From: Methylobacter sp. S3L5C
GTDB lineage: Bacteria; Pseudomonadota; Gammaproteobacteria; Methylococcales; Methylomonadaceae
NCBI RefSeq assembly: GCF_022788635.1
Contig: NZ_CP076024.1
Span: forward strand, 806,001 to 870,000
Direction: 5' to 3'
DNA length: 64,000 nt
The first letter of the stretch is position 1; each line of letters begins with the position of its first letter. Below the pieces are notes generated by a model that searched no databases, was not told where the DNA came from, and was given only the letters and a program-made list of their open reading frames with translations. Below are positions 1-64,000 of the stretch, one piece after another. The translations under genes were made by a program, and so were the position numbers.

Positions 1-217
1 TTTTCAACATATATATTTTCTCCTGTTCTATGGATTGATACAGTCTCTGCAGATTATCTAATTTTAAAGTTGCAAAAGGTTTAAAAGGCACAAAAAATAC
101 CACGGAACAGATAGTAAATTCAAGCGTATTGATTTTAGTATTCCATATAAAACCATTATTGCAAGCACCCTTATTCAATCTTTTGGCAAGAACACTCATC
201 CCTCTTATTAATGTTCA
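1..217. other. Intergenic, no gene recognised
   Basis: This AT-rich stretch lies downstream of the minus-strand histidine kinase. I see no convincing ORF, RNA gene or strong terminator hairpin. The next gene to the left lies outside the window, so whether the kinase is followed by a partner response regulator cannot be judged. Confidence 0.5.
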
Positions 218-3200
218 TCAAACGCGCTCTGTCTTTATCGGTAACGTAAAATAAAACGTGGTTCCTTTCCCTACTTTGCTGTTAAATTTCAAATAACCTT
301 CGTGAGCTTCAATAATGGAGTTGCAAATAGATAAGCCCATACCCATACCCTCGACTTTGGTCGTGTAAAAAGGCATTAATATTTTCTGTTGCTGATCTTC
401 AGGAATGCCTGGGCCATTGTCTTTTATTCTGACTTCTATGCCATCATTCAGCTTTAACAAGCTATCAATAGTTATCTTTTTTTGCTGGTTTTCAGGACAG
501 CCATCCAAGGCATCGGCACTGTTTCGAATCAGGTTTATGATGACTTGTTCAATTTGAATTTTATCAGCATTAATAAACGGTAAAGAATTTTGTAATTGAT
601 ACGTTAACACTATATTGTTGAGCCTTAGCTCAGGCAAGCACAAACTGGCGGCATCTTGAATTAACTCATTAAGGTCGACTAATGAACTCTGTTTGGTATT
701 GGATTTAACAAACTCCCTCATACGGCGAATGATTTGCCCCGCCCTTAATGCCTGTTGCTGAGTTTTATAGATTACCTCGGCAAGCTTGACCAAATCAGGA
801 TATTCAGCTTTCATCAGGTTTAAACTGACCTGTGTATAGCTAGCAATCGCCGTTAAGGGTTGGTTAACTTCATGGGCAATACCTGACGCCATTTCACCCA
901 GCAGTCCAAGACGAGTGACATGAGCCAGTTGATTTAAATGCTCTTGATCTTTCTGTTCCTGAAATTTACGTTTGGAAATGTCAGTATACGTCCCAATCAT
1001 ACGTAAGGGTGTACCATCTTCGGCGTAATTAACCACCACGCCACGATCCAAAATCCATTTGTAACTGTTATCTTTACAAGATAATCGGTATTCAGTTGAA
1101 TAACTTTTGGCTTCACCATTCAAGTAAGCTTGCATTGCCTTTTTAACGTGCAACTGATCATCAGGGTGAATACGGTCCAGCCATTCCTGTCGAGTCGGCA
1201 AGATATCATTTTCGGCATATCCCAACATCTCTTTCCAGCGCTTGGAATAGTGCATTTCACTGGTCAAAAAATTCCTGTCCCAAACACCGTCACCGGTACC
1301 TTCTATGGCAAATTTCCAGAAAAATTCGCTTTCACGTAACGCATGCTCTATTCGTTTACATTCAGTGATGTCACGAGCAGCGGCAAATACGCCAAGTACG
1401 TTACCCTTGTCATCACGGTACACACTGGCATTATAAAGTACATCAGTGACCTTGCCTGAAACATGCAGCATAGCCAAAGGGTAATCGGTCACAAAACCGT
1501 TCGAGAATGCCAATTGATAACCCTCGCGGGCTTGCTTAGGATTGGTAAAATAATTAGCGAAGTCGCTGCCGACCAACTGCTTTCGATCCAGACCGGTTAG
1601 CCGTTCCGTAGCCCTGTTGACATCGGAGATCTTGCCTTTTGATGAGATCGTTACCATTGGATCCAAATTCGCTTCCAGTAAACTACGAGCATACTGAGCT
1701 GTAGCCTGAATAGTTTCTTGCGCCAGCTTAAGTTCACTAATGTCAGTGGCAACACCACCAACCCCGAAGATTTCCCCCGACGCCGATTGAACAGGAAATT
1801 TCGTGACCATCAGCGTACGTGGCAAGCTTTCGTCATTATTCAAGATCTGCTCTTCAAAATCCAATCGCTTTCCTGTTACCAACACCTGATTATTGGTAGT
1901 CATTTTGTTGTCGGCAATTTTCTTTGGAAAAACCTCATGAAGCGTCTTGCCTAATACGTCTTCTTTACGCTTCCCGTAAAACTCACTCACCGCCTTGTTC
2001 ACTGAAATGAACCTGCCTTGTAAATCAAAGGCAAAAATACTTGAAGGCGTACTATCGATGATACTGCTTAGTAACTCTGAATTTATATGCAGCTTTTCTT
2101 CCAATAACTTACGCTCGGTGATGTCGGTGGTGAATCCATACCAGAGCGTAGAACCATCCAGTTCTCGCTGTGGCAGTGAATTGCCCAATAGCCATCGCAC
2201 TTCCCCATCGTCATGCTTTATTCGATATTCATGACTAAACGGGGACAATTCTTGAGCTGATTTTTGGATGACGGCGACGATACCATCCAAGTCATCAGGA
2301 TGATGCAAGGCAAATAGTTTGGAAGCGTCATCGCGCACCTCTTCAGGATTAAGACGGTATATATTACGAATGCCATCACTAATAAAAGAAAAGCAGGAGC
2401 TGCCATCGGTGCGCAAATGAAATTGAAAGATCATGCCCGGCAACTGACTGGCTATTTTCTGAAGACTATTGAGTACTTCATCGTGCTCTGCCTCCATCTG
2501 CTTACGTTCGGTAATGTCAGTGATAAAGCCATGCCAGAGCGTAGAACCATCGGCTTCTCTTTGCAACAAGGCATCGCCTAACAACCACCTCACCATGCCA
2601 TCGTCAAACTTGACCCGATACTCACAATGCCAAGGCCTCAAATCTTGTGCTGATTTCTGGATTGAGGCATTAATATCGTCATAATCGTCGGGGTGAAGAA
2701 TGGCAAATACTTTGGCTGCATCCTCACGAACATCTTCAGGGCTAAGTCGGTATATGTCACGAATAGCTTCACTAACAAAAGGAAAGCAGGAGCTGCCATC
2801 AGCCCGTAAAACAAATTGAAACACCATGCCGGGCAACTGACTGGCAATTTTTTGGAGGCGACTTAGCGCGTTCTCTTGTACTTTATTCAGGTAGTGGTAT
2901 GCAATACCGGCAAAGGTGATTAAAAAAAGTAGCAGCAACAGGCTGGCGGCACAGATAATATAAAACATATAGCGCATACTCAATTGGAAACCTGCAATAT
3001 GCTGTACCAGCACATTGTTCTCTAACCGGGTAATGCTGTTAATCTCCCGACGTATCAAATCCATCAACTGTTTGCCATACCCACTATGCACAGCCGCTAA
3101 TACACCAGCCATATCATGGTGGCGTTTTAATTCAATGACACGCGCCATTTCTGTCATTTTGGCATTCACCAATGGAATTAAGGTCTCCAGGTGTTTTTGG

Positions 3201-3550
3201 TTAGCACCAACAAAGGTAAATTGATGTAATTCTTCAAGATGAGTGCTGATTTTGTCGAGTACAGCAAAATAAGGCTCCAAAAATAACTCGTCATCGACCA
3301 ATAAATAGCCGCGTTGACCATTCTCGGCATCCTTCAATTCAGAGAACAAAGCATCCATGTGCATGATCAAAGCGTAGGTTGACCTCTGCGCCTGGAATTT
3401 TTCGTGACTTTGTCTTAAAGACCAGAATGCAGCGATCACTACCAGTGCAACCAGTAGCAACACTACGGCAAATGCCGTAATACTTTTATAAGTATCATTT
3501 AAGAAAAATTTATTCTGAACATAATTGGAGTTAATCGTTGTCTTGCTCAT
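218..3550 (-). CDS. CHASE3 / multi-PAS sensor histidine kinase
   Basis: This 1110-residue inner-membrane kinase would sense an extracytoplasmic or internal signal and phosphorylate an unknown regulator. Order of parts: TM1 about residues 25-44, a CHASE3-like periplasmic helical region (about 45-190, with the ENGQRGYLL signature), TM2 about 195-218, five PAS domains (about 230-870), a HisKA helix with H893 in HEVNQPL, and an HATPase with DNGPGIP and GMGMGLSI. The HEVNQPL form is typical of FixL-like kinases. There is no fused receiver. PAS1 and PAS2 are near-copies, both beginning LQKIASQLPGM and ending ITERK, so they arose by internal duplication. No haem- or flavin-binding residue could be assigned, so the ligand is unknown. 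No response regulator gene is adjacent on the right; the left neighbour is outside the window. Confidence 0.93.
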   Translation of the reverse strand: MSKTTINSNYVQNKFFLNDTYKSITAFAVVLLLVALVVIAAFWSLRQSHEKFQAQRSTYALIMHMDALFSELKDAENGQRGYLLVDDELFLEPYFAVLDKISTHLEELHQFTFVGANQKHLETLIPLVNAKMTEMARVIELKRHHDMAGVLAAVHSGYGKQLMDLIRREINSITRLENNVLVQHIAGFQLSMRYMFYIICAASLLLLLFLITFAGIAYHYLNKVQENALSRLQKIASQLPGMVFQFVLRADGSSCFPFVSEAIRDIYRLSPEDVREDAAKVFAILHPDDYDDINASIQKSAQDLRPWHCEYRVKFDDGMVRWLLGDALLQREADGSTLWHGFITDITERKQMEAEHDEVLNSLQKIASQLPGMIFQFHLRTDGSSCFSFISDGIRNIYRLNPEEVRDDASKLFALHHPDDLDGIVAVIQKSAQELSPFSHEYRIKHDDGEVRWLLGNSLPQRELDGSTLWYGFTTDITERKLLEEKLHINSELLSSIIDSTPSSIFAFDLQGRFISVNKAVSEFYGKRKEDVLGKTLHEVFPKKIADNKMTTNNQVLVTGKRLDFEEQILNNDESLPRTLMVTKFPVQSASGEIFGVGGVATDISELKLAQETIQATAQYARSLLEANLDPMVTISSKGKISDVNRATERLTGLDRKQLVGSDFANYFTNPKQAREGYQLAFSNGFVTDYPLAMLHVSGKVTDVLYNASVYRDDKGNVLGVFAAARDITECKRIEHALRESEFFWKFAIEGTGDGVWDRNFLTSEMHYSKRWKEMLGYAENDILPTRQEWLDRIHPDDQLHVKKAMQAYLNGEAKSYSTEYRLSCKDNSYKWILDRGVVVNYAEDGTPLRMIGTYTDISKRKFQEQKDQEHLNQLAHVTRLGLLGEMASGIAHEVNQPLTAIASYTQVSLNLMKAEYPDLVKLAEVIYKTQQQALRAGQIIRRMREFVKSNTKQSSLVDLNELIQDAASLCLPELRLNNIVLTYQLQNSLPFINADKIQIEQVIINLIRNSADALDGCPENQQKKITIDSLLKLNDGIEVRIKDNGPGIPEDQQQKILMPFYTTKVEGMGMGLSICNSIIEAHEGYLKFNSKVGKGTTFYFTLPIKTERV

Positions 3551-3801
3551 ACCTGAATTTTTACTATAATTAAGTAATCACCGCGATTATACGCACAACG
3601 TGTATCTTAATTGCGCTATATATCAAATATAAAATCAACAGTAATCTATTTTTCAACACGACATTCCGAATACGCTCACTTTATTAATAATGATTTGTCC
3701 ATAGTGGAATACACGTTGCAGCCATTCATCCATCCAATGGTTTATTTAATGTCGTTTTGGTTGTAGCATGATGGCTTGATTAGATTCAAACCGGTTTTGC
3801 C

Positions 3802-4974
3802 ATGACACTAACAAATGAGTTGCAGCAACTACATACCGAAATGCGCCACTGGCGGCAACATCTGCACCAGTTTCCTGAAACCGCTTATGAAGAAATACAA
3901 ACGGCAAAGTTTATCGCCGATAAACTGTTCAGTTTTGGGCTTGACGTTCATCAGGGATTAGGCCAAACCGGAGTTATTGCCACGCTTTCAGTCGGAAGCA
4001 GCGACCAAAAAATAGCCTTACGTGCCGATATGGACGCTTTATTTATCCATGAACAGAATACTTTTTTTTATAAGTCACACCACGAGGGCAAAATGCATGC
4101 CTGTGGCCATGATGGTCATTCGGCGATGTTGCTGGGCGCTGCCAGCTATTTATCTAAAAACCGACACTTCAACGGGACGGTGTATTTTATTTTTCAGCCC
4201 GCCGAAGAAGGCCGTGCGGGTGCCAAACAAATGATAGATGACGGTTTATTTGAAAAATTTCCGGCCGATTGTGTTTTTGGCATGCACAATTTTCCGGATA
4301 TTCCATTAGGTCATTTTGCCGTTAAAGCAGGCGCCATGATGGCCTCGTTTGATTGTTTTGAAATCACTCTTACCGGACAGGCAACCCATGCAGCGATGCC
4401 GCATTTGGGCAATGATGCCATTGTTGCTGCTGCCCAGCTAATCAATGCCCTGCAAACCATCGTTAGCAGAACCATAAATCCCGCAGATCCTACGGTAGTC
4501 AGTATTACCCAGATTCATGCCGGAAATACCTGGAATGCGATACCAGAATCAGTGCTGCTAAGAGGTACTTTCAGATGTTTTAGTAGTGCGGTCAAAACAC
4601 GTATTACCGATAAAATCACGCAATTGGTTAATGGTATTTGCGCGGGTTTTGACGTTAGTGCAGATATCCGTTTTAATCCGGAAAATGCAGGTTATCCGGT
4701 CACCTTTAATACCGAAGCTGAAACAGCTATCGCATTAAAAGCCGCTATTACTGTAGTCGGCGAAGACTGCGTTAATCAACAGCCAATACCCAGCATGGGT
4801 TCAGAAGACTTCGCTTTTATGCTACAAGAAAAACCAGGCTGTTATATCTGGATAGGTAACGGTTCTTCTGAAAACAGCTGTTTACTACATAACCCACACT
4901 ACGATTTTAACGATGAGATATTACCCGTCGGTGTAGCTTATTGGGTCAAACTGGTTGAGCTGAAGCTGATATAA
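3802..4974 (+). CDS. M20 family amidohydrolase (hippurate/N-acyl-amino-acid hydrolase type)
   Basis: The 390-residue protein hydrolyses amide bonds of N-acylated amino acids or related small molecules, judging from its family. The metal-site motif HACGHDGH (residues 99-106) supplies the cysteine and histidine ligands, and the PAEEG motif (134-138) supplies the catalytic glutamate and a ligand. Toward the end, SMGSEDFAFM and LLHNPHYDFND complete the site of the AmhX/HipO group. No signal peptide is visible, so it should be cytoplasmic. It stands alone, divergent from the kinase and convergent with ribA. The exact substrate cannot be predicted from sequence; hippurate hydrolase is only a family label. 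Confidence 0.88.
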   Translation: MTLTNELQQLHTEMRHWRQHLHQFPETAYEEIQTAKFIADKLFSFGLDVHQGLGQTGVIATLSVGSSDQKIALRADMDALFIHEQNTFFYKSHHEGKMHACGHDGHSAMLLGAASYLSKNRHFNGTVYFIFQPAEEGRAGAKQMIDDGLFEKFPADCVFGMHNFPDIPLGHFAVKAGAMMASFDCFEITLTGQATHAAMPHLGNDAIVAAAQLINALQTIVSRTINPADPTVVSITQIHAGNTWNAIPESVLLRGTFRCFSSAVKTRITDKITQLVNGICAGFDVSADIRFNPENAGYPVTFNTEAETAIALKAAITVVGEDCVNQQPIPSMGSEDFAFMLQEKPGCYIWIGNGSSENSCLLHNPHYDFNDEILPVGVAYWVKLVELKLI

Positions 4975-5044
4975 AAACAATCAGACCCAATAGCAGGGTA
5001 ACCGCAAGCCTGTCCTGAGAAAAACCGAAGGGAGTTTGCCCCTA

Positions 5045-5650
5045 CTATTTTTTTGGCTCGAACAACATGTGTGCCATTTTTTTCGCTTTGGTTTTTAAAT
5101 AACCGACATTGTCATCATGCGCCACCGACTCCAACGGAATACGACCTGAAACATTAATAGCCAGCTTTTTCATCGCGTCTATTTTCTCCGGGTTGTTGGT
5201 CATCAATTTTATTGATTTTATCTGTAACTTTTCCAGCATTAACGCAGCAATGCTGTATTCTCTCTCGTCGGCAAGATGCCCCAAATGAATATTGGCATCG
5301 ACGGTATCCATACCGTTATCCTGTAAATTATAAGCCTGCAATTTTTTCAACAACCCAATGCCGCGTCCTTCCTGACGAAGATAAATCAATACTCCAAAAC
5401 CCATTTCATCAATAAGCTGCATGGCCATTGCCAGTTGTTCGCCGCAATCGCAACGCCGGGAACCCAGAACATCACCGGTAAAACACTCGGAGTGAATACG
5501 CACAGGTACATTTTCGCGGTTTGCAACGTCACCTTTAACCAGCGCCATATGCTCTTTTTTATCAATCGTATTACTGTAGAAATGCAGAACAAACTCGCCA
5601 TGCTCCGTCGGGAGTCGTGTCTGTACCAAATCTTTTATTTGTGCTTTCAC
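5045..5650 (-). CDS. ribA: GTP cyclohydrolase II
   Basis: RibA opens the GTP imidazole ring to give the diaminopyrimidine precursor of riboflavin. The 201-residue length is that of stand-alone RibA, without the RibB domain found in fused RibBA. The zinc site CFTGDVLGSRRCDC gives C56, C67 and C69, and RQEGRGIGL is the GTP-binding/catalytic motif. The end RIPLESVAHDDNVGYLKTKAKKMAHML is typical of the family, apart from its usual length. It is monocistronic as seen here and faces the M20 gene tail-to-tail. No FMN riboswitch is visible in the 180 bases upstream. Confidence 0.96.
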   Translation of the reverse strand: MKAQIKDLVQTRLPTEHGEFVLHFYSNTIDKKEHMALVKGDVANRENVPVRIHSECFTGDVLGSRRCDCGEQLAMAMQLIDEMGFGVLIYLRQEGRGIGLLKKLQAYNLQDNGMDTVDANIHLGHLADEREYSIAALMLEKLQIKSIKLMTNNPEKIDAMKKLAINVSGRIPLESVAHDDNVGYLKTKAKKMAHMLFEPKK

Positions 5651-5831
5651 TACTATAAATCATCCAAAAATACATCATTTCTTGTTCTCAAATACCTGCT
5701 TGAGAATACATTCCACTTCCGACAGCGCTGTCAGAATAATGCCTATTTTACATGACAAAAAAAAATAGTGCTGTTGAAGCTTAAGCTAGCGCTGTAATAT
5801 TCGATAACTTAATTTACAAGTTAACATCATT

Positions 5832-6449
5832 ATGAAATCAGACAGTACGATAATCAAAAAACGCTACGATCGAATAGCGCCTTATTTTGAAGGCCTGGAA
5901 GCCGTAATGGAAGGCTTGTTTTTTAAAAACTGGCGTAAAAAACTATGGGCGAAAGTTGACGGTCATCATATTCTTGAGATCGGTGTTGGCACCGGAAAAA
6001 ATTTTGATTATTATCCTGCAGGCACACAAATAACTGCCATTGATTTTAGTTCCGAAATGCTCAAACAAGCTATTAACAAAAAAGCCAGGAAAACAGTTTG
6101 TGTTGAACTTAATCTGATGGATGTGCAATCTTTAGACTTTGCCGATAACAGTTTTGATACTATTATCGGCTCCTTTGTTTTTTGTTCGGTACCATTACCC
6201 ATTAAAGGCTTAAAAGAACTGTACCGTGTTTGCAAGCCGGCCGGTCAGGTTTTATTACTGGAGCATGTGTTAAGTTCAAAACCTGTGCTGGCAAAGATAA
6301 TGAACTTTATTAATCCGGTAATTGTTGCACTGGTCGGAGCCAACATTAACAGGAACACCGTTAAAAATGTCAAAGCCTGTGGTTTTGCACTCGTTCGTGT
6401 TGACGAACGTAGCAGTGACATGATTAAACTAATTGAGGCCAGAAAATAA
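5832..6449 (+). CDS. Class I SAM-dependent methyltransferase
   Basis: A 205-residue Rossmann methyltransferase. Motif I is LEIGVGTGKNFDYYP (about residues 46-60), followed by an acidic post-I strand (ITAIDFSSEML) and a motif near SFVFCSVP. The small size and the KELYRVCKPAGQVLLLEHV segment resemble phospholipid (phosphatidylethanolamine N-methyltransferase PmtA-type) and UbiE-like enzymes, but the substrate is not determined by the sequence. It lies alone between divergent ribA and convergent coaBC. A long hairpin follows the stop. Confidence 0.85.
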   Translation: MKSDSTIIKKRYDRIAPYFEGLEAVMEGLFFKNWRKKLWAKVDGHHILEIGVGTGKNFDYYPAGTQITAIDFSSEMLKQAINKKARKTVCVELNLMDVQSLDFADNSFDTIIGSFVFCSVPLPIKGLKELYRVCKPAGQVLLLEHVLSSKPVLAKIMNFINPVIVALVGANINRNTVKNVKACGFALVRVDERSSDMIKLIEARK

Positions 6450-6472
6450 GCGTTTTATAGGTAAAGTTTATT

Positions 6473-6532
6473 CACTACGAAGACACGAAGAACACGAAGA
6501 AAAAAGAAATAAAACTTCGTGTCTTCGTGGTG
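6473..6532. terminator. Long hairpin of the ACGAAG repeat family, probable bidirectional terminator
   Basis: The arms CACTACGAAGACACGAAG (6473-6490) and CTTCGTGTCTTCGTGGTG (6515-6532) pair over 18 positions with one G-T. The loop is purine-rich. It sits between two convergent genes. Related hairpins occur at 59836-59878 and 63946-63978. Confidence 0.7.
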
Positions 6533-6540
6533 ATAATTCT

Positions 6541-7749
6541 TTAAGATTTTATAAATAAGCGTTCGGCAATCAAGCTGATTAACTGCTCTGCCAGACGGGA
6601 CTTGTCAGTCATCGTCAAGGTTTTCTCGCCGCTTTCCCAGAAAACATGCAAGGCGTTTTGTTCACTATCAAAGCCACCCAGCTCTCGCCCAACCCAGTTT
6701 GCCGCGATCATATCCAGTTTTTTTCGCGCCAGCTTGTTACGCGCGTAAGTTTCAAGATTATCCGTTTCAGCAGCAAAACCAACAGTGAATGGACGCTTAT
6801 CGAGTTTTGCGACGTCGGCTAGTATGTCTTTGGTTTTTTGCAGGATGATAGTGGTTTGCTCTTCCTGCTTTTTTATTTTTTCAGACTGCATAATGGCAGG
6901 ACTGTAATCAGCCACCGCCGCTGCGCCGATGTAAATAGTATGGCCTGAAGCTCTGGACATAACGGCCTCGTACATTTGCGCGGCCGTTTCTACTGGCACT
7001 AATTCACAATTTGCAGGCGCGGTCAACGCCACCGGACCGCTAACCAGCGTTACCTCTGCACCGGCTTTTAAAGCGGCATTTGCCAACGCGTAACCCATTT
7101 TTCCGGAACTGCGATTGGTAAGATAACGCACCGGATCTAAAGGTTCGCGGGTGGGACCGGCACTGATTAAAACTTTCAGGCCTTGCAAACACTGCGATGT
7201 AGCTAAATTCCGATCATCCAGCGCCGTAGTCAGGTGGCCGCAAATAGCAACGGGTTCTGACATTCGACCATAGCCCGTTTCGCCGCACGCCTGATCGCCT
7301 TGTTCAGGCCCGATAATTTTAACGCCATGACGCTGGAGTTTTTCAATATTCTCCTGTGTAACAGTCTTGTTCCACATTGCCTGATTCATGGCCGGCGCGA
7401 CATAAACCGGACACGTTGCCGCCAGATACAGCGTTGACAGTAAATCATCAGCCAAACCATGAGTCAATTTTGCAATCAAATTGGCGGTTGCCGGTGCGAT
7501 AATCAACAAATCAGCCCAACGCGCCAAACTGATATGCCCCATCGCATTTTCTGCATCGGCATCCAGCAATTCGCTATGCACCGGATTACCGGAAAGCGCC
7601 TGAAAAGTTAACGGACCGATAAACTGCATGGCCGACTTTGTCATTACCACCCGCACTTCAGCGCCCTGTTTTCTGAGCAACCTGACTAATTCAGCGGCCT
7701 TGTAAGCCGCAATGCCGCCGCTAACGCCTAGTAAAATGTGCTTGTTAAT
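6541..7749 (-). CDS. coaBC: Bifunctional phosphopantothenoylcysteine decarboxylase/synthetase, non-canonical start
   Basis: CoaBC makes 4'-phosphopantetheine for coenzyme A: the C-terminal CoaB domain joins cysteine to phosphopantothenate and the N-terminal CoaC domain (FMN) decarboxylates the product. Visible are PAMNQAMW and the QACGETGYGRM region of CoaC, then SAGPTREPLDPVRYLTNRSSGKMG at the CoaB start and KKQE/KTKDIL motifs. The first in-frame ATG/GTG/TTG would be a TTG at 7680, but this loses the essential N-terminal strand. The frame continues upstream through HILLGVSGGIAAYKAAELVR, conserved in the family, with no ATG, GTG or TTG before an in-frame stop (TAG). The best start is ATT at 7749, with AGG about 8 bases upstream, giving 402 residues. 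ATA codons lie further up. See findings. Confidence 0.88.
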   Translation of the reverse strand: MNKHILLGVSGGIAAYKAAELVRLLRKQGAEVRVVMTKSAMQFIGPLTFQALSGNPVHSELLDADAENAMGHISLARWADLLIIAPATANLIAKLTHGLADDLLSTLYLAATCPVYVAPAMNQAMWNKTVTQENIEKLQRHGVKIIGPEQGDQACGETGYGRMSEPVAICGHLTTALDDRNLATSQCLQGLKVLISAGPTREPLDPVRYLTNRSSGKMGYALANAALKAGAEVTLVSGPVALTAPANCELVPVETAAQMYEAVMSRASGHTIYIGAAAVADYSPAIMQSEKIKKQEEQTTIILQKTKDILADVAKLDKRPFTVGFAAETDNLETYARNKLARKKLDMIAANWVGRELGGFDSEQNALHVFWESGEKTLTMTDKSRLAEQLISLIAERLFIKS

Positions 7750-7928
7750 GAGTATTGCCTGAAAATGTCTATAAAAGACTATTATGGCAAGGACTGTTAA
7801 ATTCTTCCATGCCTAAATGTTAACTAAAGTCTTGCAGGCCGAAATAAATCTGTTAGAGTTCCAACTGAAAACTGCGTTTCCGCCACTCTCCCATGTTTTA
7901 ATAATCACTGAAGAGATAACCTGCCTGT

Positions 7929-8999
7929 TTAAACATGTTCCCCGGCAATATCTTCGTTAATGAACGCCATTATTTGCTGTTCATCGGTAAAATTTCCATA
8001 AGCCAGCATTAATTTTACATAGGCGGCTTCAATGGACATATTCCAGATCATTTCAGCGCCCTGCTCTATTAATGCTCTGGTGCTTTGATAAGCATCGGCT
8101 GATTTAATCGCCGGCGCCAGATAAACCTTAATTTTTTGTTCCCCGCAGCGCTTTATAAACTCAAGTAACGAATAATTTTTGCCCCATTGCATTGATGCAC
8201 ACGCGGTACCAGAATGATATAAGTCATGCAAAACTGCATCGACGTTTTCAAGGTTAAAATGATGGTAATTCAATCCCGGATAAGGTTTTATCATTAAAAT
8301 CCGCTCAGAAAAACAGGCTTTTAGCTGAGGATTTTCTGTTACTGTCGTTGCTTCCTTGGAAGCCTCGCCCTCTGAAAAAGAACTGTCCTTACCAGATATT
8401 AATTTTATTACCGGATTCAACTGGGAAAATATCCGGTTTTCATAGTGCATAAAACTTTTGCCCTGAACACTGAAAAAATCGCCACTTAATTGTAACGAAC
8501 AGGTCAGCCGAGAGCCTTTATGGACTTGAAGTGCCTGCTGTTGATTGCGATAAGGGACAAAAACACCAACCTGGATTTTTTGCCGTATAAACTCAACGGC
8601 ACACATAAAATTATCCAATCCGTTTGCTTTTGGATTATCCAGCGGATAATCACTGGAAACCAGCAGCAGGGGTATTTTGATGGCATTAAAATAAAAGCTT
8701 AAAGCCGCTGCGGTATAAGCTAACGTATCAGTACCATGAGTAATGATAATACCGTCATAGTGTTCTGGTTGCTGCGCTTCAATGGCAGTAATCAGTGTTT
8801 GCCAGACGCAAGGCACAAGATTCTCGCTTAAAAGCTGTAAGGGCTCAATTGTGCTGAAACGGATTTGTTGATAATTTTTGTCGTACTGTTGAAACAGATC
8901 AATCAATTTGAACGGTGCCGTATCGGCAGCATCGATGGTCCCTGCAAGCGCAGTTGAACCAATAGTCCCGCCGGTAAATACAACCAGAATGTTTTTCAT
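7929..8999 (-). CDS. Asparaginase-family amidohydrolase
   Basis: A 356-residue member of the asparaginase/glutaminase family, deamidating asparagine to aspartate and ammonia. The first nucleophile motif is FTGGTIGS (T12) and the second is THGTDTLAYTAAAL with its Thr-Asp pair. The family's small C-terminal domain follows (about 210-350). There is no signal peptide, suggesting the cytoplasmic type. The middle is atypical: a serine- and glutamate-rich insert (about residues 205-222, SGKDSSFSEGEASKEATT) sits in the linker. It is a single-gene unit upstream of coaBC on the same strand, with a gap of 179 bases. Confidence 0.87.
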   Translation of the reverse strand: MKNILVVFTGGTIGSTALAGTIDAADTAPFKLIDLFQQYDKNYQQIRFSTIEPLQLLSENLVPCVWQTLITAIEAQQPEHYDGIIITHGTDTLAYTAAALSFYFNAIKIPLLLVSSDYPLDNPKANGLDNFMCAVEFIRQKIQVGVFVPYRNQQQALQVHKGSRLTCSLQLSGDFFSVQGKSFMHYENRIFSQLNPVIKLISGKDSSFSEGEASKEATTVTENPQLKACFSERILMIKPYPGLNYHHFNLENVDAVLHDLYHSGTACASMQWGKNYSLLEFIKRCGEQKIKVYLAPAIKSADAYQSTRALIEQGAEMIWNMSIEAAYVKLMLAYGNFTDEQQIMAFINEDIAGEHV

Positions 9000-9224
9000 G
9001 GTATGGTAATTTGGTTTATGTTCGACAACAGTGAGCGAATTTTACCCGATATTGGGTCATTAAACGCCGAAAAATTCTGTCAGGCATCAGTGGGGCAAAG
9101 TAAATAATAGTGACTTTTGTAGTGCCAAACAGGATTATTCAGAAGTAGGTAATTACCATACTTTTGCTGTGTAACGAAGGCGGTACTTTTAAAACGAGGG
9201 GATTGATTTAATAATTGGACTATT

Positions 9225-9269
9225 TAAAAAGGCCAGATAACCAGAGTTAACACTAACTGTGGTTATCTG
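9225..9269 (-). terminator. Intrinsic terminator of rpmB-rpmG
   Basis: On the minus strand a 16-base stem (CAGATAACC arms at 9234 and 9269, one mismatch, four-base loop) is followed by GGCC and five T residues. It lies 25 bases after the rpmG stop. Confidence 0.85.
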
Positions 9270-9293
9270 AAGCACTTTAAGAAACTCAATTAA

Positions 9294-9449
9294 TTACTTA
9301 ATTTTAGCTTCTTTATAAATAACATGCTTGCGAGCAAATGGATCAAATTTTTTGATTTCCATTTTTTCAGGCATTGTACGTTTGTTTTTTGTAGTGGTAT
9401 AAAAGTGGCCAGTGCCTTCGGTAGAAATCAGCTTAATTTTATCGCGCAT
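9294..9449 (-). CDS. rpmG: 50S ribosomal protein L33
   Basis: This 51-residue protein is part of the large ribosomal subunit near the E site. The sequence begins [19 protein letters not shown] and has [17 protein letters not shown], the classic L33 pattern. It lacks the CxxC zinc pair of L33 type C+ proteins, so it is the zinc-independent form. A strong AAGGAGAC Shine-Dalgarno precedes the ATG at 9449. It lies 12 bases after rpmB in the usual rpmB-rpmG operon and is followed by a terminator. Confidence 0.96.
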
Positions 9450-9461
9450 TTTATTGTCTCC

Positions 9462-9698
9462 TTAAACTTTTGTGCCGTTTTTACGCAAATCCGCCAATAC
9501 AGCGTCGATGCCGTTTTTATCAATGATGCGCATTGCTTTTGTAGAAATTCTAAGACGCACCCAACGATTTTCACTTTCTACCCAAAATCTGTGATGTTGC
9601 AGATTTGGAAGAAAACGTCTTTTGGTTCTGTTGTTTGCGTGTGATACGTTGTTACCTGTAACGGGTTTTTTACCTGTTACTTGACATACTCTAGACAT
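9462..9698 (-). CDS. rpmB: 50S ribosomal protein L28
   Basis: The 78-residue large-subunit protein starts [20 protein letters not shown] and contains the conserved [12 protein letters not shown] segment and the WVRLRIS strand. Length is standard for proteobacterial L28. AGAGG lies just upstream of the start. It is first in the rpmB-rpmG operon, with a promoter assigned at 9741-9769. Confidence 0.97.
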
Positions 9699-9740
9699 AA
9701 TTAACCTCTTGGGGTGCCTAAATTAAAAAGTTAGCCGATC

Positions 9741-9769
9741 TTTATACCAAAAAATCTTTTCAAGGTAAA
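9741..9769 (-). promoter_or_regulatory. Sigma-70-like promoter of rpmB
   Basis: On the minus strand, TTTACC (9764-9769) and TATAAA (9741-9746) are separated by 17 bases, an ideal spacing. The -10 matches 5 of 6 consensus bases and the -35 matches 4 of 6. The rpmB start lies about 43 bases downstream. Confidence 0.6.
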
Positions 9770-9828
9770 TAACAATCTATAAAATATACGTAATACCTTT
9801 CTTATCCATTAATTAAAACGGGACAATA

Positions 9829-10776
9829 ATGTCTATTAAACTCGGTATGGTCATGGACTCAATTGACCATATCAACATCAAAAAAGACACCAGCTTTGCC
9901 ATGTTACTTGAGGCCCAGGCCAGAGGTTGGGAGCTGCATTATATGGAACTTAACGACCTGTTTCTAAGAAACGGCAGGGCTTATGCCAGAACCCGAACGT
10001 TGACAGTTGAGCGCAATGCCCGGCAATGGTATCAGTTTATTGCCGAGCAAGATATTCCGCTGGATCAACTCAATGTCATTATGATGCGTAAGGATCCGCC
10101 CTTTGATCAGGAATATATTTATGCCACTTACCTGCTTGAACGCGCCGAAAGCATGGGCGTTTATGTTGTCAATAAACCGCAATCATTGCGCGATGCCAAT
10201 GAAAAACTTTTTACCGCATGGTTTCCGCAATGCTGCGCAGAAACATTGGTTGCCAGAGAGCCTGCCAGAATAAGAAATTTCTTGATTGAACAAGGTGAAA
10301 TTATTTTAAAGCCACTGGATGGAATGGGCGGGACCTCTATTTTTCATTTACGTCAAGACGATCCAAATCTTAGCGTCATTCTGGAAACGATGACCCAATA
10401 TAACAGTCGTTATGTGATGGCTCAAAAGTATATACCGGAGATTAAAGACGGCGATAAACGTATTTTAATGATCAATGGTGAAGCCGTCCCGTATTCGCTG
10501 GCACGTATTCCTGCCAAAGGTGAATCTCGGGGTAATCTGGCTGCCGGAGGCCGTGCAGAAGGCAGGGAATTAACTGAACAAGACTGGTGGATTACAAAAC
10601 AGGTAGGGCCTACGTTACGTGAAAAAGGCCTGATTTTTGTTGGCCTGGATGTTATAGGTGATAAATTGACCGAAATTAATGTTACCAGCCCTACTTGTGC
10701 TCAAGAACTGGATAAGCAATTTGGGCTGAATATAGCGGGTCTATTGATGGATCATATTGAAAGCAATATTCAATAA
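9829..10776 (+). CDS. gshB: Glutathione synthetase
   Basis: GshB joins gamma-glutamylcysteine and glycine using ATP to make glutathione. The 315-residue ATP-grasp protein opens KLGMVMDSIDHINIKKDTSF, has MMRKDPPFDQEYIYATYLLE, and contains ATP-grasp motifs ILKPLDGMGGTSIF and the metal-ligand region TEINVTSPTCAQELD. Length is that of E. coli GshB. The gene begins the gshB-tonB-yqgE-ruvX-pyrR-pyrB-pyrC' series, the order known in Pseudomonas. It is divergent from rpmB. Confidence 0.97.
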   Translation: MSIKLGMVMDSIDHINIKKDTSFAMLLEAQARGWELHYMELNDLFLRNGRAYARTRTLTVERNARQWYQFIAEQDIPLDQLNVIMMRKDPPFDQEYIYATYLLERAESMGVYVVNKPQSLRDANEKLFTAWFPQCCAETLVAREPARIRNFLIEQGEIILKPLDGMGGTSIFHLRQDDPNLSVILETMTQYNSRYVMAQKYIPEIKDGDKRILMINGEAVPYSLARIPAKGESRGNLAAGGRAEGRELTEQDWWITKQVGPTLREKGLIFVGLDVIGDKLTEINVTSPTCAQELDKQFGLNIAGLLMDHIESNIQ

Positions 10777-10777
10777 T

Positions 10778-11686
10778 ATGAAAAATACGGCAATATTCGT
10801 TCCTTTGATTACCCTGCCCAATAACAATAATTCAGTATTGATTGCTTTGTCTGTCGCGATTATTGTTCATCTTATCCTTGTACTGGGAATGAATTTCACC
10901 ACACCCGAACCTGATAAAATTAATAAATCGATAAATATTACGTTAATTAATGCCCCAGTAAAAAATGTTCCCAAACAAGCCGATTTTTTAGCCCAGGAAA
11001 ATCAGTTGGGCGCCGGTGAAGAAATCAAAAAGCCTGAACCTCCGGCACAAAAACTCCCCAGCCAGGAAAATAGCCCTGTAAAACAAATCGAAAAAGTAGT
11101 ACCCAAAGAGACCAAGCCAAAAGAGATTAAGCCCAAAGAAAGTAAACCGAAAGTAGCGCAAAAAATAATTACCCAGCCCAAGGCTGAAAAAAAGGTTATC
11201 ACCGCCAATAAAGCTGAGGTAGCCAGTCAGCCTAAAAAACCGCCACAATTGACCGCAGAATCATTGCAGCAACAAATTGCACAATTAGGTACTGAAATCA
11301 GGCAAAGCAAGCCAAGCGCAGACGAACCTAAAATAAAATTTGTTAATTCGGTTAGTGCCCATAAATTTGTTGCGGCACAATACTTGAAGGACTGGGAGAG
11401 TAAAGTCGAGCGCATGGGCAATCTCAATTATCCTGAAGCGGCAAGCAAAAAAAACTTCTCGGGAACATTAACCATGGATGTTGGCATTAAGGCTGATGGT
11501 AGTATTTATAGTATCCGCATAAACAAATCTTCGGGAAACCCTGCATTGGATGAAGCCGCTATAAAAATTGTCCGTATGAGCGCACCATTTCCACCATTAC
11601 CTTTGGATTTGCGCAAAGAACTCGATGTTATGGTAATTACCCGTGTCTGGAAATTCTCCGATGAATCAGGCCTGGTAACACAATAA
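10778..11686 (+). CDS. TonB-family energy-transducing protein
   Basis: The 302-residue protein couples inner-membrane energy to outer-membrane receptors, by family. It has a single N-terminal TM helix (about residues 20-40, IALSVAIIVHLILVLGM), a long Pro/Lys-rich periplasmic spacer (about 65-160, with PKETKPKEIKPKESKPK), a helical segment, and a TonB C-terminal fold (about 220-302, ending DVMVITRVWKF). I chose the ATG at 10778 because it follows the gshB stop directly; an ATG at 10757 lies inside gshB. In Pseudomonas the gene in this position (tonB3) has been linked to twitching motility. No ExbBD is nearby. Confidence 0.88.
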   Translation: MKNTAIFVPLITLPNNNNSVLIALSVAIIVHLILVLGMNFTTPEPDKINKSINITLINAPVKNVPKQADFLAQENQLGAGEEIKKPEPPAQKLPSQENSPVKQIEKVVPKETKPKEIKPKESKPKVAQKIITQPKAEKKVITANKAEVASQPKKPPQLTAESLQQQIAQLGTEIRQSKPSADEPKIKFVNSVSAHKFVAAQYLKDWESKVERMGNLNYPEAASKKNFSGTLTMDVGIKADGSIYSIRINKSSGNPALDEAAIKIVRMSAPFPPLPLDLRKELDVMVITRVWKFSDESGLVTQ

Positions 11687-11726
11687 ACAGTTGATTAAGT
11701 CACCATAACCTTTGATACTAAGAAAC

Positions 11727-12290
11727 ATGAACCAAGCTACGTACTTAAATAACCAGTTTATTATCGCCATGCCTAATCTGGCTGATCCTGCTTTTTTTCA
11801 TACGGTTACCTATTTGTGCCAACACAATGCCGAAGGCGCTTTAGGAATCGTTATTAACAGGCCGGCAGAGATGAAGCTGGGCGAGATTTTTAAGCAAATG
11901 AACATAACTGTTACTTCCCCTGTCGCCTCGGAAGTTGTTGTTTTTATCGGAGGGCCGGTACATCAGGAACGTGGTTTTGTATTACACACGACAGGTGGAA
12001 ACTGGGATGCATCGATGGCTGTTTCAGATTCAATTTCTTTAACGACATCACGCGATGTCATAGAAGCTATTGCCGAAGGTAAAGGCCCTAAACACTATCT
12101 CGTGGCTTTAGGCTATGCAGGCTGGGGCGAAGGTCAACTGGAACAGGAGATGCTGGCAAACGCTTGGTTAAGTACGCCTAACAGCCAGGATATTTTATTT
12201 GACACGCCAATCAATGCACGTTGGCAAGCGGCCGCCAAACAAATAGGCATTGATATTAACCAGCTAACTACACCAGCAGGACATGGTTGA
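11727..12290 (+). CDS. yqgE: YqgE/AlgH family protein
   Basis: A 187-residue protein of the UPF0301 family. It starts NNQFIIAMPNLADPAFFHTVTYLC and carries GALGIVINRP and the GYAGWGEGQLEQEM motif of the family. The biochemical role is not established; in Pseudomonas AlgH was named for effects on alginate gene regulation. An upstream TTG at 11712 is in frame, but the ATG at 11727 gives the family's usual length. The neighbouring ruvX gene is a near-universal companion. Confidence 0.93.
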   Translation: MNQATYLNNQFIIAMPNLADPAFFHTVTYLCQHNAEGALGIVINRPAEMKLGEIFKQMNITVTSPVASEVVVFIGGPVHQERGFVLHTTGGNWDASMAVSDSISLTTSRDVIEAIAEGKGPKHYLVALGYAGWGEGQLEQEMLANAWLSTPNSQDILFDTPINARWQAAAKQIGIDINQLTTPAGHG

Positions 12291-12362
12291 CTTGGCTATA
12301 TTCAAATAAATATTGCCTTATGGGCTTGCCCTTACTACCGGCATGATCGGTAATTTTCCATC

Positions 12363-12848
12363 TTGACCTCTGTTGAAAAAATCCAAGCTATGCAAGATCC
12401 ATTACTATCAAAAATCAACGTCGACACTTATCTATGTTTTGATTTTGGCTATAAAAAAATTGGCACGGCTGTCGGTCAAACGATTACCGCCACAGCAAGT
12501 CCGTTGCAAACTATTCGCTCTATCAATCAAAGTCCGGATTGGGAAATCATCAGCAAGCTTATCAAGGAGTGGCAACCTGCCGGTTTGGTAGTTGGTATTT
12601 CGAGACAAGCTGATGGCTCGGATAACCCGGTTACACAGCGGATGCTAAAATTTTGCCGTCAACTGGAAGGACGCTATCAGCTACCGGTTTATCAACAGGA
12701 CGAAACGTTATCAACATTTGAAGCCAAACAAATGCTCTTTGATGAGCTCAATGTTAATGCCGGCAAACTATGGGAAGTACAAGATCAACTGGCAGCCCAG
12801 CTTATTTTGCAGTCCTGGTTAAATGACTATATTAAAAAGGATTATTAA
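12363..12848 (+). CDS. ruvX: RNase H-fold pre-16S rRNA nuclease / Holliday junction resolvase-like
   Basis: The RuvX/YqgF protein is thought to mature the 16S rRNA 5' end and to act on branched DNA. Visible features are LCFDFGYKKIGTAVG with the first catalytic Asp (about residue 23), GLVVGISRQADGSDN, DETLSTFEA and the final DQLAAQLILQSWL with an Asp. It has 161 residues from TTG at 12363 and 152 from the ATG at 12390; neither has a clear ribosome site. Its stop abuts the pyrR GTG with no gap, indicating coupling. Confidence 0.9.
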   Translation: MTSVEKIQAMQDPLLSKINVDTYLCFDFGYKKIGTAVGQTITATASPLQTIRSINQSPDWEIISKLIKEWQPAGLVVGISRQADGSDNPVTQRMLKFCRQLEGRYQLPVYQQDETLSTFEAKQMLFDELNVNAGKLWEVQDQLAAQLILQSWLNDYIKKDY

Positions 12849-13352
12849 GTGCTAGAAATACACGATTTACTCAACAAATTGGAAATCGAGCTAAAACATA
12901 TCATTATTGAAAGACAATTATCTAACCCGCTGATGATAGGTATTCGTACCGGCGGCGTATGGATCGCAGAACAGATGCACCAACGGCTTAACATCACTGA
13001 ACCTTTGGGATTACTGGATATTTCTTTTTATCGTGATGATTTTTCACAAATTGGTGTTAATCCCAATGTAAAACCCAGCCAGTTACCTCCGCATATTGAA
13101 GGTCGTGATATCATCCTGATAGATGATGTCTTTTACACTGGCAGAACAATTCGCGCCGCCTTAAATGAAATTTTTGATTATGGCCGACCAAATCAAGTCG
13201 TTTTGGCCGTATTGATAAGCCGTGATGGCAGGCAAATCCCTTTGTGCCCTGATTGCGTGGGAGCAAATATCACCCTTAATGCTGATCAACGTATAAAATT
13301 AACCGGCCCTGAGCATCTGGCTATTGAGTTACAAACCATAGAGGCAGCATAA
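12849..13352 (+). CDS. pyrR: PyrR bifunctional uracil phosphoribosyltransferase / pyr regulator
   Basis: A 167-residue type I phosphoribosyltransferase. The PRPP-binding loop is DIILIDDVFYTGRTIRAALN (about residues 91-110) and the GIRTGGVWIA loop lies near the start. In Gram-positives PyrR attenuates pyr transcripts, while in proteobacteria it may act differently. The start codon is GTG at 12849. It is the first of the pyrimidine genes pyrR-pyrB-pyrC' and sits 3 bases from pyrB. No attenuator was recognised upstream of pyrR. Confidence 0.92.
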   Translation: MLEIHDLLNKLEIELKHIIIERQLSNPLMIGIRTGGVWIAEQMHQRLNITEPLGLLDISFYRDDFSQIGVNPNVKPSQLPPHIEGRDIILIDDVFYTGRTIRAALNEIFDYGRPNQVVLAVLISRDGRQIPLCPDCVGANITLNADQRIKLTGPEHLAIELQTIEAA

Positions 13353-13355
13353 GCG

Positions 13356-14318
13356 ATGACTGACAACCTCCAGCTAAATTCGGAAGGCAAACTTAAGCAC
13401 TTTTTGACTATTGATGGCCTGGAAAAAAGCTTGCTAACAGAAATTCTGGATATAGCAGAGTCTTTTGTCGGCATCAATGATCATAAAATTAAAAAAGTCC
13501 CGCTGTTACGTGGAAAAACTATCGTTAATCTGTTTTTTGAAAACAGTACGCGCACACGAACGACCTTTGAGCTGGCGGCCAATCGTTTGTCTGCCGATGT
13601 ATTAAGTATGAGTATTTCGACCTCATCCACGTCCAAGGGTGAAAGCCTGCTCGACACCATACGCAATCTGGAAGCCATGTTTGTCGATATGTTTGTGGTT
13701 CGTCACGCAATCAGTGGAGCTGCGCACTTTATCGCCCAGCATACAGCGCCCCATATCAGTGTTATTAATGCCGGTGACGGACAGCATGCGCATCCTACTC
13801 AGGCTATGCTGGATATGTTTACCATTCGGCAGATAAAAAAAGATTTTTCAAACCTACGCGTAGCTATTATTGGCGACATACTGCATTCCAGGGTTGCCAG
13901 GTCACAGATTCAGGCATTAAATACTTTGGGAGTCGCTGAAGTACGAGTCATTGCCCCCAAGACTCTGCTACCGGCACATGTTGAAAGCCTGGGCGTGAAC
14001 GTTTCACATAACTTAACTGCCGGACTTAAAGATATTGATGTCATCATCATGTTACGCTTACAAAAAGAGCGCATGACTTCGGCATTATTACCCAGTGAAA
14101 GCGAATATTTTAAATGTTTCGGACTGACTGAAGATAAATTAAAAATCGCCAAACCTGATGCCATCGTCATGCACCCCGGCCCCATTAACCGTGGAGTAGA
14201 AATTGAATCAAAAGTCGCAGATGGCCCGCAGTCAGTGATACTCAAACAAGTTAGTAATGGCATCGCCATCCGTATGGCCATAATGGCTATGACTATGCAA
14301 AAACAGGGCGTCATGTGA
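13356..14318 (+). CDS. pyrB: Aspartate carbamoyltransferase catalytic subunit
   Basis: PyrB condenses carbamoyl phosphate and aspartate, the first committed pyrimidine step. The 320-residue protein has the carbamoyl-phosphate loop [19 protein letters not shown], the lid segment [14 protein letters not shown] with SS and K, and the HPTQAMLD and MHPGPINRG motifs. No pyrI regulatory-chain gene is seen; instead a catalytically silent dihydroorotase homologue follows, as in the class A dodecameric ATCase of Pseudomonas. Its TGA overlaps the next ATG by one base. Confidence 0.96.
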
Positions 14319-15607
14319 TGAGTCAAATACATATTAAACAAGGACACATTATTGATCCTGTCAACAACATCAGCCGTATTGGCTGTGTTTATATTGCTGA
14401 TGGTAAAATCGTTTCTGTAACCAACGAGCCCGAAGGTTTTAAGCCTGACACTATTATCGATGCCCATAATCAAATAGTCTGTCCGGGTTTTATAGACTTA
14501 AGTGCCCGTTTGCGTGAGCCGGGACAAAGCCGCAAAGCAACCTTCAAAAGTGAAACAACTGCCGCTGCAAACGCTGGCGTTACTACGATGTGTTTACAGC
14601 CGGATACCAGACCCGTTATTGATACACCGGCTGTTGCCGAGCTGATCAAGGAGTTGGCGGAAAAAGCCGACTATCCACAGGTTTATCCGATTGCGGCGCT
14701 GACCCGAAAACTGGAAGGCACAGAATTAAGCTCCATGTTATCGCTCAAACAGGCTGGCTGTATCGCAGTCGGCAATGCCAGTCAATCCGTAAAAAATTTA
14801 CTGATATTAAGGCGAGCAATGGAATATGCGGCCAGTCATGATCTGTTGGTCATGTTCAGACCTAATGATTTTTGGCTGGGTAATAACGGTTGTGCTCATG
14901 AAGGTGCGGTGGCAACACGCTATGGCTTACCCGGTATTCCGGAAGAAGCGGAAACAATAGCCTTGGCGCAATGTCTGGAATTAGTAGAGCTAACCGGCTG
15001 CCGCGTACATTTTGGTCAGCTGAGCTGTAAACGATCAGTGATTAAAATTTATCAGGCAAAAAAATATGGCCTGAACGTGAGTGCTGATGTTGCCATACAT
15101 CAATTGCACTTAACCGAAAATGACATCATTCCTTTTGATAGCAATTACCATGTTCTGCCACCTTTACGTACCGAAGTAGACAAGCAGTATTTAAGAGGCG
15201 GCTTGGCTAGCGGGACTCTTAACAGTATTTGTTCCGACCACCAACCCCATGATATTGACGCCAAACTGGGTGCCTTTCCAGAAACAGAACCCGGTGTTTC
15301 ATCACTGGAAACGCTGTTGCCATTGATGCTCAAATTAGTCGCTGAACACGTTATAACCCTGGAACAAGGTATAACTTCACTAAGCGGCAACCCGGCCCGG
15401 GTTCTACGTATTAATAGCGGAGCCTTAACGGTTGGATTCGCAGCCGATGTGTGTGTGTTTGACCCTGAATTAGAGTGGCAGGTTAATTCAGACAATTGGA
15501 AAAGTCGGGGCGTTAATACACCGTTCTGGGGGCAGACATTTAAAGGCCGGGTTACCCATACCTTACAGGCTGGCAAAGTTATTCATTGTTTGGAAAAGTC
15601 TGGGTGA
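14318..15607 (+). CDS. Non-catalytic dihydroorotase homologue (PyrC')
   Basis: A 429-residue amidohydrolase-fold protein. In active dihydroorotases the strand-1 metal motif is HxH before LREPG; here it reads DLSARLREPG, so both histidines are replaced (Ser and Arg, bases 14501-14509). The later Asp-His site is partly kept as CSDHQPHD. In Pseudomonas the equivalent inactive PyrC' is needed to assemble the PyrB/PyrC' ATCase complex, so I infer a structural role here. A true dihydroorotase should be elsewhere in the genome. A GTG at 14315 is an alternative start, but ATG at 14318 overlaps the pyrB stop by one base (TGATG). Confidence 0.92.
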   Translation: MSQIHIKQGHIIDPVNNISRIGCVYIADGKIVSVTNEPEGFKPDTIIDAHNQIVCPGFIDLSARLREPGQSRKATFKSETTAAANAGVTTMCLQPDTRPVIDTPAVAELIKELAEKADYPQVYPIAALTRKLEGTELSSMLSLKQAGCIAVGNASQSVKNLLILRRAMEYAASHDLLVMFRPNDFWLGNNGCAHEGAVATRYGLPGIPEEAETIALAQCLELVELTGCRVHFGQLSCKRSVIKIYQAKKYGLNVSADVAIHQLHLTENDIIPFDSNYHVLPPLRTEVDKQYLRGGLASGTLNSICSDHQPHDIDAKLGAFPETEPGVSSLETLLPLMLKLVAEHVITLEQGITSLSGNPARVLRINSGALTVGFAADVCVFDPELEWQVNSDNWKSRGVNTPFWGQTFKGRVTHTLQAGKVIHCLEKSG

Positions 15608-15714
15608 TAGTGTCGGGGGAGCGCATATATTTAAAAAACTCCCCTAACCCAAGCCCATTGAAGAGTGTATTTTTTTATCTGGTTATTTGCGGGCCATAAC
15701 TGCCATTCGTCCTG

Positions 15715-15732
15715 TATTTCCAAGTGGAAATA
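15715..15732. repeat. 18-base palindrome downstream of pyrC'
   Basis: TATTTCCAAGTGGAAATA consists of 8-base perfect inverted arms around a two-base centre. It lies between the converging pyrC' and the c-di-GMP gene. It may be a protein site or a short stem; function is not known. Confidence 0.5.
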
Positions 15733-15776
15733 TACTCACGTAAGACGGTCAGTCAATTTTAGTGAATCAACTGATA

Positions 15777-16112
15777 CTATGACAATGGAAGGGTACCTAT
15801 GCCCTTAAGGGCACTTTGTTGTAATATTTCGCACTCCATCCGCAACTGTTCAACTTCTTCACGTAACTGCGTTAACTCACCTTGATCAGTCAAGTTCAAA
15901 AGGCTTTTATTGATCGCCGACGGTGATCTCGATCCTTGTTTGGCTTTTACCCACCGCCCAATAGCACTAAGAGAAATATCCATATTATCCGCTGCTTGCT
16001 GATGCTTATAGCCTTTTTCATTAACTAGATCGGTCGTATCTTGTTTACATTCAATCGTGTAATTGGGTCGTTTTTGTTTAGTTTGATTAATCATGCTTAC
16101 TTCTGTTGACAT
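15777..16112 (-). mobile_element. IS3-family OrfA remnant fused in frame to the EAL protein
   Basis: The internal ATG at 16112 starts MSTEVSMINQTKQKRPNYT and the segment has a transposase HTH (KGYKHQQAADNMDIS, SAIGRWVKA) and the leucine-zipper-like LREEVEQLRMECEILQQSA, exactly the OrfA pattern of IS3-type elements (usually ...LRKENRRLRMEREILKKA). After ILQQSALK the sequence departs and stops. No OrfB, inverted repeat or target duplication was found in the 170 bases to pyrC'. I read this as an old insertion whose OrfA start was captured as the 3' end of the host gene. Confidence 0.75.
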
Positions 16113-19100
16113 AATAAAGCTGTCCTTAGAAGTATCCTGTTTAATTAAACCGTTTCGCCCCTTAAGAGAGCGACAATTACTGGTATCAAGACCAAGCAGG
16201 CATTTCTGTTTTAGTGCCTCTTCAAACTGCTTAACCGGCACAGGCTTGCCAAATAAATAACCTTGAAAGTGGTGGCAGCCTTTGTTTAAGAGAATATCTT
16301 GCTGCTCTTTTGTTTCAACGCCTTCGGCAATTACCTCAAGTCCCAAGTTGTTCGCCATGTTAATAATGGTTAATACGAGCGCTCGATCATTGCCGTCAAA
16401 GGTAATATCCCGCACAAAGGACTGATCAATCTTCAGTTGGAACAAGGGTAAGCGTTTTAGATACTGCAGGGATGAATAGCCGGTGCCAAAGTCATCCAGC
16501 GAGAAGCGGATGCCAAAGGCATTCAATGTATTCATGACAGCAATAATCTGTTCAAGATTATCAGCCAGCATACTCTCGGTCAGTTCCAGCTTTAATTTAG
16601 CCGGATTAATACTGTGATGTTGCACCACATTTTTCACTTGAGATACAAAGTTTGCCTCGAGAAATTGCTTGGCGCTGACGTTAATGGATAGCGTCAGCTT
16701 GCAAGTGCTTTCATCTTGTTCCCACGCTTTAAGTTGTGCGCAGGCAGTTTCCAATACCCATTGTCCAATAGGTAAAATTAGCCCTGTTTGTTCTGCCAGC
16801 GCAATAAAATCATGGGGAGGCACCATACCTCGCTCGGGATGGTGCCAGCGAATCAGCGCCTCTGCGCCTATTGGGCATTCCAAAGCATCTACCTGAACCT
16901 GGTAATACAGTTGAAATTGTCGTTGCTCAATCGCATTGCGTAAATCCATGGTTAAAGAAGCGTTGGCAGTAATCGTTCTTTGCATATCAGGATCGAAAAA
17001 GCACAGGTGATTGCGGCCACAATCTTTAGCCTTATACATGGCAATATCAGCCTGTCGAAACAATTCATCTATGCAGACAATTTCATAATCGTTAAAAAAG
17101 GTCACGCCGATGCTTGCTGTGCAGTAATATTCGTGTGTGGCAAGCTGATACGGCTGCCTGAGAGCACCCAGTATCTTGTCGCCAATGACCTTAGCCTGGG
17201 CCGCAGCCTCAAGGGGTTTTTCACTTAAGTTTTCCAGCAGCACGACGAACTCATCACCGCCTAAACGGGCCAGCGTGTCGCTTTTTCGGACACACGCGGC
17301 TAAGCGGCTTGCAACCTGCTGAAGCAGTAAGTCACCGATATTATGCCCCAGCGTATCGTTGATGGTCTTAAAATGATCCAGATCAATAAACATAACAGCG
17401 CCTCTGCCGCTGCTATCGGAGCGAAATGCCAACGTATGTTTTACACGATCAGTCAGCAGCCGTCGATTGGCCAACTGTGTCAGCGGGTCATAGTAGGCAA
17501 GATGCCGAATTTCCTCTGCGGCTACTTTACTCATGGTGATATCAGTCAGGGTGGCAACGTAATTAATCACCTCGCCGTAATTATCTTTTACTGAGATGAT
17601 GGTCAGGTATTCCGGATAGACTTCGCCACTCTTGCGCCTATTCCATATTTCCCCTGACCATGTTCCGGAATTATTGACGGTGTTCCACATATGCTTATAG
17701 AAGGTCACATCATGGCGGCCCGAGTTAAGAAACCGCGGATTTTTACCAAGCACTTCTTGCGCCAAATAGCCGGTGATCGTGGTAAAGGCATTATTTACCC
17801 GCAAGAGAATGCCTTTGGCATCGGTGACCATCATGCCTTCCTGAATCTGGAAGGCAGTAGCGGCGATGCGAAGTTCATCTTCGGCGCGCTTGCGGATGGT
17901 TATGTCGTGTATGGCGATTTGCAGTAATAATTCTCCATCAAGTATCATGGAACTGAGCAAGACTTCGGTAATGAAGTTTTTACCGTTATCAACTCGCTTA
18001 TGCATCCATTCAAAGCGCAGACTACCTTTTTTTAACGCCGTCTCAAGGTACTGCTTGATCAATATTTTTGAATCCGTGCCACAAGGCTGCTTAAGTGGCG
18101 ACAAATCGAGAGGATGATATAAAGCAATATCTTCCTGTGACGTTAAGCCAAACATCTTTATGGCGGCATCATTGCCGTTGAAAAAGCCTTGCTTATTCAA
18201 CATGAAAACGGCATCTGTACTGGTATTAAATAGTGTACGGAACTTTGTTTCGGATCGGGCCAACGCCGCGTCAGTTTGCCTGCGTTCAATGGCGATACCG
18301 GCTAGACTGGCTGATTGCTCGATGATAGTAATATCAAATTCGGTAGGGATATGTGCATGAGGATGATATATAGCAAAAGTACCCAGTATTTGGGCCGATG
18401 ATGACAGAATAGGCTGGGACCAGCAGGAACCTAATCCGGCTCTGGCTGCAAGCGCTTTCCAGGAAGCCCAGTTATCATGTGTGGCAATGTTCTCAACAAT
18501 CACACGTTTGCCGGTAAATGCAGCCTCTCCACAACAACCAACACCAACGCCAATTTCAAGGCCGTTAATAACTTCAATATAGAAATCAGGCAGGTTGGGG
18601 GCAGAGCCATTTATCAGATGCTTGCTGTCGCTATCGAGTAACAAAATACTGCAAAGCAGTGTCGGGTAGAGTTGTTCTACACCCAACACAACAGCGTCAA
18701 GAATAATCTGCAACGGCTTGTTTATGGCAAGTTGCTCTAAAATGTTGCCGTAAAATTGTGCAAACCGCTCAGTATTGATACGGGTGGAGACATCACGAGC
18801 TATACCAAACAAGCCGGAAATTTTACCGTTATCGTCATATATCGGATACTTGCGATTGTCGATCCAGCCACGATGGTCGTGGCTATTCGGTATTTTTTGT
18901 ATTTCATAGGCGACAGGGATACCTGCAAACACCTGCTTTTCCAGTTGGTAGTAAATATCGGCATCTTTTTCCGGAAACAGGTCGTAATCAGTCTTGCCAA
19001 GCAACTCCGACCACTGCTCTATACGGTCGGTAAGAGTCGCCAGTGTTTGGCTGGCACCGGTAAGTACATGATTGCGATCTTTAAAATAAATGTAATCATC

Positions 19101-19496
19101 GGTGTTTTCCATCATGGCCTTGAAGTGGGTCATCATGGCTTGGTCGTCAGGATTCTGGATCAGGCTTTTGGCATCTTGTAGTAACAGGTCAAGGATAACC
19201 TTGTCGTTGGTGGCATCCGGTTGTTTACGGTAAATGCCTTTGACACAGCGGATATGGCCGTTGGCGTGTCTAAGCCTGATGTTAAACGTATCAGTGGTCT
19301 TATTGCAGTCAGTTGAGAACAGGACATCGGCAATATCTTGGTCGGCTGTATGAATTCGACTTTGCAAAGATACTTTGCCGTTGAGAAAATCAGTAACCGT
19401 GAAGCCAAGCAGGGCATCAATATTATCACCAATAGATAAAACAGTCGGTGGATTAGTCATTGAAATGCGGATGTTAACGTCTATTGGCGTTGGCAT
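15777..19496 (-). CDS. PAS-GAF-PAS-PAS-GGDEF-EAL c-di-GMP protein with fused transposase-type HTH tail
   Basis: A 1239-residue cytoplasmic signalling protein, likely making and/or degrading cyclic di-GMP. Order: two PAS-like regions (about 1-235), a GAF domain (about 250-400, with GCCGEAAFTGKRVIVEN), two PAS domains (about 415-660), a GGDEF domain (about 665-830) with intact RLGGDEF, and an EAL domain (about 845-1105) with GAEALIRW, NVSAKQF, ELTES and the DDFGTGYSSL loop, all apparently competent. No TM segment is seen. The last 111 residues (1129-1239) are unlike the rest: they match an IS3-family OrfA helix-turn-helix, listed separately. The frame runs on from EAL into this piece without a stop. 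Sense ligands are unknown. Confidence 0.92.
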   Translation of the reverse strand: MPTPIDVNIRISMTNPPTVLSIGDNIDALLGFTVTDFLNGKVSLQSRIHTADQDIADVLFSTDCNKTTDTFNIRLRHANGHIRCVKGIYRKQPDATNDKVILDLLLQDAKSLIQNPDDQAMMTHFKAMMENTDDYIYFKDRNHVLTGASQTLATLTDRIEQWSELLGKTDYDLFPEKDADIYYQLEKQVFAGIPVAYEIQKIPNSHDHRGWIDNRKYPIYDDNGKISGLFGIARDVSTRINTERFAQFYGNILEQLAINKPLQIILDAVVLGVEQLYPTLLCSILLLDSDSKHLINGSAPNLPDFYIEVINGLEIGVGVGCCGEAAFTGKRVIVENIATHDNWASWKALAARAGLGSCWSQPILSSSAQILGTFAIYHPHAHIPTEFDITIIEQSASLAGIAIERRQTDAALARSETKFRTLFNTSTDAVFMLNKQGFFNGNDAAIKMFGLTSQEDIALYHPLDLSPLKQPCGTDSKILIKQYLETALKKGSLRFEWMHKRVDNGKNFITEVLLSSMILDGELLLQIAIHDITIRKRAEDELRIAATAFQIQEGMMVTDAKGILLRVNNAFTTITGYLAQEVLGKNPRFLNSGRHDVTFYKHMWNTVNNSGTWSGEIWNRRKSGEVYPEYLTIISVKDNYGEVINYVATLTDITMSKVAAEEIRHLAYYDPLTQLANRRLLTDRVKHTLAFRSDSSGRGAVMFIDLDHFKTINDTLGHNIGDLLLQQVASRLAACVRKSDTLARLGGDEFVVLLENLSEKPLEAAAQAKVIGDKILGALRQPYQLATHEYYCTASIGVTFFNDYEIVCIDELFRQADIAMYKAKDCGRNHLCFFDPDMQRTITANASLTMDLRNAIEQRQFQLYYQVQVDALECPIGAEALIRWHHPERGMVPPHDFIALAEQTGLILPIGQWVLETACAQLKAWEQDESTCKLTLSINVSAKQFLEANFVSQVKNVVQHHSINPAKLKLELTESMLADNLEQIIAVMNTLNAFGIRFSLDDFGTGYSSLQYLKRLPLFQLKIDQSFVRDITFDGNDRALVLTIINMANNLGLEVIAEGVETKEQQDILLNKGCHHFQGYLFGKPVPVKQFEEALKQKCLLGLDTSNCRSLKGRNGLIKQDTSKDSFIMSTEVSMINQTKQKRPNYTIECKQDTTDLVNEKGYKHQQAADNMDISLSAIGRWVKAKQGSRSPSAINKSLLNLTDQGELTQLREEVEQLRMECEILQQSALKGIGTLPLS

Positions 19497-20358
19497 GTTT
19501 ATACTGAATCTTCACTTTTAAAGGTTTATTTCGGAATTACCAGCAAAGCTGATAATTAGGGCAATAAAAAGGCCACCTGTTTAATGTTCGGAAAAGGCAA
19601 AGACCCGATCGGTACATTCAGTATTAAATGAAAATATTTAATTTATACTGTTTTAAAGTAGAACTTATAATGTACTTTTCGCATAAAAACCACTACTTAT
19701 CCGCGATAAATACGTATATTTATGCAATTTGTAAAGTTAAATTATAAAACGAGGTGTACTGTATCATTAATTCAGATTAATCAAAATAAATTCAGTCATA
19801 CACCCCAGATAAACCCGTATAAATTAACTGAAAAATCAGCGGCAAAACTTTATTTTTCAGGATGTTTTTGAGGAAGTCATTAAGTCTACAAAAAATCTTT
19901 TCTTCACATGAAGATTATCGAATTGAAAGGCATAAATGCCATATGCTGGTTGATATTGTCTATCCTTATTGAAGTCTCGATGGCGCAGACGACTCCCATC
20001 GTTTGCCTCAAGGATATTTGAAAAAGATATTCGACATTATCTCATTGGTTTTGAGTATAAAAAGCTGGTCTCGTTGGTTCAATTTTTACCTAAGAGTGTA
20101 GATATTCATTGCAAATATTACACTAACTAAAAGTAACAAAATGTTGTACCGAACCAGTAGATGAACAGGAAATTTGACGTAAGAAACCTTTAAAAATGAA
20201 TCTTCCCGCCAATTTCAAACGGCTCATACCCGCTGGCTTGATAGCGCAGAAATTCCTGATTGTCTCTTGATGGCCTTGAGTTGTGTATCAGTTTCAACTA
20301 AAAATCAATACCCTCGCTAAGGGGGATTATCCCTAATCCCCTTCTACCACCGGCTTAA
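19497..20358. other. 860-base region without an intact gene; possible decayed coding
   Basis: Upstream of the c-di-GMP gene the region is AT-rich. From about 19909 to 20310 several interrupted plus-strand reading frames look protein-like: a 53-codon run (TTG at 19969 to TAA at 20130) reading FEKDIRHYLIGFEYKKLV and a later one (about 20204-20320) reading TAHTRWLDSAEIPDCLLM. They are in different frames with stops between them. I could not name a parent protein. A hairpin near 20318-20343 (AAGGGGGATTA / TAATCCCCTT) may end psd transcription. Confidence 0.35.
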
Positions 20359-21219
20359 TCAAGTCAGTATTTTACCAATCTGCTCGCCTAATTTAACCGC
20401 TTTTTCAGTAGCTAATCCATTATCCCATCGCGCTTTATCTTTGCCAAATAAAACAATAATGGTTGAACCCATATTAAATCGACCCATTTCTTCGCCAATT
20501 TTTAATGTAGGAGCATTCTCCTGATACTGCCAACTTTGTACGGTGCTGATACTCGGTGGCGTAACAACACCATGCCAGACGGTTTCAATACTGGATACAA
20601 ATATGGCCCCGACCAGTACCAAAGCCATCGGACCGGCATCGGTATCAAATATTGCGACGACGCGCTCATTTCTAGTAAATAATCCAGGTACAGAATTTGT
20701 GGTGGCCGTATTGACACTGAATAATCGACCGGGAATATGCACCATTTCTCTTAGCGTACCCGTCAAAGGCATATGCATGCGGTGATAATCTTTAGGTGAA
20801 AGATAAATAGTAGTAAACAAGCCATCATTAAACGGTTCGGCACGTTCAACGCTGCCACCTAACAAGTCGGTCGCCGTATAGCTTTTACCTTTGGCCTGAA
20901 ATATTTTACCACTGGTGATATTGCCAGCTTGACTGACCACGCCATCAGCAGGACTGGCTATGGCATTTTGTTCAAGGGTTAAAGGCCTAACATCGGGATT
21001 AAGTTCACGGGTAAAAAAGTGATTAAAGCTTTTGAAAGCATTGATGTCTTGTTCAATTGCCTCACTCATATTGACTCCGTAATGCCTGATAATCTGCTTG
21101 ATAAACAGATTTTTCCAAACCTTATTTTCGCAATGAGTCAGTTTACTCATCATCCTTGACAAAGCATGATGCGGTAAAATGTATTGGGGTAAGGTGGTTA
21201 ACGCTTCTTTAATAGTCAT
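20359..21219 (-). CDS. psd: Phosphatidylserine decarboxylase proenzyme
   Basis: Psd makes phosphatidylethanolamine from phosphatidylserine at the inner membrane using a pyruvoyl group. The 286-residue proenzyme has FNHFFTRELNPDVRPL, ASPADG, LSPKDYHRMHMPLTG, and the self-cleavage site FNMGSTIIVLFGKD near the end, where cleavage before the Ser yields the pyruvoyl chain. It is a single gene upstream of the c-di-GMP region and downstream of queF. Confidence 0.97.
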   Translation of the reverse strand: MTIKEALTTLPQYILPHHALSRMMSKLTHCENKVWKNLFIKQIIRHYGVNMSEAIEQDINAFKSFNHFFTRELNPDVRPLTLEQNAIASPADGVVSQAGNITSGKIFQAKGKSYTATDLLGGSVERAEPFNDGLFTTIYLSPKDYHRMHMPLTGTLREMVHIPGRLFSVNTATTNSVPGLFTRNERVVAIFDTDAGPMALVLVGAIFVSSIETVWHGVVTPPSISTVQSWQYQENAPTLKIGEEMGRFNMGSTIIVLFGKDKARWDNGLATEKAVKLGEQIGKILT

Positions 21220-21278
21220 GAATAGAAAATTGCTTGTAAGTCGGGTTGGCAGCGTAAATCGACAACTGTAGCCAGATG

Positions 21279-21309
21279 TCGGGTTGCGCTATCGCTAACC
21301 CGATCTACA
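21279..21309. repeat. Dispersed REP-like repeat, copy 1
   Basis: A 31-base unit TCGGGTTGCGCTATCG...AACCCGATCTACA whose ends GGGTTg and AACCC are inverted. A near-identical copy is at 39052-39082. It lies between psd and queF. Short intergenic hairpins of the form GGGTTGCGNTATCGC-AACCC are commonly dispersed in proteobacterial genomes. Confidence 0.6.
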
Positions 21310-21413
21310 CAGCTACCTCCTGCATAATCCACATGAATGTGGGGGTTGCAGGAGCAAATATCTATCAATACAGTCGTAACCCGAATCTGGCTTAAAAAGG
21401 AAAGAAAGAATAC

Positions 21414-21812
21414 TTAAGGTAAATTAACCAATTCCGGGGCTTCCCAGTCACTGTTTCTGTGCTCGACAACAACAGAAGTATAAATGCCGCCACGTACGTT
21501 AAATTCAGCACGAATACGCATAAAATTAGGCGCGATCGCCTTAACGATATCGTTCAGAATCTCATTGGTAACTGCTTCATGGAATGCGCCTTGATCACGA
21601 AATGACCACATGTATAGCTTAAGTCCTTTTAACTCTACACAAAGTGCCGCAGGTACATATTCAATTTGGATGGTTGCGAAATCGGGCTGACCAGTCTTTG
21701 GACAAAGACAAGTGAATTCTGGAATATCAATGCGTATTGTATAATCGCGGCCAGGTTGGGGATTATCGAAAGTTTCCAGGTTTTTAGTAGGTTGTGTAGT
21801 CATTGTAATCAT
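21414..21812 (-). CDS. queF: NADPH-dependent 7-cyano-7-deazaguanine reductase
   Basis: QueF reduces preQ0 to preQ1 in queuosine biosynthesis. At 132 residues it is the unimodular type. It has [22 protein letters not shown] with the covalent-thioimide Cys and Asp, followed by [26 protein letters not shown] with the substrate Glu/His. The end [10 protein letters not shown] is less conserved. An ATG three codons in is an alternative start. Confidence 0.95.
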
Positions 21813-21849
21813 TGGCTATATTAAGGTAATTATCAAAATTCTGGTTATA

Positions 21850-21890
21850 GAAAAGGCTTTAGCAGCGACTATCGCAACTAAAGCCTTTCT
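21850..21890 (-). terminator. Terminator of the response-regulator gene
   Basis: An 11-base perfect stem (AAAGGCTTTAG / CTAAAGCCTTT, 21852-21862 and 21878-21888) is followed on the minus strand by TTTTCTAT. It lies about 95 bases after the regulator stop, upstream of queF. Confidence 0.8.
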
Positions 21891-21981
21891 TACAAGATTA
21901 ACATATTGCCAGGGTCTGAGTAATTACAGGTTAGATAAGCGGCTATCTTACCAGTTTTAATAGCGTAATTAACAATCGTTG

Positions 21982-22626
21982 CTAAATAAAAGCGGCATCA
22001 ATGTGACCAAATTTAATAGCCAACCGGGTTAATTGAACGTCATTTTTTATGTTAAGTTTATCGTAAAGACGATAGCGATAAGTATTGACTGTTTTATCGC
22101 TCAATATCAACATTTTAGACATTTCTTTAATAGATTTGCCCTGAAGAATTAAAGTTACCACTTCAGACTCCCTACGGGAAAGTTTTGAAAATGGTGAATC
22201 ATGATAGTCAGATAAATCTTCATTAACCAAATTACTGCCAGTATTTACATTCAAATTGTACCCTCCTGTCATTACCCCATGAATAGCATTAATGATCTCG
22301 TCAACCGGCGATTCTTTAGAAATAAAACCCATAACACCCAGTTTAAATAATTCAGGAGGAACAGGACTGGCATCGCTTACCGATAAGGTAATAACTTTTA
22401 CTTCAGGGTTATCTTGCAAAATTCTGCGACAGGCTTCTATACTGCCGATACCGGGCAAATTGGCAGCCATCAACAGAACATCTACTGATAACGTAGTCAT
22501 TGCATCAATCGCTTCTTCACCAGAAGATGCCACTCCTACTACGTTAATATCCGGGGTAGAGTTTAGCAATGCCTCAATACCGGCACGGATAATTTCATTA
22601 TCATCAACAAGCAGGACACTTATCAT
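21982..22626 (-). CDS. NarL/LuxR-type response regulator lacking the phosphoacceptor Asp
   Basis: A 214-residue regulator: receiver domain (1-120) and LuxR HTH (about 145-205, with LSRRESEVVTLILQGKSIKEMSKML and DKTVNTYRYRLYDKL). The acidic pair D8-D9 and the lysine in FISKESP are kept, but the position-54 aspartate, which in UvrY/GacA-like proteins is VVLMD, is alanine here (DVLLMAANLPGIG, codon 22465-22467 GCT). It should therefore not be phosphorylated in the usual way. The nearest relatives by shape are GacA/UvrY. No kinase is adjacent. Targets are unknown. It is followed by its own terminator. Confidence 0.9.
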   Translation of the reverse strand: MISVLLVDDNEIIRAGIEALLNSTPDINVVGVASSGEEAIDAMTTLSVDVLLMAANLPGIGSIEACRRILQDNPEVKVITLSVSDASPVPPELFKLGVMGFISKESPVDEIINAIHGVMTGGYNLNVNTGSNLVNEDLSDYHDSPFSKLSRRESEVVTLILQGKSIKEMSKMLILSDKTVNTYRYRLYDKLNIKNDVQLTRLAIKFGHIDAAFI

Positions 22627-22811
22627 AATTATCTGTTTATTAATTAGTTAGTTATAAAATAATGTATTAAGCATAAAACATTGTTGTGGTATCTATTTTG
22701 GCAACAATATCAATATACAATTTGGGTCATTAATGTTGATAGAATCATGTCATTTTTTAGCTCCTGTGCCTGCTTGCGATAGGCATAATCTTTTTTTGTT
22801 ATCTACAATGC

Positions 22812-23576
22812 CTATCCCGAAGGTTCATTAAGAAATTTTCGATAATTAATGGAAACCTTCAAGCCTGCAAAACGGCCACTCATTCGAACAAGATCTTGCG
22901 TCTTTTTGTCGAAGGTAAGCTTTACCTCACTTAATGCACGATCCTCATAGCCTTTCTCTATCTGATGCGTTTCTAATAGAAAATGGTATATATATACTTC
23001 TATTTCGCCCTCATCCGTGATTTCCATTGGCTCACCTAATTGGGCAAGCACCGCTGGCTTCTTGGGCAAATCTTCAGTGATTTTGTCTATCAGCTGACTA
23101 TTGGCTCGTAATTGTTGTTTTTCTGTATCAATTTCGGCACCGCCAATTGAACGCAAAGAAACTTCCAAAAATTTTGCAGGGGCAATTTGTAAAAATAACG
23201 ATGAAAACGACCAGCCGATTATCTTTTCTTCTTTATTAAAATTTAAATCAAAATAAAACTTTACCTCTGGAGTAATTATTTTATTGTTGGCATCAACCTT
23301 ACGAAACCAGTATCGCCAACGCCTGCCTTCCAAACTAGGATCGTCTTCACTGGCATACAGCCTGGATAAAGAAACAAAATCTTTGCTATAAAGAATTGGA
23401 TCTTTAAATTGCAGGGTAAACTCGTCAGTAGTAACAATAGTAAAATGACGATCAAATTCATCCATCTGCAAATAGGTCTGGTAAGCTCTTATCCAGTAAA
23501 TACAACCAGATAAAGAACACGCCATCACCAGCAAACAGAGGATGCGGAAAAAGTGCTTAATTGTTGCTGTTTTCAT
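22812..23576 (-). CDS. Predicted lipoprotein, unknown function
   Basis: A 254-residue protein with a signal peptide and lipobox (LVMACSLSGC, Cys about residue 25), so probably membrane-anchored. The body contains charged strands such as FDRHFTIVTTDEFTLQFKDP and WRYWFRKV and ends RKFLNEPSG. I do not recognise a family with confidence. It lies 185 bases upstream of the response regulator on the same strand but with an AT-rich gap, so shared transcription is uncertain. Confidence 0.75.
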   Translation of the reverse strand: MKTATIKHFFRILCLLVMACSLSGCIYWIRAYQTYLQMDEFDRHFTIVTTDEFTLQFKDPILYSKDFVSLSRLYASEDDPSLEGRRWRYWFRKVDANNKIITPEVKFYFDLNFNKEEKIIGWSFSSLFLQIAPAKFLEVSLRSIGGAEIDTEKQQLRANSQLIDKITEDLPKKPAVLAQLGEPMEITDEGEIEVYIYHFLLETHQIEKGYEDRALSEVKLTFDKKTQDLVRMSGRFAGLKVSINYRKFLNEPSG

Positions 23577-23816
23577 CCTGTGCCTTAGCTATTATTAATT
23601 TTGGAAACAGTGATATTTCCAAATAAGAGCTATCCATTTTACATCCTCACATAATATTTATTTACCTACTATGCTTTTTCTGCCTAACAATTATTAATTT
23701 AATAATTAATTAATCTAACTGCAGGATAGAGAAAAAAATTCATTCATACAATCAGTATAAATACCTATAGGGAACAATTAATTTATATAAATCCTGCTTG
23801 ATGGGTAAATTCCTGA

Positions 23817-24050
23817 TCATTTTTTAATGCTTATTACTGATACTTCCAGACTTAAATCACCAGCAGCAAGCTGGTTAAAGGTAGTTTGTACTGTTTTGGA
23901 TTGATGCAGCGATGTTACTAAACATCCTGAATTATTAACGGCTGTTACATGGTGATTATTCCGTTTGCCGGGCCGAACAAAGAAAAGTATCTCGCCTTCT
24001 GGCGACAGAATCCGATCAACGAAGCCCGTCGCGATAACAAGAATAATCAT
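23817..24050 (-). CDS. Short hypothetical ORF, doubtful
   Basis: A 77-residue frame starting 20 bases after the glycosyltransferase stop. The sequence (FFVRPGKRNNHHVTAVNNSG, SLHQSKTVQTTFNQLAAGDLS) has a protein-like composition, but no good ribosome site precedes it and no family is recognised. It may be the remnant of a longer gene. The 240 bases between it and the lipoprotein hold nothing I can name. Confidence 0.3.
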   Translation of the reverse strand: MIILVIATGFVDRILSPEGEILFFVRPGKRNNHHVTAVNNSGCLVTSLHQSKTVQTTFNQLAAGDLSLEVSVISIKK

Positions 24051-24070
24051 TATCTACGTGGCATCAGCTG

Positions 24071-24727
24071 TTAACCCCTATTTATTACACAGTTGCTTGA
24101 CCTTTTAAGTGCCCGATACCTTGCCAAATCTTCCGGCGTATCCACATCCCACTGCAGCTTAAGCAGATGACAACCAATATTATTTTTCTCGATTCGGGTA
24201 TAGGTGTGTTCAAGCACTAACGCAGTTCCCCATGGCATATGGTTAAAGAGTTCATGATGTGGCTGATTAAGGCCGATCAGTACATAACCACCATCTTCTG
24301 CCGGCCCCAATACACAACACTGAGGCTGATTTAAGGCGATTAATGCTTCTTCCAGAGCCTGCTCCGTCAATGAAGGACAATCGCAGCCAATGAGCAATGC
24401 ACGCGAGTAGTTGTCAAGCGCAAGACAGAAAGCGTTATGCATCCGCTCGCCTAAATCAGGCCCTTGTTGTTGCTGAAGCATGACCGGATAGGCTTGTGCT
24501 AAGGCAGTAAAAAAAGCATGGTCAGTTGATGGCGTACACCAAAGTTGAACAGGACATAAATTATTCCGTGTCACCCATTGCAGCGTCCTTTCAGTTAATT
24601 CAATATGCACCTGCCTGGCCTGTTCAGGAGTTACTTGAGTCAATAAACGGGTCTTAACCTGACCGGCAATGGGTGCTTTACAGAAAACCATCAAAACGGC
24701 GTCAGGGTATTGATAAGTCATCTTCAA
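24071..24727 (-). CDS. TIGR04282-type glycosyltransferase (DUF2064)
   Basis: A 218-residue nucleotide-sugar-transferase-like protein. It has VMVFCKAPIAGQVKTRL at the start (nucleotide binding), LIGCDCPSLTE and the GPAEDGGYVLIG motif, all typical of the TIGR04282 family annotated as arsenosugar biosynthesis glycosyltransferase. The function of most members is not proven. Its start overlaps the upstream gene by four bases (ATGA), and it forms the 3' end of the minus-strand group from the SNF2 gene. Confidence 0.9.
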   Translation of the reverse strand: MKMTYQYPDAVLMVFCKAPIAGQVKTRLLTQVTPEQARQVHIELTERTLQWVTRNNLCPVQLWCTPSTDHAFFTALAQAYPVMLQQQQGPDLGERMHNAFCLALDNYSRALLIGCDCPSLTEQALEEALIALNQPQCCVLGPAEDGGYVLIGLNQPHHELFNHMPWGTALVLEHTYTRIEKNNIGCHLLKLQWDVDTPEDLARYRALKRSSNCVINRG

Positions 24728-25512
24728 CGCCGCCGCTTTTTAAAAGGCAGCAGTAATAGCGCCATAAGGCCTAATTCACGTTGCTCGCGTAAAGCATCCA
24801 AACCAATAGCCATGGTTGTTTGAGGCTGTTTGGGTTTGGCCACATAGGTCTTACAAAGCTTGTCCCAGCAGGACAGGGAAAAACCGTAATTACTATCAAT
24901 TTCTATCGGCAAGGTTGAATGATGAATCCGGTGCATATCCGGCGTAACAATCAACCAGCGTAATTTGCTATCAATCCCCAAAGGAATATTGATATTGCTA
25001 TGATTAAAGGTTGCCGCGCCATTGAGAATAATTTCAAAAAGGATAACTGCCCAAGGATTTGCACCTATCAAATAAATACACAGTACTTTGTAAATCATCG
25101 AAATCATGATTTCCAGCGGGTGAAAGCGTAGCGCTGTGGTCGCATCAAATTCCAAATCGGTATGATGCACTTGATGTAACCGCCACAGCGGCGACCATTT
25201 GTGCGAAACAACATGTTGGCCGTAAACAGCAAAATCAAGAAATAATAAAGTAATAATAATTGATAGCCATTCAGGAGCTGCCAGCCAATGTAAAATCCCC
25301 CAGTTATTGTCTGCTGCGGCAACAGCACTCAAATAAGCAATGCTGCCAACTGTTAAGCGCATAACCAGGATATTAAAAACAGCTAGCCCCAAATTAACCG
25401 GCCAGCGTTGTTTACGGCTAATAGCTTGCACTCTTCTCGGACTGAAATATTCCCAGCCAATCATGATGAAAAAAATGCCTAACGAGGAGGTTAGCCGAAT
25501 GATGGTTTCCAT
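24724..25512 (-). CDS. Sterol-desaturase / fatty acid hydroxylase superfamily membrane enzyme
   Basis: A 262-residue integral membrane di-iron oxygenase homologue with several TM helices. The histidine boxes are HVVSH, HQVHH (in LWRLHQVHHTDLEFD) and HRIHH (VTPDMHRIHHSTLP), as in the superfamily. Substrates of bacterial members vary (lipids, carotenoids, sterols). It is placed between the two arsenosugar-type glycosyltransferases, overlapping the downstream one by four bases, so a shared pathway modifying a lipid or glycolipid is possible; this is inference. Confidence 0.9.
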   Translation of the reverse strand: METIIRLTSSLGIFFIMIGWEYFSPRRVQAISRKQRWPVNLGLAVFNILVMRLTVGSIAYLSAVAAADNNWGILHWLAAPEWLSIIITLLFLDFAVYGQHVVSHKWSPLWRLHQVHHTDLEFDATTALRFHPLEIMISMIYKVLCIYLIGANPWAVILFEIILNGAATFNHSNINIPLGIDSKLRWLIVTPDMHRIHHSTLPIEIDSNYGFSLSCWDKLCKTYVAKPKQPQTTMAIGLDALREQRELGLMALLLLPFKKRRR

Positions 25513-25558
25513 AGGAAATCCTCTGAGGAAAATTTAAGATGTGTCTGATGTGGTAGTT

Positions 25559-26293
25559 TTAGTCACCCTTAGGCAAATAAATACGCTTCCACAAAGCACT
25601 TAATTTATATCGGGTAAATATGCTGTTCGCATAAAGAAAAGCCAATATTCTGGGGTCTGCTCCAAAAAAATAACGCAAGCGTAAACTCCACATCAACAGT
25701 ATGGTTCTGTATATACCGTTATGCTCCCAACGCCTACCGGAACTGATAACTTTATTTTTCAGGCAAACAGGCCTGCCGATTTTTTTTAGTGCCTTACAAA
25801 GAGCAATATCTTCCATTAAGCTAATTTCAGGGTACTGCCCCACTGCCTGAAACACCAGACGTGTAACAAAAATCACTTGATCCCCAGTTGCAATACCGGT
25901 TAATCGCGAACGCCAGTTCATCATTTGTGCGATAACTTTTAACATGAACGGGTTACCGCTTAACTGAATATCAAAATGCCCCCATTGGCGGATGCTGCTA
26001 ATTTTTTGCTGAATCAGTTGCAAGGCATTTTCAGGCAAGCAGGTATCGGCATGCAGAAATATCAGTATCTCCCCCGTTGCATAACTGGCACCGTTATTCA
26101 TTTGTTTGGCCCGGCCTTTTGCGGATATCATCACTTTATCGGCTAACGGCAAGGCAAGACTCTGGGTATTATCGTCACTATCGCCATCAGCAATGATAAT
26201 CTCACAGTCATTTCTTAACGGTTGCAATGCCAATAAACAGGACTTAATACTTTTCTCTTCATTCAGGGTTGGAATAATAATAGAAAATTTCAT
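25559..26293 (-). CDS. TIGR04283-type family 2 glycosyltransferase
   Basis: A 244-residue GT-A protein. The N-terminus is FSIIIPTLNEEKSIKSCL, followed by the DGDSDD acidic motif, KGRAKQMNNGA, the HADTCLP metal-ligand region and SLMEDIALCKALKKIGR. This is the pattern of TIGR04283, which pairs with TIGR04282. It starts three bases after the SNF2 gene stop, so it is in the same operon. Confidence 0.92.
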   Translation of the reverse strand: MKFSIIIPTLNEEKSIKSCLLALQPLRNDCEIIIADGDSDDNTQSLALPLADKVMISAKGRAKQMNNGASYATGEILIFLHADTCLPENALQLIQQKISSIRQWGHFDIQLSGNPFMLKVIAQMMNWRSRLTGIATGDQVIFVTRLVFQAVGQYPEISLMEDIALCKALKKIGRPVCLKNKVISSGRRWEHNGIYRTILLMWSLRLRYFFGADPRILAFLYANSIFTRYKLSALWKRIYLPKGD

Positions 26294-26296
26294 TAC

Positions 26297-29200
26297 TTAT
26301 AACGGTTCAAACAATGCTGCAAGATCGTCGGCAGTCAGGTTTAATGATTCTTCCTTCGCGCCACCTTTATAAATACTTTCAGCCAGCGCGCGCTTTCTTT
26401 CCTGCATGGCGATAATCTTTTCTTCAACCGTATTTTCAGTAATCAATTTATAAACAAAAACCGGCTTATCCTGCCCTATCCGATGAGCGCGGTCGGCAGC
26501 CTGACTTTCTGCCGCAGGATTCCACCAGGGATCATAAATAATAACGGTATCCGCTTCGGTTAAATTTAAACCGACCCCACCCGCTTTCAGACTAATCAGA
26601 AAAACATCCACTTTACCACTTTTGAATAACTCTATCGCCTCATCGCGCTTGCGGGTTTGTCCGGTCAGTTTACTATAAGCTATTTTTCGAACGTTCAATT
26701 CTTGTTCAATCAAGGCAATCATGCGGGTGAATTGGGAAAAAACCAGAATTCGCCGACCTTCTTCCAGTTGTTCCGGCAAGAGTTCCAATAATAGATCAAG
26801 CTTGGCCGATTCTTTTACTTTTTGCGCTTCTTTTAACGATAAGGTGCGTGGATCACAGCAAGTCTGGCGAAGCTTTAACAAGGCATCCAAAATAGTGATA
26901 TGGCTGCGTGACAAACCTTTTTCAGCAATCATATCGCGGACTTTTTTCTCCATAGTCAACCGAATGCTTTCATACAAAGCGGCCTGCTTTGGATAAAGTG
27001 GCACCGAACGAATAATCTCGGTTTTAGGCGGTAATTCGCTGGCGACCTCTTGCTTGGTGCGCCGCAGCATAAAAGGTGCAAGACGCCGTGACAGCCGTAA
27101 CCGTTGCTCGCCATCACCATAAACTTCAATGGGTATGCGGTAGCGTTTTCTAAAACTGGCGTTATTACCCAAAAAACCGGGCATCAAGAAATCAAATTGC
27201 GCCCAAAGTTCGCCCAAATGATTTTCCATCGGCGTTCCTGTTAAACACAAACGGTGATTGGTTTTAATCTGTCGGACTAATTGAGCCGCCAAAGAAACAG
27301 GATTTTTAATGGTTTGAGCTTCATCAAGAATCAAATAATGATAGTTATACTTGAGCAGCGTTTCATCATCTCGGGTCAACAGTGGATAAGTAGTCAGCAC
27401 CAGATCATAGTCGTTGATTTTATCGAACAAATGTTTTCGCTCTGCACCCTGCAAAGTTAATATTTTCAGGTCAGGCGTAAAACGTTCAGTTTCGCGTCGC
27501 CAGTTGCTCATCAAACTGGTGGGGGCAATGATTAAACAGGGCAAAATCATCCGGCCGCTTTGTTTTTCGAGCAACAAATGGGCGAGTGTTTGAATGGTTT
27601 TACCTAAACCCATATCATCGGCAAGAATTCCGGAAAATTTATATTCGCGTAAAAATTGTAACCAATTAAGCCCTGCTTGCTGGTAATGGCGTAATTCTGC
27701 CTGAAAGTTGACAGGTAATACAACATCTTGAATACCGGCAAAGCTTTTTAGTTTTTTCCCCAGCTCTATCAGTTCTTTACCTCCGGTTAACGAAAACAGG
27801 CCATAACTGTTCTCCTCCATATCAGCAAGGCTGGCCGCATTAAATCGTGATATTTTTAGTGAACCGTCATTTTGCAGAGTACCTGCGTTAAATAACTCAA
27901 GCAAAACCGCCAGTATAGGTTTTATTTTATCGCTGGAAACCGTTAGATATTGATAATTTCCTAACGACAAATTAAGTATGTCAGGCAAATTTTCCGGATC
28001 GTAGTTCTCCAGCACCGGCATAATCAAAGGTAATAAGGGATAGGCTTGATTATCAATTTCTACATTAAAATGCATTTCAAACCAGTCATTTTGACTTTCG
28101 CTAATCTCGGCATCCCAATTTTTGGCGCTTTGAAAACTCAGTTTAAAGCTATCGTCAATCTCGATAATCCATCCTTGCAGTTCAAGCATGGGAAGCGTAT
28201 TTTGAATAAAATCTCGCCAGCATGATGCATTATCAATCAGTGTTATTGCTCCCGGCGATAAAACCAGTTCACGTTGACCTGTTTTGTCGCCTGGAGCAAT
28301 AACAAAACCTTGGGATAAAAGCTGCTTTATTGCCTGACATTCAACTTCCGCCGACCGTTTAATTCGTACAAAGCCCGTACCCGTTTTTACAACGCTATAG
28401 TCTTCAGCGTTGGCAGCAGGAAGCAGGCAGTCTCCGTAATTGAAGCTGACAGTCATAAAATGGCCATACTGCCGGGCATCCACTTGTTCACCGTATAACA
28501 ATAATCGTGGAACAGGCACCAGTTCATCACTATTGGTTAATTCAATTTTTTTCGGTGCCGGTAACGGTATGTTTGGATGTTCAATCGTCAATTTAAAACT
28601 GAATTCATCGGCATATTCAGCAGGAATGACCGGGACAGACAAGATTTTATTCAGTTGATCAGCCGTTGGCATAGTTGCATTAAACGCGCCTAGTGTGCCC
28701 TGAACAATATCCAGATATTGAGGCGGATCAGTCAACAGCAACATTGCCGCTGGTTCAATTTCAACCGTAAGTTGATAATTTCCCGTATCCTGCTGGTGCC
28801 AAGCAAAATGTAAATCACGGTTAGCACCGGTTTTTAAAGCAGGATTCTCGGCGCTTTTCCAAAACAATCGACCTGTTTGCAATAATTTTGACAAGGCCAG
28901 GTAACCGACAGCACCGGCAAGCAATGGCTCGCCTTTATAAGTATTAAGTGCCGTCATTAATCTCGCAACCTCCTCATCCAGTGGTTGAATATAACTAAGA
29001 TATGAAAAGCTGTAGCGAAGATTGGCCAAGGTCGTTTTTCGCGCTTTGCCCAGACGACCCGATTTGTTTGCTTTGGTTATCAGAAAATCGATAGTAAATT
29101 CGTGGTTTGTCTTGCCGGGTTTAAGAATATAGGCAACAAACTCCTGGTAGATGTTATGTAGCTGAGGCGTGAACTGGTCAAGACTGTCCAGCCAGACCAG

Positions 29201-29542
29201 ACAACTGTTGTCTAAACCCGTCAAGGTTTGATTGGCATTTTGATACGACAGGCAGGCAGCGGCAACGTGCTTACAGTTATGACCCACGGGGCAGGAGCAA
29301 TCGCCCTTGATTTTAGCTGCACTAAAATCCGGACGCCAGACTATACGAATATCTTGCTGGTACGGATAAACATGACTGCCTTTAACTTCCGAATGAAGCT
29401 GCGTAGAAAGAGCACCTTCATGGGTGGTCACCAGCTTAATAACTAAACCTTGATCAAAATAGCTTCTTCCCTGTTCATAGGAATGCTCACCGCATTCATA
29501 ACGAATATCAGAACGGAGGAGCTTTTTAGGTTTATTCATCAA
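26297..29542 (-). CDS. SWIM zinc-finger SNF2-family helicase
   Basis: A 1081-residue ATP-driven DNA translocase of the HepA/RapA-related SNF2 group. N-terminal SWIM finger CSCPVGHNCKHVAA (about 80-93), a long middle region (about 100-620), then ATPase motifs: I LADDMGLGKTIQTL, II LILDEAQ, III LTGTPMEN, and SLKAGGVGLNL with DRAHRIGQ near the end. Such proteins occur singly in many proteobacteria and their task is not well known (chromatin-like remodelling or transcription recycling). It leads the transcription unit with the glycosyltransferases. No defence genes are nearby. Confidence 0.94.
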   Translation of the reverse strand: MMNKPKKLLRSDIRYECGEHSYEQGRSYFDQGLVIKLVTTHEGALSTQLHSEVKGSHVYPYQQDIRIVWRPDFSAAKIKGDCSCPVGHNCKHVAAACLSYQNANQTLTGLDNSCLVWLDSLDQFTPQLHNIYQEFVAYILKPGKTNHEFTIDFLITKANKSGRLGKARKTTLANLRYSFSYLSYIQPLDEEVARLMTALNTYKGEPLLAGAVGYLALSKLLQTGRLFWKSAENPALKTGANRDLHFAWHQQDTGNYQLTVEIEPAAMLLLTDPPQYLDIVQGTLGAFNATMPTADQLNKILSVPVIPAEYADEFSFKLTIEHPNIPLPAPKKIELTNSDELVPVPRLLLYGEQVDARQYGHFMTVSFNYGDCLLPAANAEDYSVVKTGTGFVRIKRSAEVECQAIKQLLSQGFVIAPGDKTGQRELVLSPGAITLIDNASCWRDFIQNTLPMLELQGWIIEIDDSFKLSFQSAKNWDAEISESQNDWFEMHFNVEIDNQAYPLLPLIMPVLENYDPENLPDILNLSLGNYQYLTVSSDKIKPILAVLLELFNAGTLQNDGSLKISRFNAASLADMEENSYGLFSLTGGKELIELGKKLKSFAGIQDVVLPVNFQAELRHYQQAGLNWLQFLREYKFSGILADDMGLGKTIQTLAHLLLEKQSGRMILPCLIIAPTSLMSNWRRETERFTPDLKILTLQGAERKHLFDKINDYDLVLTTYPLLTRDDETLLKYNYHYLILDEAQTIKNPVSLAAQLVRQIKTNHRLCLTGTPMENHLGELWAQFDFLMPGFLGNNASFRKRYRIPIEVYGDGEQRLRLSRRLAPFMLRRTKQEVASELPPKTEIIRSVPLYPKQAALYESIRLTMEKKVRDMIAEKGLSRSHITILDALLKLRQTCCDPRTLSLKEAQKVKESAKLDLLLELLPEQLEEGRRILVFSQFTRMIALIEQELNVRKIAYSKLTGQTRKRDEAIELFKSGKVDVFLISLKAGGVGLNLTEADTVIIYDPWWNPAAESQAADRAHRIGQDKPVFVYKLITENTVEEKIIAMQERKRALAESIYKGGAKEESLNLTADDLAALFEPL

Positions 29543-30126
29543 AGTAACAAGTAGAGTTGCAAAACAAGACCGTTATTGTACAACAACTGCCGACAAATAA
29601 GCCCTGCCTGACCCTATAACAATGTAAAAACAGGGCATTTGTTTCAATAAAATCCGCCAAGATCGAGTCATTTAATTGACCTCAATGAGAACCAACTTTT
29701 TAGGCTAAAACATCATAATACCTATCTCTTAATCCAGAAAAAATATAAACGCTGACGGTTACCGTTAATCCTGTTTCAGGTAATTAAACCTGCCTATCAC
29801 TTACCAGATAAAGTTACACCGTAAAACCAAAAAAGACGGCAGTTATAAAGATTGCTGTAAGCCATTAATAACAATATTAATAACATGGTAATTATCGCTT
29901 ATTTAAGCAAACTATTTGCAGATAATACTACCTTAAACAATCTATCTAAATAACCAAAAATGGTTGCTGTGGTACAGTATCTATATTACGTGTGCATTAC
30001 GTGCCAATAAAATTTATATCATTCATTATCAATATCTTAAAAAATAAATAACCCGGAATATGCTTATAAAAAGAACCTGATCACACAAGACTTAATACAA
30101 CTTCGATATTTTTTTTATTTAAAGTT
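29543..30126. other. Intergenic, no gene seen
   Basis: About 580 bases of AT-rich sequence upstream of the SNF2 gene (minus) and the 69-residue gene (plus). I see no ORF with coding character. A near-palindromic ACGGTTACCGT occurs near 29755. Promoters for both flanking genes probably lie here. Confidence 0.5.
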
Positions 30127-30154
30127 TTGACACGACAGGTTATCTCATGATAAA
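30127..30154 (+). promoter_or_regulatory. Sigma-70-like promoter of the small membrane protein gene
   Basis: A perfect -35 TTGACA (30127-30132) and a -10-like GATAAA (30149-30154) have a 16-base spacer. The start codon is about 113 bases downstream; the leader holds a weak CCCTC/GAGGG stem before the ribosome site. Confidence 0.55.
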
Positions 30155-30266
30155 AATTACCCCGTCGTAAAAAGTTAATTCGACAGATAATTCGAAAATT
30201 TATTTTTGAATTACCCCCTCGTGAGGAGAGGGCATAATAAATATTATAACTATAGAGGATTTCAAA

Positions 30267-30476
30267 ATGGCTGAAGTAGAAGAAAAAGATAACACATGGA
30301 TAATCGTTGGCGCTTGCATAGCAGGCATTATTCTTTTGGTTGTTATGTTAAAACAAGACGAAACAAAGCATTTGCAAAGTGGCGCAGTTGCAGAACAACA
30401 AAAAGAAACATTCTCTAAAATTGAGAAGAGACATACATCAAATAACAGCTCTGCTGAAGCAATCTCAGGCAAGTAA
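30267..30476 (+). CDS. Small single-span membrane protein (69 aa)
   Basis: MAEVEEKDNTW is followed by a TM helix at about residues 11-28 (TWIIVGACIAGIILLVVML) and a hydrophilic Gln/Lys/Ser-rich tail (about 30-69). A GAGGATTT-type ribosome site lies about 6 bases before the ATG. It has its own promoter and hairpin terminator, so it is a free-standing unit. No family is recognised. It may be a membrane regulator or stress protein; function is unknown. Confidence 0.75.
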   Translation: MAEVEEKDNTWIIVGACIAGIILLVVMLKQDETKHLQSGAVAEQQKETFSKIEKRHTSNNSSAEAISGK

Positions 30477-30485
30477 AGGCATTAT

Positions 30486-30515
30486 CTCCCCCGTCTTTTA
30501 GATTGGGCGGGGGAG
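30486..30515 (+). terminator. GC-rich hairpin after the 69-residue gene
   Basis: CTCCCCCG (30486-30493) pairs with CGGGGGAG (30508-30515) over a 14-base loop. It starts 10 bases after the stop. The following bases are TATTATCTG with no T-run, so it is a weak intrinsic terminator or a 3'-end stabilising stem. Confidence 0.6.
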
Positions 30516-30896
30516 TATTATCTGAAATTGCTTGTATTTTTCAACGCCTGGTCAATAATAAAAACTGACCATAAGAACAACGCCAGGCGATTGTTAAATT
30601 AATCCACACCCTTCTGAAATCAGTCTATCCCTACCCGCTTAAACCACTTCTGACTTACTCGCCTTTTGTTACAATGGCTAATCGGTTTTTTTTAAAAATA
30701 GAATTATAGAATAGAGATAATATAGATTTGACTGATAGTTTTATCATTTGCATGACAATGTGTCGGACAAACAGCTAATTCCCTGCATAATTTTCTTCGT
30801 AAAATCCCAACCAGCCTCTGTGAAAAAAAAGCTATGTTAATATAGCCAAAAATACGGCTCTGTCATTAAAACATATCAAAATAACCCTTTTAAAAA
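30516..30896. other. Intergenic between the small gene and folA
   Basis: No coding region is evident in these 380 bases. The stretch is AT-rich near folA, so the folA promoter probably lies here, but I could not pick one with confidence. No recognisable RNA gene. Confidence 0.5.
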
Positions 30897-31400
30897 ATGA
30901 AAATATCACTTATCGTCGCGATGGCGAGTAATCGGGTCATTGGCCTGAATAATAAAATGCCATGGCATTTGTCAGCCGATCTTAAGAAATTTAAAAAAAT
31001 CACTATGGGTTCGCCTATTTTAATGGGCAGAAAAACGTATGAATCCATAGGCAGACCATTACCTGGCCGCACTAATATGATTATCAGTAGAAACCTCGAC
31101 TATCAACAGAATGGCTGTGTGGTTTTTAATGACCTTAAAAAAGCACTCGAAAAAGCGTGTGAAAATACTGAAGAAATTTTTATTATTGGCGGCTCTGATC
31201 TTTATCAATCGATATTACCAATAGCCGATACGATCTATCTTACCCTTATAAACCAAGAGTTTCAGGGTGATACATTTTTCCCTAAAATTGAATTAAATGA
31301 TTGGTCTGAGGTGGAACGGGAAGATATTATCGATGACCCTGAGGCAGCCTTTAATTACAGTTTTTTAAAGCTTGAAAAAATAATCCCCAACATCTGCTAG
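30897..31400 (+). CDS. folA: Dihydrofolate reductase
   Basis: FolA reduces dihydrofolate to tetrahydrofolate with NADPH. The 167-residue protein begins MKISLIVAMASNRVIGLNNKMPWHLSADLK, with the PWHL loop and the acid Asp at the LSAD position; MGRKTYESIGRPLPGRTNMIISR and FIIGGSDLY are the NADPH sites, and TFFPKI is kept at the end. It precedes aroG by about 85 bases and may be a separate unit. Confidence 0.97.
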   Translation: MKISLIVAMASNRVIGLNNKMPWHLSADLKKFKKITMGSPILMGRKTYESIGRPLPGRTNMIISRNLDYQQNGCVVFNDLKKALEKACENTEEIFIIGGSDLYQSILPIADTIYLTLINQEFQGDTFFPKIELNDWSEVEREDIIDDPEAAFNYSFLKLEKIIPNIC

Positions 31401-31485
31401 CAAAAACTCACAAGAAGATGATGAAACCAGTTAAAATAGTAAAATTTAACAATCATTTTGTGAAAGCAACGGCTTGGTAGCTATC

Positions 31486-32571
31486 ATGCAAACTAAATAT
31501 AATACGGACGACTTGAGAATTTGTGGCATTAAAGAAGTCATTCCACCGGCTCAGGTTCACGATGAAATACCTATCAGTGAAACGGCCGCAGAAACAACTC
31601 TTCAGGCAAGGGCAGAAATTCATAAAATATTAACAGGACAGGATGACAGACTACTGGTTGTCGTAGGTCCTTGCTCTATTCATGATCCAAAAGCCGCTTT
31701 AGAATATGCCGGACGTTTGAAGACCATCAAAGATGAGTTAAAAAACGATTTACTGATTGTTATGCGTGTTTACTTTGAGAAACCTCGCACGACCGTTGGC
31801 TGGAAAGGCTTGATTAATGACCCGGATCTTGATTCCAGCTTCAATATCAATAAAGGCTTGCGCGTAGCCAGACAGTTATTAATGGATATTAATACACTCG
31901 GCGTACCTGCCGCCACTGAATACCTGGATTTAATTACGCCACAATACATTTCCGACTTGATTGCCTGGGGAGCGATTGGTGCCAGAACAACAGAAAGTCA
32001 GGGCCATCGTGAACTGGCGTCTGGCGTATCGTGTCCCATCGGCTTTAAAAACTCTACGGATGGTACGATTAAAATTGCGATCGATGCAATAAGAGCCGCC
32101 ATGAGCCCACACCATTTTTTATCGCTGACTAAAGCAGGACACTCTGCCATTTTTTCAACAACAGGCAATGAAGATGTACATATCATTTTAAGAGGTGGCA
32201 ATGGCCGTCCCAACTATGATGCAGTCAGTGTCGAACAAGTTGCTGAAGGTCTGGTAAAGGCTGATTTAAAAGCCAATATCATGATTGATTTCAGTCATGC
32301 CAACAGCTTAAAACAATGCCAACGACAACTGATTGTCGGTAATGATGTTTGCGGACAAATAGCGCTTGGTGATCAACGGGTTATGGGGGTGATGATAGAA
32401 AGTCATCTTAATGCCGGTAACCAGGAGGTCATTGAAGGCCAGCCACTAAATTACGGACAAAGTATTACTGACGGCTGTTTGTCATGGGAAGATACTGCTC
32501 CAATGCTGCGTAATCTGGCTATGGCCGTGCAAAAACGCAGACAGGTAAATAGCCAACAGGACTTAAGCTGA
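31486..32571 (+). CDS. aroG: 3-deoxy-7-phosphoheptulonate (DAHP) synthase, class I
   Basis: DAHP synthase condenses phosphoenolpyruvate with erythrose 4-phosphate, opening aromatic amino acid synthesis. The 361-residue type I-alpha enzyme has [55 protein letters not shown] and the [17 protein letters not shown] metal region. The AroG/F/H feedback class cannot be told from sequence alone; aroG is used as a generic symbol. A TTG at 31474 is in frame; I chose ATG at 31486. Its TGA overlaps the following ATG by one base. Confidence 0.94.
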
Positions 32572-33548
32572 TGATAATTGTTGTTAACGGCGAAACCCGT
32601 GAATATACCGAACAAACCAATGTTGCCGATGTCATCGCCAGCATGGGCTTAACCGGCAAAAAAATCGCTATTGAATTGAACAAGGAAATCTTGCCCTTTC
32701 AGCAATATGACACCCATTTATTACAGGCGGAAGATCGCCTGGAAATTGTACATGCCATTGGTGGTGGTCAGGAAGATTCATTCATACTTGCCGGTGTCAC
32801 TTATCATTCACGACTACTGGTCGGTACGGGTAAATACAAAGATATGGAAGAAACCCGACTGGCTATTGAAGCCAGTGGTGCCCAAATTGTGACTGTTGCC
32901 ATTCGGCGCACCAATATTGGCCAGACCCCCGGGGAACCCAATTTACTGGATGTTATTTCACCCGACAAATACACCATTCTGCCCAATACCGCAGGTTGTT
33001 ATACAGTCGAAGATGCCGTAAGAACCTGCCGTTTGGGCCGGGAATTACTCGGTGGACACAATCTGGTTAAACTGGAAGTATTAGCTGACCAAAAAACATT
33101 ATTTCCTAACGTTGCTGAAACCTATCTGGCCGCCGAATTATTGGTTAAAGACGGCTTCGATGTCATGGTTTACACCAATGATGATCCGATTGCCGCAAAA
33201 AGACTGGAAGATATCGGTTGCATAGCGGTTATGCCTTTGGCTGCACCCATTGGCTCAGGTTTGGGTATTCGTAATCCTTATAATATCTTAACCATTATTG
33301 AAAATGCCAAGGTACCCATTTTGGTGGATGCAGGTGTAGGCACGGCCTCCGATGCTGCCATTGCGATGGAACTGGGCTGTGCTGGCGTGCTGATGAACAC
33401 GGCCATTGCTGAAGCCAAAAACCCGATACTCATGGCTTCTGCGATGCGTAAAGGCATTGAAGCAGGCCGGGAAGCTTATTTAGCCGGTCGTATGGCCAGA
33501 AAACGCTTTGCCTCTGCCTCATCACCCATAGACGGGTTGTTCTTTTAA
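32571..33548 (+). CDS. thiSG: Fused ThiS sulfur carrier - ThiG thiazole synthase
   Basis: A 325-residue single chain. Residues 1-66 are ThiS ([19 protein letters not shown]...[10 protein letters not shown], with the Gly run 64-66), and residues about 70-325 are ThiG ([36 protein letters not shown] with the Schiff-base Lys, and [14 protein letters not shown]). ThiG makes thiamine's thiazole using sulfur carried as a thiocarboxylate on the ThiS C-terminal Gly. In this chain the Gly is internal, with no start codon between the domains. It overlaps aroG (TGATG) and precedes trmB by two bases. Confidence 0.93.
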
Positions 33549-33550
33549 TA

Positions 33551-34243
33551 ATGCTGACCGTTTCTGAACCCACCCTACCGCAAAGAATCCGTAGCTTTAT
33601 TCGCCGGCAAGGCCGTCTTACGCCCGGTCAGCAACTGGCTTTGGATAGCCATTGGAATACCTATTGCCTGGATCCTGAAACAGATTATGATTTTACTCAA
33701 GTGTTCGGGCGTGACGCACCGCTGTTTATTGAAATAGGCTTTGGCAACGGCGATAGCTTGGCCAAGATGGCAGCGGCTAATCCTGATAAGAATTATATTG
33801 GCATAGAAGTCCATACGCCTGGCGTTGGACATTTGCTCATTTTACTTCATGAGCATGGCATAAATAATGTCAGAATTTATAGTCACGATGCCATCGAAAT
33901 TTTAGAGAATAAAATTGCCGATAATAGCTTGGCGGGCATTCACTTGTTCTTTCCTGATCCCTGGCATAAAAAGAAACATCATAAAAGGCGTATCGTGCGT
34001 CCCAGTTTTGTTGACTTGTTAGTCAAAAAACTAAAAACGGGGGGATACTTTCATGCCGCAACCGATTGGGAAAATTACGCAGAAGCTATGCTGGCCATTT
34101 TATCGGCAAGTCCGGTATTAACCAATACCAGTTCAAGCAATGACTATTGCCAATGCCCGGAATACCGGCCGTTAACAAAATTTGAGCAGCGCGGCATAAG
34201 ACTGGGGCATGGCGTTTGGGATTTGATTTTTAGCAAAGTATAA
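33551..34243 (+). CDS. trmB: tRNA (guanine-N7-)-methyltransferase
   Basis: TrmB adds the m7G46 methyl group to tRNA. The 230-residue protein has the SAM-binding segment [29 protein letters not shown], and the catalytic Asp region [19 protein letters not shown], and ends [17 protein letters not shown]. It closes the aroG-thiSG-trmB operon; thiS/thiG/trmB adjacency is common in gammaproteobacteria. Confidence 0.97.
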
Positions 34244-34336
34244 ATACCTGGAATTGACTAAATACTGAAAAATCGATTTATTCAATAAGGTCCATGAAAA
34301 CCATGGGGATAATTTTTAAAGCAATCAATAAACTGG

Positions 34337-36769
34337 TCACTTTACACGGTCTAATTCTACGATTAACTGCTCTATTTCTTTATTGCCCGGCAATGCTTCG
34401 GCAGCTTTTCTTGCATAAACAAGTGCCCCTTTGTTGTCGCCCGCCTCGCGCTGCATCGAAATCAATGCGCTGAGTATCTGGAGGTTGTGTGGTTGACGCT
34501 TTTCAGCCGCTTTCAATACGGCCAACGCTTCGCGTTGCTTACCCATAGAATTAAGTGCGATGCCGTAAACATACACATAGCGGGCATTATCTGGAGCAAG
34601 CTTACCGGCCTTGGCGAATTCTTGTAGCGCAGCAGCTTTATTTGCCTTACGTACCAATAACAAGCCTAGTGCATGGTGTAAATCCGCCGCATCGGGGATT
34701 AATGACAAACCTTTACGTAATTGTTTTTCGCCTTCACCATCGCGACCTTGCTGACGATAGGCATCGGCAAGATTGGCATAGGCGCCAACAAAGAGTGGAT
34801 CAAGAGTAGTAACGCGTTGATAGGCGACAATAGCCTCGTCTATTTTGCCTTGCTGCAGGTAAAAGTTACCAACATTAATATTTTCCGCCGGCCAGTCAGC
34901 ATTAAGCTTTAGGGCATCCTTATATTCTTGCATCGCATTATTGCGACTATCCCGCCGCCCCTCTGCAATCTGACTGTCTGGTATATCAGCAAGCACTCGC
35001 GCAGCTTCAATGCGTACACCACGAACCGGATCGGTAAGCAATGGCGAAGCGGATAGTGTTCGATTGATTGGATCAACAGATTCAATCAAGCCAAGACCGG
35101 CAATACGCACCGAAGAATCGGCATCTTTCAATTGCGATCGTGCAAACGTTAACAGATCCGGACTCATCATCGGCTTGATCAACGTAAGAGCGGTAGCACG
35201 AACAACCGCCGGACTTGCTGAATCCTGAGCAAGTTCTTGTAATGCAGGTAATGCTTTAATGCCCTGCGTTGTCCCAGCGTGCAGTGTCGTGCCGTAATGC
35301 GGACGCTTACGCCAATCCTTGCCATACCATTTATCCATTATACCAGCGGCCCATTCGGGCTTTTGTTTTTGATGGCATTGGGTGCAGGCATTTGGGCTGC
35401 CTAACGATTGTGATAAATCCGGTCTGGGTAAACGAAAACTATGATCGTGCCGCCCATCGTTCACCATGTAATTTTGTTCAGGTGCGTGGCAGTCCATACA
35501 CGCAGCACCTTTTGAATCGGGCTTGTGGAAATGATGTTTTTCCGTATCAAATGTTTCGGCAACATGACAACGAGTACATAGCGCATTACCTTCGGCGCGT
35601 AATTTAAGGGAATGAGGCTCGTGACAATCCATACAAGTCACTCCATTCTGGAACATCTTGCTCTGACGGAACGATCCCCAGGTGTAATCTTCGTCGCGTT
35701 GCTGTCCATCGGCATGATAAGTCGGCTGCGTCAGTAATGCAGGTTGATGCGTATCTTCCAGCGGCAAACCCGGCAAACTGCCTTCAACCAGCGTCAAGCG
35801 GCGTGAATGACAAGCCCAACAGACATTCATCAAGGTATCGTCGGCAGGCTGTTCACGATGAGCAATAACGCCTTTATCAGAAAACTTCCACGCGTCTTGC
35901 CAGTGGCTTTGCAGCTTCACTGCCAAGCCTTTGTTAACATCCGAATAGGGCGGCTGTGCCTGCTTCGCCCACTCGACATGCTGTGATGCAGGGCCGTGGC
36001 AAGACTCACAAGCGACATTGATCTCCTTGAAAGTTGTTTTATAGGTGTCTGTTTGGGCATCGTAGCCTTTTTTCAGATGAGTTGAATGGCATTCAGCGCA
36101 TTCCATGTTCCAGTTTTGGTAACGCCCCGTCCAATGCAATTGATCGGTATGATCGATTTTTTCCTTTGGATACAAATGAAACCAGCGTTGCCCGCCTTCG
36201 CTTTTTGGACGGCTGTCCCAGGCAATACCAAGCGTTTGATAACGGCCTCCGGGAAAGGCAATCAAATATTGTTGTAGTGGCGTAACACCAAACGTGTAGG
36301 TGATTGAATAATCAGTTAATTTACCATCCGGGCCGTCAGTGCGTACCATAAACTTATCGTCACGCTTAAAAAAAGTCGATTCGACATCGAAGTGTTTAAA
36401 TTTAGCGTTATTAAAGTCGCCAAGTACGGTTTGTGCAGTAGCTTCCTGCATCGCCAAATCATGATGCGAGCCTTGCCATGCGTTAACTTCGGTCTGATGA
36501 CATTGCTTACAGGCGCTGGCACCAACATATTCTTTAGTCGTGACAGGCATTATCGGTTCTGATTCTGGTTTCGCTAGCGGAGTAATGGACGAAATTATCG
36601 TTACGGGAGGCCTGTTAGCAAAGTAGACAACGCCAATAACCAACCCAACCAACATAAAGATTGATAGCAACAAAACGAGACGACTGTTACTTTTGCCAGA
36701 TAGAACGGGGGTTACGTTGGTTTCAGACACGATTTTTGTGGCGGGTTTTGGTGTCTTGTTGCGGTTCAT
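34337..36769 (-). CDS. Octaheme c-type cytochrome with HEAT-like and TPR repeats
   Basis: An 810-residue membrane-anchored, periplasmic protein. N-terminal TM at about residues 28-50. Eight CxxCH haem-binding motifs lie between about 85 and 470: CKQCH, CAECH, CESCH, CWACH, CMDCH, CTRCH, CMDCH, CTQCH. HEAT-like helices follow (about 510-610), then TPR units (about 620-790; NADWPAENINVGNFYLQQGKID, NLADAYRQQGRDGEG). The fold resembles cytochrome c554/octaheme families with a C-terminal TPR. It is probably an electron-transfer or multiheme reductase component. No partner oxidoreductase is adjacent except the small exported protein upstream. Confidence 0.9.
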   Translation of the reverse strand: MNRNKTPKPATKIVSETNVTPVLSGKSNSRLVLLLSIFMLVGLVIGVVYFANRPPVTIISSITPLAKPESEPIMPVTTKEYVGASACKQCHQTEVNAWQGSHHDLAMQEATAQTVLGDFNNAKFKHFDVESTFFKRDDKFMVRTDGPDGKLTDYSITYTFGVTPLQQYLIAFPGGRYQTLGIAWDSRPKSEGGQRWFHLYPKEKIDHTDQLHWTGRYQNWNMECAECHSTHLKKGYDAQTDTYKTTFKEINVACESCHGPASQHVEWAKQAQPPYSDVNKGLAVKLQSHWQDAWKFSDKGVIAHREQPADDTLMNVCWACHSRRLTLVEGSLPGLPLEDTHQPALLTQPTYHADGQQRDEDYTWGSFRQSKMFQNGVTCMDCHEPHSLKLRAEGNALCTRCHVAETFDTEKHHFHKPDSKGAACMDCHAPEQNYMVNDGRHDHSFRLPRPDLSQSLGSPNACTQCHQKQKPEWAAGIMDKWYGKDWRKRPHYGTTLHAGTTQGIKALPALQELAQDSASPAVVRATALTLIKPMMSPDLLTFARSQLKDADSSVRIAGLGLIESVDPINRTLSASPLLTDPVRGVRIEAARVLADIPDSQIAEGRRDSRNNAMQEYKDALKLNADWPAENINVGNFYLQQGKIDEAIVAYQRVTTLDPLFVGAYANLADAYRQQGRDGEGEKQLRKGLSLIPDAADLHHALGLLLVRKANKAAALQEFAKAGKLAPDNARYVYVYGIALNSMGKQREALAVLKAAEKRQPHNLQILSALISMQREAGDNKGALVYARKAAEALPGNKEIEQLIVELDRVK

Positions 36770-36894
36770 TCTGAGTCCTTAATTGGGAGCCTGGGCGTTG
36801 AGATTTTTTGCATCCTACTTGACTGATAGATGTTTCACAGAGCAGCAAGCTTGGAGCTGCTTAAACTGATCTTGTGGGAAAAGTTCAATGACCA

Positions 36895-37128
36895 TTAGCA
36901 TCGGAACCGCTCGTAATGTGCATCAAAATGCCCGTTAAAAGCCATCGGAAAATTACGCATCTTCCCGGCGATATCGCCGAAGCTAAAATCATACGATTTA
37001 TTGAATGCCCAGGAATTTTGAGCGGTATCGCTTTTTGCTACTTCAGCACTATAGGTGTCGGAAGCAGTAGCCAATAAGGGTAAGACCAAGGATTTAAAAT
37101 AGGGGGAAAAGCTATTTTTTAGAGTCAT
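36895..37128 (-). CDS. Small exported protein of unknown function
   Basis: A 77-residue ORF with a signal-peptide-like N-terminus (FKSLVLPLLATASDTYSAEV) and the short mature part KSYDFSFGDIAGKMRNFPMA. AAGGA lies about 8 bases before the ATG, supporting translation. Its frame ends FRC; another frame opens across the stop with LMVIELFPQDQFKQL, so a frameshift is possible. It lies 125 bases upstream of the multiheme cytochrome on the same strand. Confidence 0.5.
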   Translation of the reverse strand: MTLKNSFSPYFKSLVLPLLATASDTYSAEVAKSDTAQNSWAFNKSYDFSFGDIAGKMRNFPMAFNGHFDAHYERFRC

Positions 37129-37548
37129 ACAAGGGTTCCTTGATTTTTCTGAGCCCCGGAAGGAGCTCTACATCTACTGTTGCTACTGTTAATATATTTC
37201 CGACCTTCAGTACCCTCACTCATAATGTTAAAAATTTAATTACGAAAAAACCTTTAGTAGGTATGCACATGTTCCGACTTAACATTGACCAAAAACAAAG
37301 CATTTCAAAATAAATTTTCTTCGTTTTTTAGCGCTGGTCTTTATAGTCCACAGACTAAAAGTCATACAATAATTAATTAAAATTAGTCGCTTAATAAAAT
37401 ATTAAAAACTCTTTAAGGGAGGCTGTATCCCGAATATTTTATTTGCTAAGGCTATGTTTACCATTTCTGGACGTTCGGTAAAAACAGCCAATATTGTAAT
37501 TTTTGACCTTGATCAAAGTTGTTCAAAAATAATGACTTTCTAGATACT
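37129..37548. other. Intergenic, no gene seen
   Basis: 420 bases, AT-rich, without a coding signal. The GAGC...GCTC stem near 37150 is weak. Probably holds the promoter of the small exported protein gene. Confidence 0.45.
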
Positions 37549-38856
37549 TCACTTTACTTCTTTTACAAACTCACAGCGTTGCTTAATCAATGGTGATGCA
37601 CCCGGATTACCGATACCTCTGGCAATCATGGCTATCACGCGATCATCCTGATCATAACCGACATGAGCTTGCATGGGATTGGCAAGATCAGTCATACCAA
37701 AAGCATCCATAATCTTGGCAATATTGATATTGACATTGGTGATCTTCGCACAGAGCCGGGAGTCAATATATTTTTCTGCAAATCCGGGTGGTATGCCATA
37801 ACTTAACAGGTCATTCGGGTCACTAAAGGCAACAATCTCGGTTTCTTTGAGCATACGTTTTTTGTAATTAGCGCCATCAGGATTGCAATAACCTGCCTCC
37901 TGTCCTGCCACCTCAGGAAGTTCACGGCCCAACTGTAACATGGGCAACTGGTTGGACAGCATAAAAAAGGGGATATGCTTGCTTTGTAATGCGGCTATGG
38001 CTTTGGGAGAAAGAATCATTTTTGCTTTTTGATCGGAAGAAAAATGCTTTTCGGGGGTGGCCAGCAAAGAAGCAATACGCTGCATACCATCCATGACGAT
38101 ACGACTACCTAAACTATGAGAAATAATGACATAGTTATCGTTGGCAATACGGTCAGCATTGGAATCGTTCAACCCCAGGCAGGCATGTTTACCGCTGCTT
38201 GGAAGCTCTGCCCAATCTTGGGTCGCCATCCAACAGAATGACTGTGCGTATGCCGCCAGAATGGGCACTCGGCTTTGTCCCAGGTAAATAATTGGATCGG
38301 GGCCGGTATCATTACTGAACTTTTTCAACATACCGTTAATTCTGGCTCTGCGAAAGTCGTATTCGCCTGACGTATCGAAGTTAAGCAATGCTTTTTCTTG
38401 CCGGGTAATTCCTGACCAGGTCAACTCGTAAAAGCTCAGTTCTTGGCCATTTTGCTCGTTGAGCAAATGCGTTACCCGCAAATTGCCAAGATCCGTGTCC
38501 GGAAATAAAGGCGTATTTAAATCAATATTTTTTTGGCCTTCAGAGCGGACATTCAGGTTTAACTCCTTGGCCAGCTTCTCCAAAAATTGAGTAGTATAAC
38601 CGGGGGTATGATCGCCTACCCCATGTACAAATAGCAACTTGGTTTTACCTTGTTTTTTAGCTAAATCGGCGGCAATACCCGTAAAAGCTTCACCCCACAC
38701 TTGGCATTGCCGACTATCTTCATTTTCAGACTTTTCCAAAACGGCTTCGGCAGCCCCCTTACCAAGACTTGCGCAACCAGATAACAAAAGGACAGTCGCT
38801 AGACATGACAAGAGTAATACTGTGTTTACCGCGCAAATTTTAAAATATTGATTCAT
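37549..38856 (-). CDS. Lipase-like alpha/beta-hydrolase lipoprotein
   Basis: The 435-residue protein starts at ATG 38856 (GGA about 8 bases upstream), which gives a signal peptide and lipobox TVLLLSGC. A longer frame to 38919 adds a non-signal stretch. The body has LLFVHGVGDHTPGYTTQFLEKL (oxyanion HG) and IISHSLGSRIVMDGMQ, a nucleophile-elbow variant (S-H-S-L-G) of GxSxG, and acidic/His candidates near PDGAN and MQAHVGYDQDDRVI. It is thus probably a surface or periplasmic esterase/lipase; substrate unknown. Confidence 0.78.
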   Translation of the reverse strand: MNQYFKICAVNTVLLLSCLATVLLLSGCASLGKGAAEAVLEKSENEDSRQCQVWGEAFTGIAADLAKKQGKTKLLFVHGVGDHTPGYTTQFLEKLAKELNLNVRSEGQKNIDLNTPLFPDTDLGNLRVTHLLNEQNGQELSFYELTWSGITRQEKALLNFDTSGEYDFRRARINGMLKKFSNDTGPDPIIYLGQSRVPILAAYAQSFCWMATQDWAELPSSGKHACLGLNDSNADRIANDNYVIISHSLGSRIVMDGMQRIASLLATPEKHFSSDQKAKMILSPKAIAALQSKHIPFFMLSNQLPMLQLGRELPEVAGQEAGYCNPDGANYKKRMLKETEIVAFSDPNDLLSYGIPPGFAEKYIDSRLCAKITNVNINIAKIMDAFGMTDLANPMQAHVGYDQDDRVIAMIARGIGNPGASPLIKQRCEFVKEVK

Positions 38857-39051
38857 CAATTTATTCCAGTGCGTAAAAGAGAATAACTTTATTAAATGCG
38901 TATTTTTTCTGATTGCCATGATAATGAATGGCTATTGACTATCAAATATAGTTCTATATTTATCTATCGTCCTGATTTCGGCTAAAAAATATCACTGTGA
39001 TGATCGTTTATCACTAGCGGCCCAAATCCGTCGAGAAAAATCAGAAAAATA

Positions 39052-39082
39052 TTGGGTTGCGCTATCGCCAACCCAATCTACA
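39052..39082. repeat. Dispersed REP-like repeat, copy 2
   Basis: TTGGGTTGCGCTATCG... with CCAACCCAATCTACA. It is a near-copy of 21279-21309 with paired changes at the arm ends (TCGGG to TTGGG, CCCGA to CCCAA), which keep the stem. It lies between the hydrolase and DUF3313-like lipoprotein genes. Confidence 0.6.
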
Positions 39083-39098
39083 GCACTATATCTTTGAG

Positions 39099-39893
39099 TT
39101 AAAAAGGTTTCAGTGTAAACGCAGTCGGATCGGTTACTGCTTCATTAGGATTCCGGTTGGCAATTTGCACAAACTGCTTGGTCCACTGCTTCATAATTAC
39201 CTTGGCTGGCCCGTACCAGGTCATCCGGGTCATATCGATGGGGCCAACATCCTGCATATCGCGGTCAGCAAAAGTTGCCACCACCTCGCCGGTTTGCAGA
39301 TCACGCAGACGGCCTTCGAAGGCGGCCCGGCGCTGATTGACCACGCCTGCCGCCGTGCCACCACCCATGACAGCCCAGCCGGCCGCATGCAGTACCGGCG
39401 TTGAAGGATCTATCTCGATCAGCGCGAGTTCCAGGCGCAGTGCCGGTTTTTTATGTTGTACAGGTGAGTTAATGACCTGAAAGCGATGATTGGGATCTGC
39501 TTCGAAATCCTTAATCGCCTGATCATAGAAGTATTTGGCAAGCTCATCAATATCCTTTTTAACACCGCCAAGCCAGTTAGCTGAACTTGCTTTATGTAAC
39601 CAGTCCATTTCAAACATGTACTGAGTATTTACCGGTGCGACGATCAATTCCTTGTAGTCACGCATATCAAAGCCTGGTTTGATCCAGACTTTCTGGAATG
39701 GTAAATCCGCTCGTTTAACCTGTTGATCAGGCTGCTCAATAAAACCGGCGTCAGGCGCTGGCTCAACTGTCAATGCTTTCGCATAACTGCTTCCTGACTT
39801 AACAGTAGCACATCCGGAAAGTGTTCCGACGACGCATAACAACAGCGCCAATTCTATGGAATTTATTTTTATTTTTTGCTTATTGATTTTCAC
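39099..39893 (-). CDS. DUF3313-like lipoprotein
   Basis: A 264-residue lipoprotein (VVGTLSGC lipobox). The middle contains MRDYKELIVAPV and HAAGWAVMGGGTAAGVVNQRRAAFEGRLRD, resembling DUF3313 proteins, a family of bacterial outer-membrane-anchored proteins of unknown role. It is in a run of membrane/exported genes between 37.5 and 41.3 kb. No function is proposed. Confidence 0.7.
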   Translation of the reverse strand: MKINKQKIKINSIELALLLCVVGTLSGCATVKSGSSYAKALTVEPAPDAGFIEQPDQQVKRADLPFQKVWIKPGFDMRDYKELIVAPVNTQYMFEMDWLHKASSANWLGGVKKDIDELAKYFYDQAIKDFEADPNHRFQVINSPVQHKKPALRLELALIEIDPSTPVLHAAGWAVMGGGTAAGVVNQRRAAFEGRLRDLQTGEVVATFADRDMQDVGPIDMTRMTWYGPAKVIMKQWTKQFVQIANRNPNEAVTDPTAFTLKPF

Positions 39894-40012
39894 GTTTTAC
39901 TCCAGATTTAAAAAAAATGATCTATGGTTTTCGGCTGTTCTAAGTTAAGTAGTGAAAATACCGTTTTGTTTATAGTGGTAAATAATTTCATTTAAGTTTG
40001 TCCTCACTAGCT

Positions 40013-40411
40013 TCAATCAACACGGTCATAAAGCAAAGCGTGATGAGATAGACCTAATTCTTTAGGCAAGCCGAACATATACACCAACCCAATAGCGAGA
40101 TCACTCAAACCCAGTGGCACGGTAATTAAACCCACATCGCCAAACAGTCCCGCTGGAATAAGTACTAGGGCAGCAATGTAGCGTAGCAGGGCTTCCCAAT
40201 AGACAAACGTAGCGCGGCGGTAGAGGTCGCGGGAAGCTAAAAGTAATACGGCACTGGAAAAACCAAGAAATCCGGCGATTAGCCAACCCCAAACAGGATC
40301 GCAGATGTTCATACCGATTCCCCGATAAAGCGGTGGACACAACAGGAATAAAGCGAGACCGGCGTTATAAACGCCGGACCAGAAAACAAAGTTTTTCATT
40401 GTGAATGGCAT
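40013..40411 (-). CDS. Four-helix integral membrane protein, unknown
   Basis: A 132-residue protein with about four TM helices (GVYNAGLALFLLCPP, GWLIAGFLGFSSAVLLLA, AALVLIPAGLF, GLSDLAIGLVYMFGLP). I do not recognise a family. An internal Met five codons in is an alternative start. Neighbours are lipoproteins on the same strand. Confidence 0.65.
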   Translation of the reverse strand: MPFTMKNFVFWSGVYNAGLALFLLCPPLYRGIGMNICDPVWGWLIAGFLGFSSAVLLLASRDLYRRATFVYWEALLRYIAALVLIPAGLFGDVGLITVPLGLSDLAIGLVYMFGLPKELGLSHHALLYDRVD

Positions 40412-40477
40412 GCTATTTTTCCTTGCAAGATATAAGGGTGGGCAGGATGTTCTGTCTATCCGAAGAGAATAGAAATA

Positions 40478-41245
40478 TCAGTGGGTCAAATTCCACGCAT
40501 GGAGTTTTTTCATGGCGGTTCCGTAGCTGCCGAGTTGGTAGACGGACGCGCCCGCTGGCGAGAACGTGAAGGCATCAAAGGGTTCGGCAAGTATTCTCTT
40601 CAAGTCATCCTGAGAGGCAACACCGATAGTCACATGTGGATTAAAATGCATGCCGGTATATTTCGGCACGAATGCCTTAACGTAGTCAATCAACGCTGAT
40701 TGGATGTCAGTGTTTTCAGGCTCGGTAGCAAATGCGTTAGCAGTGCCTGTATTGACCGTGTAAGGAGCAACTGCATCAATCAATTCTTGCTGTAGCTTGA
40801 GTAACTTTTCGGTTGGCTCGATGACAATACCGCCAAGCCCAGTATCATTATTAGGGATGTAGTAGTATTTAAAGGCCTTCAACTTCCAGTCGGCTATCTT
40901 TTTGTGGATTAAAACATTGCCGGCAGCAGCGTAGACTTTATCGAGATCAACCGTTCTGACGTAGCGCTGCAGAAGGGTTATATGAGGCTTGTGCAAGGCA
41001 TCCAATACAAAGCCCTTAGGATAAACTTTGAGTAAACTGGCATTGGCGGCTTCAGCGTGTTGAAGCATGGTGACATCAGGTTCCAGTAAAATGTCGATAG
41101 CGGTGACTGACTCTTGTTTCACGCTAGTGGTATTTACCTTCTGGGTCGTTGTGCAGGCAGTCAATAACGAAAGGCATAGATTTAACAACAAAAAACCAGA
41201 CCATATTTCAGTTCTATATTTTGAAAATGTCAGGTTTTTGTTCAT
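40478..41245 (-). CDS. Exported 2H-phosphoesterase-like lipoprotein
   Basis: A 255-residue protein with a signal peptide and lipobox LSLLTAC. It carries two H-x-T/H-x-T type motifs, HITL in HKPHITLLQR (about residue 85) and HVTI in HFNPHVTIGVA (about 205), the hallmark of 2H (LigT/2'-5' RNA ligase-like) phosphoesterases. Members usually act in the cytoplasm on cyclic phosphodiesters, so export is unusual. Substrate is unknown. Confidence 0.75.
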   Translation of the reverse strand: MNKNLTFSKYRTEIWSGFLLLNLCLSLLTACTTTQKVNTTSVKQESVTAIDILLEPDVTMLQHAEAANASLLKVYPKGFVLDALHKPHITLLQRYVRTVDLDKVYAAAGNVLIHKKIADWKLKAFKYYYIPNNDTGLGGIVIEPTEKLLKLQQELIDAVAPYTVNTGTANAFATEPENTDIQSALIDYVKAFVPKYTGMHFNPHVTIGVASQDDLKRILAEPFDAFTFSPAGASVYQLGSYGTAMKKLHAWNLTH

Positions 41246-41298
41246 TATTTTTCCTTAATGACAATGACGCTGTGCGTGGCAACTAGAATACCTCTCAC

Positions 41299-41332
41299 AA
41301 AAAACCACGCCCGTAATTAACGGCGGGCGTGG
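41299..41332 (-). terminator. Terminator of the sulfatase gene
   Basis: CCACGCCCG (41305-41313) pairs with CGGGCGTGG (41324-41332) over a 10-base loop. On the minus strand the stem is followed by TTTTTT. It lies 18 bases after the sulfatase stop. Confidence 0.9.
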
Positions 41333-41350
41333 CAGCTAATCAAAAAGTGC

Positions 41351-42925
41351 TTACTTGTCTGCTGGTGTCTGCAATTGTTCCAGCACCTGATCGATGCTGA
41401 AACTTGCTGCCTTTTGACGCGGCGGGAACTCCTTGAAGGTTGATAAGAAGCTACCTACATACTTCTGCGCTGGCGTTAGCAGGAAAATATGATCCAGATA
41501 CCAGTCCCAATAGGTGTTGGCAGTAATGCTGGCTTTCTCATAAGGATCCGTGCGCAGGTTATAGAGCCAAGGAATGCGTGTTTTCACAAATGGTTCGCCC
41601 CATACCAACATAGTACCGGGCGCACGTTGTTGAGCAAACACCACTTTCCAATTGTCGTAACGCAAGCTAGTCAAATCGCCGTCATCGGAGAAATAAAAGA
41701 ACTCTTCGCGCGGGCTTTTAGGTTCTTGACCGGTCAGGTAAGGAAGTTGGTTATAGCCATCCAGATGCACTTTATAGGTCTTTTTACCCGCTTTGTAGCC
41801 CTTGAGCAGTTTTTCCTTAACATCAGGCACACCTGCGGCGGCTAACAAGGTAGGCGCCCAGTCCAAATGTGAAACGATGTCATTGGATACCGTGTTAGGT
41901 TTGATATGTCCAGGCCAGCGTACCATGGCAGGAACGCGGTAAGCACCTTCCCAATTGCTGTTTTTCTCGCCACGGAACGGGGTCATTCCCGCATCAGGCC
42001 AAGAGTTCATGTGCGGACCGTTGTCGGTGCTGTACATGACGATGGTGTTGTCGCTAATACCCAATGAATCGATTTTATCGAGTACCGTACCGACATTTTT
42101 ATCGTGATCGATCATCGCATCGTGATAATAACTTTGCCAACGTCCAGCCTGACCGACATTTTCAGGTTTGGTATGGGTACGAAAGTGCATGTGTGTGAAG
42201 TTTACCCACAGAAACAGCGGCTTGTTGGCCTTGACTTGTTTTTCCATGAACTCAGTAGCGCGGGCGGCAGTATCGTCGTCGATAGTCTCCATACGCTTTT
42301 TAGTTAAAGGGCCAGTGTCTTCGATTTTTTGCGATCCATCTGGATTAGCCCAGCTATGGAGTACACCACGCGGACCAAATTTCTTGCGGAATTCCGGGTC
42401 TTTTGGATAATCGGGTAATTCAGGTTCTTCTTCGGCGTTCAAATGATACAGATTGCCGTAAAACTCATCAAAACCGTGCATGGTAGGCAGGAATTCGTCC
42501 TTATCACCCAAGTGATTCTTACCGAATTGTCCAGTTGCATAGCCTTGGGCTTTCAGCAACTCGGCAATAGTCACATCGTCTTTACTAAGACCGACATCGG
42601 CACCAGGTAGTCCTACCTTACTTAGTCCTGTGCGGAATACGCTCTGTCCTGTAATAAAAGCGGAACGACCCGCAGTACAGCTCTGCTCGGCGTAGTAATC
42701 AGTAAAAATAACACCTTCATTGGCAACGCGGTCGATATTGGGTGTTTTATAACCCATCATGCCTTTCGTGTAAGCGCTGACGTTGGATTGACCGATGTCG
42801 TCGCCCCAGATAATAACGATATTAGGTTTCTTGTCTTCCGCTTGCGCAGAAAGCGCCGCCGCGCAGGTGCTCATCACAAAAAACGCGATCGCCGCCGGAC
42901 GTTGTAGCAGGTTTCTTGTCATCAA
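41351..42925 (-). CDS. Periplasmic arylsulfatase-family sulfatase
   Basis: A 524-residue sulfatase that would hydrolyse a sulfate ester. Signal peptide at about 1-29 (AFFVMSTCAAALSAQA). Metal-site D42-D43 (IIWGDDIGQSN), the formylglycine motif C83-T-A-G-R87 (SCTAGRSAFITGQ), GKNHLGD and YSTDNGPH metal region. C83 needs conversion by formylglycine-generating enzyme or an anaerobic maturase, not seen in this window. The start has AGGAG upstream. Substrate is unknown. Ends at a strong terminator. Confidence 0.92.
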   Translation of the reverse strand: MMTRNLLQRPAAIAFFVMSTCAAALSAQAEDKKPNIVIIWGDDIGQSNVSAYTKGMMGYKTPNIDRVANEGVIFTDYYAEQSCTAGRSAFITGQSVFRTGLSKVGLPGADVGLSKDDVTIAELLKAQGYATGQFGKNHLGDKDEFLPTMHGFDEFYGNLYHLNAEEEPELPDYPKDPEFRKKFGPRGVLHSWANPDGSQKIEDTGPLTKKRMETIDDDTAARATEFMEKQVKANKPLFLWVNFTHMHFRTHTKPENVGQAGRWQSYYHDAMIDHDKNVGTVLDKIDSLGISDNTIVMYSTDNGPHMNSWPDAGMTPFRGEKNSNWEGAYRVPAMVRWPGHIKPNTVSNDIVSHLDWAPTLLAAAGVPDVKEKLLKGYKAGKKTYKVHLDGYNQLPYLTGQEPKSPREEFFYFSDDGDLTSLRYDNWKVVFAQQRAPGTMLVWGEPFVKTRIPWLYNLRTDPYEKASITANTYWDWYLDHIFLLTPAQKYVGSFLSTFKEFPPRQKAASFSIDQVLEQLQTPADK

Positions 42926-43166
42926 AGTCTTTCTCCTGTCAGGGTTGATCCGAAAATGGATTAATTATATTTATATGGCAAGCTTTCCAGATGCTAACAG
43001 CGATAAAAAAATTTTCATATTGGACTTTAGGCTAACAGGGTGAATTATCAGCGGCTACCTCTCGATCAAACAGTCTTGGTTGGACAAATAGCTTCATTAT
43101 TTGCCCGCCAGGAACCGGTGTAATCGGTGGATAAATGATGAAGCCGTAGTAACAATTAAGTCTGGA

Positions 43167-43883
43167 TTAATCGAGAAAGCGTACATGTCCCGTGTTTAGT
43201 TCATAGATGGCCCCGGCTAATATCACTTGCTTTTCCCGTAACGCCCGTTTTGCTTCCGGAAGCGCGAGCAGTTCACGCATCGACCAACGCACATTGGCTT
43301 CCACAGCTGCATGCAGCAAAGCCTGCCGATCCAGTTTCAGATTGAGTTTCTTGAGTCCGGGTTTGATTGATTTGATCAGCGATTCGATGTGTTCGAGTTC
43401 TTTGGTTTTATTGAGCATTTCTTCTACAGTAGCAGTGACAGCTCCGCAACCTTCATGACCCAGTACCACTATCAGACGGGTATGGAGATGCGCCACGGCA
43501 TATTGCAAAGAGCCAACGACATCTTCCGCAATAATGTTGCCTGCCAGGCGAATGGTAAAGAGCTCACCGAAGCCTTCATCAAAGATAAGTTCAGGTGGCA
43601 CGCGCGAATCGCTACAACCTACAATGGTTGCGAAAGGTTTTTGCGTTTCAACAAGGAGGCTGCGCCAAGACGCCTTTTCATGGCTATGCTGGGAGATGTC
43701 GTCCATAAAGCGCTGATTACCATTTTTCAAGCGCATCAGTGCCTCATTGGCATTACTCGGATAAGACTCCGTATCGATTGCGCCAACATTAACCGTTTCG
43801 GCGACAACGCCCGAGGCTATTCCCAGACCTGCGCAACAAGCGCCGAACAACCATTGTCTTCGTGTGATAAATGGATTTGTCAT
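43167..43883 (-). CDS. Tat-exported beta-carbonic anhydrase
   Basis: A 238-residue enzyme that interconverts CO2 and bicarbonate. The N-terminus ITRRQWLFGACCAG is a twin-arginine signal, so it should be periplasmic. Zinc-site motifs are IVGCSDSRVPPELIFD and VVLGHEGCGAV. Position: same strand as and downstream of the GH5/ABC genes. Confidence 0.92.
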   Translation of the reverse strand: MTNPFITRRQWLFGACCAGLGIASGVVAETVNVGAIDTESYPSNANEALMRLKNGNQRFMDDISQHSHEKASWRSLLVETQKPFATIVGCSDSRVPPELIFDEGFGELFTIRLAGNIIAEDVVGSLQYAVAHLHTRLIVVLGHEGCGAVTATVEEMLNKTKELEHIESLIKSIKPGLKKLNLKLDRQALLHAAVEANVRWSMRELLALPEAKRALREKQVILAGAIYELNTGHVRFLD

Positions 43884-43955
43884 TGATTGAGTAACTCCAA
43901 AATTCTGATTGCCGGTTGTGTTTTTTATTTATAAAGTGTCATTAATTATTTTACG

Positions 43956-44069
43956 TCAACGCTCGAGATAAACTTCCAAGCGTCCTTTCTGCACAGCATG
44001 CAACAACGCTTTATAATCCAGCTCGTTCTGGTCGGACCAGTTAAAACTTAACGAACCAAGCAAATACAT
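43956..44069 (-). CDS. 37-residue ORF downstream of the GH5 gene
   Basis: From ATG at 44069 (AGG about 6 bases upstream) to TGA at 43956 the frame reads MYLLGSLSFNWSDQ then NELDYKALLHAVQKGRLEVY. The composition is strongly protein-like and it follows the GH5 stop by 30 bases. It is too short for most gene callers. It may be a real small protein or the 5' end of a gene lost by deletion. No family is recognised. Confidence 0.5.
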   Translation of the reverse strand: MYLLGSLSFNWSDQNELDYKALLHAVQKGRLEVYLER

Positions 44070-44099
44070 TTTCGACCTGGTTTGTTAAGAATTCAGTTG

Positions 44100-45242
44100 T
44101 TATCCTGACCCGGCAACTTCGTTGGCAAAATTGTCAGGTAACCACCCCTGGTTAACGCATTCTCTAAAGGACCATTCGGGAGCTGTTTCTGTTTTGTAAC
44201 TCCAAAAAAACCAGCCCTGATATGTTTCAAAAGTTATCAGTTGGGCTGCGGCATAGGCTCGGTAAGCAAGTGATTTTTGAAAACTGTCCATCGCTTGCAG
44301 GGTATCCTTTAAAGGTCCTTCAGCCCAAAGCGATACAAACTTTAGATGCAGCCCTAAACTCCATTCACCTACGTAAGCGGGATAACTCAAAGTACTATTA
44401 ATGTCATCTGCTTCGTGCTTCCAATCGACAACTGAACTGCGGATATGACCATAGATATCCAAGTCAATATCGGCCTGTACGAAACACTGGTAGCGGTGTA
44501 TATCGAACACGACATTGCCAAATTCGGGTTCGGTTAAAAAGCCGGTATATTCCTGGAAAGACCGAAAACCATCATGAAAAACTACTGCAACGTCCTCTGC
44601 CCGGCAGTATTTACGAATACGATGATAGGCATCTGTGGTGTATGTTTTTAACAGATCGGTATCAATATCCCAACGCGGCTCGTTTAATACTTCAATGCCA
44701 TGTAAAGTAGGCTGACTATGATAGCGCTCGGCCAGACGCTCCAACAGATCCAATGAATAATTGATATAGTCTTCTTGGGTATGCCATTCGCAAACATTCA
44801 GGATGCCGCCATTATCAAAACCGTTTTGGCAACCCGGTGCGGCATGTAAATCCAGTACAACAGACAAACCATATTGCTCGGCCCAATCGAATGCTCGATC
44901 AAGAATGGCTAACCCACCGTTCACAAATGGATGTAAAGAGGCACCATAGGACGGATGATAAGGATAATCCGGCCCGAATAGCCAGTGACCAACGGGGATT
45001 CTAACAGCATTTATTCCGGTTTTGGCAAGCCAGAAAAAATCCTCGGCGGTAATAAAAGTGTCCCAATGCTTTTTAAGTGACGTTTCAGCACTTGCGCCCA
45101 ATTCAACGCAGTAGGAGGTTTCGTCTGTCGCTTGAAGACCTTCAAAAAGACTGGGTGTCATCCATTTTTCCAGCACCAGCCAACCGCCCAGATTAACGCC
45201 CCGTATTTTCTTGGCAAATTTACTATCAATTTCCTGGTTCAA
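44100..45242 (-). CDS. GH5-like beta-glucanase (exo-1,3-glucosidase type)
   Basis: A 380-residue TIM-barrel glycoside hydrolase. It starts FAKKIRGVNLGGWLVLEKWMTPSLF as in fungal-type exo-1,3-beta-glucanases. The acid/base Glu is in GIEVLNEPRWD and the nucleophile Glu in AYVGEWSLGL. There is no signal peptide, so it would act in the cytoplasm or use another route. It could hydrolyse or transfer beta-1,3-glucans; substrate is inferred only. Neighbours are a pseudo-ABC protein and a small ORF. Confidence 0.85.
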   Translation of the reverse strand: MNQEIDSKFAKKIRGVNLGGWLVLEKWMTPSLFEGLQATDETSYCVELGASAETSLKKHWDTFITAEDFFWLAKTGINAVRIPVGHWLFGPDYPYHPSYGASLHPFVNGGLAILDRAFDWAEQYGLSVVLDLHAAPGCQNGFDNGGILNVCEWHTQEDYINYSLDLLERLAERYHSQPTLHGIEVLNEPRWDIDTDLLKTYTTDAYHRIRKYCRAEDVAVVFHDGFRSFQEYTGFLTEPEFGNVVFDIHRYQCFVQADIDLDIYGHIRSSVVDWKHEADDINSTLSYPAYVGEWSLGLHLKFVSLWAEGPLKDTLQAMDSFQKSLAYRAYAAAQLITFETYQGWFFWSYKTETAPEWSFRECVNQGWLPDNFANEVAGSG

Positions 45243-45495
45243 AATAGTTACTCTTCCTTTAAACGTGACAATACTTTGGTCAGTTTTAATCTATTGAAAT
45301 GATATTTTTTTTAACAAATAATCTCAAAAATCTGATTGTAATGCTGACAAATAACTCTTTAATTTTTAATTAGTTAGCGTTTTATGTGATTCTGTATCTT
45401 GCATAAGTTTGATTTAATCACTCACAAATCGCCATAAGGCTTGTTAGTCGTGAAGTACCAATTATCAAAACTGTCCGAAGTATTGACGTGAAAGC

Positions 45496-47190
45496 TCACA
45501 GAATAATCTTTCGGTGATGAAACGCAATCGCCGTGGGTTGATTGGTAATCGATAGTAAAGCTGCATCAGGTAATTGCTGACAGATAATGCGCAACATTAA
45601 TACTTCACCATCGGGATCAAGCGAGTCGAAGGCTTCTTGTAAAAGAATCCATTTAGGACGGTACAATAACAATCGCACCAGTCCAAGGCGCTGTTGCTGT
45701 TCACGCGTCAACACTTTGTCCCAGGCATCTGTTTGTTCAAGCTGACCTCGTAATTCCTCAAGCCCTGCGAGATTGAGCAACGCATCAATCGAAGCGAAGC
45801 TAAATCTTTCAGAAGGAGACGGATAGCAAATAGCGACATGTAAGGTTCCGTCCGGTAAATAAGGGCGTGGCGGCATAAAAAACAGGGGCTCGCCATCCGG
45901 CAATTCAATACTGCCTCGCCCCCAAGGCCAGAGACCGGCAATCGCTTTAAAAAGTCTGGCTCCTGTAAAAACATCACCAGAAATTAGTACACGTTCACCC
46001 GGTCTGATTTCGGCATTTAGACCACAGATCATGACTTTGCCATCAAGTTGTGAGATACACAAATCATGAAAGCTTAAAGTGGACTTATCGGGCCTTTCCA
46101 ACAAAATTCGTTGCGGATCAGGACGCGCTATTTCCAGCTCCAAATCCTCCAAAGCCTTGACCAATCCTAAAACACGTTCAACCGAGGCACGCCATTGCGC
46201 AATGGGAGCCATATTATTGACTGGCCAGGACAATGCAGCAGACATTTGTTGAAACGCCTGCACAGCCTGCATCAACGCACCGAGAGTAAGACTCCCGAGA
46301 ATATAGCGTGGCGCAGCGATCAGGATAGGGAACGCCATGGACAACACACCATAGCCTGAGTTGAAGAGTAAAATATTCACCCAGGCTTGGGTTTGATGTT
46401 CATACAAAGCAGTAATATTTTGAAAAAGATTAAGAAATCGTCTTTTTTCGTTAGTCTCGCCATGAATCAGGGCAATTGCCTGCGAATTTTCACGCGCTCT
46501 GACCAACCCAAAGCGAAAATTGGCTTCAGCAGTTTGCATCGCATTGGTGGTCAATGTTAAAGGCCGACTTGCCCACCAACCCAAAACGGAAGCGAGGGCT
46601 GAATAAATTATCGCTACCCAGACCAAATAGCCATGAACAGGAAATTCAAACGCTCCCAAATCCAGAATAAATACCCCGGAAAGCTCCCAGAGAATACTGG
46701 TAAAACTAATGAGTAACAGCAAGCTATAAAATAGCGAATGACAAAGAGTAATGGCTTCATCAGTTGCAATACGGATATCTTCAGCTATCCGGCCATCAGG
46801 GTTGTCATGATCGACTGTTTGTATATGAGAAATCAGGTAATGACGACCGTTGTTCATCCACTGACCGATTACACGCTCTGTCAGCCAGGATCTCCAGCCG
46901 ATTTGCAAATGCCGCTTTACTTTCATATGCATGGCAGTGACAGCCATACTGGTTGCAAAAATCAAAACCAGATAGCTAACCTGTACCAATAGCCCGGACA
47001 TGGAGTGCTGTTCAAGGGCATTAAACAGTGCTGCACTCCATTCCGTAATAATGACTGCAAGAGCCATCTGCAAGACAGTAAGAACGATTAAAGCCAACGT
47101 CTGATTGCGGATAACAGCCTTATTCTCAGAATTCCAAAAGGGGCCAGCTAACCGTAAAAATTGAATAAAAAATCCATTTTGACCTTGCAT
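45496..47190 (-). CDS. SbmA/YddA-type ABC protein with degenerate nucleotide-binding domain
   Basis: A 564-residue fused membrane/NBD protein. Residues about 1-330 form the six-helix SbmA_BacA-like domain; 370-564 the NBD. The NBD motifs are lost compared with E. coli YddA: Walker A G405-x4-G410-A-R412 has Ala for Lys and Arg for Ser/Thr (45955-45978); the Q-loop Gln is Pro441; the signature reads LTREQQQR; the Walker B Asp is Gln518 (ILLQEAF, Glu kept); the H-loop His is Asn550. Such a domain would not be expected to bind and hydrolyse ATP normally. It might be a regulatory or receptor-like protein, or a pseudo-transporter. It lies upstream of GH5 on the same strand. Confidence 0.85.
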   Translation of the reverse strand: MQGQNGFFIQFLRLAGPFWNSENKAVIRNQTLALIVLTVLQMALAVIITEWSAALFNALEQHSMSGLLVQVSYLVLIFATSMAVTAMHMKVKRHLQIGWRSWLTERVIGQWMNNGRHYLISHIQTVDHDNPDGRIAEDIRIATDEAITLCHSLFYSLLLLISFTSILWELSGVFILDLGAFEFPVHGYLVWVAIIYSALASVLGWWASRPLTLTTNAMQTAEANFRFGLVRARENSQAIALIHGETNEKRRFLNLFQNITALYEHQTQAWVNILLFNSGYGVLSMAFPILIAAPRYILGSLTLGALMQAVQAFQQMSAALSWPVNNMAPIAQWRASVERVLGLVKALEDLELEIARPDPQRILLERPDKSTLSFHDLCISQLDGKVMICGLNAEIRPGERVLISGDVFTGARLFKAIAGLWPWGRGSIELPDGEPLFFMPPRPYLPDGTLHVAICYPSPSERFSFASIDALLNLAGLEELRGQLEQTDAWDKVLTREQQQRLGLVRLLLYRPKWILLQEAFDSLDPDGEVLMLRIICQQLPDAALLSITNQPTAIAFHHRKIIL

Positions 47191-47545
47191 AGATTATTCT
47201 CCGCATTGAGATGAAATAAATACATTAACCACAGCATCATTTTATTAATGCTGACGTGTATCTTTTTACTTATTATTATTTTTAGAAGAGATCATTATAA
47301 AAATAACTTCCTGTTCTTTTACCTCAAGCTGGAAGCCCCATGCTTCTAACTATCGATTAAATTTTCAGCACCTTGGCGTGCCGCCATTATTTTACTGATA
47401 GTATCATTATAACAAGCTAGTCTTATAATTTTGGTCTGAAAGTTGTTAATATTAGCCGTTGATGACACTAAATATATTAATCTGGAATCATCGCCCGCTG
47501 ATTATCCGGTATATTAATTCTTGGGTATTACCTTAAAACATTTAA
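47191..47545. other. Intergenic between divergent genes
   Basis: 355 bases with AT-rich promoter-like sequence for the ABC gene (minus) and the phosphodiesterase gene (plus). No gene or RNA recognised. Confidence 0.5.
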
Positions 47546-48472
47546 ATGGTTTTAAATATGATGTCATTACGTACGCCAAATGGAATACCCACCGACATTT
47601 TAAATATAGCCCACCGGGGAGCGAGGGCATTTGCACCGGAAAATACCTTGGCCGCCTTTCAAAAGGCCAAGCTATTTGCTTGTCAGATGTTCGAAATGGA
47701 TGTTCGTTTGTCAAAGGATAGAGAATTAATCGTTCATCACGACGAACAATTAACCCGCTGTACTGATGTTAAATTAAAATTTCCAGACCGCAAGACTTTT
47801 TATGTCGAAGATTTTACTTACGATGAATTGATAACTCTGGATGCCGGTAGCTGGTATGTCGAACAATTATCTTTGCCTGCATTACAAAGACAGGAATTTT
47901 TACAATCATTAACAGATGAAGAAATAACCCGGTTTGTAACTTCGCAAGATATTCAGCTTTATGCCTCCGGCAACATAAAGATTCCAACATTAAAACAGAC
48001 GCTGGAATTTGCCAGGCATGCCGAAATAATGGTTAATGTTGAACTTAAAACGCCGCCTAATGTGACGACAGAACTGGCAGAAGCGGTTGTCAAATTGGTT
48101 GAATTGATGAAAATGGATGATCAGGTTGTGATTTCATCATTTGCCCATGATCAGTTAAAAACAGTACGTCAGCTCACAAAAACCATCGCCATTGCCATTT
48201 TAACCAGTGACAAAATTGAAAACCTGACTGACTATCTACGCTTACTGGACGCCGATGCCTATCATCCCAATTGCTATAGTGAACCCGATTCAACAGGAAG
48301 CCGAAAACTGAACGGGTACGGAATTACTTCGGTTCGAAGTACCGGTCGCTATGTCAATGGTTGGACGTGCAACAATAAAGACGATATGCGCCAGCTAATC
48401 ACTGCCGGCGTGACCGGTTTGATTTCCGACTTTCCTAATCGAGTACAAGATATTTTGTTGGAATATGAATGA
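47546..48472 (+). CDS. Glycerophosphodiester phosphodiesterase
   Basis: The 308-residue GDPD releases glycerol 3-phosphate from glycerophosphodiesters. Catalytic/metal motif IAHRGARAFAPENTLAAF (His, Arg, Glu, Asn), EMDVRLSKDRELIVHHDE and MVNVELKTPP. Starts could be the ATG at 47546 or nearer ATGs at 47558 or 47561, none with a clear ribosome site. No signal peptide is evident. It could scavenge phosphate with the neighbouring alkaline phosphatase. Confidence 0.9.
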   Translation: MVLNMMSLRTPNGIPTDILNIAHRGARAFAPENTLAAFQKAKLFACQMFEMDVRLSKDRELIVHHDEQLTRCTDVKLKFPDRKTFYVEDFTYDELITLDAGSWYVEQLSLPALQRQEFLQSLTDEEITRFVTSQDIQLYASGNIKIPTLKQTLEFARHAEIMVNVELKTPPNVTTELAEAVVKLVELMKMDDQVVISSFAHDQLKTVRQLTKTIAIAILTSDKIENLTDYLRLLDADAYHPNCYSEPDSTGSRKLNGYGITSVRSTGRYVNGWTCNNKDDMRQLITAGVTGLISDFPNRVQDILLEYE

Positions 48473-48485
48473 CCTGTTTACCAAT

Positions 48486-48524
48486 AAAAAAAGCGGCGGC
48501 AAGATTACCTTACCACCGCTTTTT
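48486..48524. terminator. Bidirectional terminator between GDPD and CTERM protein genes
   Basis: AAAAAGCGG (48488-48496) pairs with CCGCTTTTT (48516-48524), with G/C extension (GcGG and CCaCC). T-runs lie on both sides, so it serves the converging genes. Confidence 0.85.
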
Positions 48525-48553
48525 CAGATTGCCGGTATTAAGCTCGTAACGAT

Positions 48554-49222
48554 TTAAACTTTTGTATTGCGACGTGAAAAACCCAAAAATCCCATCAGCG
48601 CAGAACCGAACAACCATACCGCACCCGGGACAGGCACCGCGGCTACGTTAATGGAAACATTATCATAAACAGCACCACCGACCAATAGCACATCCACCAC
48701 TCCCTGAAGCGGGGCAGACAAAGTCGCTGAAAAAATACCGGCAGACAGGGTATAGGCCACTGATCCTATGGCATTACCGTTAATATCCAAAAAATCAAGT
48801 GTCGGATTGTAGTATCCGCCGAATGATGAGCCGTCATAACTACTGGCATTTAGGGAAAAACTCGCAAGATTGAAAATGCCACCGAGATGCATCATAACGG
48901 GTTGATCACGCGCATCCAGACCATTGGATTGTGCATAGGCACCATCCAAACTGGCTCCGTTAGCAACAACGACCGCTGATGCAGTGGTATCAATCTGCCA
49001 ATGCTCTGAGCCAGCAATATCAATACCATCAACATCCTTACTTGGTAAGAAAGACACATTGTTAAAAGTAATACCCAAATCAATCGCTGTAGAATCAGAA
49101 TTGGCATTTGTGCCGGCAACCAGACTATCAAAGTTCATGGTAGCAGCCAGTACAGGTTGGGTCAGCATCAAACCCAATGCCAGACCAATCAAAGCTTTTT
49201 TATTCTTAACGTGATAAAACAT
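48554..49222 (-). CDS. VPxPx-CTERM sorting-domain surface protein
   Basis: A 222-residue exported protein: signal peptide about 1-26 (IGLALGLMLTQPVLA), a beta-rich body, and a C-terminal sorting tail VPVPGAVWLFGSALMGFLGF followed by SRRN. This short motif, TM and arginine cluster is the VPLPA/PEP-CTERM type recognised by exosortase. The exosortase is not in the window. It would be an extracellular or surface-attached protein, perhaps EPS-associated. It lies 59 bases downstream of the alkaline phosphatase gene. Confidence 0.82.
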   Translation of the reverse strand: MFYHVKNKKALIGLALGLMLTQPVLAATMNFDSLVAGTNANSDSTAIDLGITFNNVSFLPSKDVDGIDIAGSEHWQIDTTASAVVVANGASLDGAYAQSNGLDARDQPVMMHLGGIFNLASFSLNASSYDGSSFGGYYNPTLDFLDINGNAIGSVAYTLSAGIFSATLSAPLQGVVDVLLVGGAVYDNVSINVAAVPVPGAVWLFGSALMGFLGFSRRNTKV

Positions 49223-49280
49223 TTTATATAATCTCCAAAAAGAGGACAGATAATCTGCCCTCGATTGCTAAAGTAGTAAC

Positions 49281-51386
49281 TTATTTAGTTGTACCACCAA
49301 CCACTGCTTTCATAACAGCAAAGAAAACGTCAGTGTTGTCGATAGTACCGCCCAGTTCGCCGGCACCACGACCATAAGCTGTCAGCGGAATGTCGCCACC
49401 CGTGTGAACTGCTTGTGCGCCAGGAACCTGACCTGTTACAAAGTAACCATCATTTTGCTGGAAAGGACGACTGGCAGCAGTATCAGAAACGTTGTTACGC
49501 GGATACGCATTAAGCGGCGCAACATTATTTCCTGGTTGTTGTGAATCGTTGCTTGGATACGAACGAGTGCGGAAGTTTTCATAATGATCAGCACCTGCGC
49601 CATAACCTATTAGCAACTTGTTGTCTGGATCCCAAACACTTGGGTAACCATCGGCAGCAATAGTGTATTTAGGGAAACCGGCTGCGGCGTAAGTACCAAC
49701 AACATTGTTACGAAGTTTAGGCTGACCGTTAGTATCAATCGTATTACCACTGGCTAAAATCTCGGCTTGCAAAGCAGCATCGGATTTGGTCGAAGCACCA
49801 ATGATAGCTGCGCCTGAACATTCGTGATCGGCAGTAACATAAACCAAAGTATCAGGATGTGCATGACCAGCAAAATCTCCGGTACCATCAACATAGTCTC
49901 TCGCTTTTTGTACTGCTTTATCGAACTCAATGGTATCGACCATAAAACGGGTACTATCCATTTCATGAGATTGCTTATCGATTGACGCGCCTTCTACCAT
50001 TAATACGAAACCGTTGGGGCTGTTGGCATCCAATACTTGCAAAGCTTTGGTTGCCATTTCATCCAACATCGGTTGATCAGGAAAGCCATAATCCTCAACG
50101 ATGGTAGTCGTTGCAGAAGCCGTTGGGAAAACACCGCGACGTCCGTCCATCTTGTCTTTGGCAATATTCATATTGGACAATGAAAACAAGCCCAACAATT
50201 TAGCAGGCGTACCTACATTAGCCAGTGCCGTGTGATCAGCCGCGTAAGTCCAACCTGCAGTTTGGAAGTTGGCAAGCAGATCACGACCGGTGTCGATAGC
50301 ACCCACGGCGGCATTCCAGCCAGCTTGAATATCTGCCGGTAATGTGTAATCAGAACTGGTGGCACGAGCAGAACCTGTGAATGACGTTCCACCGAAACCA
50401 TTGCCGAAAGCAGTACCGCTTGGGAGAAACCATTTACGGCCTCCGCCCATCAGCACGGTTAAACCTGTATTAGCTGAATCATCCAAAAATTGGTCAACAA
50501 TACCGGTACCATTACCACGGTTAGAGGTATGAATTGCATTGGCTGCAGGCGTTGCATCAAATACGTCAGCAGTCGTCACGATACCCAGTTTCTTGCCTTG
50601 AGTACGAGCCAGAAATTCAGACATGTACTCCATACGAGGACCATCAAATGCAGCAGTCGTATCATCCGGCCATACACCTTCTTGACCCGAGTTGGCTTTG
50701 TTGCCATTGACATAGTTAGCCATGCCGGGCGCAGAGTCAGTAACTTGAGTATCCAACGAGGCGGTCATAATCATGGCAGTATTAGTGAAACTGTCCATAG
50801 CCAATTTTTTGTTGGCTTTGCCTTGTGCATAACCATTTTGGACAATACGTGCAGCAGTACGATGGCTTGCACCCATTCCGTCGCCCAACATAATAATGAC
50901 ATTTTTGACTTTACGGCCGGCTTGAGTAATTCCGACCACTTCAAAACTACCCGTAGCGGTAACGGTCGTGTTATCACTTTGAGTGGCAACTGCAGTTAAC
51001 GTCCGGATACCTGAAACCTGGTTTGAATAGCCACGTACCGAAGCAACGACCGCGTTAGCTATCGTACCAGTAATAGCCGTCGCAGGAACCAGAGAGGTTT
51101 TAACGCCGGCAGCAGGCGCTGTATTGGCGACACCAACCGAAGCACTGTCAACAAAAAATTCAACTTTAGTGATGGTCTTTCCACTGTCTGGGCGCACAGT
51201 TGCCTGTAGATCGAAGCGTTGCCCTTGAATAAAACGGGAAATCATCGGGGTTGAAGTAGCGCCATTAGTTGCAAACAACTGGCTGGGTGGCGTCAAACGA
51301 CTGATAGTAAGAGCATTGGCGCAACCCACACCAGTAGCAAGAATGCCGGCAATAGCGAAGCCCAGCAGATGGTTACGGTTTTTCAT
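49281..51386 (-). CDS. phoA: Exported alkaline phosphatase with N-terminal Ig-like domain
   Basis: A 701-residue enzyme releasing phosphate from monoesters. I placed the start at ATG 51386 because AGGAG lies 5 bases upstream and a signal peptide follows (GFAIAGILATGVGCANA). A longer frame to 51473 adds a non-signal leader. An Ig-like domain (about 45-165) precedes the catalytic domain, which has VIIMLGDGMGASH, the serine nucleophile TDSAPGM, MVEGASIDKQSHEMD, VTADHECSG and HTGGDIPLTAYGRG. It is larger than E. coli PhoA (471). The symbol is family-level. Confidence 0.9.
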   Translation of the reverse strand: MKNRNHLLGFAIAGILATGVGCANALTISRLTPPSQLFATNGATSTPMISRFIQGQRFDLQATVRPDSGKTITKVEFFVDSASVGVANTAPAAGVKTSLVPATAITGTIANAVVASVRGYSNQVSGIRTLTAVATQSDNTTVTATGSFEVVGITQAGRKVKNVIIMLGDGMGASHRTAARIVQNGYAQGKANKKLAMDSFTNTAMIMTASLDTQVTDSAPGMANYVNGNKANSGQEGVWPDDTTAAFDGPRMEYMSEFLARTQGKKLGIVTTADVFDATPAANAIHTSNRGNGTGIVDQFLDDSANTGLTVLMGGGRKWFLPSGTAFGNGFGGTSFTGSARATSSDYTLPADIQAGWNAAVGAIDTGRDLLANFQTAGWTYAADHTALANVGTPAKLLGLFSLSNMNIAKDKMDGRRGVFPTASATTTIVEDYGFPDQPMLDEMATKALQVLDANSPNGFVLMVEGASIDKQSHEMDSTRFMVDTIEFDKAVQKARDYVDGTGDFAGHAHPDTLVYVTADHECSGAAIIGASTKSDAALQAEILASGNTIDTNGQPKLRNNVVGTYAAAGFPKYTIAADGYPSVWDPDNKLLIGYGAGADHYENFRTRSYPSNDSQQPGNNVAPLNAYPRNNVSDTAASRPFQQNDGYFVTGQVPGAQAVHTGGDIPLTAYGRGAGELGGTIDNTDVFFAVMKAVVGGTTK

Positions 51387-51466
51387 AAAAACTCCTGATT
51401 TTGTGATTAAAGTTTCATAAGTCGAAAAAGCAAAAACTCCCTGGATGGAACATATCTTCTGAACTA

Positions 51467-51485
51467 TTAGCACTAACAGTGCTAA
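51467..51485. promoter_or_regulatory. Perfect inverted repeat upstream of the alkaline phosphatase start
   Basis: TTAGCACTAACAGTGCTAA has 8-base perfect arms and a 3-base spacer. It lies about 80 bases upstream of the phosphatase start and 22 bases past the stop of the upstream lipoprotein gene. No T-run follows, so an operator is more likely than a terminator. It does not match a PhoB box. Confidence 0.45.
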
Positions 51486-51507
51486 CTACAGATTCATGTA
51501 AGTAGTA

Positions 51508-52011
51508 TTATTCAACAAAAATTTGAGCAGGAACCTGATCCAAAAGTAGCCTAACGTAAGAAATACGCCCATTACTCTCTTCCTTCGCTCCAAGCTGCAA
51601 GGTTCCTACCAGATCCCACATGCCGGGACGATAAGCTAGAATTTTTGCCGTATCTTCGGCAGGCATATGGACAAATACTGTCGCTCCCGGCAGGTCATCG
51701 GACGGACCATCTTCTTTTTCAGGGATGTTTACAGGTACCAAGGTCACCATAAAAATCCCGGCAACCGGATCTTCGGCCTTGACCATGAAACCCTTAATAT
51801 GAACTCGCTTATCTTTTAAGCTTAGTAACTTGGATGTCGGCTCCAGTCCGTTCGGTCCAATGGGTAATTTATAAAATTCACGAAAACTCAACTCGGTTGC
51901 AGTTGATTTAACTGTACTAATCTGATCACCATTTTTGGTTGCTTGTTGAGTACAGCCCAAAAGTAATAGAGAGGTGACCAATACAAAAAAACTTGATTTT
52001 TTTATTAACAT
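51508..52011 (-). CDS. Predicted lipoprotein, unknown function
   Basis: A 167-residue lipoprotein (SLLLLGC lipobox, Cys about residue 20). It has KRVHIKGFMVKAEDPVAGIF and GATVFVHMPAEDTAKILAYRPG, suggesting a small beta-barrel/OB-type fold, but no family is certain. It lies directly upstream of the alkaline phosphatase on the same strand. Confidence 0.72.
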   Translation of the reverse strand: MLIKKSSFFVLVTSLLLLGCTQQATKNGDQISTVKSTATELSFREFYKLPIGPNGLEPTSKLLSLKDKRVHIKGFMVKAEDPVAGIFMVTLVPVNIPEKEDGPSDDLPGATVFVHMPAEDTAKILAYRPGMWDLVGTLQLGAKEESNGRISYVRLLLDQVPAQIFVE

Positions 52012-52379
52012 TTACAAAAACTCTTTTATTGCCAGATTACTGTTCACCAGCTACGAATCATCGAAGCGGTTTAAACGGATTGGATTTTTTACAAATTACA
52101 TAGGCTAATTTAGCCAATACACAATAGCTTCGTTACAAGAAATTTATGCGACGGCAGTATTAACGTTTTATGAAATGTAATACATTTTCTCAAAAATCTT
52201 TTTTCTGCTTCAATTTTTTTATATCGTTTAAATTATTTTTTGCCCTGTGCATTGCTTATGCGACGGAGTATTTTCGAGATTTGAAATGGCGAAAATACAA
52301 GGAAACAACTACCCTATAACTTTATTTTCTAAATTCAAAAAAGCCGATATATTGGTTAATCAACTCAAAAATTTTATTT
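52012..52379. other. Intergenic between divergent genes
   Basis: 368 bases, AT-rich, upstream of the lipoprotein (minus) and the SDR (plus). I recognise no gene. Confidence 0.5.
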
Positions 52380-53096
52380 ATGCAAATATTAAAAGATAAG
52401 AACGTCCTTATAGTCGGAGCTACTGGTAGCATTGGTAGTAAAACAGCTGCTTTGCTGGCAGGCAGCGGTGCTCATCTCTTTTTAGCAGGCAGAAATAAAG
52501 AGCAATTAGAAACCGTTGCTGCCGCTTGCAAAGTATCCGCTGAACGATATTTTGTTTTAAATAGCTCCCAACCTGACTCGGTAAGCGAGCTGAAAGAAAA
52601 ATATTTCCAGCAATTTGCCACCATTGATATTTTGATTAATGCCGCCGGCATTGGCATCATTAAATCAATGGACACGTTGGATGAAACTGATTTTCTAAAT
52701 ACATTACAGGCTAATTTGGTCGTTCCTTTCTTGCTGATGAAATCATTTTTACCCGCCATGAAAGCAACCAAGACAGGACTGATTATCAATATTCCAGGCG
52801 TGTTGGGTAAAGTACCCATGGCTGGTGCAGCCGCTTATTGCGCCAGCAAATACGGACTGGTAGGCATGATGCAAAGCATCCGGGAAGAAGTAAAACGTAC
52901 CGATATTCGTATCACCAATTTATTTCTGGGCGGTGTGGACTCTGCTTTTTGGGATAATATTGACCTGAAAGTACAGCGGGAAAAAATGATTCAAGCTGAG
53001 GAAGCGGCCAAAGCCATCTGGTTTTTATGCCAGCAACCCGATAGTGGTGTAGTCAGTGAGATGGTGCTACAGCCGTTTAATCACCAAGTTATTTGA
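52380..53096 (+). CDS. Short-chain dehydrogenase/reductase
   Basis: A 238-residue NAD(P)-dependent oxidoreductase. The Rossmann motif is IVGATGSIGSKTAALLAGSG (TGxxxGxG-like), NAAGIG is present, and the catalytic Tyr/Lys are in AAYCASKYGLVG. ATG 52380 is the only reasonable start. No partner genes nearby, so substrate is unknown. Confidence 0.9.
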   Translation: MQILKDKNVLIVGATGSIGSKTAALLAGSGAHLFLAGRNKEQLETVAAACKVSAERYFVLNSSQPDSVSELKEKYFQQFATIDILINAAGIGIIKSMDTLDETDFLNTLQANLVVPFLLMKSFLPAMKATKTGLIINIPGVLGKVPMAGAAAYCASKYGLVGMMQSIREEVKRTDIRITNLFLGGVDSAFWDNIDLKVQREKMIQAEEAAKAIWFLCQQPDSGVVSEMVLQPFNHQVI

Positions 53097-53524
53097 AAAA
53101 TTACTGCCATCTAAAAAAATTGATCACTACCGTACTTCACCTTTGCCCCCCAACTTGTTCACTATAACGAGGTTCTGACTAACAATAGATCAGATCCTCG
53201 TGACCACCCTATCATGTCAATTTTACTTTTAAAAACAAGCTGATTTCGTTAACGAATTCAAACTTTTCTTCGCTATTTCATTATCCGCAGATGCTTCTGC
53301 ACAGCGTATCAAATTACGAAAAAATCATTTTTTAATCTGTTAAGTTTGATGACACATCAATCCTCATTTTTTTTATAACTGAGTAGTTACAGCAGGATTT
53401 ACCTCATTCATTTCTGTTTTACCGGTAAAGGCCAAGTAACCATGCTGTTAATTCGTTATAATTAAAATATTTTCTGTCGCGGACACCCATAGAACGCGAC
53501 TATCACCTTAATAGAGATGAAAAC
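53097..53524. other. Intergenic with a hairpin after the SDR gene
   Basis: 428 bases without a gene. A hairpin at 53167-53201 (ACGAGGttCTGA / TCAGatCCTCGT) may mark the end of the SDR transcript, but no T-run follows. The rest is AT-rich and probably holds the promoter of the thioredoxin-like gene. Confidence 0.5.
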
Positions 53525-54019
53525 ATGTCACTAAAAAAAAAATTCCTGAGTGTATTGGTTATTTTATTAGCGGTATTAAGTAACCCGATACAAGCCGGGC
53601 AAGCCGATTTAAAACCTTTTTCAACCGGAAGCTATCAGGAGATACTGGCGAACAATGCCAACCAGCCTTTTATGATGGTAGTCTGGTCCATAACCTGCTC
53701 ATCCTGCCTTAAAGATATGCCCTTATTAAGCCTTATCCATAAAAAAAGACCTGAACTAAAAATAATCATGCTGGCAGCCGATGATATTTCCGAAGTTGAG
53801 CAAATTCAGTCGATCCTGAAAAAAAACCAGTTAGCCGATATTGATAATTGGGTTTATGCCGATGAAAACACACAAAAATTACAATTTGAAATCGATCCAA
53901 AATGGTATGGCGAATTGCCCAGAACTTATTTTTTCGATAAGACACATCAGCGCGAAAGTATTAGTGGCGTGTTATCAGAAGAAGACTATAACAACCGCTT
54001 AATAAAAATTTTAAAATAG
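53525..54019 (+). CDS. Exported thioredoxin-like protein (TlpA type)
   Basis: A 164-residue periplasmic thiol protein. Signal peptide about 1-24 (LSVLVILLAVLSNPIQAG), then WSITCSSCLKDMPLLSLI with a CSSC redox motif at about residues 58-61, and a cis-Pro-like LPRTYFFDKT near 137. It probably reduces or transfers electrons to periplasmic disulfides. Neighbours give no obvious partner. Confidence 0.85.
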   Translation: MSLKKKFLSVLVILLAVLSNPIQAGQADLKPFSTGSYQEILANNANQPFMMVVWSITCSSCLKDMPLLSLIHKKRPELKIIMLAADDISEVEQIQSILKKNQLADIDNWVYADENTQKLQFEIDPKWYGELPRTYFFDKTHQRESISGVLSEEDYNNRLIKILK

Positions 54020-54214
54020 CAGTCAGATGCAAAGCCTTCGGAAATGATTACTTTACAGAATGGTTATTGCAACATACTCTGCAAAGTACCTGATTATGCT
54101 AATTATGGGGCGTATTCATAGTCCTACTCTGAAATTAAGAGCTACATTTTTCAGCCACAGATAAAAACTTGCGTTAAAATGGCCGCTATTATAAAACTAA
54201 TGGTGCTTATTTTT

Positions 54215-54997
54215 ATGTTCAAAACAAAATTTTCTGTTCTGATAGCTGCCTGTCTATTAAGTGCCTGCATCACCAGTCCTACCGGCAGAAGCCAATTTAT
54301 TGTCATGCCTGACACGCAAATTAACCAAATGGGCTTGCAGGCTTTCGACACCTTAAAAAAAGAAAAACCAGCCAGCACCAACAGTCAATATAATCAGCTT
54401 GCCAGCTGTATTTCACAAGCCATCACCAGCCAATTAGGCGGCCAGTGGGAAGTCATTGTTTTTGAAGATACATCACCCAATGCTTTTGCCTTGCCCGGCA
54501 ATAAAATTGGCATACACTCCGGAATGATCACACTGGTTGATACTCAGGATCAACTGGCGGCGGTCATTGGTCATGAAGTCGGACATGTACTCGCCAAACA
54601 CAGCAATGAAAGGGCATCGCAAGAAATGGCTGTCAGTCAGGGCATGGCCATGATTCAGGCAATGGGCTCTCCGCAATCCGCTTTAGGTCAGACGGCCTTT
54701 GGCCTGCTGGGTGTCGGTGCAGAATATGGCATACTGATGCCTTATAGCCGAATACAGGAAAGTGAAGCGGATATAATCGGTGTCGATTTAATGGCAAAAG
54801 CAGGCTTTGATCCAAAACAAAGCATCGCCCTATGGCAAAAAATGGAACAGGCATCACAAGGCCAACAACCAGTAGAATTTTTGTCAACGCATCCGGCACA
54901 CGCCTCGCGTATTCAAAATTTGGAGCAACACATGCCACAGGCCTTAATTTTGTATCAACAAGCGCAAGCCGCAGGTAAAAAACCTGGATGTAAATAA
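54215..54997 (+). CDS. M48-family zinc metalloprotease lipoprotein
   Basis: The 260-residue protein begins at ATG 54215, giving a signal peptide and lipobox IAACLLSAC; an upstream ATG at 54179 adds a non-signal leader. The zinc motif is HEVGHVLAKH (HExxH), followed by the third ligand in QESEADIIGVDLMAKAGFD. The family includes LoiP/YcaL-type envelope quality-control proteases. No chaperone or partner gene is nearby. Confidence 0.9.
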   Translation: MFKTKFSVLIAACLLSACITSPTGRSQFIVMPDTQINQMGLQAFDTLKKEKPASTNSQYNQLASCISQAITSQLGGQWEVIVFEDTSPNAFALPGNKIGIHSGMITLVDTQDQLAAVIGHEVGHVLAKHSNERASQEMAVSQGMAMIQAMGSPQSALGQTAFGLLGVGAEYGILMPYSRIQESEADIIGVDLMAKAGFDPKQSIALWQKMEQASQGQQPVEFLSTHPAHASRIQNLEQHMPQALILYQQAQAAGKKPGCK

Positions 54998-55132
54998 ACA
55001 ATAATCCAGTGGCAGTAGAGATCTATAGTCCCTTATCATTCAGAAAAAAAGACTATGATAAAAAATTTCACAAGAAATTTACTGCCTTTATTTTCCTGTT
55101 TTCTCAACCAGGAAAAGAAATTTTTTTAAACT

Positions 55133-56398
55133 GTGGGCAACGTAGTAATGACTCCTAACTTAAAATACTTACATCCTTACCCGTTTGAAAAGCTGGCTCA
55201 ACTTAAATATGGTATTGTGCCACCGGCAAACAAGCATCCTATTGTTCTATCCATAGGAGAACCAACTCATACCACTCCGCATTTTATTGCCGAGGCGCTA
55301 TTAATCCATTTACATGGATTATCCAACTATCCAACGACAAAAGGCATCCCTGAGCTAAGGCAGGCTATTGCTGACTGGATTACGAGGCGCTTCCAGATTC
55401 CTGAAGAATTTATTAACCCTGAAACGCAAATTTTGCCGGTCAGCGGCACCCGCGAAGCCTTGTTTTCTTTCGCCCAATGTGTGATTGATCCAAACACAAG
55501 CCCGGTAGTCATTATGCCCAACCCGTTTTATCAGATTTATGAAGGCGCAGCACTACTAGCAGGGGCAGAACCGTATTTTTTAAACACCCTGGAAGCCACG
55601 AATTATTTACCGGATTTTGATGCCGTACCTGAAGCAATATGGCAACGCTGCCAGTTAATTTATATCTGTTCTCCCGGCAATCCCAGCGGTGCAGTGATCT
55701 CGCAAGCCAGCCATGAAAAACTCCTTAATCTGGCGGAAAAGTATGATTTTGTTATTGCCTCCGATGAATGCTATACCGAACTCTATGACGACGAAAACCA
55801 GCCCCCTGTTGGTTTGCTGCAAACAGCTTATCATATGGGTAACACGACATTTAAACGCTGTGTTGTTTTCCATAGCTTATCCAAGCGCTCCAACGCCCCA
55901 GGCTTAAGGTCCGGCTTTGTTGCGGGTGATGCCGATATTCTGCAACAATATTTTCAATACCGTACCTATCAGGGCTGTGCCATGCCTCTACCCACCCAAC
56001 ATGCCAGTATTAAAGCTTGGCAGGATGAAAGGCACGTTATTGAAAATCGGCGTTTATACCGTGAAAAATTCTCGGCTTTTATCGCCATTCTTGCTGACGT
56101 TTGCAAAATTGAGAGACCACCTGCCGGATTTTATGTCTGGTTGAAAATCCCCCAGCCTTTGGAGTCCACCTTTGACAAAGAGGGATTGAGGGAGATTTCA
56201 GACACCGCTTTTGCCCAACAGCTTTTTGCCCGGGAAAACATCACCGTTCTGCCAGGCAGTTTCTTGTCACGTGAATTTGATGGCATAAATCCGGGGGTCA
56301 ATCATGTCAGAATAGCCTTGGTTGCACCACTGGAGGATTGTATAGAAGCTGCCCATCGAATTAAAAACTTTCTTAACACCTTATATATAACACCATGA
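55133..56398 (+). CDS. dapC: Succinyldiaminopimelate aminotransferase
   Basis: DapC transaminates N-succinyl-2-amino-6-oxopimelate in lysine/DAP synthesis. The 421-residue fold-type I PLP enzyme has [48 protein letters not shown] and the PLP Lys in [15 protein letters not shown]. The first start is GTG at 55133; ATG at 55148 gives 416 residues. The stop overlaps dapD by four bases (ATGA), an operon sign. Confidence 0.92.
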
Positions 56399-57213
56399 AT
56401 CACCTAAAAAACATTATAGAATCCGCTTTTGAACAACGTAACGATATTACTCCTGCTAACGTTTCAGCTGAAATCCGCAATGCAGTTATCGAAACCATTA
56501 ACCTGCTTGATAAAGGTACTCTAAGGGTCGCCGAAAAAATCGACGGCGAATGGATAACGCATCAATGGTTAAAAAAAGCCGTATTATTATCCTTCAGAAT
56601 TAACGAAAACCGTATGATGGATGGCGGCAACACCCGTTATTACGATAAAGTTGAATGTAAGTATTCAAATTATACCGAGGAAGATTTCGCCAAGGCCGGG
56701 GTACGCGTTGTACCCAACGCCGTTGCCCGTCATGGCTCCTACATAGCGCCCGGCGCAATATTGATGCCGTCTTATATTAACATCGGTGCTTATGTCGATA
56801 GCGGCACGATGGTTGATACTTGGGTAACCGTCGGTTCTTGCGCACAAATTGGTAAAAACGTGCATCTTTCTGGTGGTGTAGGCATTGGTGGCGTATTGGA
56901 ACCGTTACAGGCAGGCCCTACCATTATTGGCGACAACTGCTTTATCGGTGCACGTTCAGAAATTGTTGAAGGCGTTGTCGTTGAAGATGGTTGCGTTATT
57001 TCAATGGGCGTATACATTGGCCAAAGCACCAAAATTTTTAACCGTATGACCGGTGAAGTCAGCTTCGGACGTATTCCTGCAGGATCTGTGGTCGTATCCG
57101 GCAATTTGCCTTCAGCAGACGGTAGCTATAGCTTATATTGTGCAGTTATCATCAAACAGGTTGATGAAAGAACACGTAGCAAAACCGGAATTAATGAGCT
57201 ATTAAGGGATTAA
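56395..57213 (+). CDS. dapD: Tetrahydrodipicolinate N-succinyltransferase
   Basis: DapD adds succinyl from succinyl-CoA to tetrahydrodipicolinate. The 272-residue protein has the left-handed beta-helix hexapeptide run ([35 protein letters not shown]) and the substrate site [17 protein letters not shown]. Length matches E. coli DapD. Translationally coupled to dapC. Confidence 0.97.
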
Positions 57214-57220
57214 TTATACC

Positions 57221-57249
57221 GGCCGGGTTAACCTTAACTTAATCCGGCC
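57221..57249 (+). terminator. GC-rich hairpin after dapD
   Basis: GGCCGGGTTAA (57221-57231) pairs with TTAATCCGGCC (57239-57249), with one G-U type pair and a 7-base loop. It starts 8 bases after the dapD stop. No T-run, so it is a weak intrinsic terminator or 3' stem. Confidence 0.6.
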
Positions 57250-57361
57250 ACTGCTACTGAATCACCGGGGAGTTATCTACGCTACGCATGAAATACAGGT
57301 AAATTCCTTCATCGCAGCCGGATAACATACCTAAAAACACTACCCAATAAAAAATAAGTTT

Positions 57362-57838
57362 ATGATTAATAATGATGTATTACGCCGGGTTCGCTACGCT
57401 TTGGATCTAAACGACCAAGCCATGATTGATATTTTTGCCTTGGGCGATACCGAGATAAGTCGGGATGATTTACTCAACGTACTTAAAAAAGATAATCAGG
57501 AAGATTATGTCGAACTTGATAATCAACTGATGGATGCTTTTTTAAAAGGTTTAATTATTTATAAAAGAGGGAAATTGGATGAGCAACCCGGGCAAGTGAA
57601 AAAGCCGTCGGTGCCGGTAACCAATAATAGTATTCTCAAAAAACTAAGAATCGCCTTAAACTTTAAAGAAGACGATATGCTTAACACCTGGAAACTGGCT
57701 GATTTTGAAATATCCAAAGGTGAACTCAGTGCTTTTTCCAGACAAAAAGGCCATAAAAATTACCGGGAATGCGGCGACCAAATACTGAGAAATTTTTTAC
57801 AAGGCCTGACTATTCATTTTAGAAATCCAAGCGAATAA
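57362..57838 (+). CDS. YehS-like DUF1456 protein
   Basis: A 158-residue protein made of two DUF1456 repeats: NNDVLRRVRYALDLND at residue 2 and NNSILKKLRIALNFKE at about 86. Each has the DxEIS and LxxFLKGL-type ends. The role is unknown in all known bacteria. A cytoplasmic protein. It lies between dapD and the arsC-like/dapE genes. Confidence 0.88.
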   Translation: MINNDVLRRVRYALDLNDQAMIDIFALGDTEISRDDLLNVLKKDNQEDYVELDNQLMDAFLKGLIIYKRGKLDEQPGQVKKPSVPVTNNSILKKLRIALNFKEDDMLNTWKLADFEISKGELSAFSRQKGHKNYRECGDQILRNFLQGLTIHFRNPSE

Positions 57839-57980
57839 ACTGCCGTTAAACAGCAAAGAGCCTGTAGACTATAAAATGCTATCCGGACAGCCTCTTAGGT
57901 AAAGTAGATAAAAAAGGCCTTGCCAACCAAGCTGATTAACCACTTTTAATTTTTTTCTTAACCTTAACCACACTTATACC

Positions 57981-58223
57981 ATGACTGAAAAAATCTCAAG
58001 TAATGCCATGATTTACGCCACACTGGCCCTTAACAGTGAAGTAGACCTACAACGAGAATATCTGGAATCCGATGATATTCTTGAAGATGACCGCGAAAAC
58101 GAAGAAGAAATTCTGGCCGATCTCGAACAAGCCTTTATGGAATTTGTCGACCTGTATAAAAATCGTTGTAAAACTGACAAAGAATTACCCAGCATTGATG
58201 AGTTATTAAACAGCCAATTATAA
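57981..58223 (+). CDS. Small acidic hypothetical protein
   Basis: An 80-residue, strongly acidic helical protein (ESDDILEDDRENEEEILADL). It starts with MTEKISSNAMIYATLALN and ends SIDELLNSQL. No family recognised. It is 10 bases before the ArsC-like gene, so probably cotranscribed with it and dapE. Confidence 0.6.
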   Translation: MTEKISSNAMIYATLALNSEVDLQREYLESDDILEDDRENEEEILADLEQAFMEFVDLYKNRCKTDKELPSIDELLNSQL

Positions 58224-58233
58224 GCACAAAGCC

Positions 58234-58620
58234 ATGTACACGCTTTACGGCATAAAAAACTGCGACACCGTCAAAAAAGCGCGGCAGTGGCTGGATCAAA
58301 ACGGCATAGCCTATCAGTTCCATGATTTTCGGACTGATGGGCTAACCTCGGTACAGCTCAATAACTTTGCCACGCGCGTAGACTGGAACACCTTACTTAA
58401 TCGCAGCAGTACCAGTTGGCAACTCAGTGCGGAGCAACAAAGCGATTTAACAGCAGAAAAAGCAATCGCATTGATGGTAAACACCCCAACCCTTATTAAA
58501 CGTCCGGTTTTAGATACCGGCGATAAACTGATTATTGGCTTTACTACCAAGGACGGAGGCTATGCTGCACACCTGCCGGAAGCCGGTAAAGTAAAACCCG
58601 ACCATAACCAAACCGAATGA
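58234..58620 (+). CDS. ArsC/Spx-family (YffB-like) protein
   Basis: A 128-residue thioredoxin-fold protein. It starts YTLYGIKNCDTVKKARQWL, with a single catalytic-type Cys, and has TLIKRPVLDTGDKLIIGF. This is the arsenate-reductase-like YffB/Spx group, often next to dapE in proteobacteria and of unclear function. Its stop overlaps the dapE ATG by four bases. Confidence 0.9.
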   Translation: MYTLYGIKNCDTVKKARQWLDQNGIAYQFHDFRTDGLTSVQLNNFATRVDWNTLLNRSSTSWQLSAEQQSDLTAEKAIALMVNTPTLIKRPVLDTGDKLIIGFTTKDGGYAAHLPEAGKVKPDHNQTE

Positions 58621-59750
58621 CTATGAGTGAAACCCTGGAACTTCTTAAAGACCTTGTTAGCAGGGAATCAGTCACGCCTGAAGATGCCGGTTGCCAGGAT
58701 GTTATTGCGGAACGCTTAACCCGACTAAATTTTAAAGAAGAACGTCTGGATTTTAATGATACTAAAAATATCTGGCTTAGACGTGGCGATGTAAAGCCGT
58801 TGTTTACCTTTCTTGGCCATACCGATGTTGTACCGCCGGGGCCTTTAGATGCATGGTTATCACCACCGTTTGTGCCGACTGTTCGTGATGACAAGCTCTA
58901 TGGCCGTGGCACCGCTGATATGAAAGGCGGCATTGCCTGCTTTATTACGGCCGTTGAGCGTTTTATCACCAAACATCCCGACCATAAAGGCTCTATTGCC
59001 GTTATGTTGACCAGTGATGAAGAAGGTATCGCTACCAATGGCGTGGTTAAAGTGGTGGAAATACTGGAACAACGTCATGAAAAAATTGACTGGTGTCTGG
59101 TAGGTGAACCTTCCAGCGATAAAAAGATGGGGGATGTCATTCGTGTCGGTCGACGCGGCTCTTTGTGCGCCAAATTAACCGTTATTGGTGTTCAGGGGCA
59201 TGTCGCCTATCCTGAAATGGCAGACAATCCGATTCATACCTTTGCCCCGGCATTAAAAGAACTAACCGAAGAAATCTGGGATCACGGTAATGTTTTTTTT
59301 CCACCGACCAGCCTGCAAGTTTCAAATATCAATGCCGGAACCGGCGCGGAAAACATTATCCCGGGCTTTGCAGAAGTACAGTTTAACCTGCGTTTTTGCA
59401 CCGAATTAAACGAAGAAACCATTAAGCAACGCACCTGCGCCATTCTTGATAAATACGGCTTTAAATACGAGATAATATGGCGCTTGTCCGGCAATCCTTT
59501 CTTAACTGAAAAAGGCCAATTAATCGATGCTACCCATGCCGCCATTAAATCGGTAACCGGCTTTGATACGCTGGATGATACCGGCGGTGGCACCTCGGAT
59601 GGACGCTTTATTGCACCAACCGGCGCACAAGTAGTTGAATTGGGGCCATTGAATGAAAGCATTCATAAAATCAATGAAAATGTGACCATAGGAGACTTGA
59701 CGATTTTAACCAATATCTACGAGCAAATATTGGTTAATTTACTGGTGTAG
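58617..59750 (+). CDS. dapE: Succinyl-diaminopimelate desuccinylase
   Basis: DapE releases succinate from N-succinyl-LL-2,6-diaminopimelate. The 377-residue dizinc M20 enzyme has FLGHTDVVPPGP, YGRGTADMKGG, LTSDEEGIATNG, the GEPSS ligand region and GPLNESIHKINE at the end. ATG at 58617 overlaps the arsC-like stop; a second ATG lies two codons in. With dapC and dapD it forms most of the succinylase branch. Confidence 0.97.
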   Translation: MTMSETLELLKDLVSRESVTPEDAGCQDVIAERLTRLNFKEERLDFNDTKNIWLRRGDVKPLFTFLGHTDVVPPGPLDAWLSPPFVPTVRDDKLYGRGTADMKGGIACFITAVERFITKHPDHKGSIAVMLTSDEEGIATNGVVKVVEILEQRHEKIDWCLVGEPSSDKKMGDVIRVGRRGSLCAKLTVIGVQGHVAYPEMADNPIHTFAPALKELTEEIWDHGNVFFPPTSLQVSNINAGTGAENIIPGFAEVQFNLRFCTELNEETIKQRTCAILDKYGFKYEIIWRLSGNPFLTEKGQLIDATHAAIKSVTGFDTLDDTGGGTSDGRFIAPTGAQVVELGPLNESIHKINENVTIGDLTILTNIYEQILVNLLV

Positions 59751-59835
59751 CCGACTTTACAAATCACTAACGAAGCTGTGTATTCCGTTCTACCAATACG
59801 GACTCTTGGCTTGCTAAAGAATTAAAACCATTATC

Positions 59836-59878
59836 ATCACGAAGGTGGCGAGGTATATTTATTCATATCCTTCGTGAT
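59836..59878 (+). terminator. ACGAAG-type hairpin after dapE
   Basis: ATCACGAAGG (59836-59845) pairs with CCTTCGTGAT (59869-59878), perfect 10-base arms. An AT-rich tail with a T-run (ATTTTTTGTG) follows at about 59888. Related to hairpins at 6473 and 63946. Confidence 0.65.
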
Positions 59879-59938
59879 AAATAAAATATTTTTTGTGACA
59901 ATAATACTAACATGCTATAACAAGCATCAGACGTAACC

Positions 59939-60057
59939 TGGAATAAGACCGCCAAGCCGTCTGGAGCTTATCGTAGGTCGTAGTAACGTTTGCTGCATTC
60001 ACACGATGTATGCAGGAAACGCTTGTTCTCGCTTACGCTTTAAAAAGCCTTATTCCA
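59939..60057. repeat. Short inverted-repeat-bounded element (about 119 bp)
   Basis: TGGAATAAG (59939-59947) and CTTATTCCA (60049-60057) are inverted 9-base ends enclosing 101 bases of non-coding DNA. It could be a small non-autonomous element or just a chance pair. No target duplication was found. Confidence 0.35.
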
Positions 60058-60082
60058 ACCTATCGGTTTCTGATATTGGTTA

Positions 60083-60185
60083 TATAGATTTTCAGATAAA
60101 TAATTTCCATGCTGACAGATACAATCCCTTGAAGGAATGTTATCTGTGTGGACTTACCGCGATATAAATTGGAAGTTTAATTTCT
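60083..60185. repeat. 103-bp dispersed intergenic repeat, copy 1
   Basis: This copy aligns without gaps to 63812-63914, with about 19 mismatches in 103 (about 82% identity). Its core (60116-60146) is a 31-base dyad, CAGATACAATCCCTT and AAGGAATGTTATCTG around a single base. It lies between dapE and the Slp-like gene. Confidence 0.75.
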
Positions 60186-60338
60186 GAGAGTCTAAATACT
60201 GGAATCAAACTCTTTAAAAAATTCACAAAAATCGATGATTTCGGCTACCTCATAGTTATTCTGAATCGGGAAACATACGATGATAAAAGCCGGAGATCAG
60301 TACCTATAAACAAATAGTTATTTCTATGAGAGGGTATT

Positions 60339-60899
60339 ATGAAACGTTATTTATTATCCATCTATCTGTTGTTATTGAGCGCTTGCTCAAATCTCCCACC
60401 GGCAATTGAGGACCCGCCTTTATTTGATCTTTTGTATAGTCAGGCAACCCAGAAAATTTCCCAGTATAAAGAAGCGCCTGTAAGATGGGGCGGCATTATT
60501 ATTGATGTGGAAAATGAACAAAACTTCAGTCTTGTTCAAGTATTATATTACCCCCTTAACAGCTATGGTCGACCACGACTGGATCAACCCAACAAAGGAC
60601 GTTTTATTTTTAAAAGCGCCGAGTTTCTGGATCCGGCTGTTTATACAAAAGACACAGAGGTTACTGTTGCCGGAACACTTAAAGGCGATATCGAACGTTC
60701 TGTTGGAAAAAAAATACTTCGATTGCCCGTCATTTCAGCTACCACTATCCATCTGTGGCCAGTTTATGTACCCGTTAATTATTATGGTTACGATGGTTAT
60801 GGCGGCTATGGCTATCGTGGTTTTGGCTATGGTTACCCTTATTACGGATACTATGGCTATTACCCCCGTTATTGGGGGGGGTACTATTATCCTTATTGA
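60339..60899 (+). CDS. Slp-family outer-membrane lipoprotein with Tyr/Gly-rich tail
   Basis: A 186-residue lipoprotein (LLLLSAC lipobox) of the Slp/YeaY type, with PVRWGGIIIDVENEQNFSLV and the EVTVAGTLKGDIERSVGKK block. The last about 45 residues are a striking Tyr/Gly-rich run (YGYDGYGGYGYRGFGYGYPY). Slp proteins are linked to starvation and acid stress in E. coli; the tail is not part of the family core. GAGAGGG precedes the start. A good terminator follows. Confidence 0.85.
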   Translation: MKRYLLSIYLLLLSACSNLPPAIEDPPLFDLLYSQATQKISQYKEAPVRWGGIIIDVENEQNFSLVQVLYYPLNSYGRPRLDQPNKGRFIFKSAEFLDPAVYTKDTEVTVAGTLKGDIERSVGKKILRLPVISATTIHLWPVYVPVNYYGYDGYGGYGYRGFGYGYPYYGYYGYYPRYWGGYYYPY

Positions 60900-60961
60900 T
60901 GTAAAAATCAATCCAGCGGCTTGATAGCTGTAAGCTAAAGATGGGAATAACGTTCAGAATG

Positions 60962-61003
60962 CTTTAGCCGTTATTAACTATAACGGCTAAAGAAAGTATT
61001 TTT
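60962..61003 (+). terminator. Terminator of the Slp-like gene
   Basis: CTTTAGCCGTTA (60962-60973) pairs perfectly with TAACGGCTAAAG (60981-60992), followed shortly by ATTTTT. It lies about 63 bases after the stop. Confidence 0.85.
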
Positions 61004-61233
61004 CAGCTTATTAATTATCGATAAAAGGTATAAATACTGCCTGGTTATAGCAATAAATAAGCATACACCGATTAATTTATCAAAAAGATGTTGTTTATTA
61101 AACGATTAAGAACTTAACTAGATCGTTGGCTTCTGGTATATTCGGTTGCTGGCGATTTAATTAACTAAACTGACCGGATGCGTCTCTTCGGCCGGTAACA
61201 ATAAAAAATAAATTTAAGAGTTGGAGAGCGGTT

Positions 61234-61656
61234 ATGTTTGAAGTGTTGTTTATATTAACTACAATTTTTGTTGCTTATGTTGTTTATGAAGTGGTAAATG
61301 AAAAAAAATCAGTACCTAAACCTGAAGCGCCAAAAGTATCTGTAGAACAACCTGTGCCTGAAACCATTGTCGAAAAAATTAAACCGACAAAAATTAAATC
61401 GGCAGCTCTTAAAAAAACCACACCTAAAGCAGCAACTCAAAATATAGTTAAAAAAGGCTTACGCGACCCAAAAACCGGAGAAGTAGCCACTACCTATAAT
61501 AACTATCGTTTCACCAAGCGCTGGATAAAAGATGCCTTGGTTACCGAAGGTTTACTTGAAAAAGTCTATAAAAATAACGAACTGGATCCTGTAATTGAAG
61601 CATTAATAAAAAGTGCCCTGATTAAACTTGAAGCCATCGATAACTATAAGCCTTAG
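61234..61656 (+). CDS. Membrane-anchored hypothetical protein
   Basis: A 140-residue protein: TM helix about residues 3-21 (VLFILTTIFVAYVVYEVV), a Lys/Pro/Thr-rich linker (about 25-80), and a small conserved-looking C-terminal domain (about 87-140, RDPKTGEVATTYNNYRFTKR with WIKDALVTEGLLEKVYKN). Family unknown. The first ORF before sucCD; GAGAGCG lies before the ATG. The gap to sucC is 104 bases. Confidence 0.7.
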   Translation: MFEVLFILTTIFVAYVVYEVVNEKKSVPKPEAPKVSVEQPVPETIVEKIKPTKIKSAALKKTTPKAATQNIVKKGLRDPKTGEVATTYNNYRFTKRWIKDALVTEGLLEKVYKNNELDPVIEALIKSALIKLEAIDNYKP

Positions 61657-61760
61657 GTGATATCCGGGAGGCTGTACGAAAGCTGCCTAGGTAAATCATG
61701 GCGTCGATGTAAAAACTTAAAAAAACTTGCCGGACTTTACCGGTCAATCAGGAGCAACAA

Positions 61761-62927
61761 ATGAATATTCATGAGTATCAGGCCAAACAGTTGTTTCAGA
61801 TTTATGGAATACCTGTACCCGATGGAAAGCAGGCGACAACGCCAGATAATGCCGAACAGATTGCCCGCGAGTTAGGCGGCGATGCTTGGGTTGTTAAGGC
61901 TCAGGTACATGCAGGAGGCAGAGGTAAAGTCGGCGGCGTAAAACTGGCTAAAAATTTGGCTGAAGTCGCCGGATTTAGTCGGGATATGTTGGGCAAACGA
62001 CTGGTTACCATTCAGACCGATAGCGCAGGATTACCTGTCAATTCTCTGTTAATAGAGAAAATGTACCCGATTAAACGTGAATTATATCTGAGTATGCTGA
62101 TTGACAGAGCCAGTGAACGTATCAGTTTTATCGCCTCGGCAGCGGGTGGCATGGATATAGAAACGATTGCCCATGAATCGCCTGAACAAATTACTTCGGT
62201 ACACGTTCATCCTGCCGCAGGCTTAAAAGTCTATCAATGCCGGAAAATTGCCTACACATTGGGTCTTAAAGGATCGCAAATCAAGGCGTTGGAAAAAATA
62301 ATGCAAGGCATGTATAACTTGTTTTTAGCCAAAGATGCCAGTCAAATTGAAATTAACCCGCTAATAGAAACCGAGAGCGGCGATTTATTGGCATTGGACG
62401 CTAAAATTAACTTTGATGATAACGCGGTAGCCATTCATCCTGATATTTTAGCGATGAAAGATCCTGCCCAGGAAGATGACAAAGAAAACCACGCCCAGCA
62501 ATTTGGGCTAAATTATATTACCTTGAAAGGTAATATAGGCTGCATGGTTAATGGTGCAGGACTGGCAATGGCCACTATGGATCTGGTTAAATTAAAAGGT
62601 GGCCAGCCTGCAAATTTTCTTGATGTTGGCGGCGGTACCAATGTTGAAAAAGTCTGTGAAGCATTCAAGTTGATTCTGTCTGATACCAGTGTAAAAGCGG
62701 TACTGGTCAATATTTTTGGTGGCATCGTGCAGTGTGACGTTATCGCAGCGGGTATTTTGGCCGCTATAGAACAGATTGACGTTACCGTACCTGTGGTAGT
62801 GCGTCTGGAAGGTACCAATGTCGAAGAAGGCAGGGCTTTATTGAGTAATACAGGCCATAACATATACGCTGCAAATGATTTGGCACAAGCGGCAGAACAA
62901 GTAGTTGCTTTGGCGGAGATGGCATGA
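61761..62927 (+). CDS. sucC: Succinyl-CoA ligase, beta subunit
   Basis: The 388-residue ATP-grasp subunit of the TCA-cycle succinyl-CoA synthetase. It begins [20 protein letters not shown] and has [47 protein letters not shown] and [14 protein letters not shown]. Malate thiokinase (mtkA) is a close paralogue; no serine-cycle genes are nearby, so sucC is preferred. AGGAGCA precedes the ATG. Its stop overlaps sucD by four bases. Confidence 0.93.
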
Positions 62928-63790
62928 GCATTTTAATAAATAAAGACACTAAAGTTATTTGCCAAGGCTTTACCGGTAAACAAGGCACGTTTCATTCCCA
63001 ACAAACCCTGGACTACGGCACCCAATTAGTGGGAGGCGTTACTCCTGAACGTGGTGGCGATATCCACTTGGGATTACCAGTTTTTAATACCGTTCAAGAT
63101 GCCGTTAACAGCACCGGCGCTTCCGCCAGCGTAATTTATGTACCGCCTTTTTACGCAGCGGATGCCATTCTGGAAGCCGTAGATGCTGGTATCAAACTCA
63201 TCGTTTGTATTACCGAAGGCATTCCCATTTTACAAATGTTGCGGGTCAAAGCGGCAATGGCCAATACGGGAGCCTTATTAATCGGCCCCAACTGTCCGGG
63301 GATTATCACCCCTGGCGAATGTAAAATTGGCATTATGCCGGGTAAAATTCACTTACCCGGGTCTATCGGTATAGTGTCACGCTCAGGTACCTTAACCTAT
63401 GAATCAGTTCATCAAACGACTCAGCAAGGTCTTGGACAAAGTACCTGTGTAGGTATCGGCGGTGATCCAATTCATGGTATGAACTTTGTCGATGTACTCA
63501 GTCGTTTTCAGGCGGATGACCAAACCAAAGGTATCATCATGGTTGGTGAAATAGGTGGCAGCGAAGAAGAAGATGCCGCTGAATACATTAGATCTTACGT
63601 GACTAAACCCGTTGTTGCCTATATCGCGGGACAAACCGCCCCTGCCGGAAAACGCATGGGCCATGCAGGTGCCATTGTAACTGGCGGAAAAGGCACTGCG
63701 ACAGGAAAAATTGCTGCATTAAAAGCGGCCGGGATTGAAGTTTGTTTATCACCAACTGATCTTGGCGTAGCCATGAAAGGTTGCTTGTAA
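62924..63790 (+). CDS. sucD: Succinyl-CoA ligase, alpha subunit
   Basis: The 288-residue subunit that carries the phosphohistidine: the CoA-binding N-terminus [20 protein letters not shown] and the active His in [31 protein letters not shown] and [11 protein letters not shown] are the family's CoA/phosphate motifs. Overlaps sucC by four bases (ATGA), so translated together. The oxoglutarate dehydrogenase genes that often precede sucCD are not here. Confidence 0.95.
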
Positions 63791-63811
63791 AAAAACCATA
63801 ACCGCTAAATC

Positions 63812-63914
63812 TATAGATTCTCAAATAAATAATTTCGATACTATCAGATACCATCCCTTCAAGGGATGTTATCTGTATGAGCTTAAAGCGACGTTTATTG
63901 GAAATTTAATTTCT
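63812..63914. repeat. 103-bp dispersed intergenic repeat, copy 2
   Basis: Ungapped match to 60083-60185. The dyad core is at 63845-63875: CAGATACCATCCCTT and AAGGGATGTTATCTG around a central C. It lies just after sucD. Confidence 0.75.
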
Positions 63915-63945
63915 TAAAATTCATACAATAATTTTAAAGAGTATC

Positions 63946-63978
63946 AACACGAAGAAATAAACTTCGTATCTTCGTGTT
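63946..63978 (+). terminator. ACGAAG-type hairpin after sucD
   Basis: AACACGAAG (63946-63954) pairs with CTTCGTGTT (63970-63978), with TT following. It is the third hairpin of this kind and may end sucCD transcription. Confidence 0.55.
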
Positions 63979-64000
63979 TTTGATCCGATCATGGCTTTCC

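Follow-up and report, generated by a model that had tools for sequence, protein, structure and literature searches.

A YddA/BclA-type half-transporter family with a degenerate nucleotide-binding domain, conserved in Methylococcales methanotrophs

The closest described systems are the transporters YddA, BclA and Rv1819c and the importers of the SbmA type. In the available part of the published account, SbmA has the same kind of transmembrane domain (TMD) as the protein studied here, runs without a nucleotide-binding domain (NBD) and is proton driven via six glutamates (E193, E203, E269, E276, E287 and E378). According to a proposal made there, SbmA goes back to a YddA-like ABC transporter in which TMD and NBD became separated, and the same part of the account makes no mention of stages in which a dead NBD was still attached (PMC13316013). 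For BclA, an intact relative, the available part of the source reports that transport requires ATP hydrolysis (PMC12003926). Our literature search, which covered open-licence PMC papers, found no paper on the family described here.

Domains, ATP-site residues and selection

We analysed a stretch of 64,000 nucleotides from Methylobacter sp. S3L5C, henceforth referred to as the window. It encodes a YddA/BclA-type half-transporter (PF06472) with a fused NBD (Table 1). Pfam assigned PF06472 ABC_membrane_2 (116 bits) and PF05992 SbmA_BacA to the protein, and no ABC_tran match was obtained at E 0.001. Among the 43 family members scanned with Pfam, all carried PF06472 and 18 matched ABC_tran (E ≤ 0.01), which identifies the C-terminal part as derived from an NBD. 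The AF2 model of the window protein aligns with Rv1819c up to residue 564; it is a monomer in which the coupling loop is weak (residues 118-130, pLDDT < 50). An earlier note on this DNA had described all five nucleotide-binding motifs as lost. The changes in Walker A, Q-loop, signature, Walker B and H-loop are each present in the window sequence, and the description is true of this protein, although some site residues survive in some family members.

Table 1. Features of the locus, with positions in the window
Feature	Positions	Strand	Remarks
Fused TMD and pseudo-NBD protein	45496..47190	minus	564 aa, ATG start; YddA/BclA branch of type IV ABC transporters
Transmembrane domain (TMD), residues 8-345	46156..47169	minus	Most conserved part
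ATP-dead nucleotide-binding domain (NBD), residues 370-564	45499..46083	minus	
Former Walker A, GDVFTGARLFKAIAGL (core GDVFTGAR)	45931..45978	minus	Lys absent, one residue deleted
Former Q-loop, FFMPPRPYLP	45853..45882	minus	Gln to Pro
Former signature, LTREQQQR	45688..45711	minus	
Former Walker B and D-loop, WILLQEAFDSLD (LLQEA)	45616..45651	minus	Asp to Gln, Glu retained
Former H-loop, SITNQPT	45532..45552	minus	His to Asn
GH5 gene, exo-beta-1,3-glucanase-like, downstream partner	44100..45242	minus	Both catalytic Glu present
Mobile insert of 217 bp, MITE-like, in transporter-GH5 spacer	45269..45485	minus	22-nt inverted ends, 86% complementary

We collected homologues by a protein search of 101 related genomes, a contig scan of named genomes (best 80 of 374 confirmed loci) and a class-wide search of 369 genomes. 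After identical sequences of two genome collections were merged, the family sample comprised 94 distinct full-length members, all scoring >900 bits; fragments (G022, G025 and G056) and TMD-only copies were kept outside it. The family was found in Methylobacter, Methylovulum, Methylomonas, Crenothrix, Methylomicrobium and Methylomagnum, which are methanotrophs of the Methylococcales. Among the best 80 of the 374 loci, the named sequence closest to the window protein comes from Methylobacter psychrophilus (95%). Within the window genus, 29 of the 35 genomes searched contain the family; the remaining six (G001, G002, G005, G007, G013 and G033) have neither the transporter nor the GH5 gene. For comparison we used 29 intact relatives with ATP motifs.

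The core of the ATP site is lost throughout the family. The Walker A Lys is absent in all 94 members (42 Ser, 35 Ala, 13 Asn, 3 Gly and 1 Ile), and the residue that follows it is basic in every case (79 Lys, 15 Arg). The Q-loop Gln is Pro in 94/94, and the Walker B Asp is always replaced, by Gln in 79 members and by Glu in 15. The P-loop of every member is short by one residue (16 vs 17 residues). The two intermediates compared (see below) have the same deletion, which occurs in none of 23 of the 29 intact relatives; these 23 were picked with their motifs already seen and exclude near-duplicates (L163, L174 and L175) and distant proteins (L180, L181 and L183). Some residues remain: the Walker B Glu in 91 members, the D-loop Asp in 63 and the H-loop His in 8. 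The motifs for ATP binding and hydrolysis, which the 29 intact relatives possess, are thus not found as a set in the family.

We estimated selection by the Nei-Gojobori method on 33 disjoint pairs at 80-98.5% identity, using each protein once and dropping pairs with dS ≥ 2 or undefined (2 of 33 for the TMD, 4 of 33 for the NBD). The median dN/dS was 0.067 for the TMD (31 usable pairs, 0 to 0.20) and 0.080 for the pseudo-NBD (29 usable pairs, 0.033 to 0.242). Between the window protein and its 95% relative the values were 0.069 and 0.101, respectively. Since dN/dS of the NBD is low and exceeds that of the TMD in 22 of 28 pairs, constraint on the pseudo-NBD is strong and slightly looser than on the TMD. 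The earlier note had supposed that the protein is probably kept for a task other than ATP-driven transport, in which case homologues would share the degenerate residues at dN/dS below 1. This is what we observed: the core losses are common to the 94 homologues and dN/dS is far below 1, and the NBD has been retained through a long evolutionary period despite its missing ATP-site residues. Close relatives with intact motifs and a high dN/dS, which would have indicated a recent pseudogene, were not found, and the 95% relative has the same losses.

Relatives and candidate energy-coupling residues

We placed the family in a tree of 50 TMDs. One clade (support 100/100) unites 21 family sequences, three proteins from another gammaproteobacterial group that we call intermediates (L146, L147 and L215) and two NBD-less proteins (L149, with a 430-residue frame, and L214, with a 416-residue frame). 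Walker A is gone from L146 and L147, which still have the Q-loop Gln and a nearly normal signature (LTLGELQR); Walker B of L147 is intact (IDEA), and L215 is degenerated further than these two. The TMD-only genes were the two matches among five genomes of their order, in another gammaproteobacterial group, and come from two genomes. No NBD frame was found in the 11-kb stretch around the first of these genes (L157). Wider stretches (L216 and L218) contain ABC ATPase-like frames ~5 to 8 kb from the TMD-only genes, so a separately encoded NBD is possible for them. The TMD-only branch and the family are weakly supported as sisters (92/55), and this branch may have split off before or after the ATP site was lost in full. 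In genome G003, an extra TMD-only copy with a 375-residue frame (L048, 4983-6107) lies just upstream of a full-length family copy. The genomic context of the intermediates and intact relatives contained no common neighbour that would explain function.

Across the whole protein, 57 positions carry a residue that is fixed in the family and seldom occurs in intact relatives, and 45 of them lie at or before residue 343. Of these 45 TMD positions, the intermediates share 28-30 and the TMD-only proteins 32. Three intact proteins share 0-1, a low value to which the choice of positions itself contributed, whereas the high values of the others owe nothing to it.

The coupling-loop residues D129, N130, P131, D132, R134, I135, E137 and D138 are invariant in 94/94 members, and Gln133 of the intact relatives is Gly in 89. 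The loop predicted to contact the NBD thus appears to be retained in the family. We also compared the TMD with the glutamate ladder of SbmA, which is incomplete here. The equivalents of E193 and E276 are Glu in 94/94, and that of E378 is Glu in 41 and Gln in 46; the other three are not acidic (E203 is Ile, Val or Leu, E269 is Thr in 94/94, and E287 is Arg or Gln). The two conserved glutamates are no mark of proton coupling because they are common in intact relatives too, and gradient coupling, if any, must use other residues. His151 (93/94) lies four residues, or by sequence position about one helical turn, past the E203 position, and together with His88 (94/94) and His128 (93/94) it is common to the intermediates and the TMD-only proteins. 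We propose these three histidines as candidate proton carriers.

A second clade with degenerate NBDs comprises L053-L061 from the same order and L184 from elsewhere in the class. These proteins have lost the Gly and Ser/Thr of Walker A and often retain its Lys; the Q-loop Gln is usually Glu, the Walker B Glu is usually Arg, and the H-loop His is absent. In the TMD tree they stand apart from the window clade and group with the intact L050 (100/100). We fetched 16 further loci (including L197-L211), of which 15 are degenerate and one (L196) is intact; genome G081 encodes six PF06472 proteins, five of them degenerate. ATPase-dead clades of the PF06472 superfamily thus appear, from their sequences, to have arisen independently twice in the same order.

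The GH5 gene and the surrounding locus

The GH5 gene next to the transporter, which the earlier note had pointed out, turns out to be a conserved association: in 69 of 94 loci it lies downstream in the same orientation. Among the 25 loci in which it was not seen, 19 have >1.5 kb of downstream sequence and six have too little, which leaves 88 informative loci. The spacer is ≤ 50 bases in 52 of the 69, an upper bound since it was measured to the first ATG of GH5. Among the 101 genomes, 42 contain both genes, three only the transporter (G043, G045 and G048), one only GH5 (G060) and 55 neither; the co-occurrence has a Fisher p of 1e-23, or 8e-11 within family f1, with kinship ignored in both. The two genes are present and not adjacent in G047, and in the three genomes with two full transporter copies (G035, G039 and G041) GH5 adjoins one copy only. 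In the class sample, two of 369 genomes match GH5 at 1e-60, namely that of the window and G428, a genome from the group of the intermediates in which PF06472 gave no match. We scanned 48 context loci and found no GH5 gene beside intact relatives, intermediates or members of the second degenerate group; the matches were L051, L052 and L063, all of which carry fragments of the window family.

Along most of its sequence the GH5 protein resembles exo-beta-1,3-glucanases (8z2w and 1cz1), and all 66 aligned sequences of the 69 found carry both catalytic Glu. No signal peptide was seen by eye at its N-terminus, and on this visual judgement the enzyme is probably cytosolic. Loci lacking GH5 showed no sign of a decaying pseudo-NBD: 48 highly conserved NBD positions are kept at 0.976 in the 19 loci without GH5 and at 0.987 in the 69 with it. 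Because members without GH5 are equally conserved, GH5 is the usual and not the obligatory partner.

In the window strain a 217-bp insert occupies the spacer. It is flanked by a 6-bp duplication (TCACGT, by eye), is absent from the 95% relative (L065) and has a 99.5-100% copy elsewhere in the genome, plus weaker or partial matches; it may separate the expression of transporter and GH5 in this strain. Three further genes were noted nearby. A divergent glycerophosphodiester phosphodiesterase gene lies upstream of the transporter (47546-48472, plus strand), and in 11 of 94 loci a relative of it occurs close to the transporter (upstream in 9 copies). A beta-carbonic anhydrase (43167-43883, minus strand) has an N-terminus that looks twin-arginine-like by eye (RRQWLFG) and is possibly exported. 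An arylsulfatase-like gene (41351-42925, minus strand) has an N-terminal stretch that resembles a signal peptide by eye.

Interpretation and comparison with known systems

Our preferred reading, to which we assign a probability of about 0.55, is that the family consists of homodimeric type IV ABC half-transporters of the YddA/BclA branch that are now independent of ATP, carry a docked pseudo-NBD and usually serve GH5. The TMD would still carry or gate a substrate, the NBD would be retained as an ATP-dead structural or regulatory domain docked on intact coupling loops, and passage would be driven not by ATP but by an ion or substrate gradient. For most members the probable substrate would be a glucan fragment or beta-glucoside on which the co-encoded GH5 acts, and hydrolysis by this enzyme could draw it inward. 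We infer transport because the TMD is constrained, TMD-only cousins exist and SbmA provides a precedent; we likewise infer its ATP independence, direction, driving force and substrate. The observations that count for ATP-free transport are the ATP-site losses and the P-loop deletion in 94/94, the low dN/dS, the coupling loop in 94/94, the TMD-only relatives, the absence of an intact PF06472 partner over the cut-off in 44/45 genomes and the GH5 pairing, and SbmA may be added by analogy. The incomplete glutamate ladder, the continued selection on the NBD with its Walker B Glu retained in 91/94, and the requirement of BclA for ATP hydrolysis count against it. A GH5-linked substrate is weakened by the 19 of 88 informative loci without a GH5 neighbour and by the three transporter genomes without a GH5 match.

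The earlier note had given a sensor or peptide-binding role as an example, and the most viable alternative, which we nevertheless consider unlikely, is a sensor or scaffold: a protein that no longer transports, whose membrane part binds a ligand and whose pseudo-NBD passes the signal on to GH5 or anchors the enzyme. Conservation of a pseudo-NBD without an ATP site would suit such a sensor or scaffold, as would the linkage to GH5 and the side-by-side remnants to which both genes are reduced in G056. However, the constraint on the TMD exceeds that on the NBD in 22 of 28 pairs, related genes have no NBD, and the 19 loci without GH5 keep the NBD positions equally. A pure sensor or peptide-binding role is therefore not our first choice; the TMD is the most conserved part, and the TMD-only lineage fits transport better.

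The NBD is under selection and the Walker B Glu is widely retained, so some nucleotide-related role is conceivable. The basic residue after the lost Lys and the Walker B Glu could together form a remodelled site that senses nucleotide and does not hydrolyse it. We regard this as quite unlikely, given that the P-loop is one residue short, that the Q-loop Gln and the Walker B Asp are gone from every member, and that related genes have dispensed with the NBD altogether.

The protein might also be the degenerate half of a heterodimer in which an ABC protein from a different subfamily supplies the ATPase site. Half-transporters function in pairs, and heterodimers carrying a single degenerate site are well documented (PMC7756269). 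A partner from PF06472 is unsupported in 44 of the 45 genomes with the family, several of which are incomplete: above the cut-off, G038 alone has a further PF06472 protein that is intact, and in G003, G035, G039 and G041 the additional copy belongs to the family itself. Second matches fall below the cut-off in G009 and G055, G056 has no match, and the window genome contains a single PF06472 protein. No ABC gene lies beside the transporter in the clustered neighbourhoods either, and we consider a heterodimer very unlikely. A decaying pseudogene or a sequencing error has a negligible chance and is rejected for the family, since 94 distinct full-length open genes share identical core losses at dN/dS far below 1, although one of the 101 genomes (G056) does hold remnants of both genes, with no TMD left in that of the transporter.

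If ATP-independent transport is the correct reading, the family may show an ATP-driven pump becoming a transporter without ATP. More tentatively, the clade might record how an ABC transporter was independently turned into a secondary transporter by stepwise loss, with the steps still legible. Walker A and one P-loop residue would have gone first, as in L146 and L147, then the rest of the ATP site, giving the Methylococcales family, and finally the whole NBD in a related lineage (L149 and L214). Newly fixed TMD residues, including His88, His128 and His151, would meanwhile have taken over energy coupling. The family offers stages in which a dead NBD is still attached, with living relatives before and after NBD loss, and this opens the change from primary to secondary transport to experiment. 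For methanotrophs, a conserved transporter-enzyme pair becomes available as a subject. As a caution, the annotation "ATP-binding" may not hold for every PF06472 protein.

Heterodimeric ABC exporters with one degenerate site have similarly degenerate NBD motifs; for the family, no intact PF06472 partner over the cut-off was found in 44/45 genomes. SbmA and BacA are proton-driven peptide importers (SLiPT) without an NBD; in contrast, the family keeps the NBD and the coupling-loop motif and has an incomplete glutamate ladder, and the NBD is absent only in L149, L214 and the extra L048 copy. The GH5 partner is similar to the exo-beta-1,3-glucanases 8z2w and 1cz1 over most of its length and has both catalytic Glu, but it is tied to an ATP-dead transporter, and its activity on beta-1,3-glucan is putative. 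With YddA, BclA and Rv1819c, which are of type IV with a PF06472 TMD and a fused NBD, the family shares its architecture, and it differs from them in the missing ATP site, the shortened P-loop and the 57 family-specific positions.
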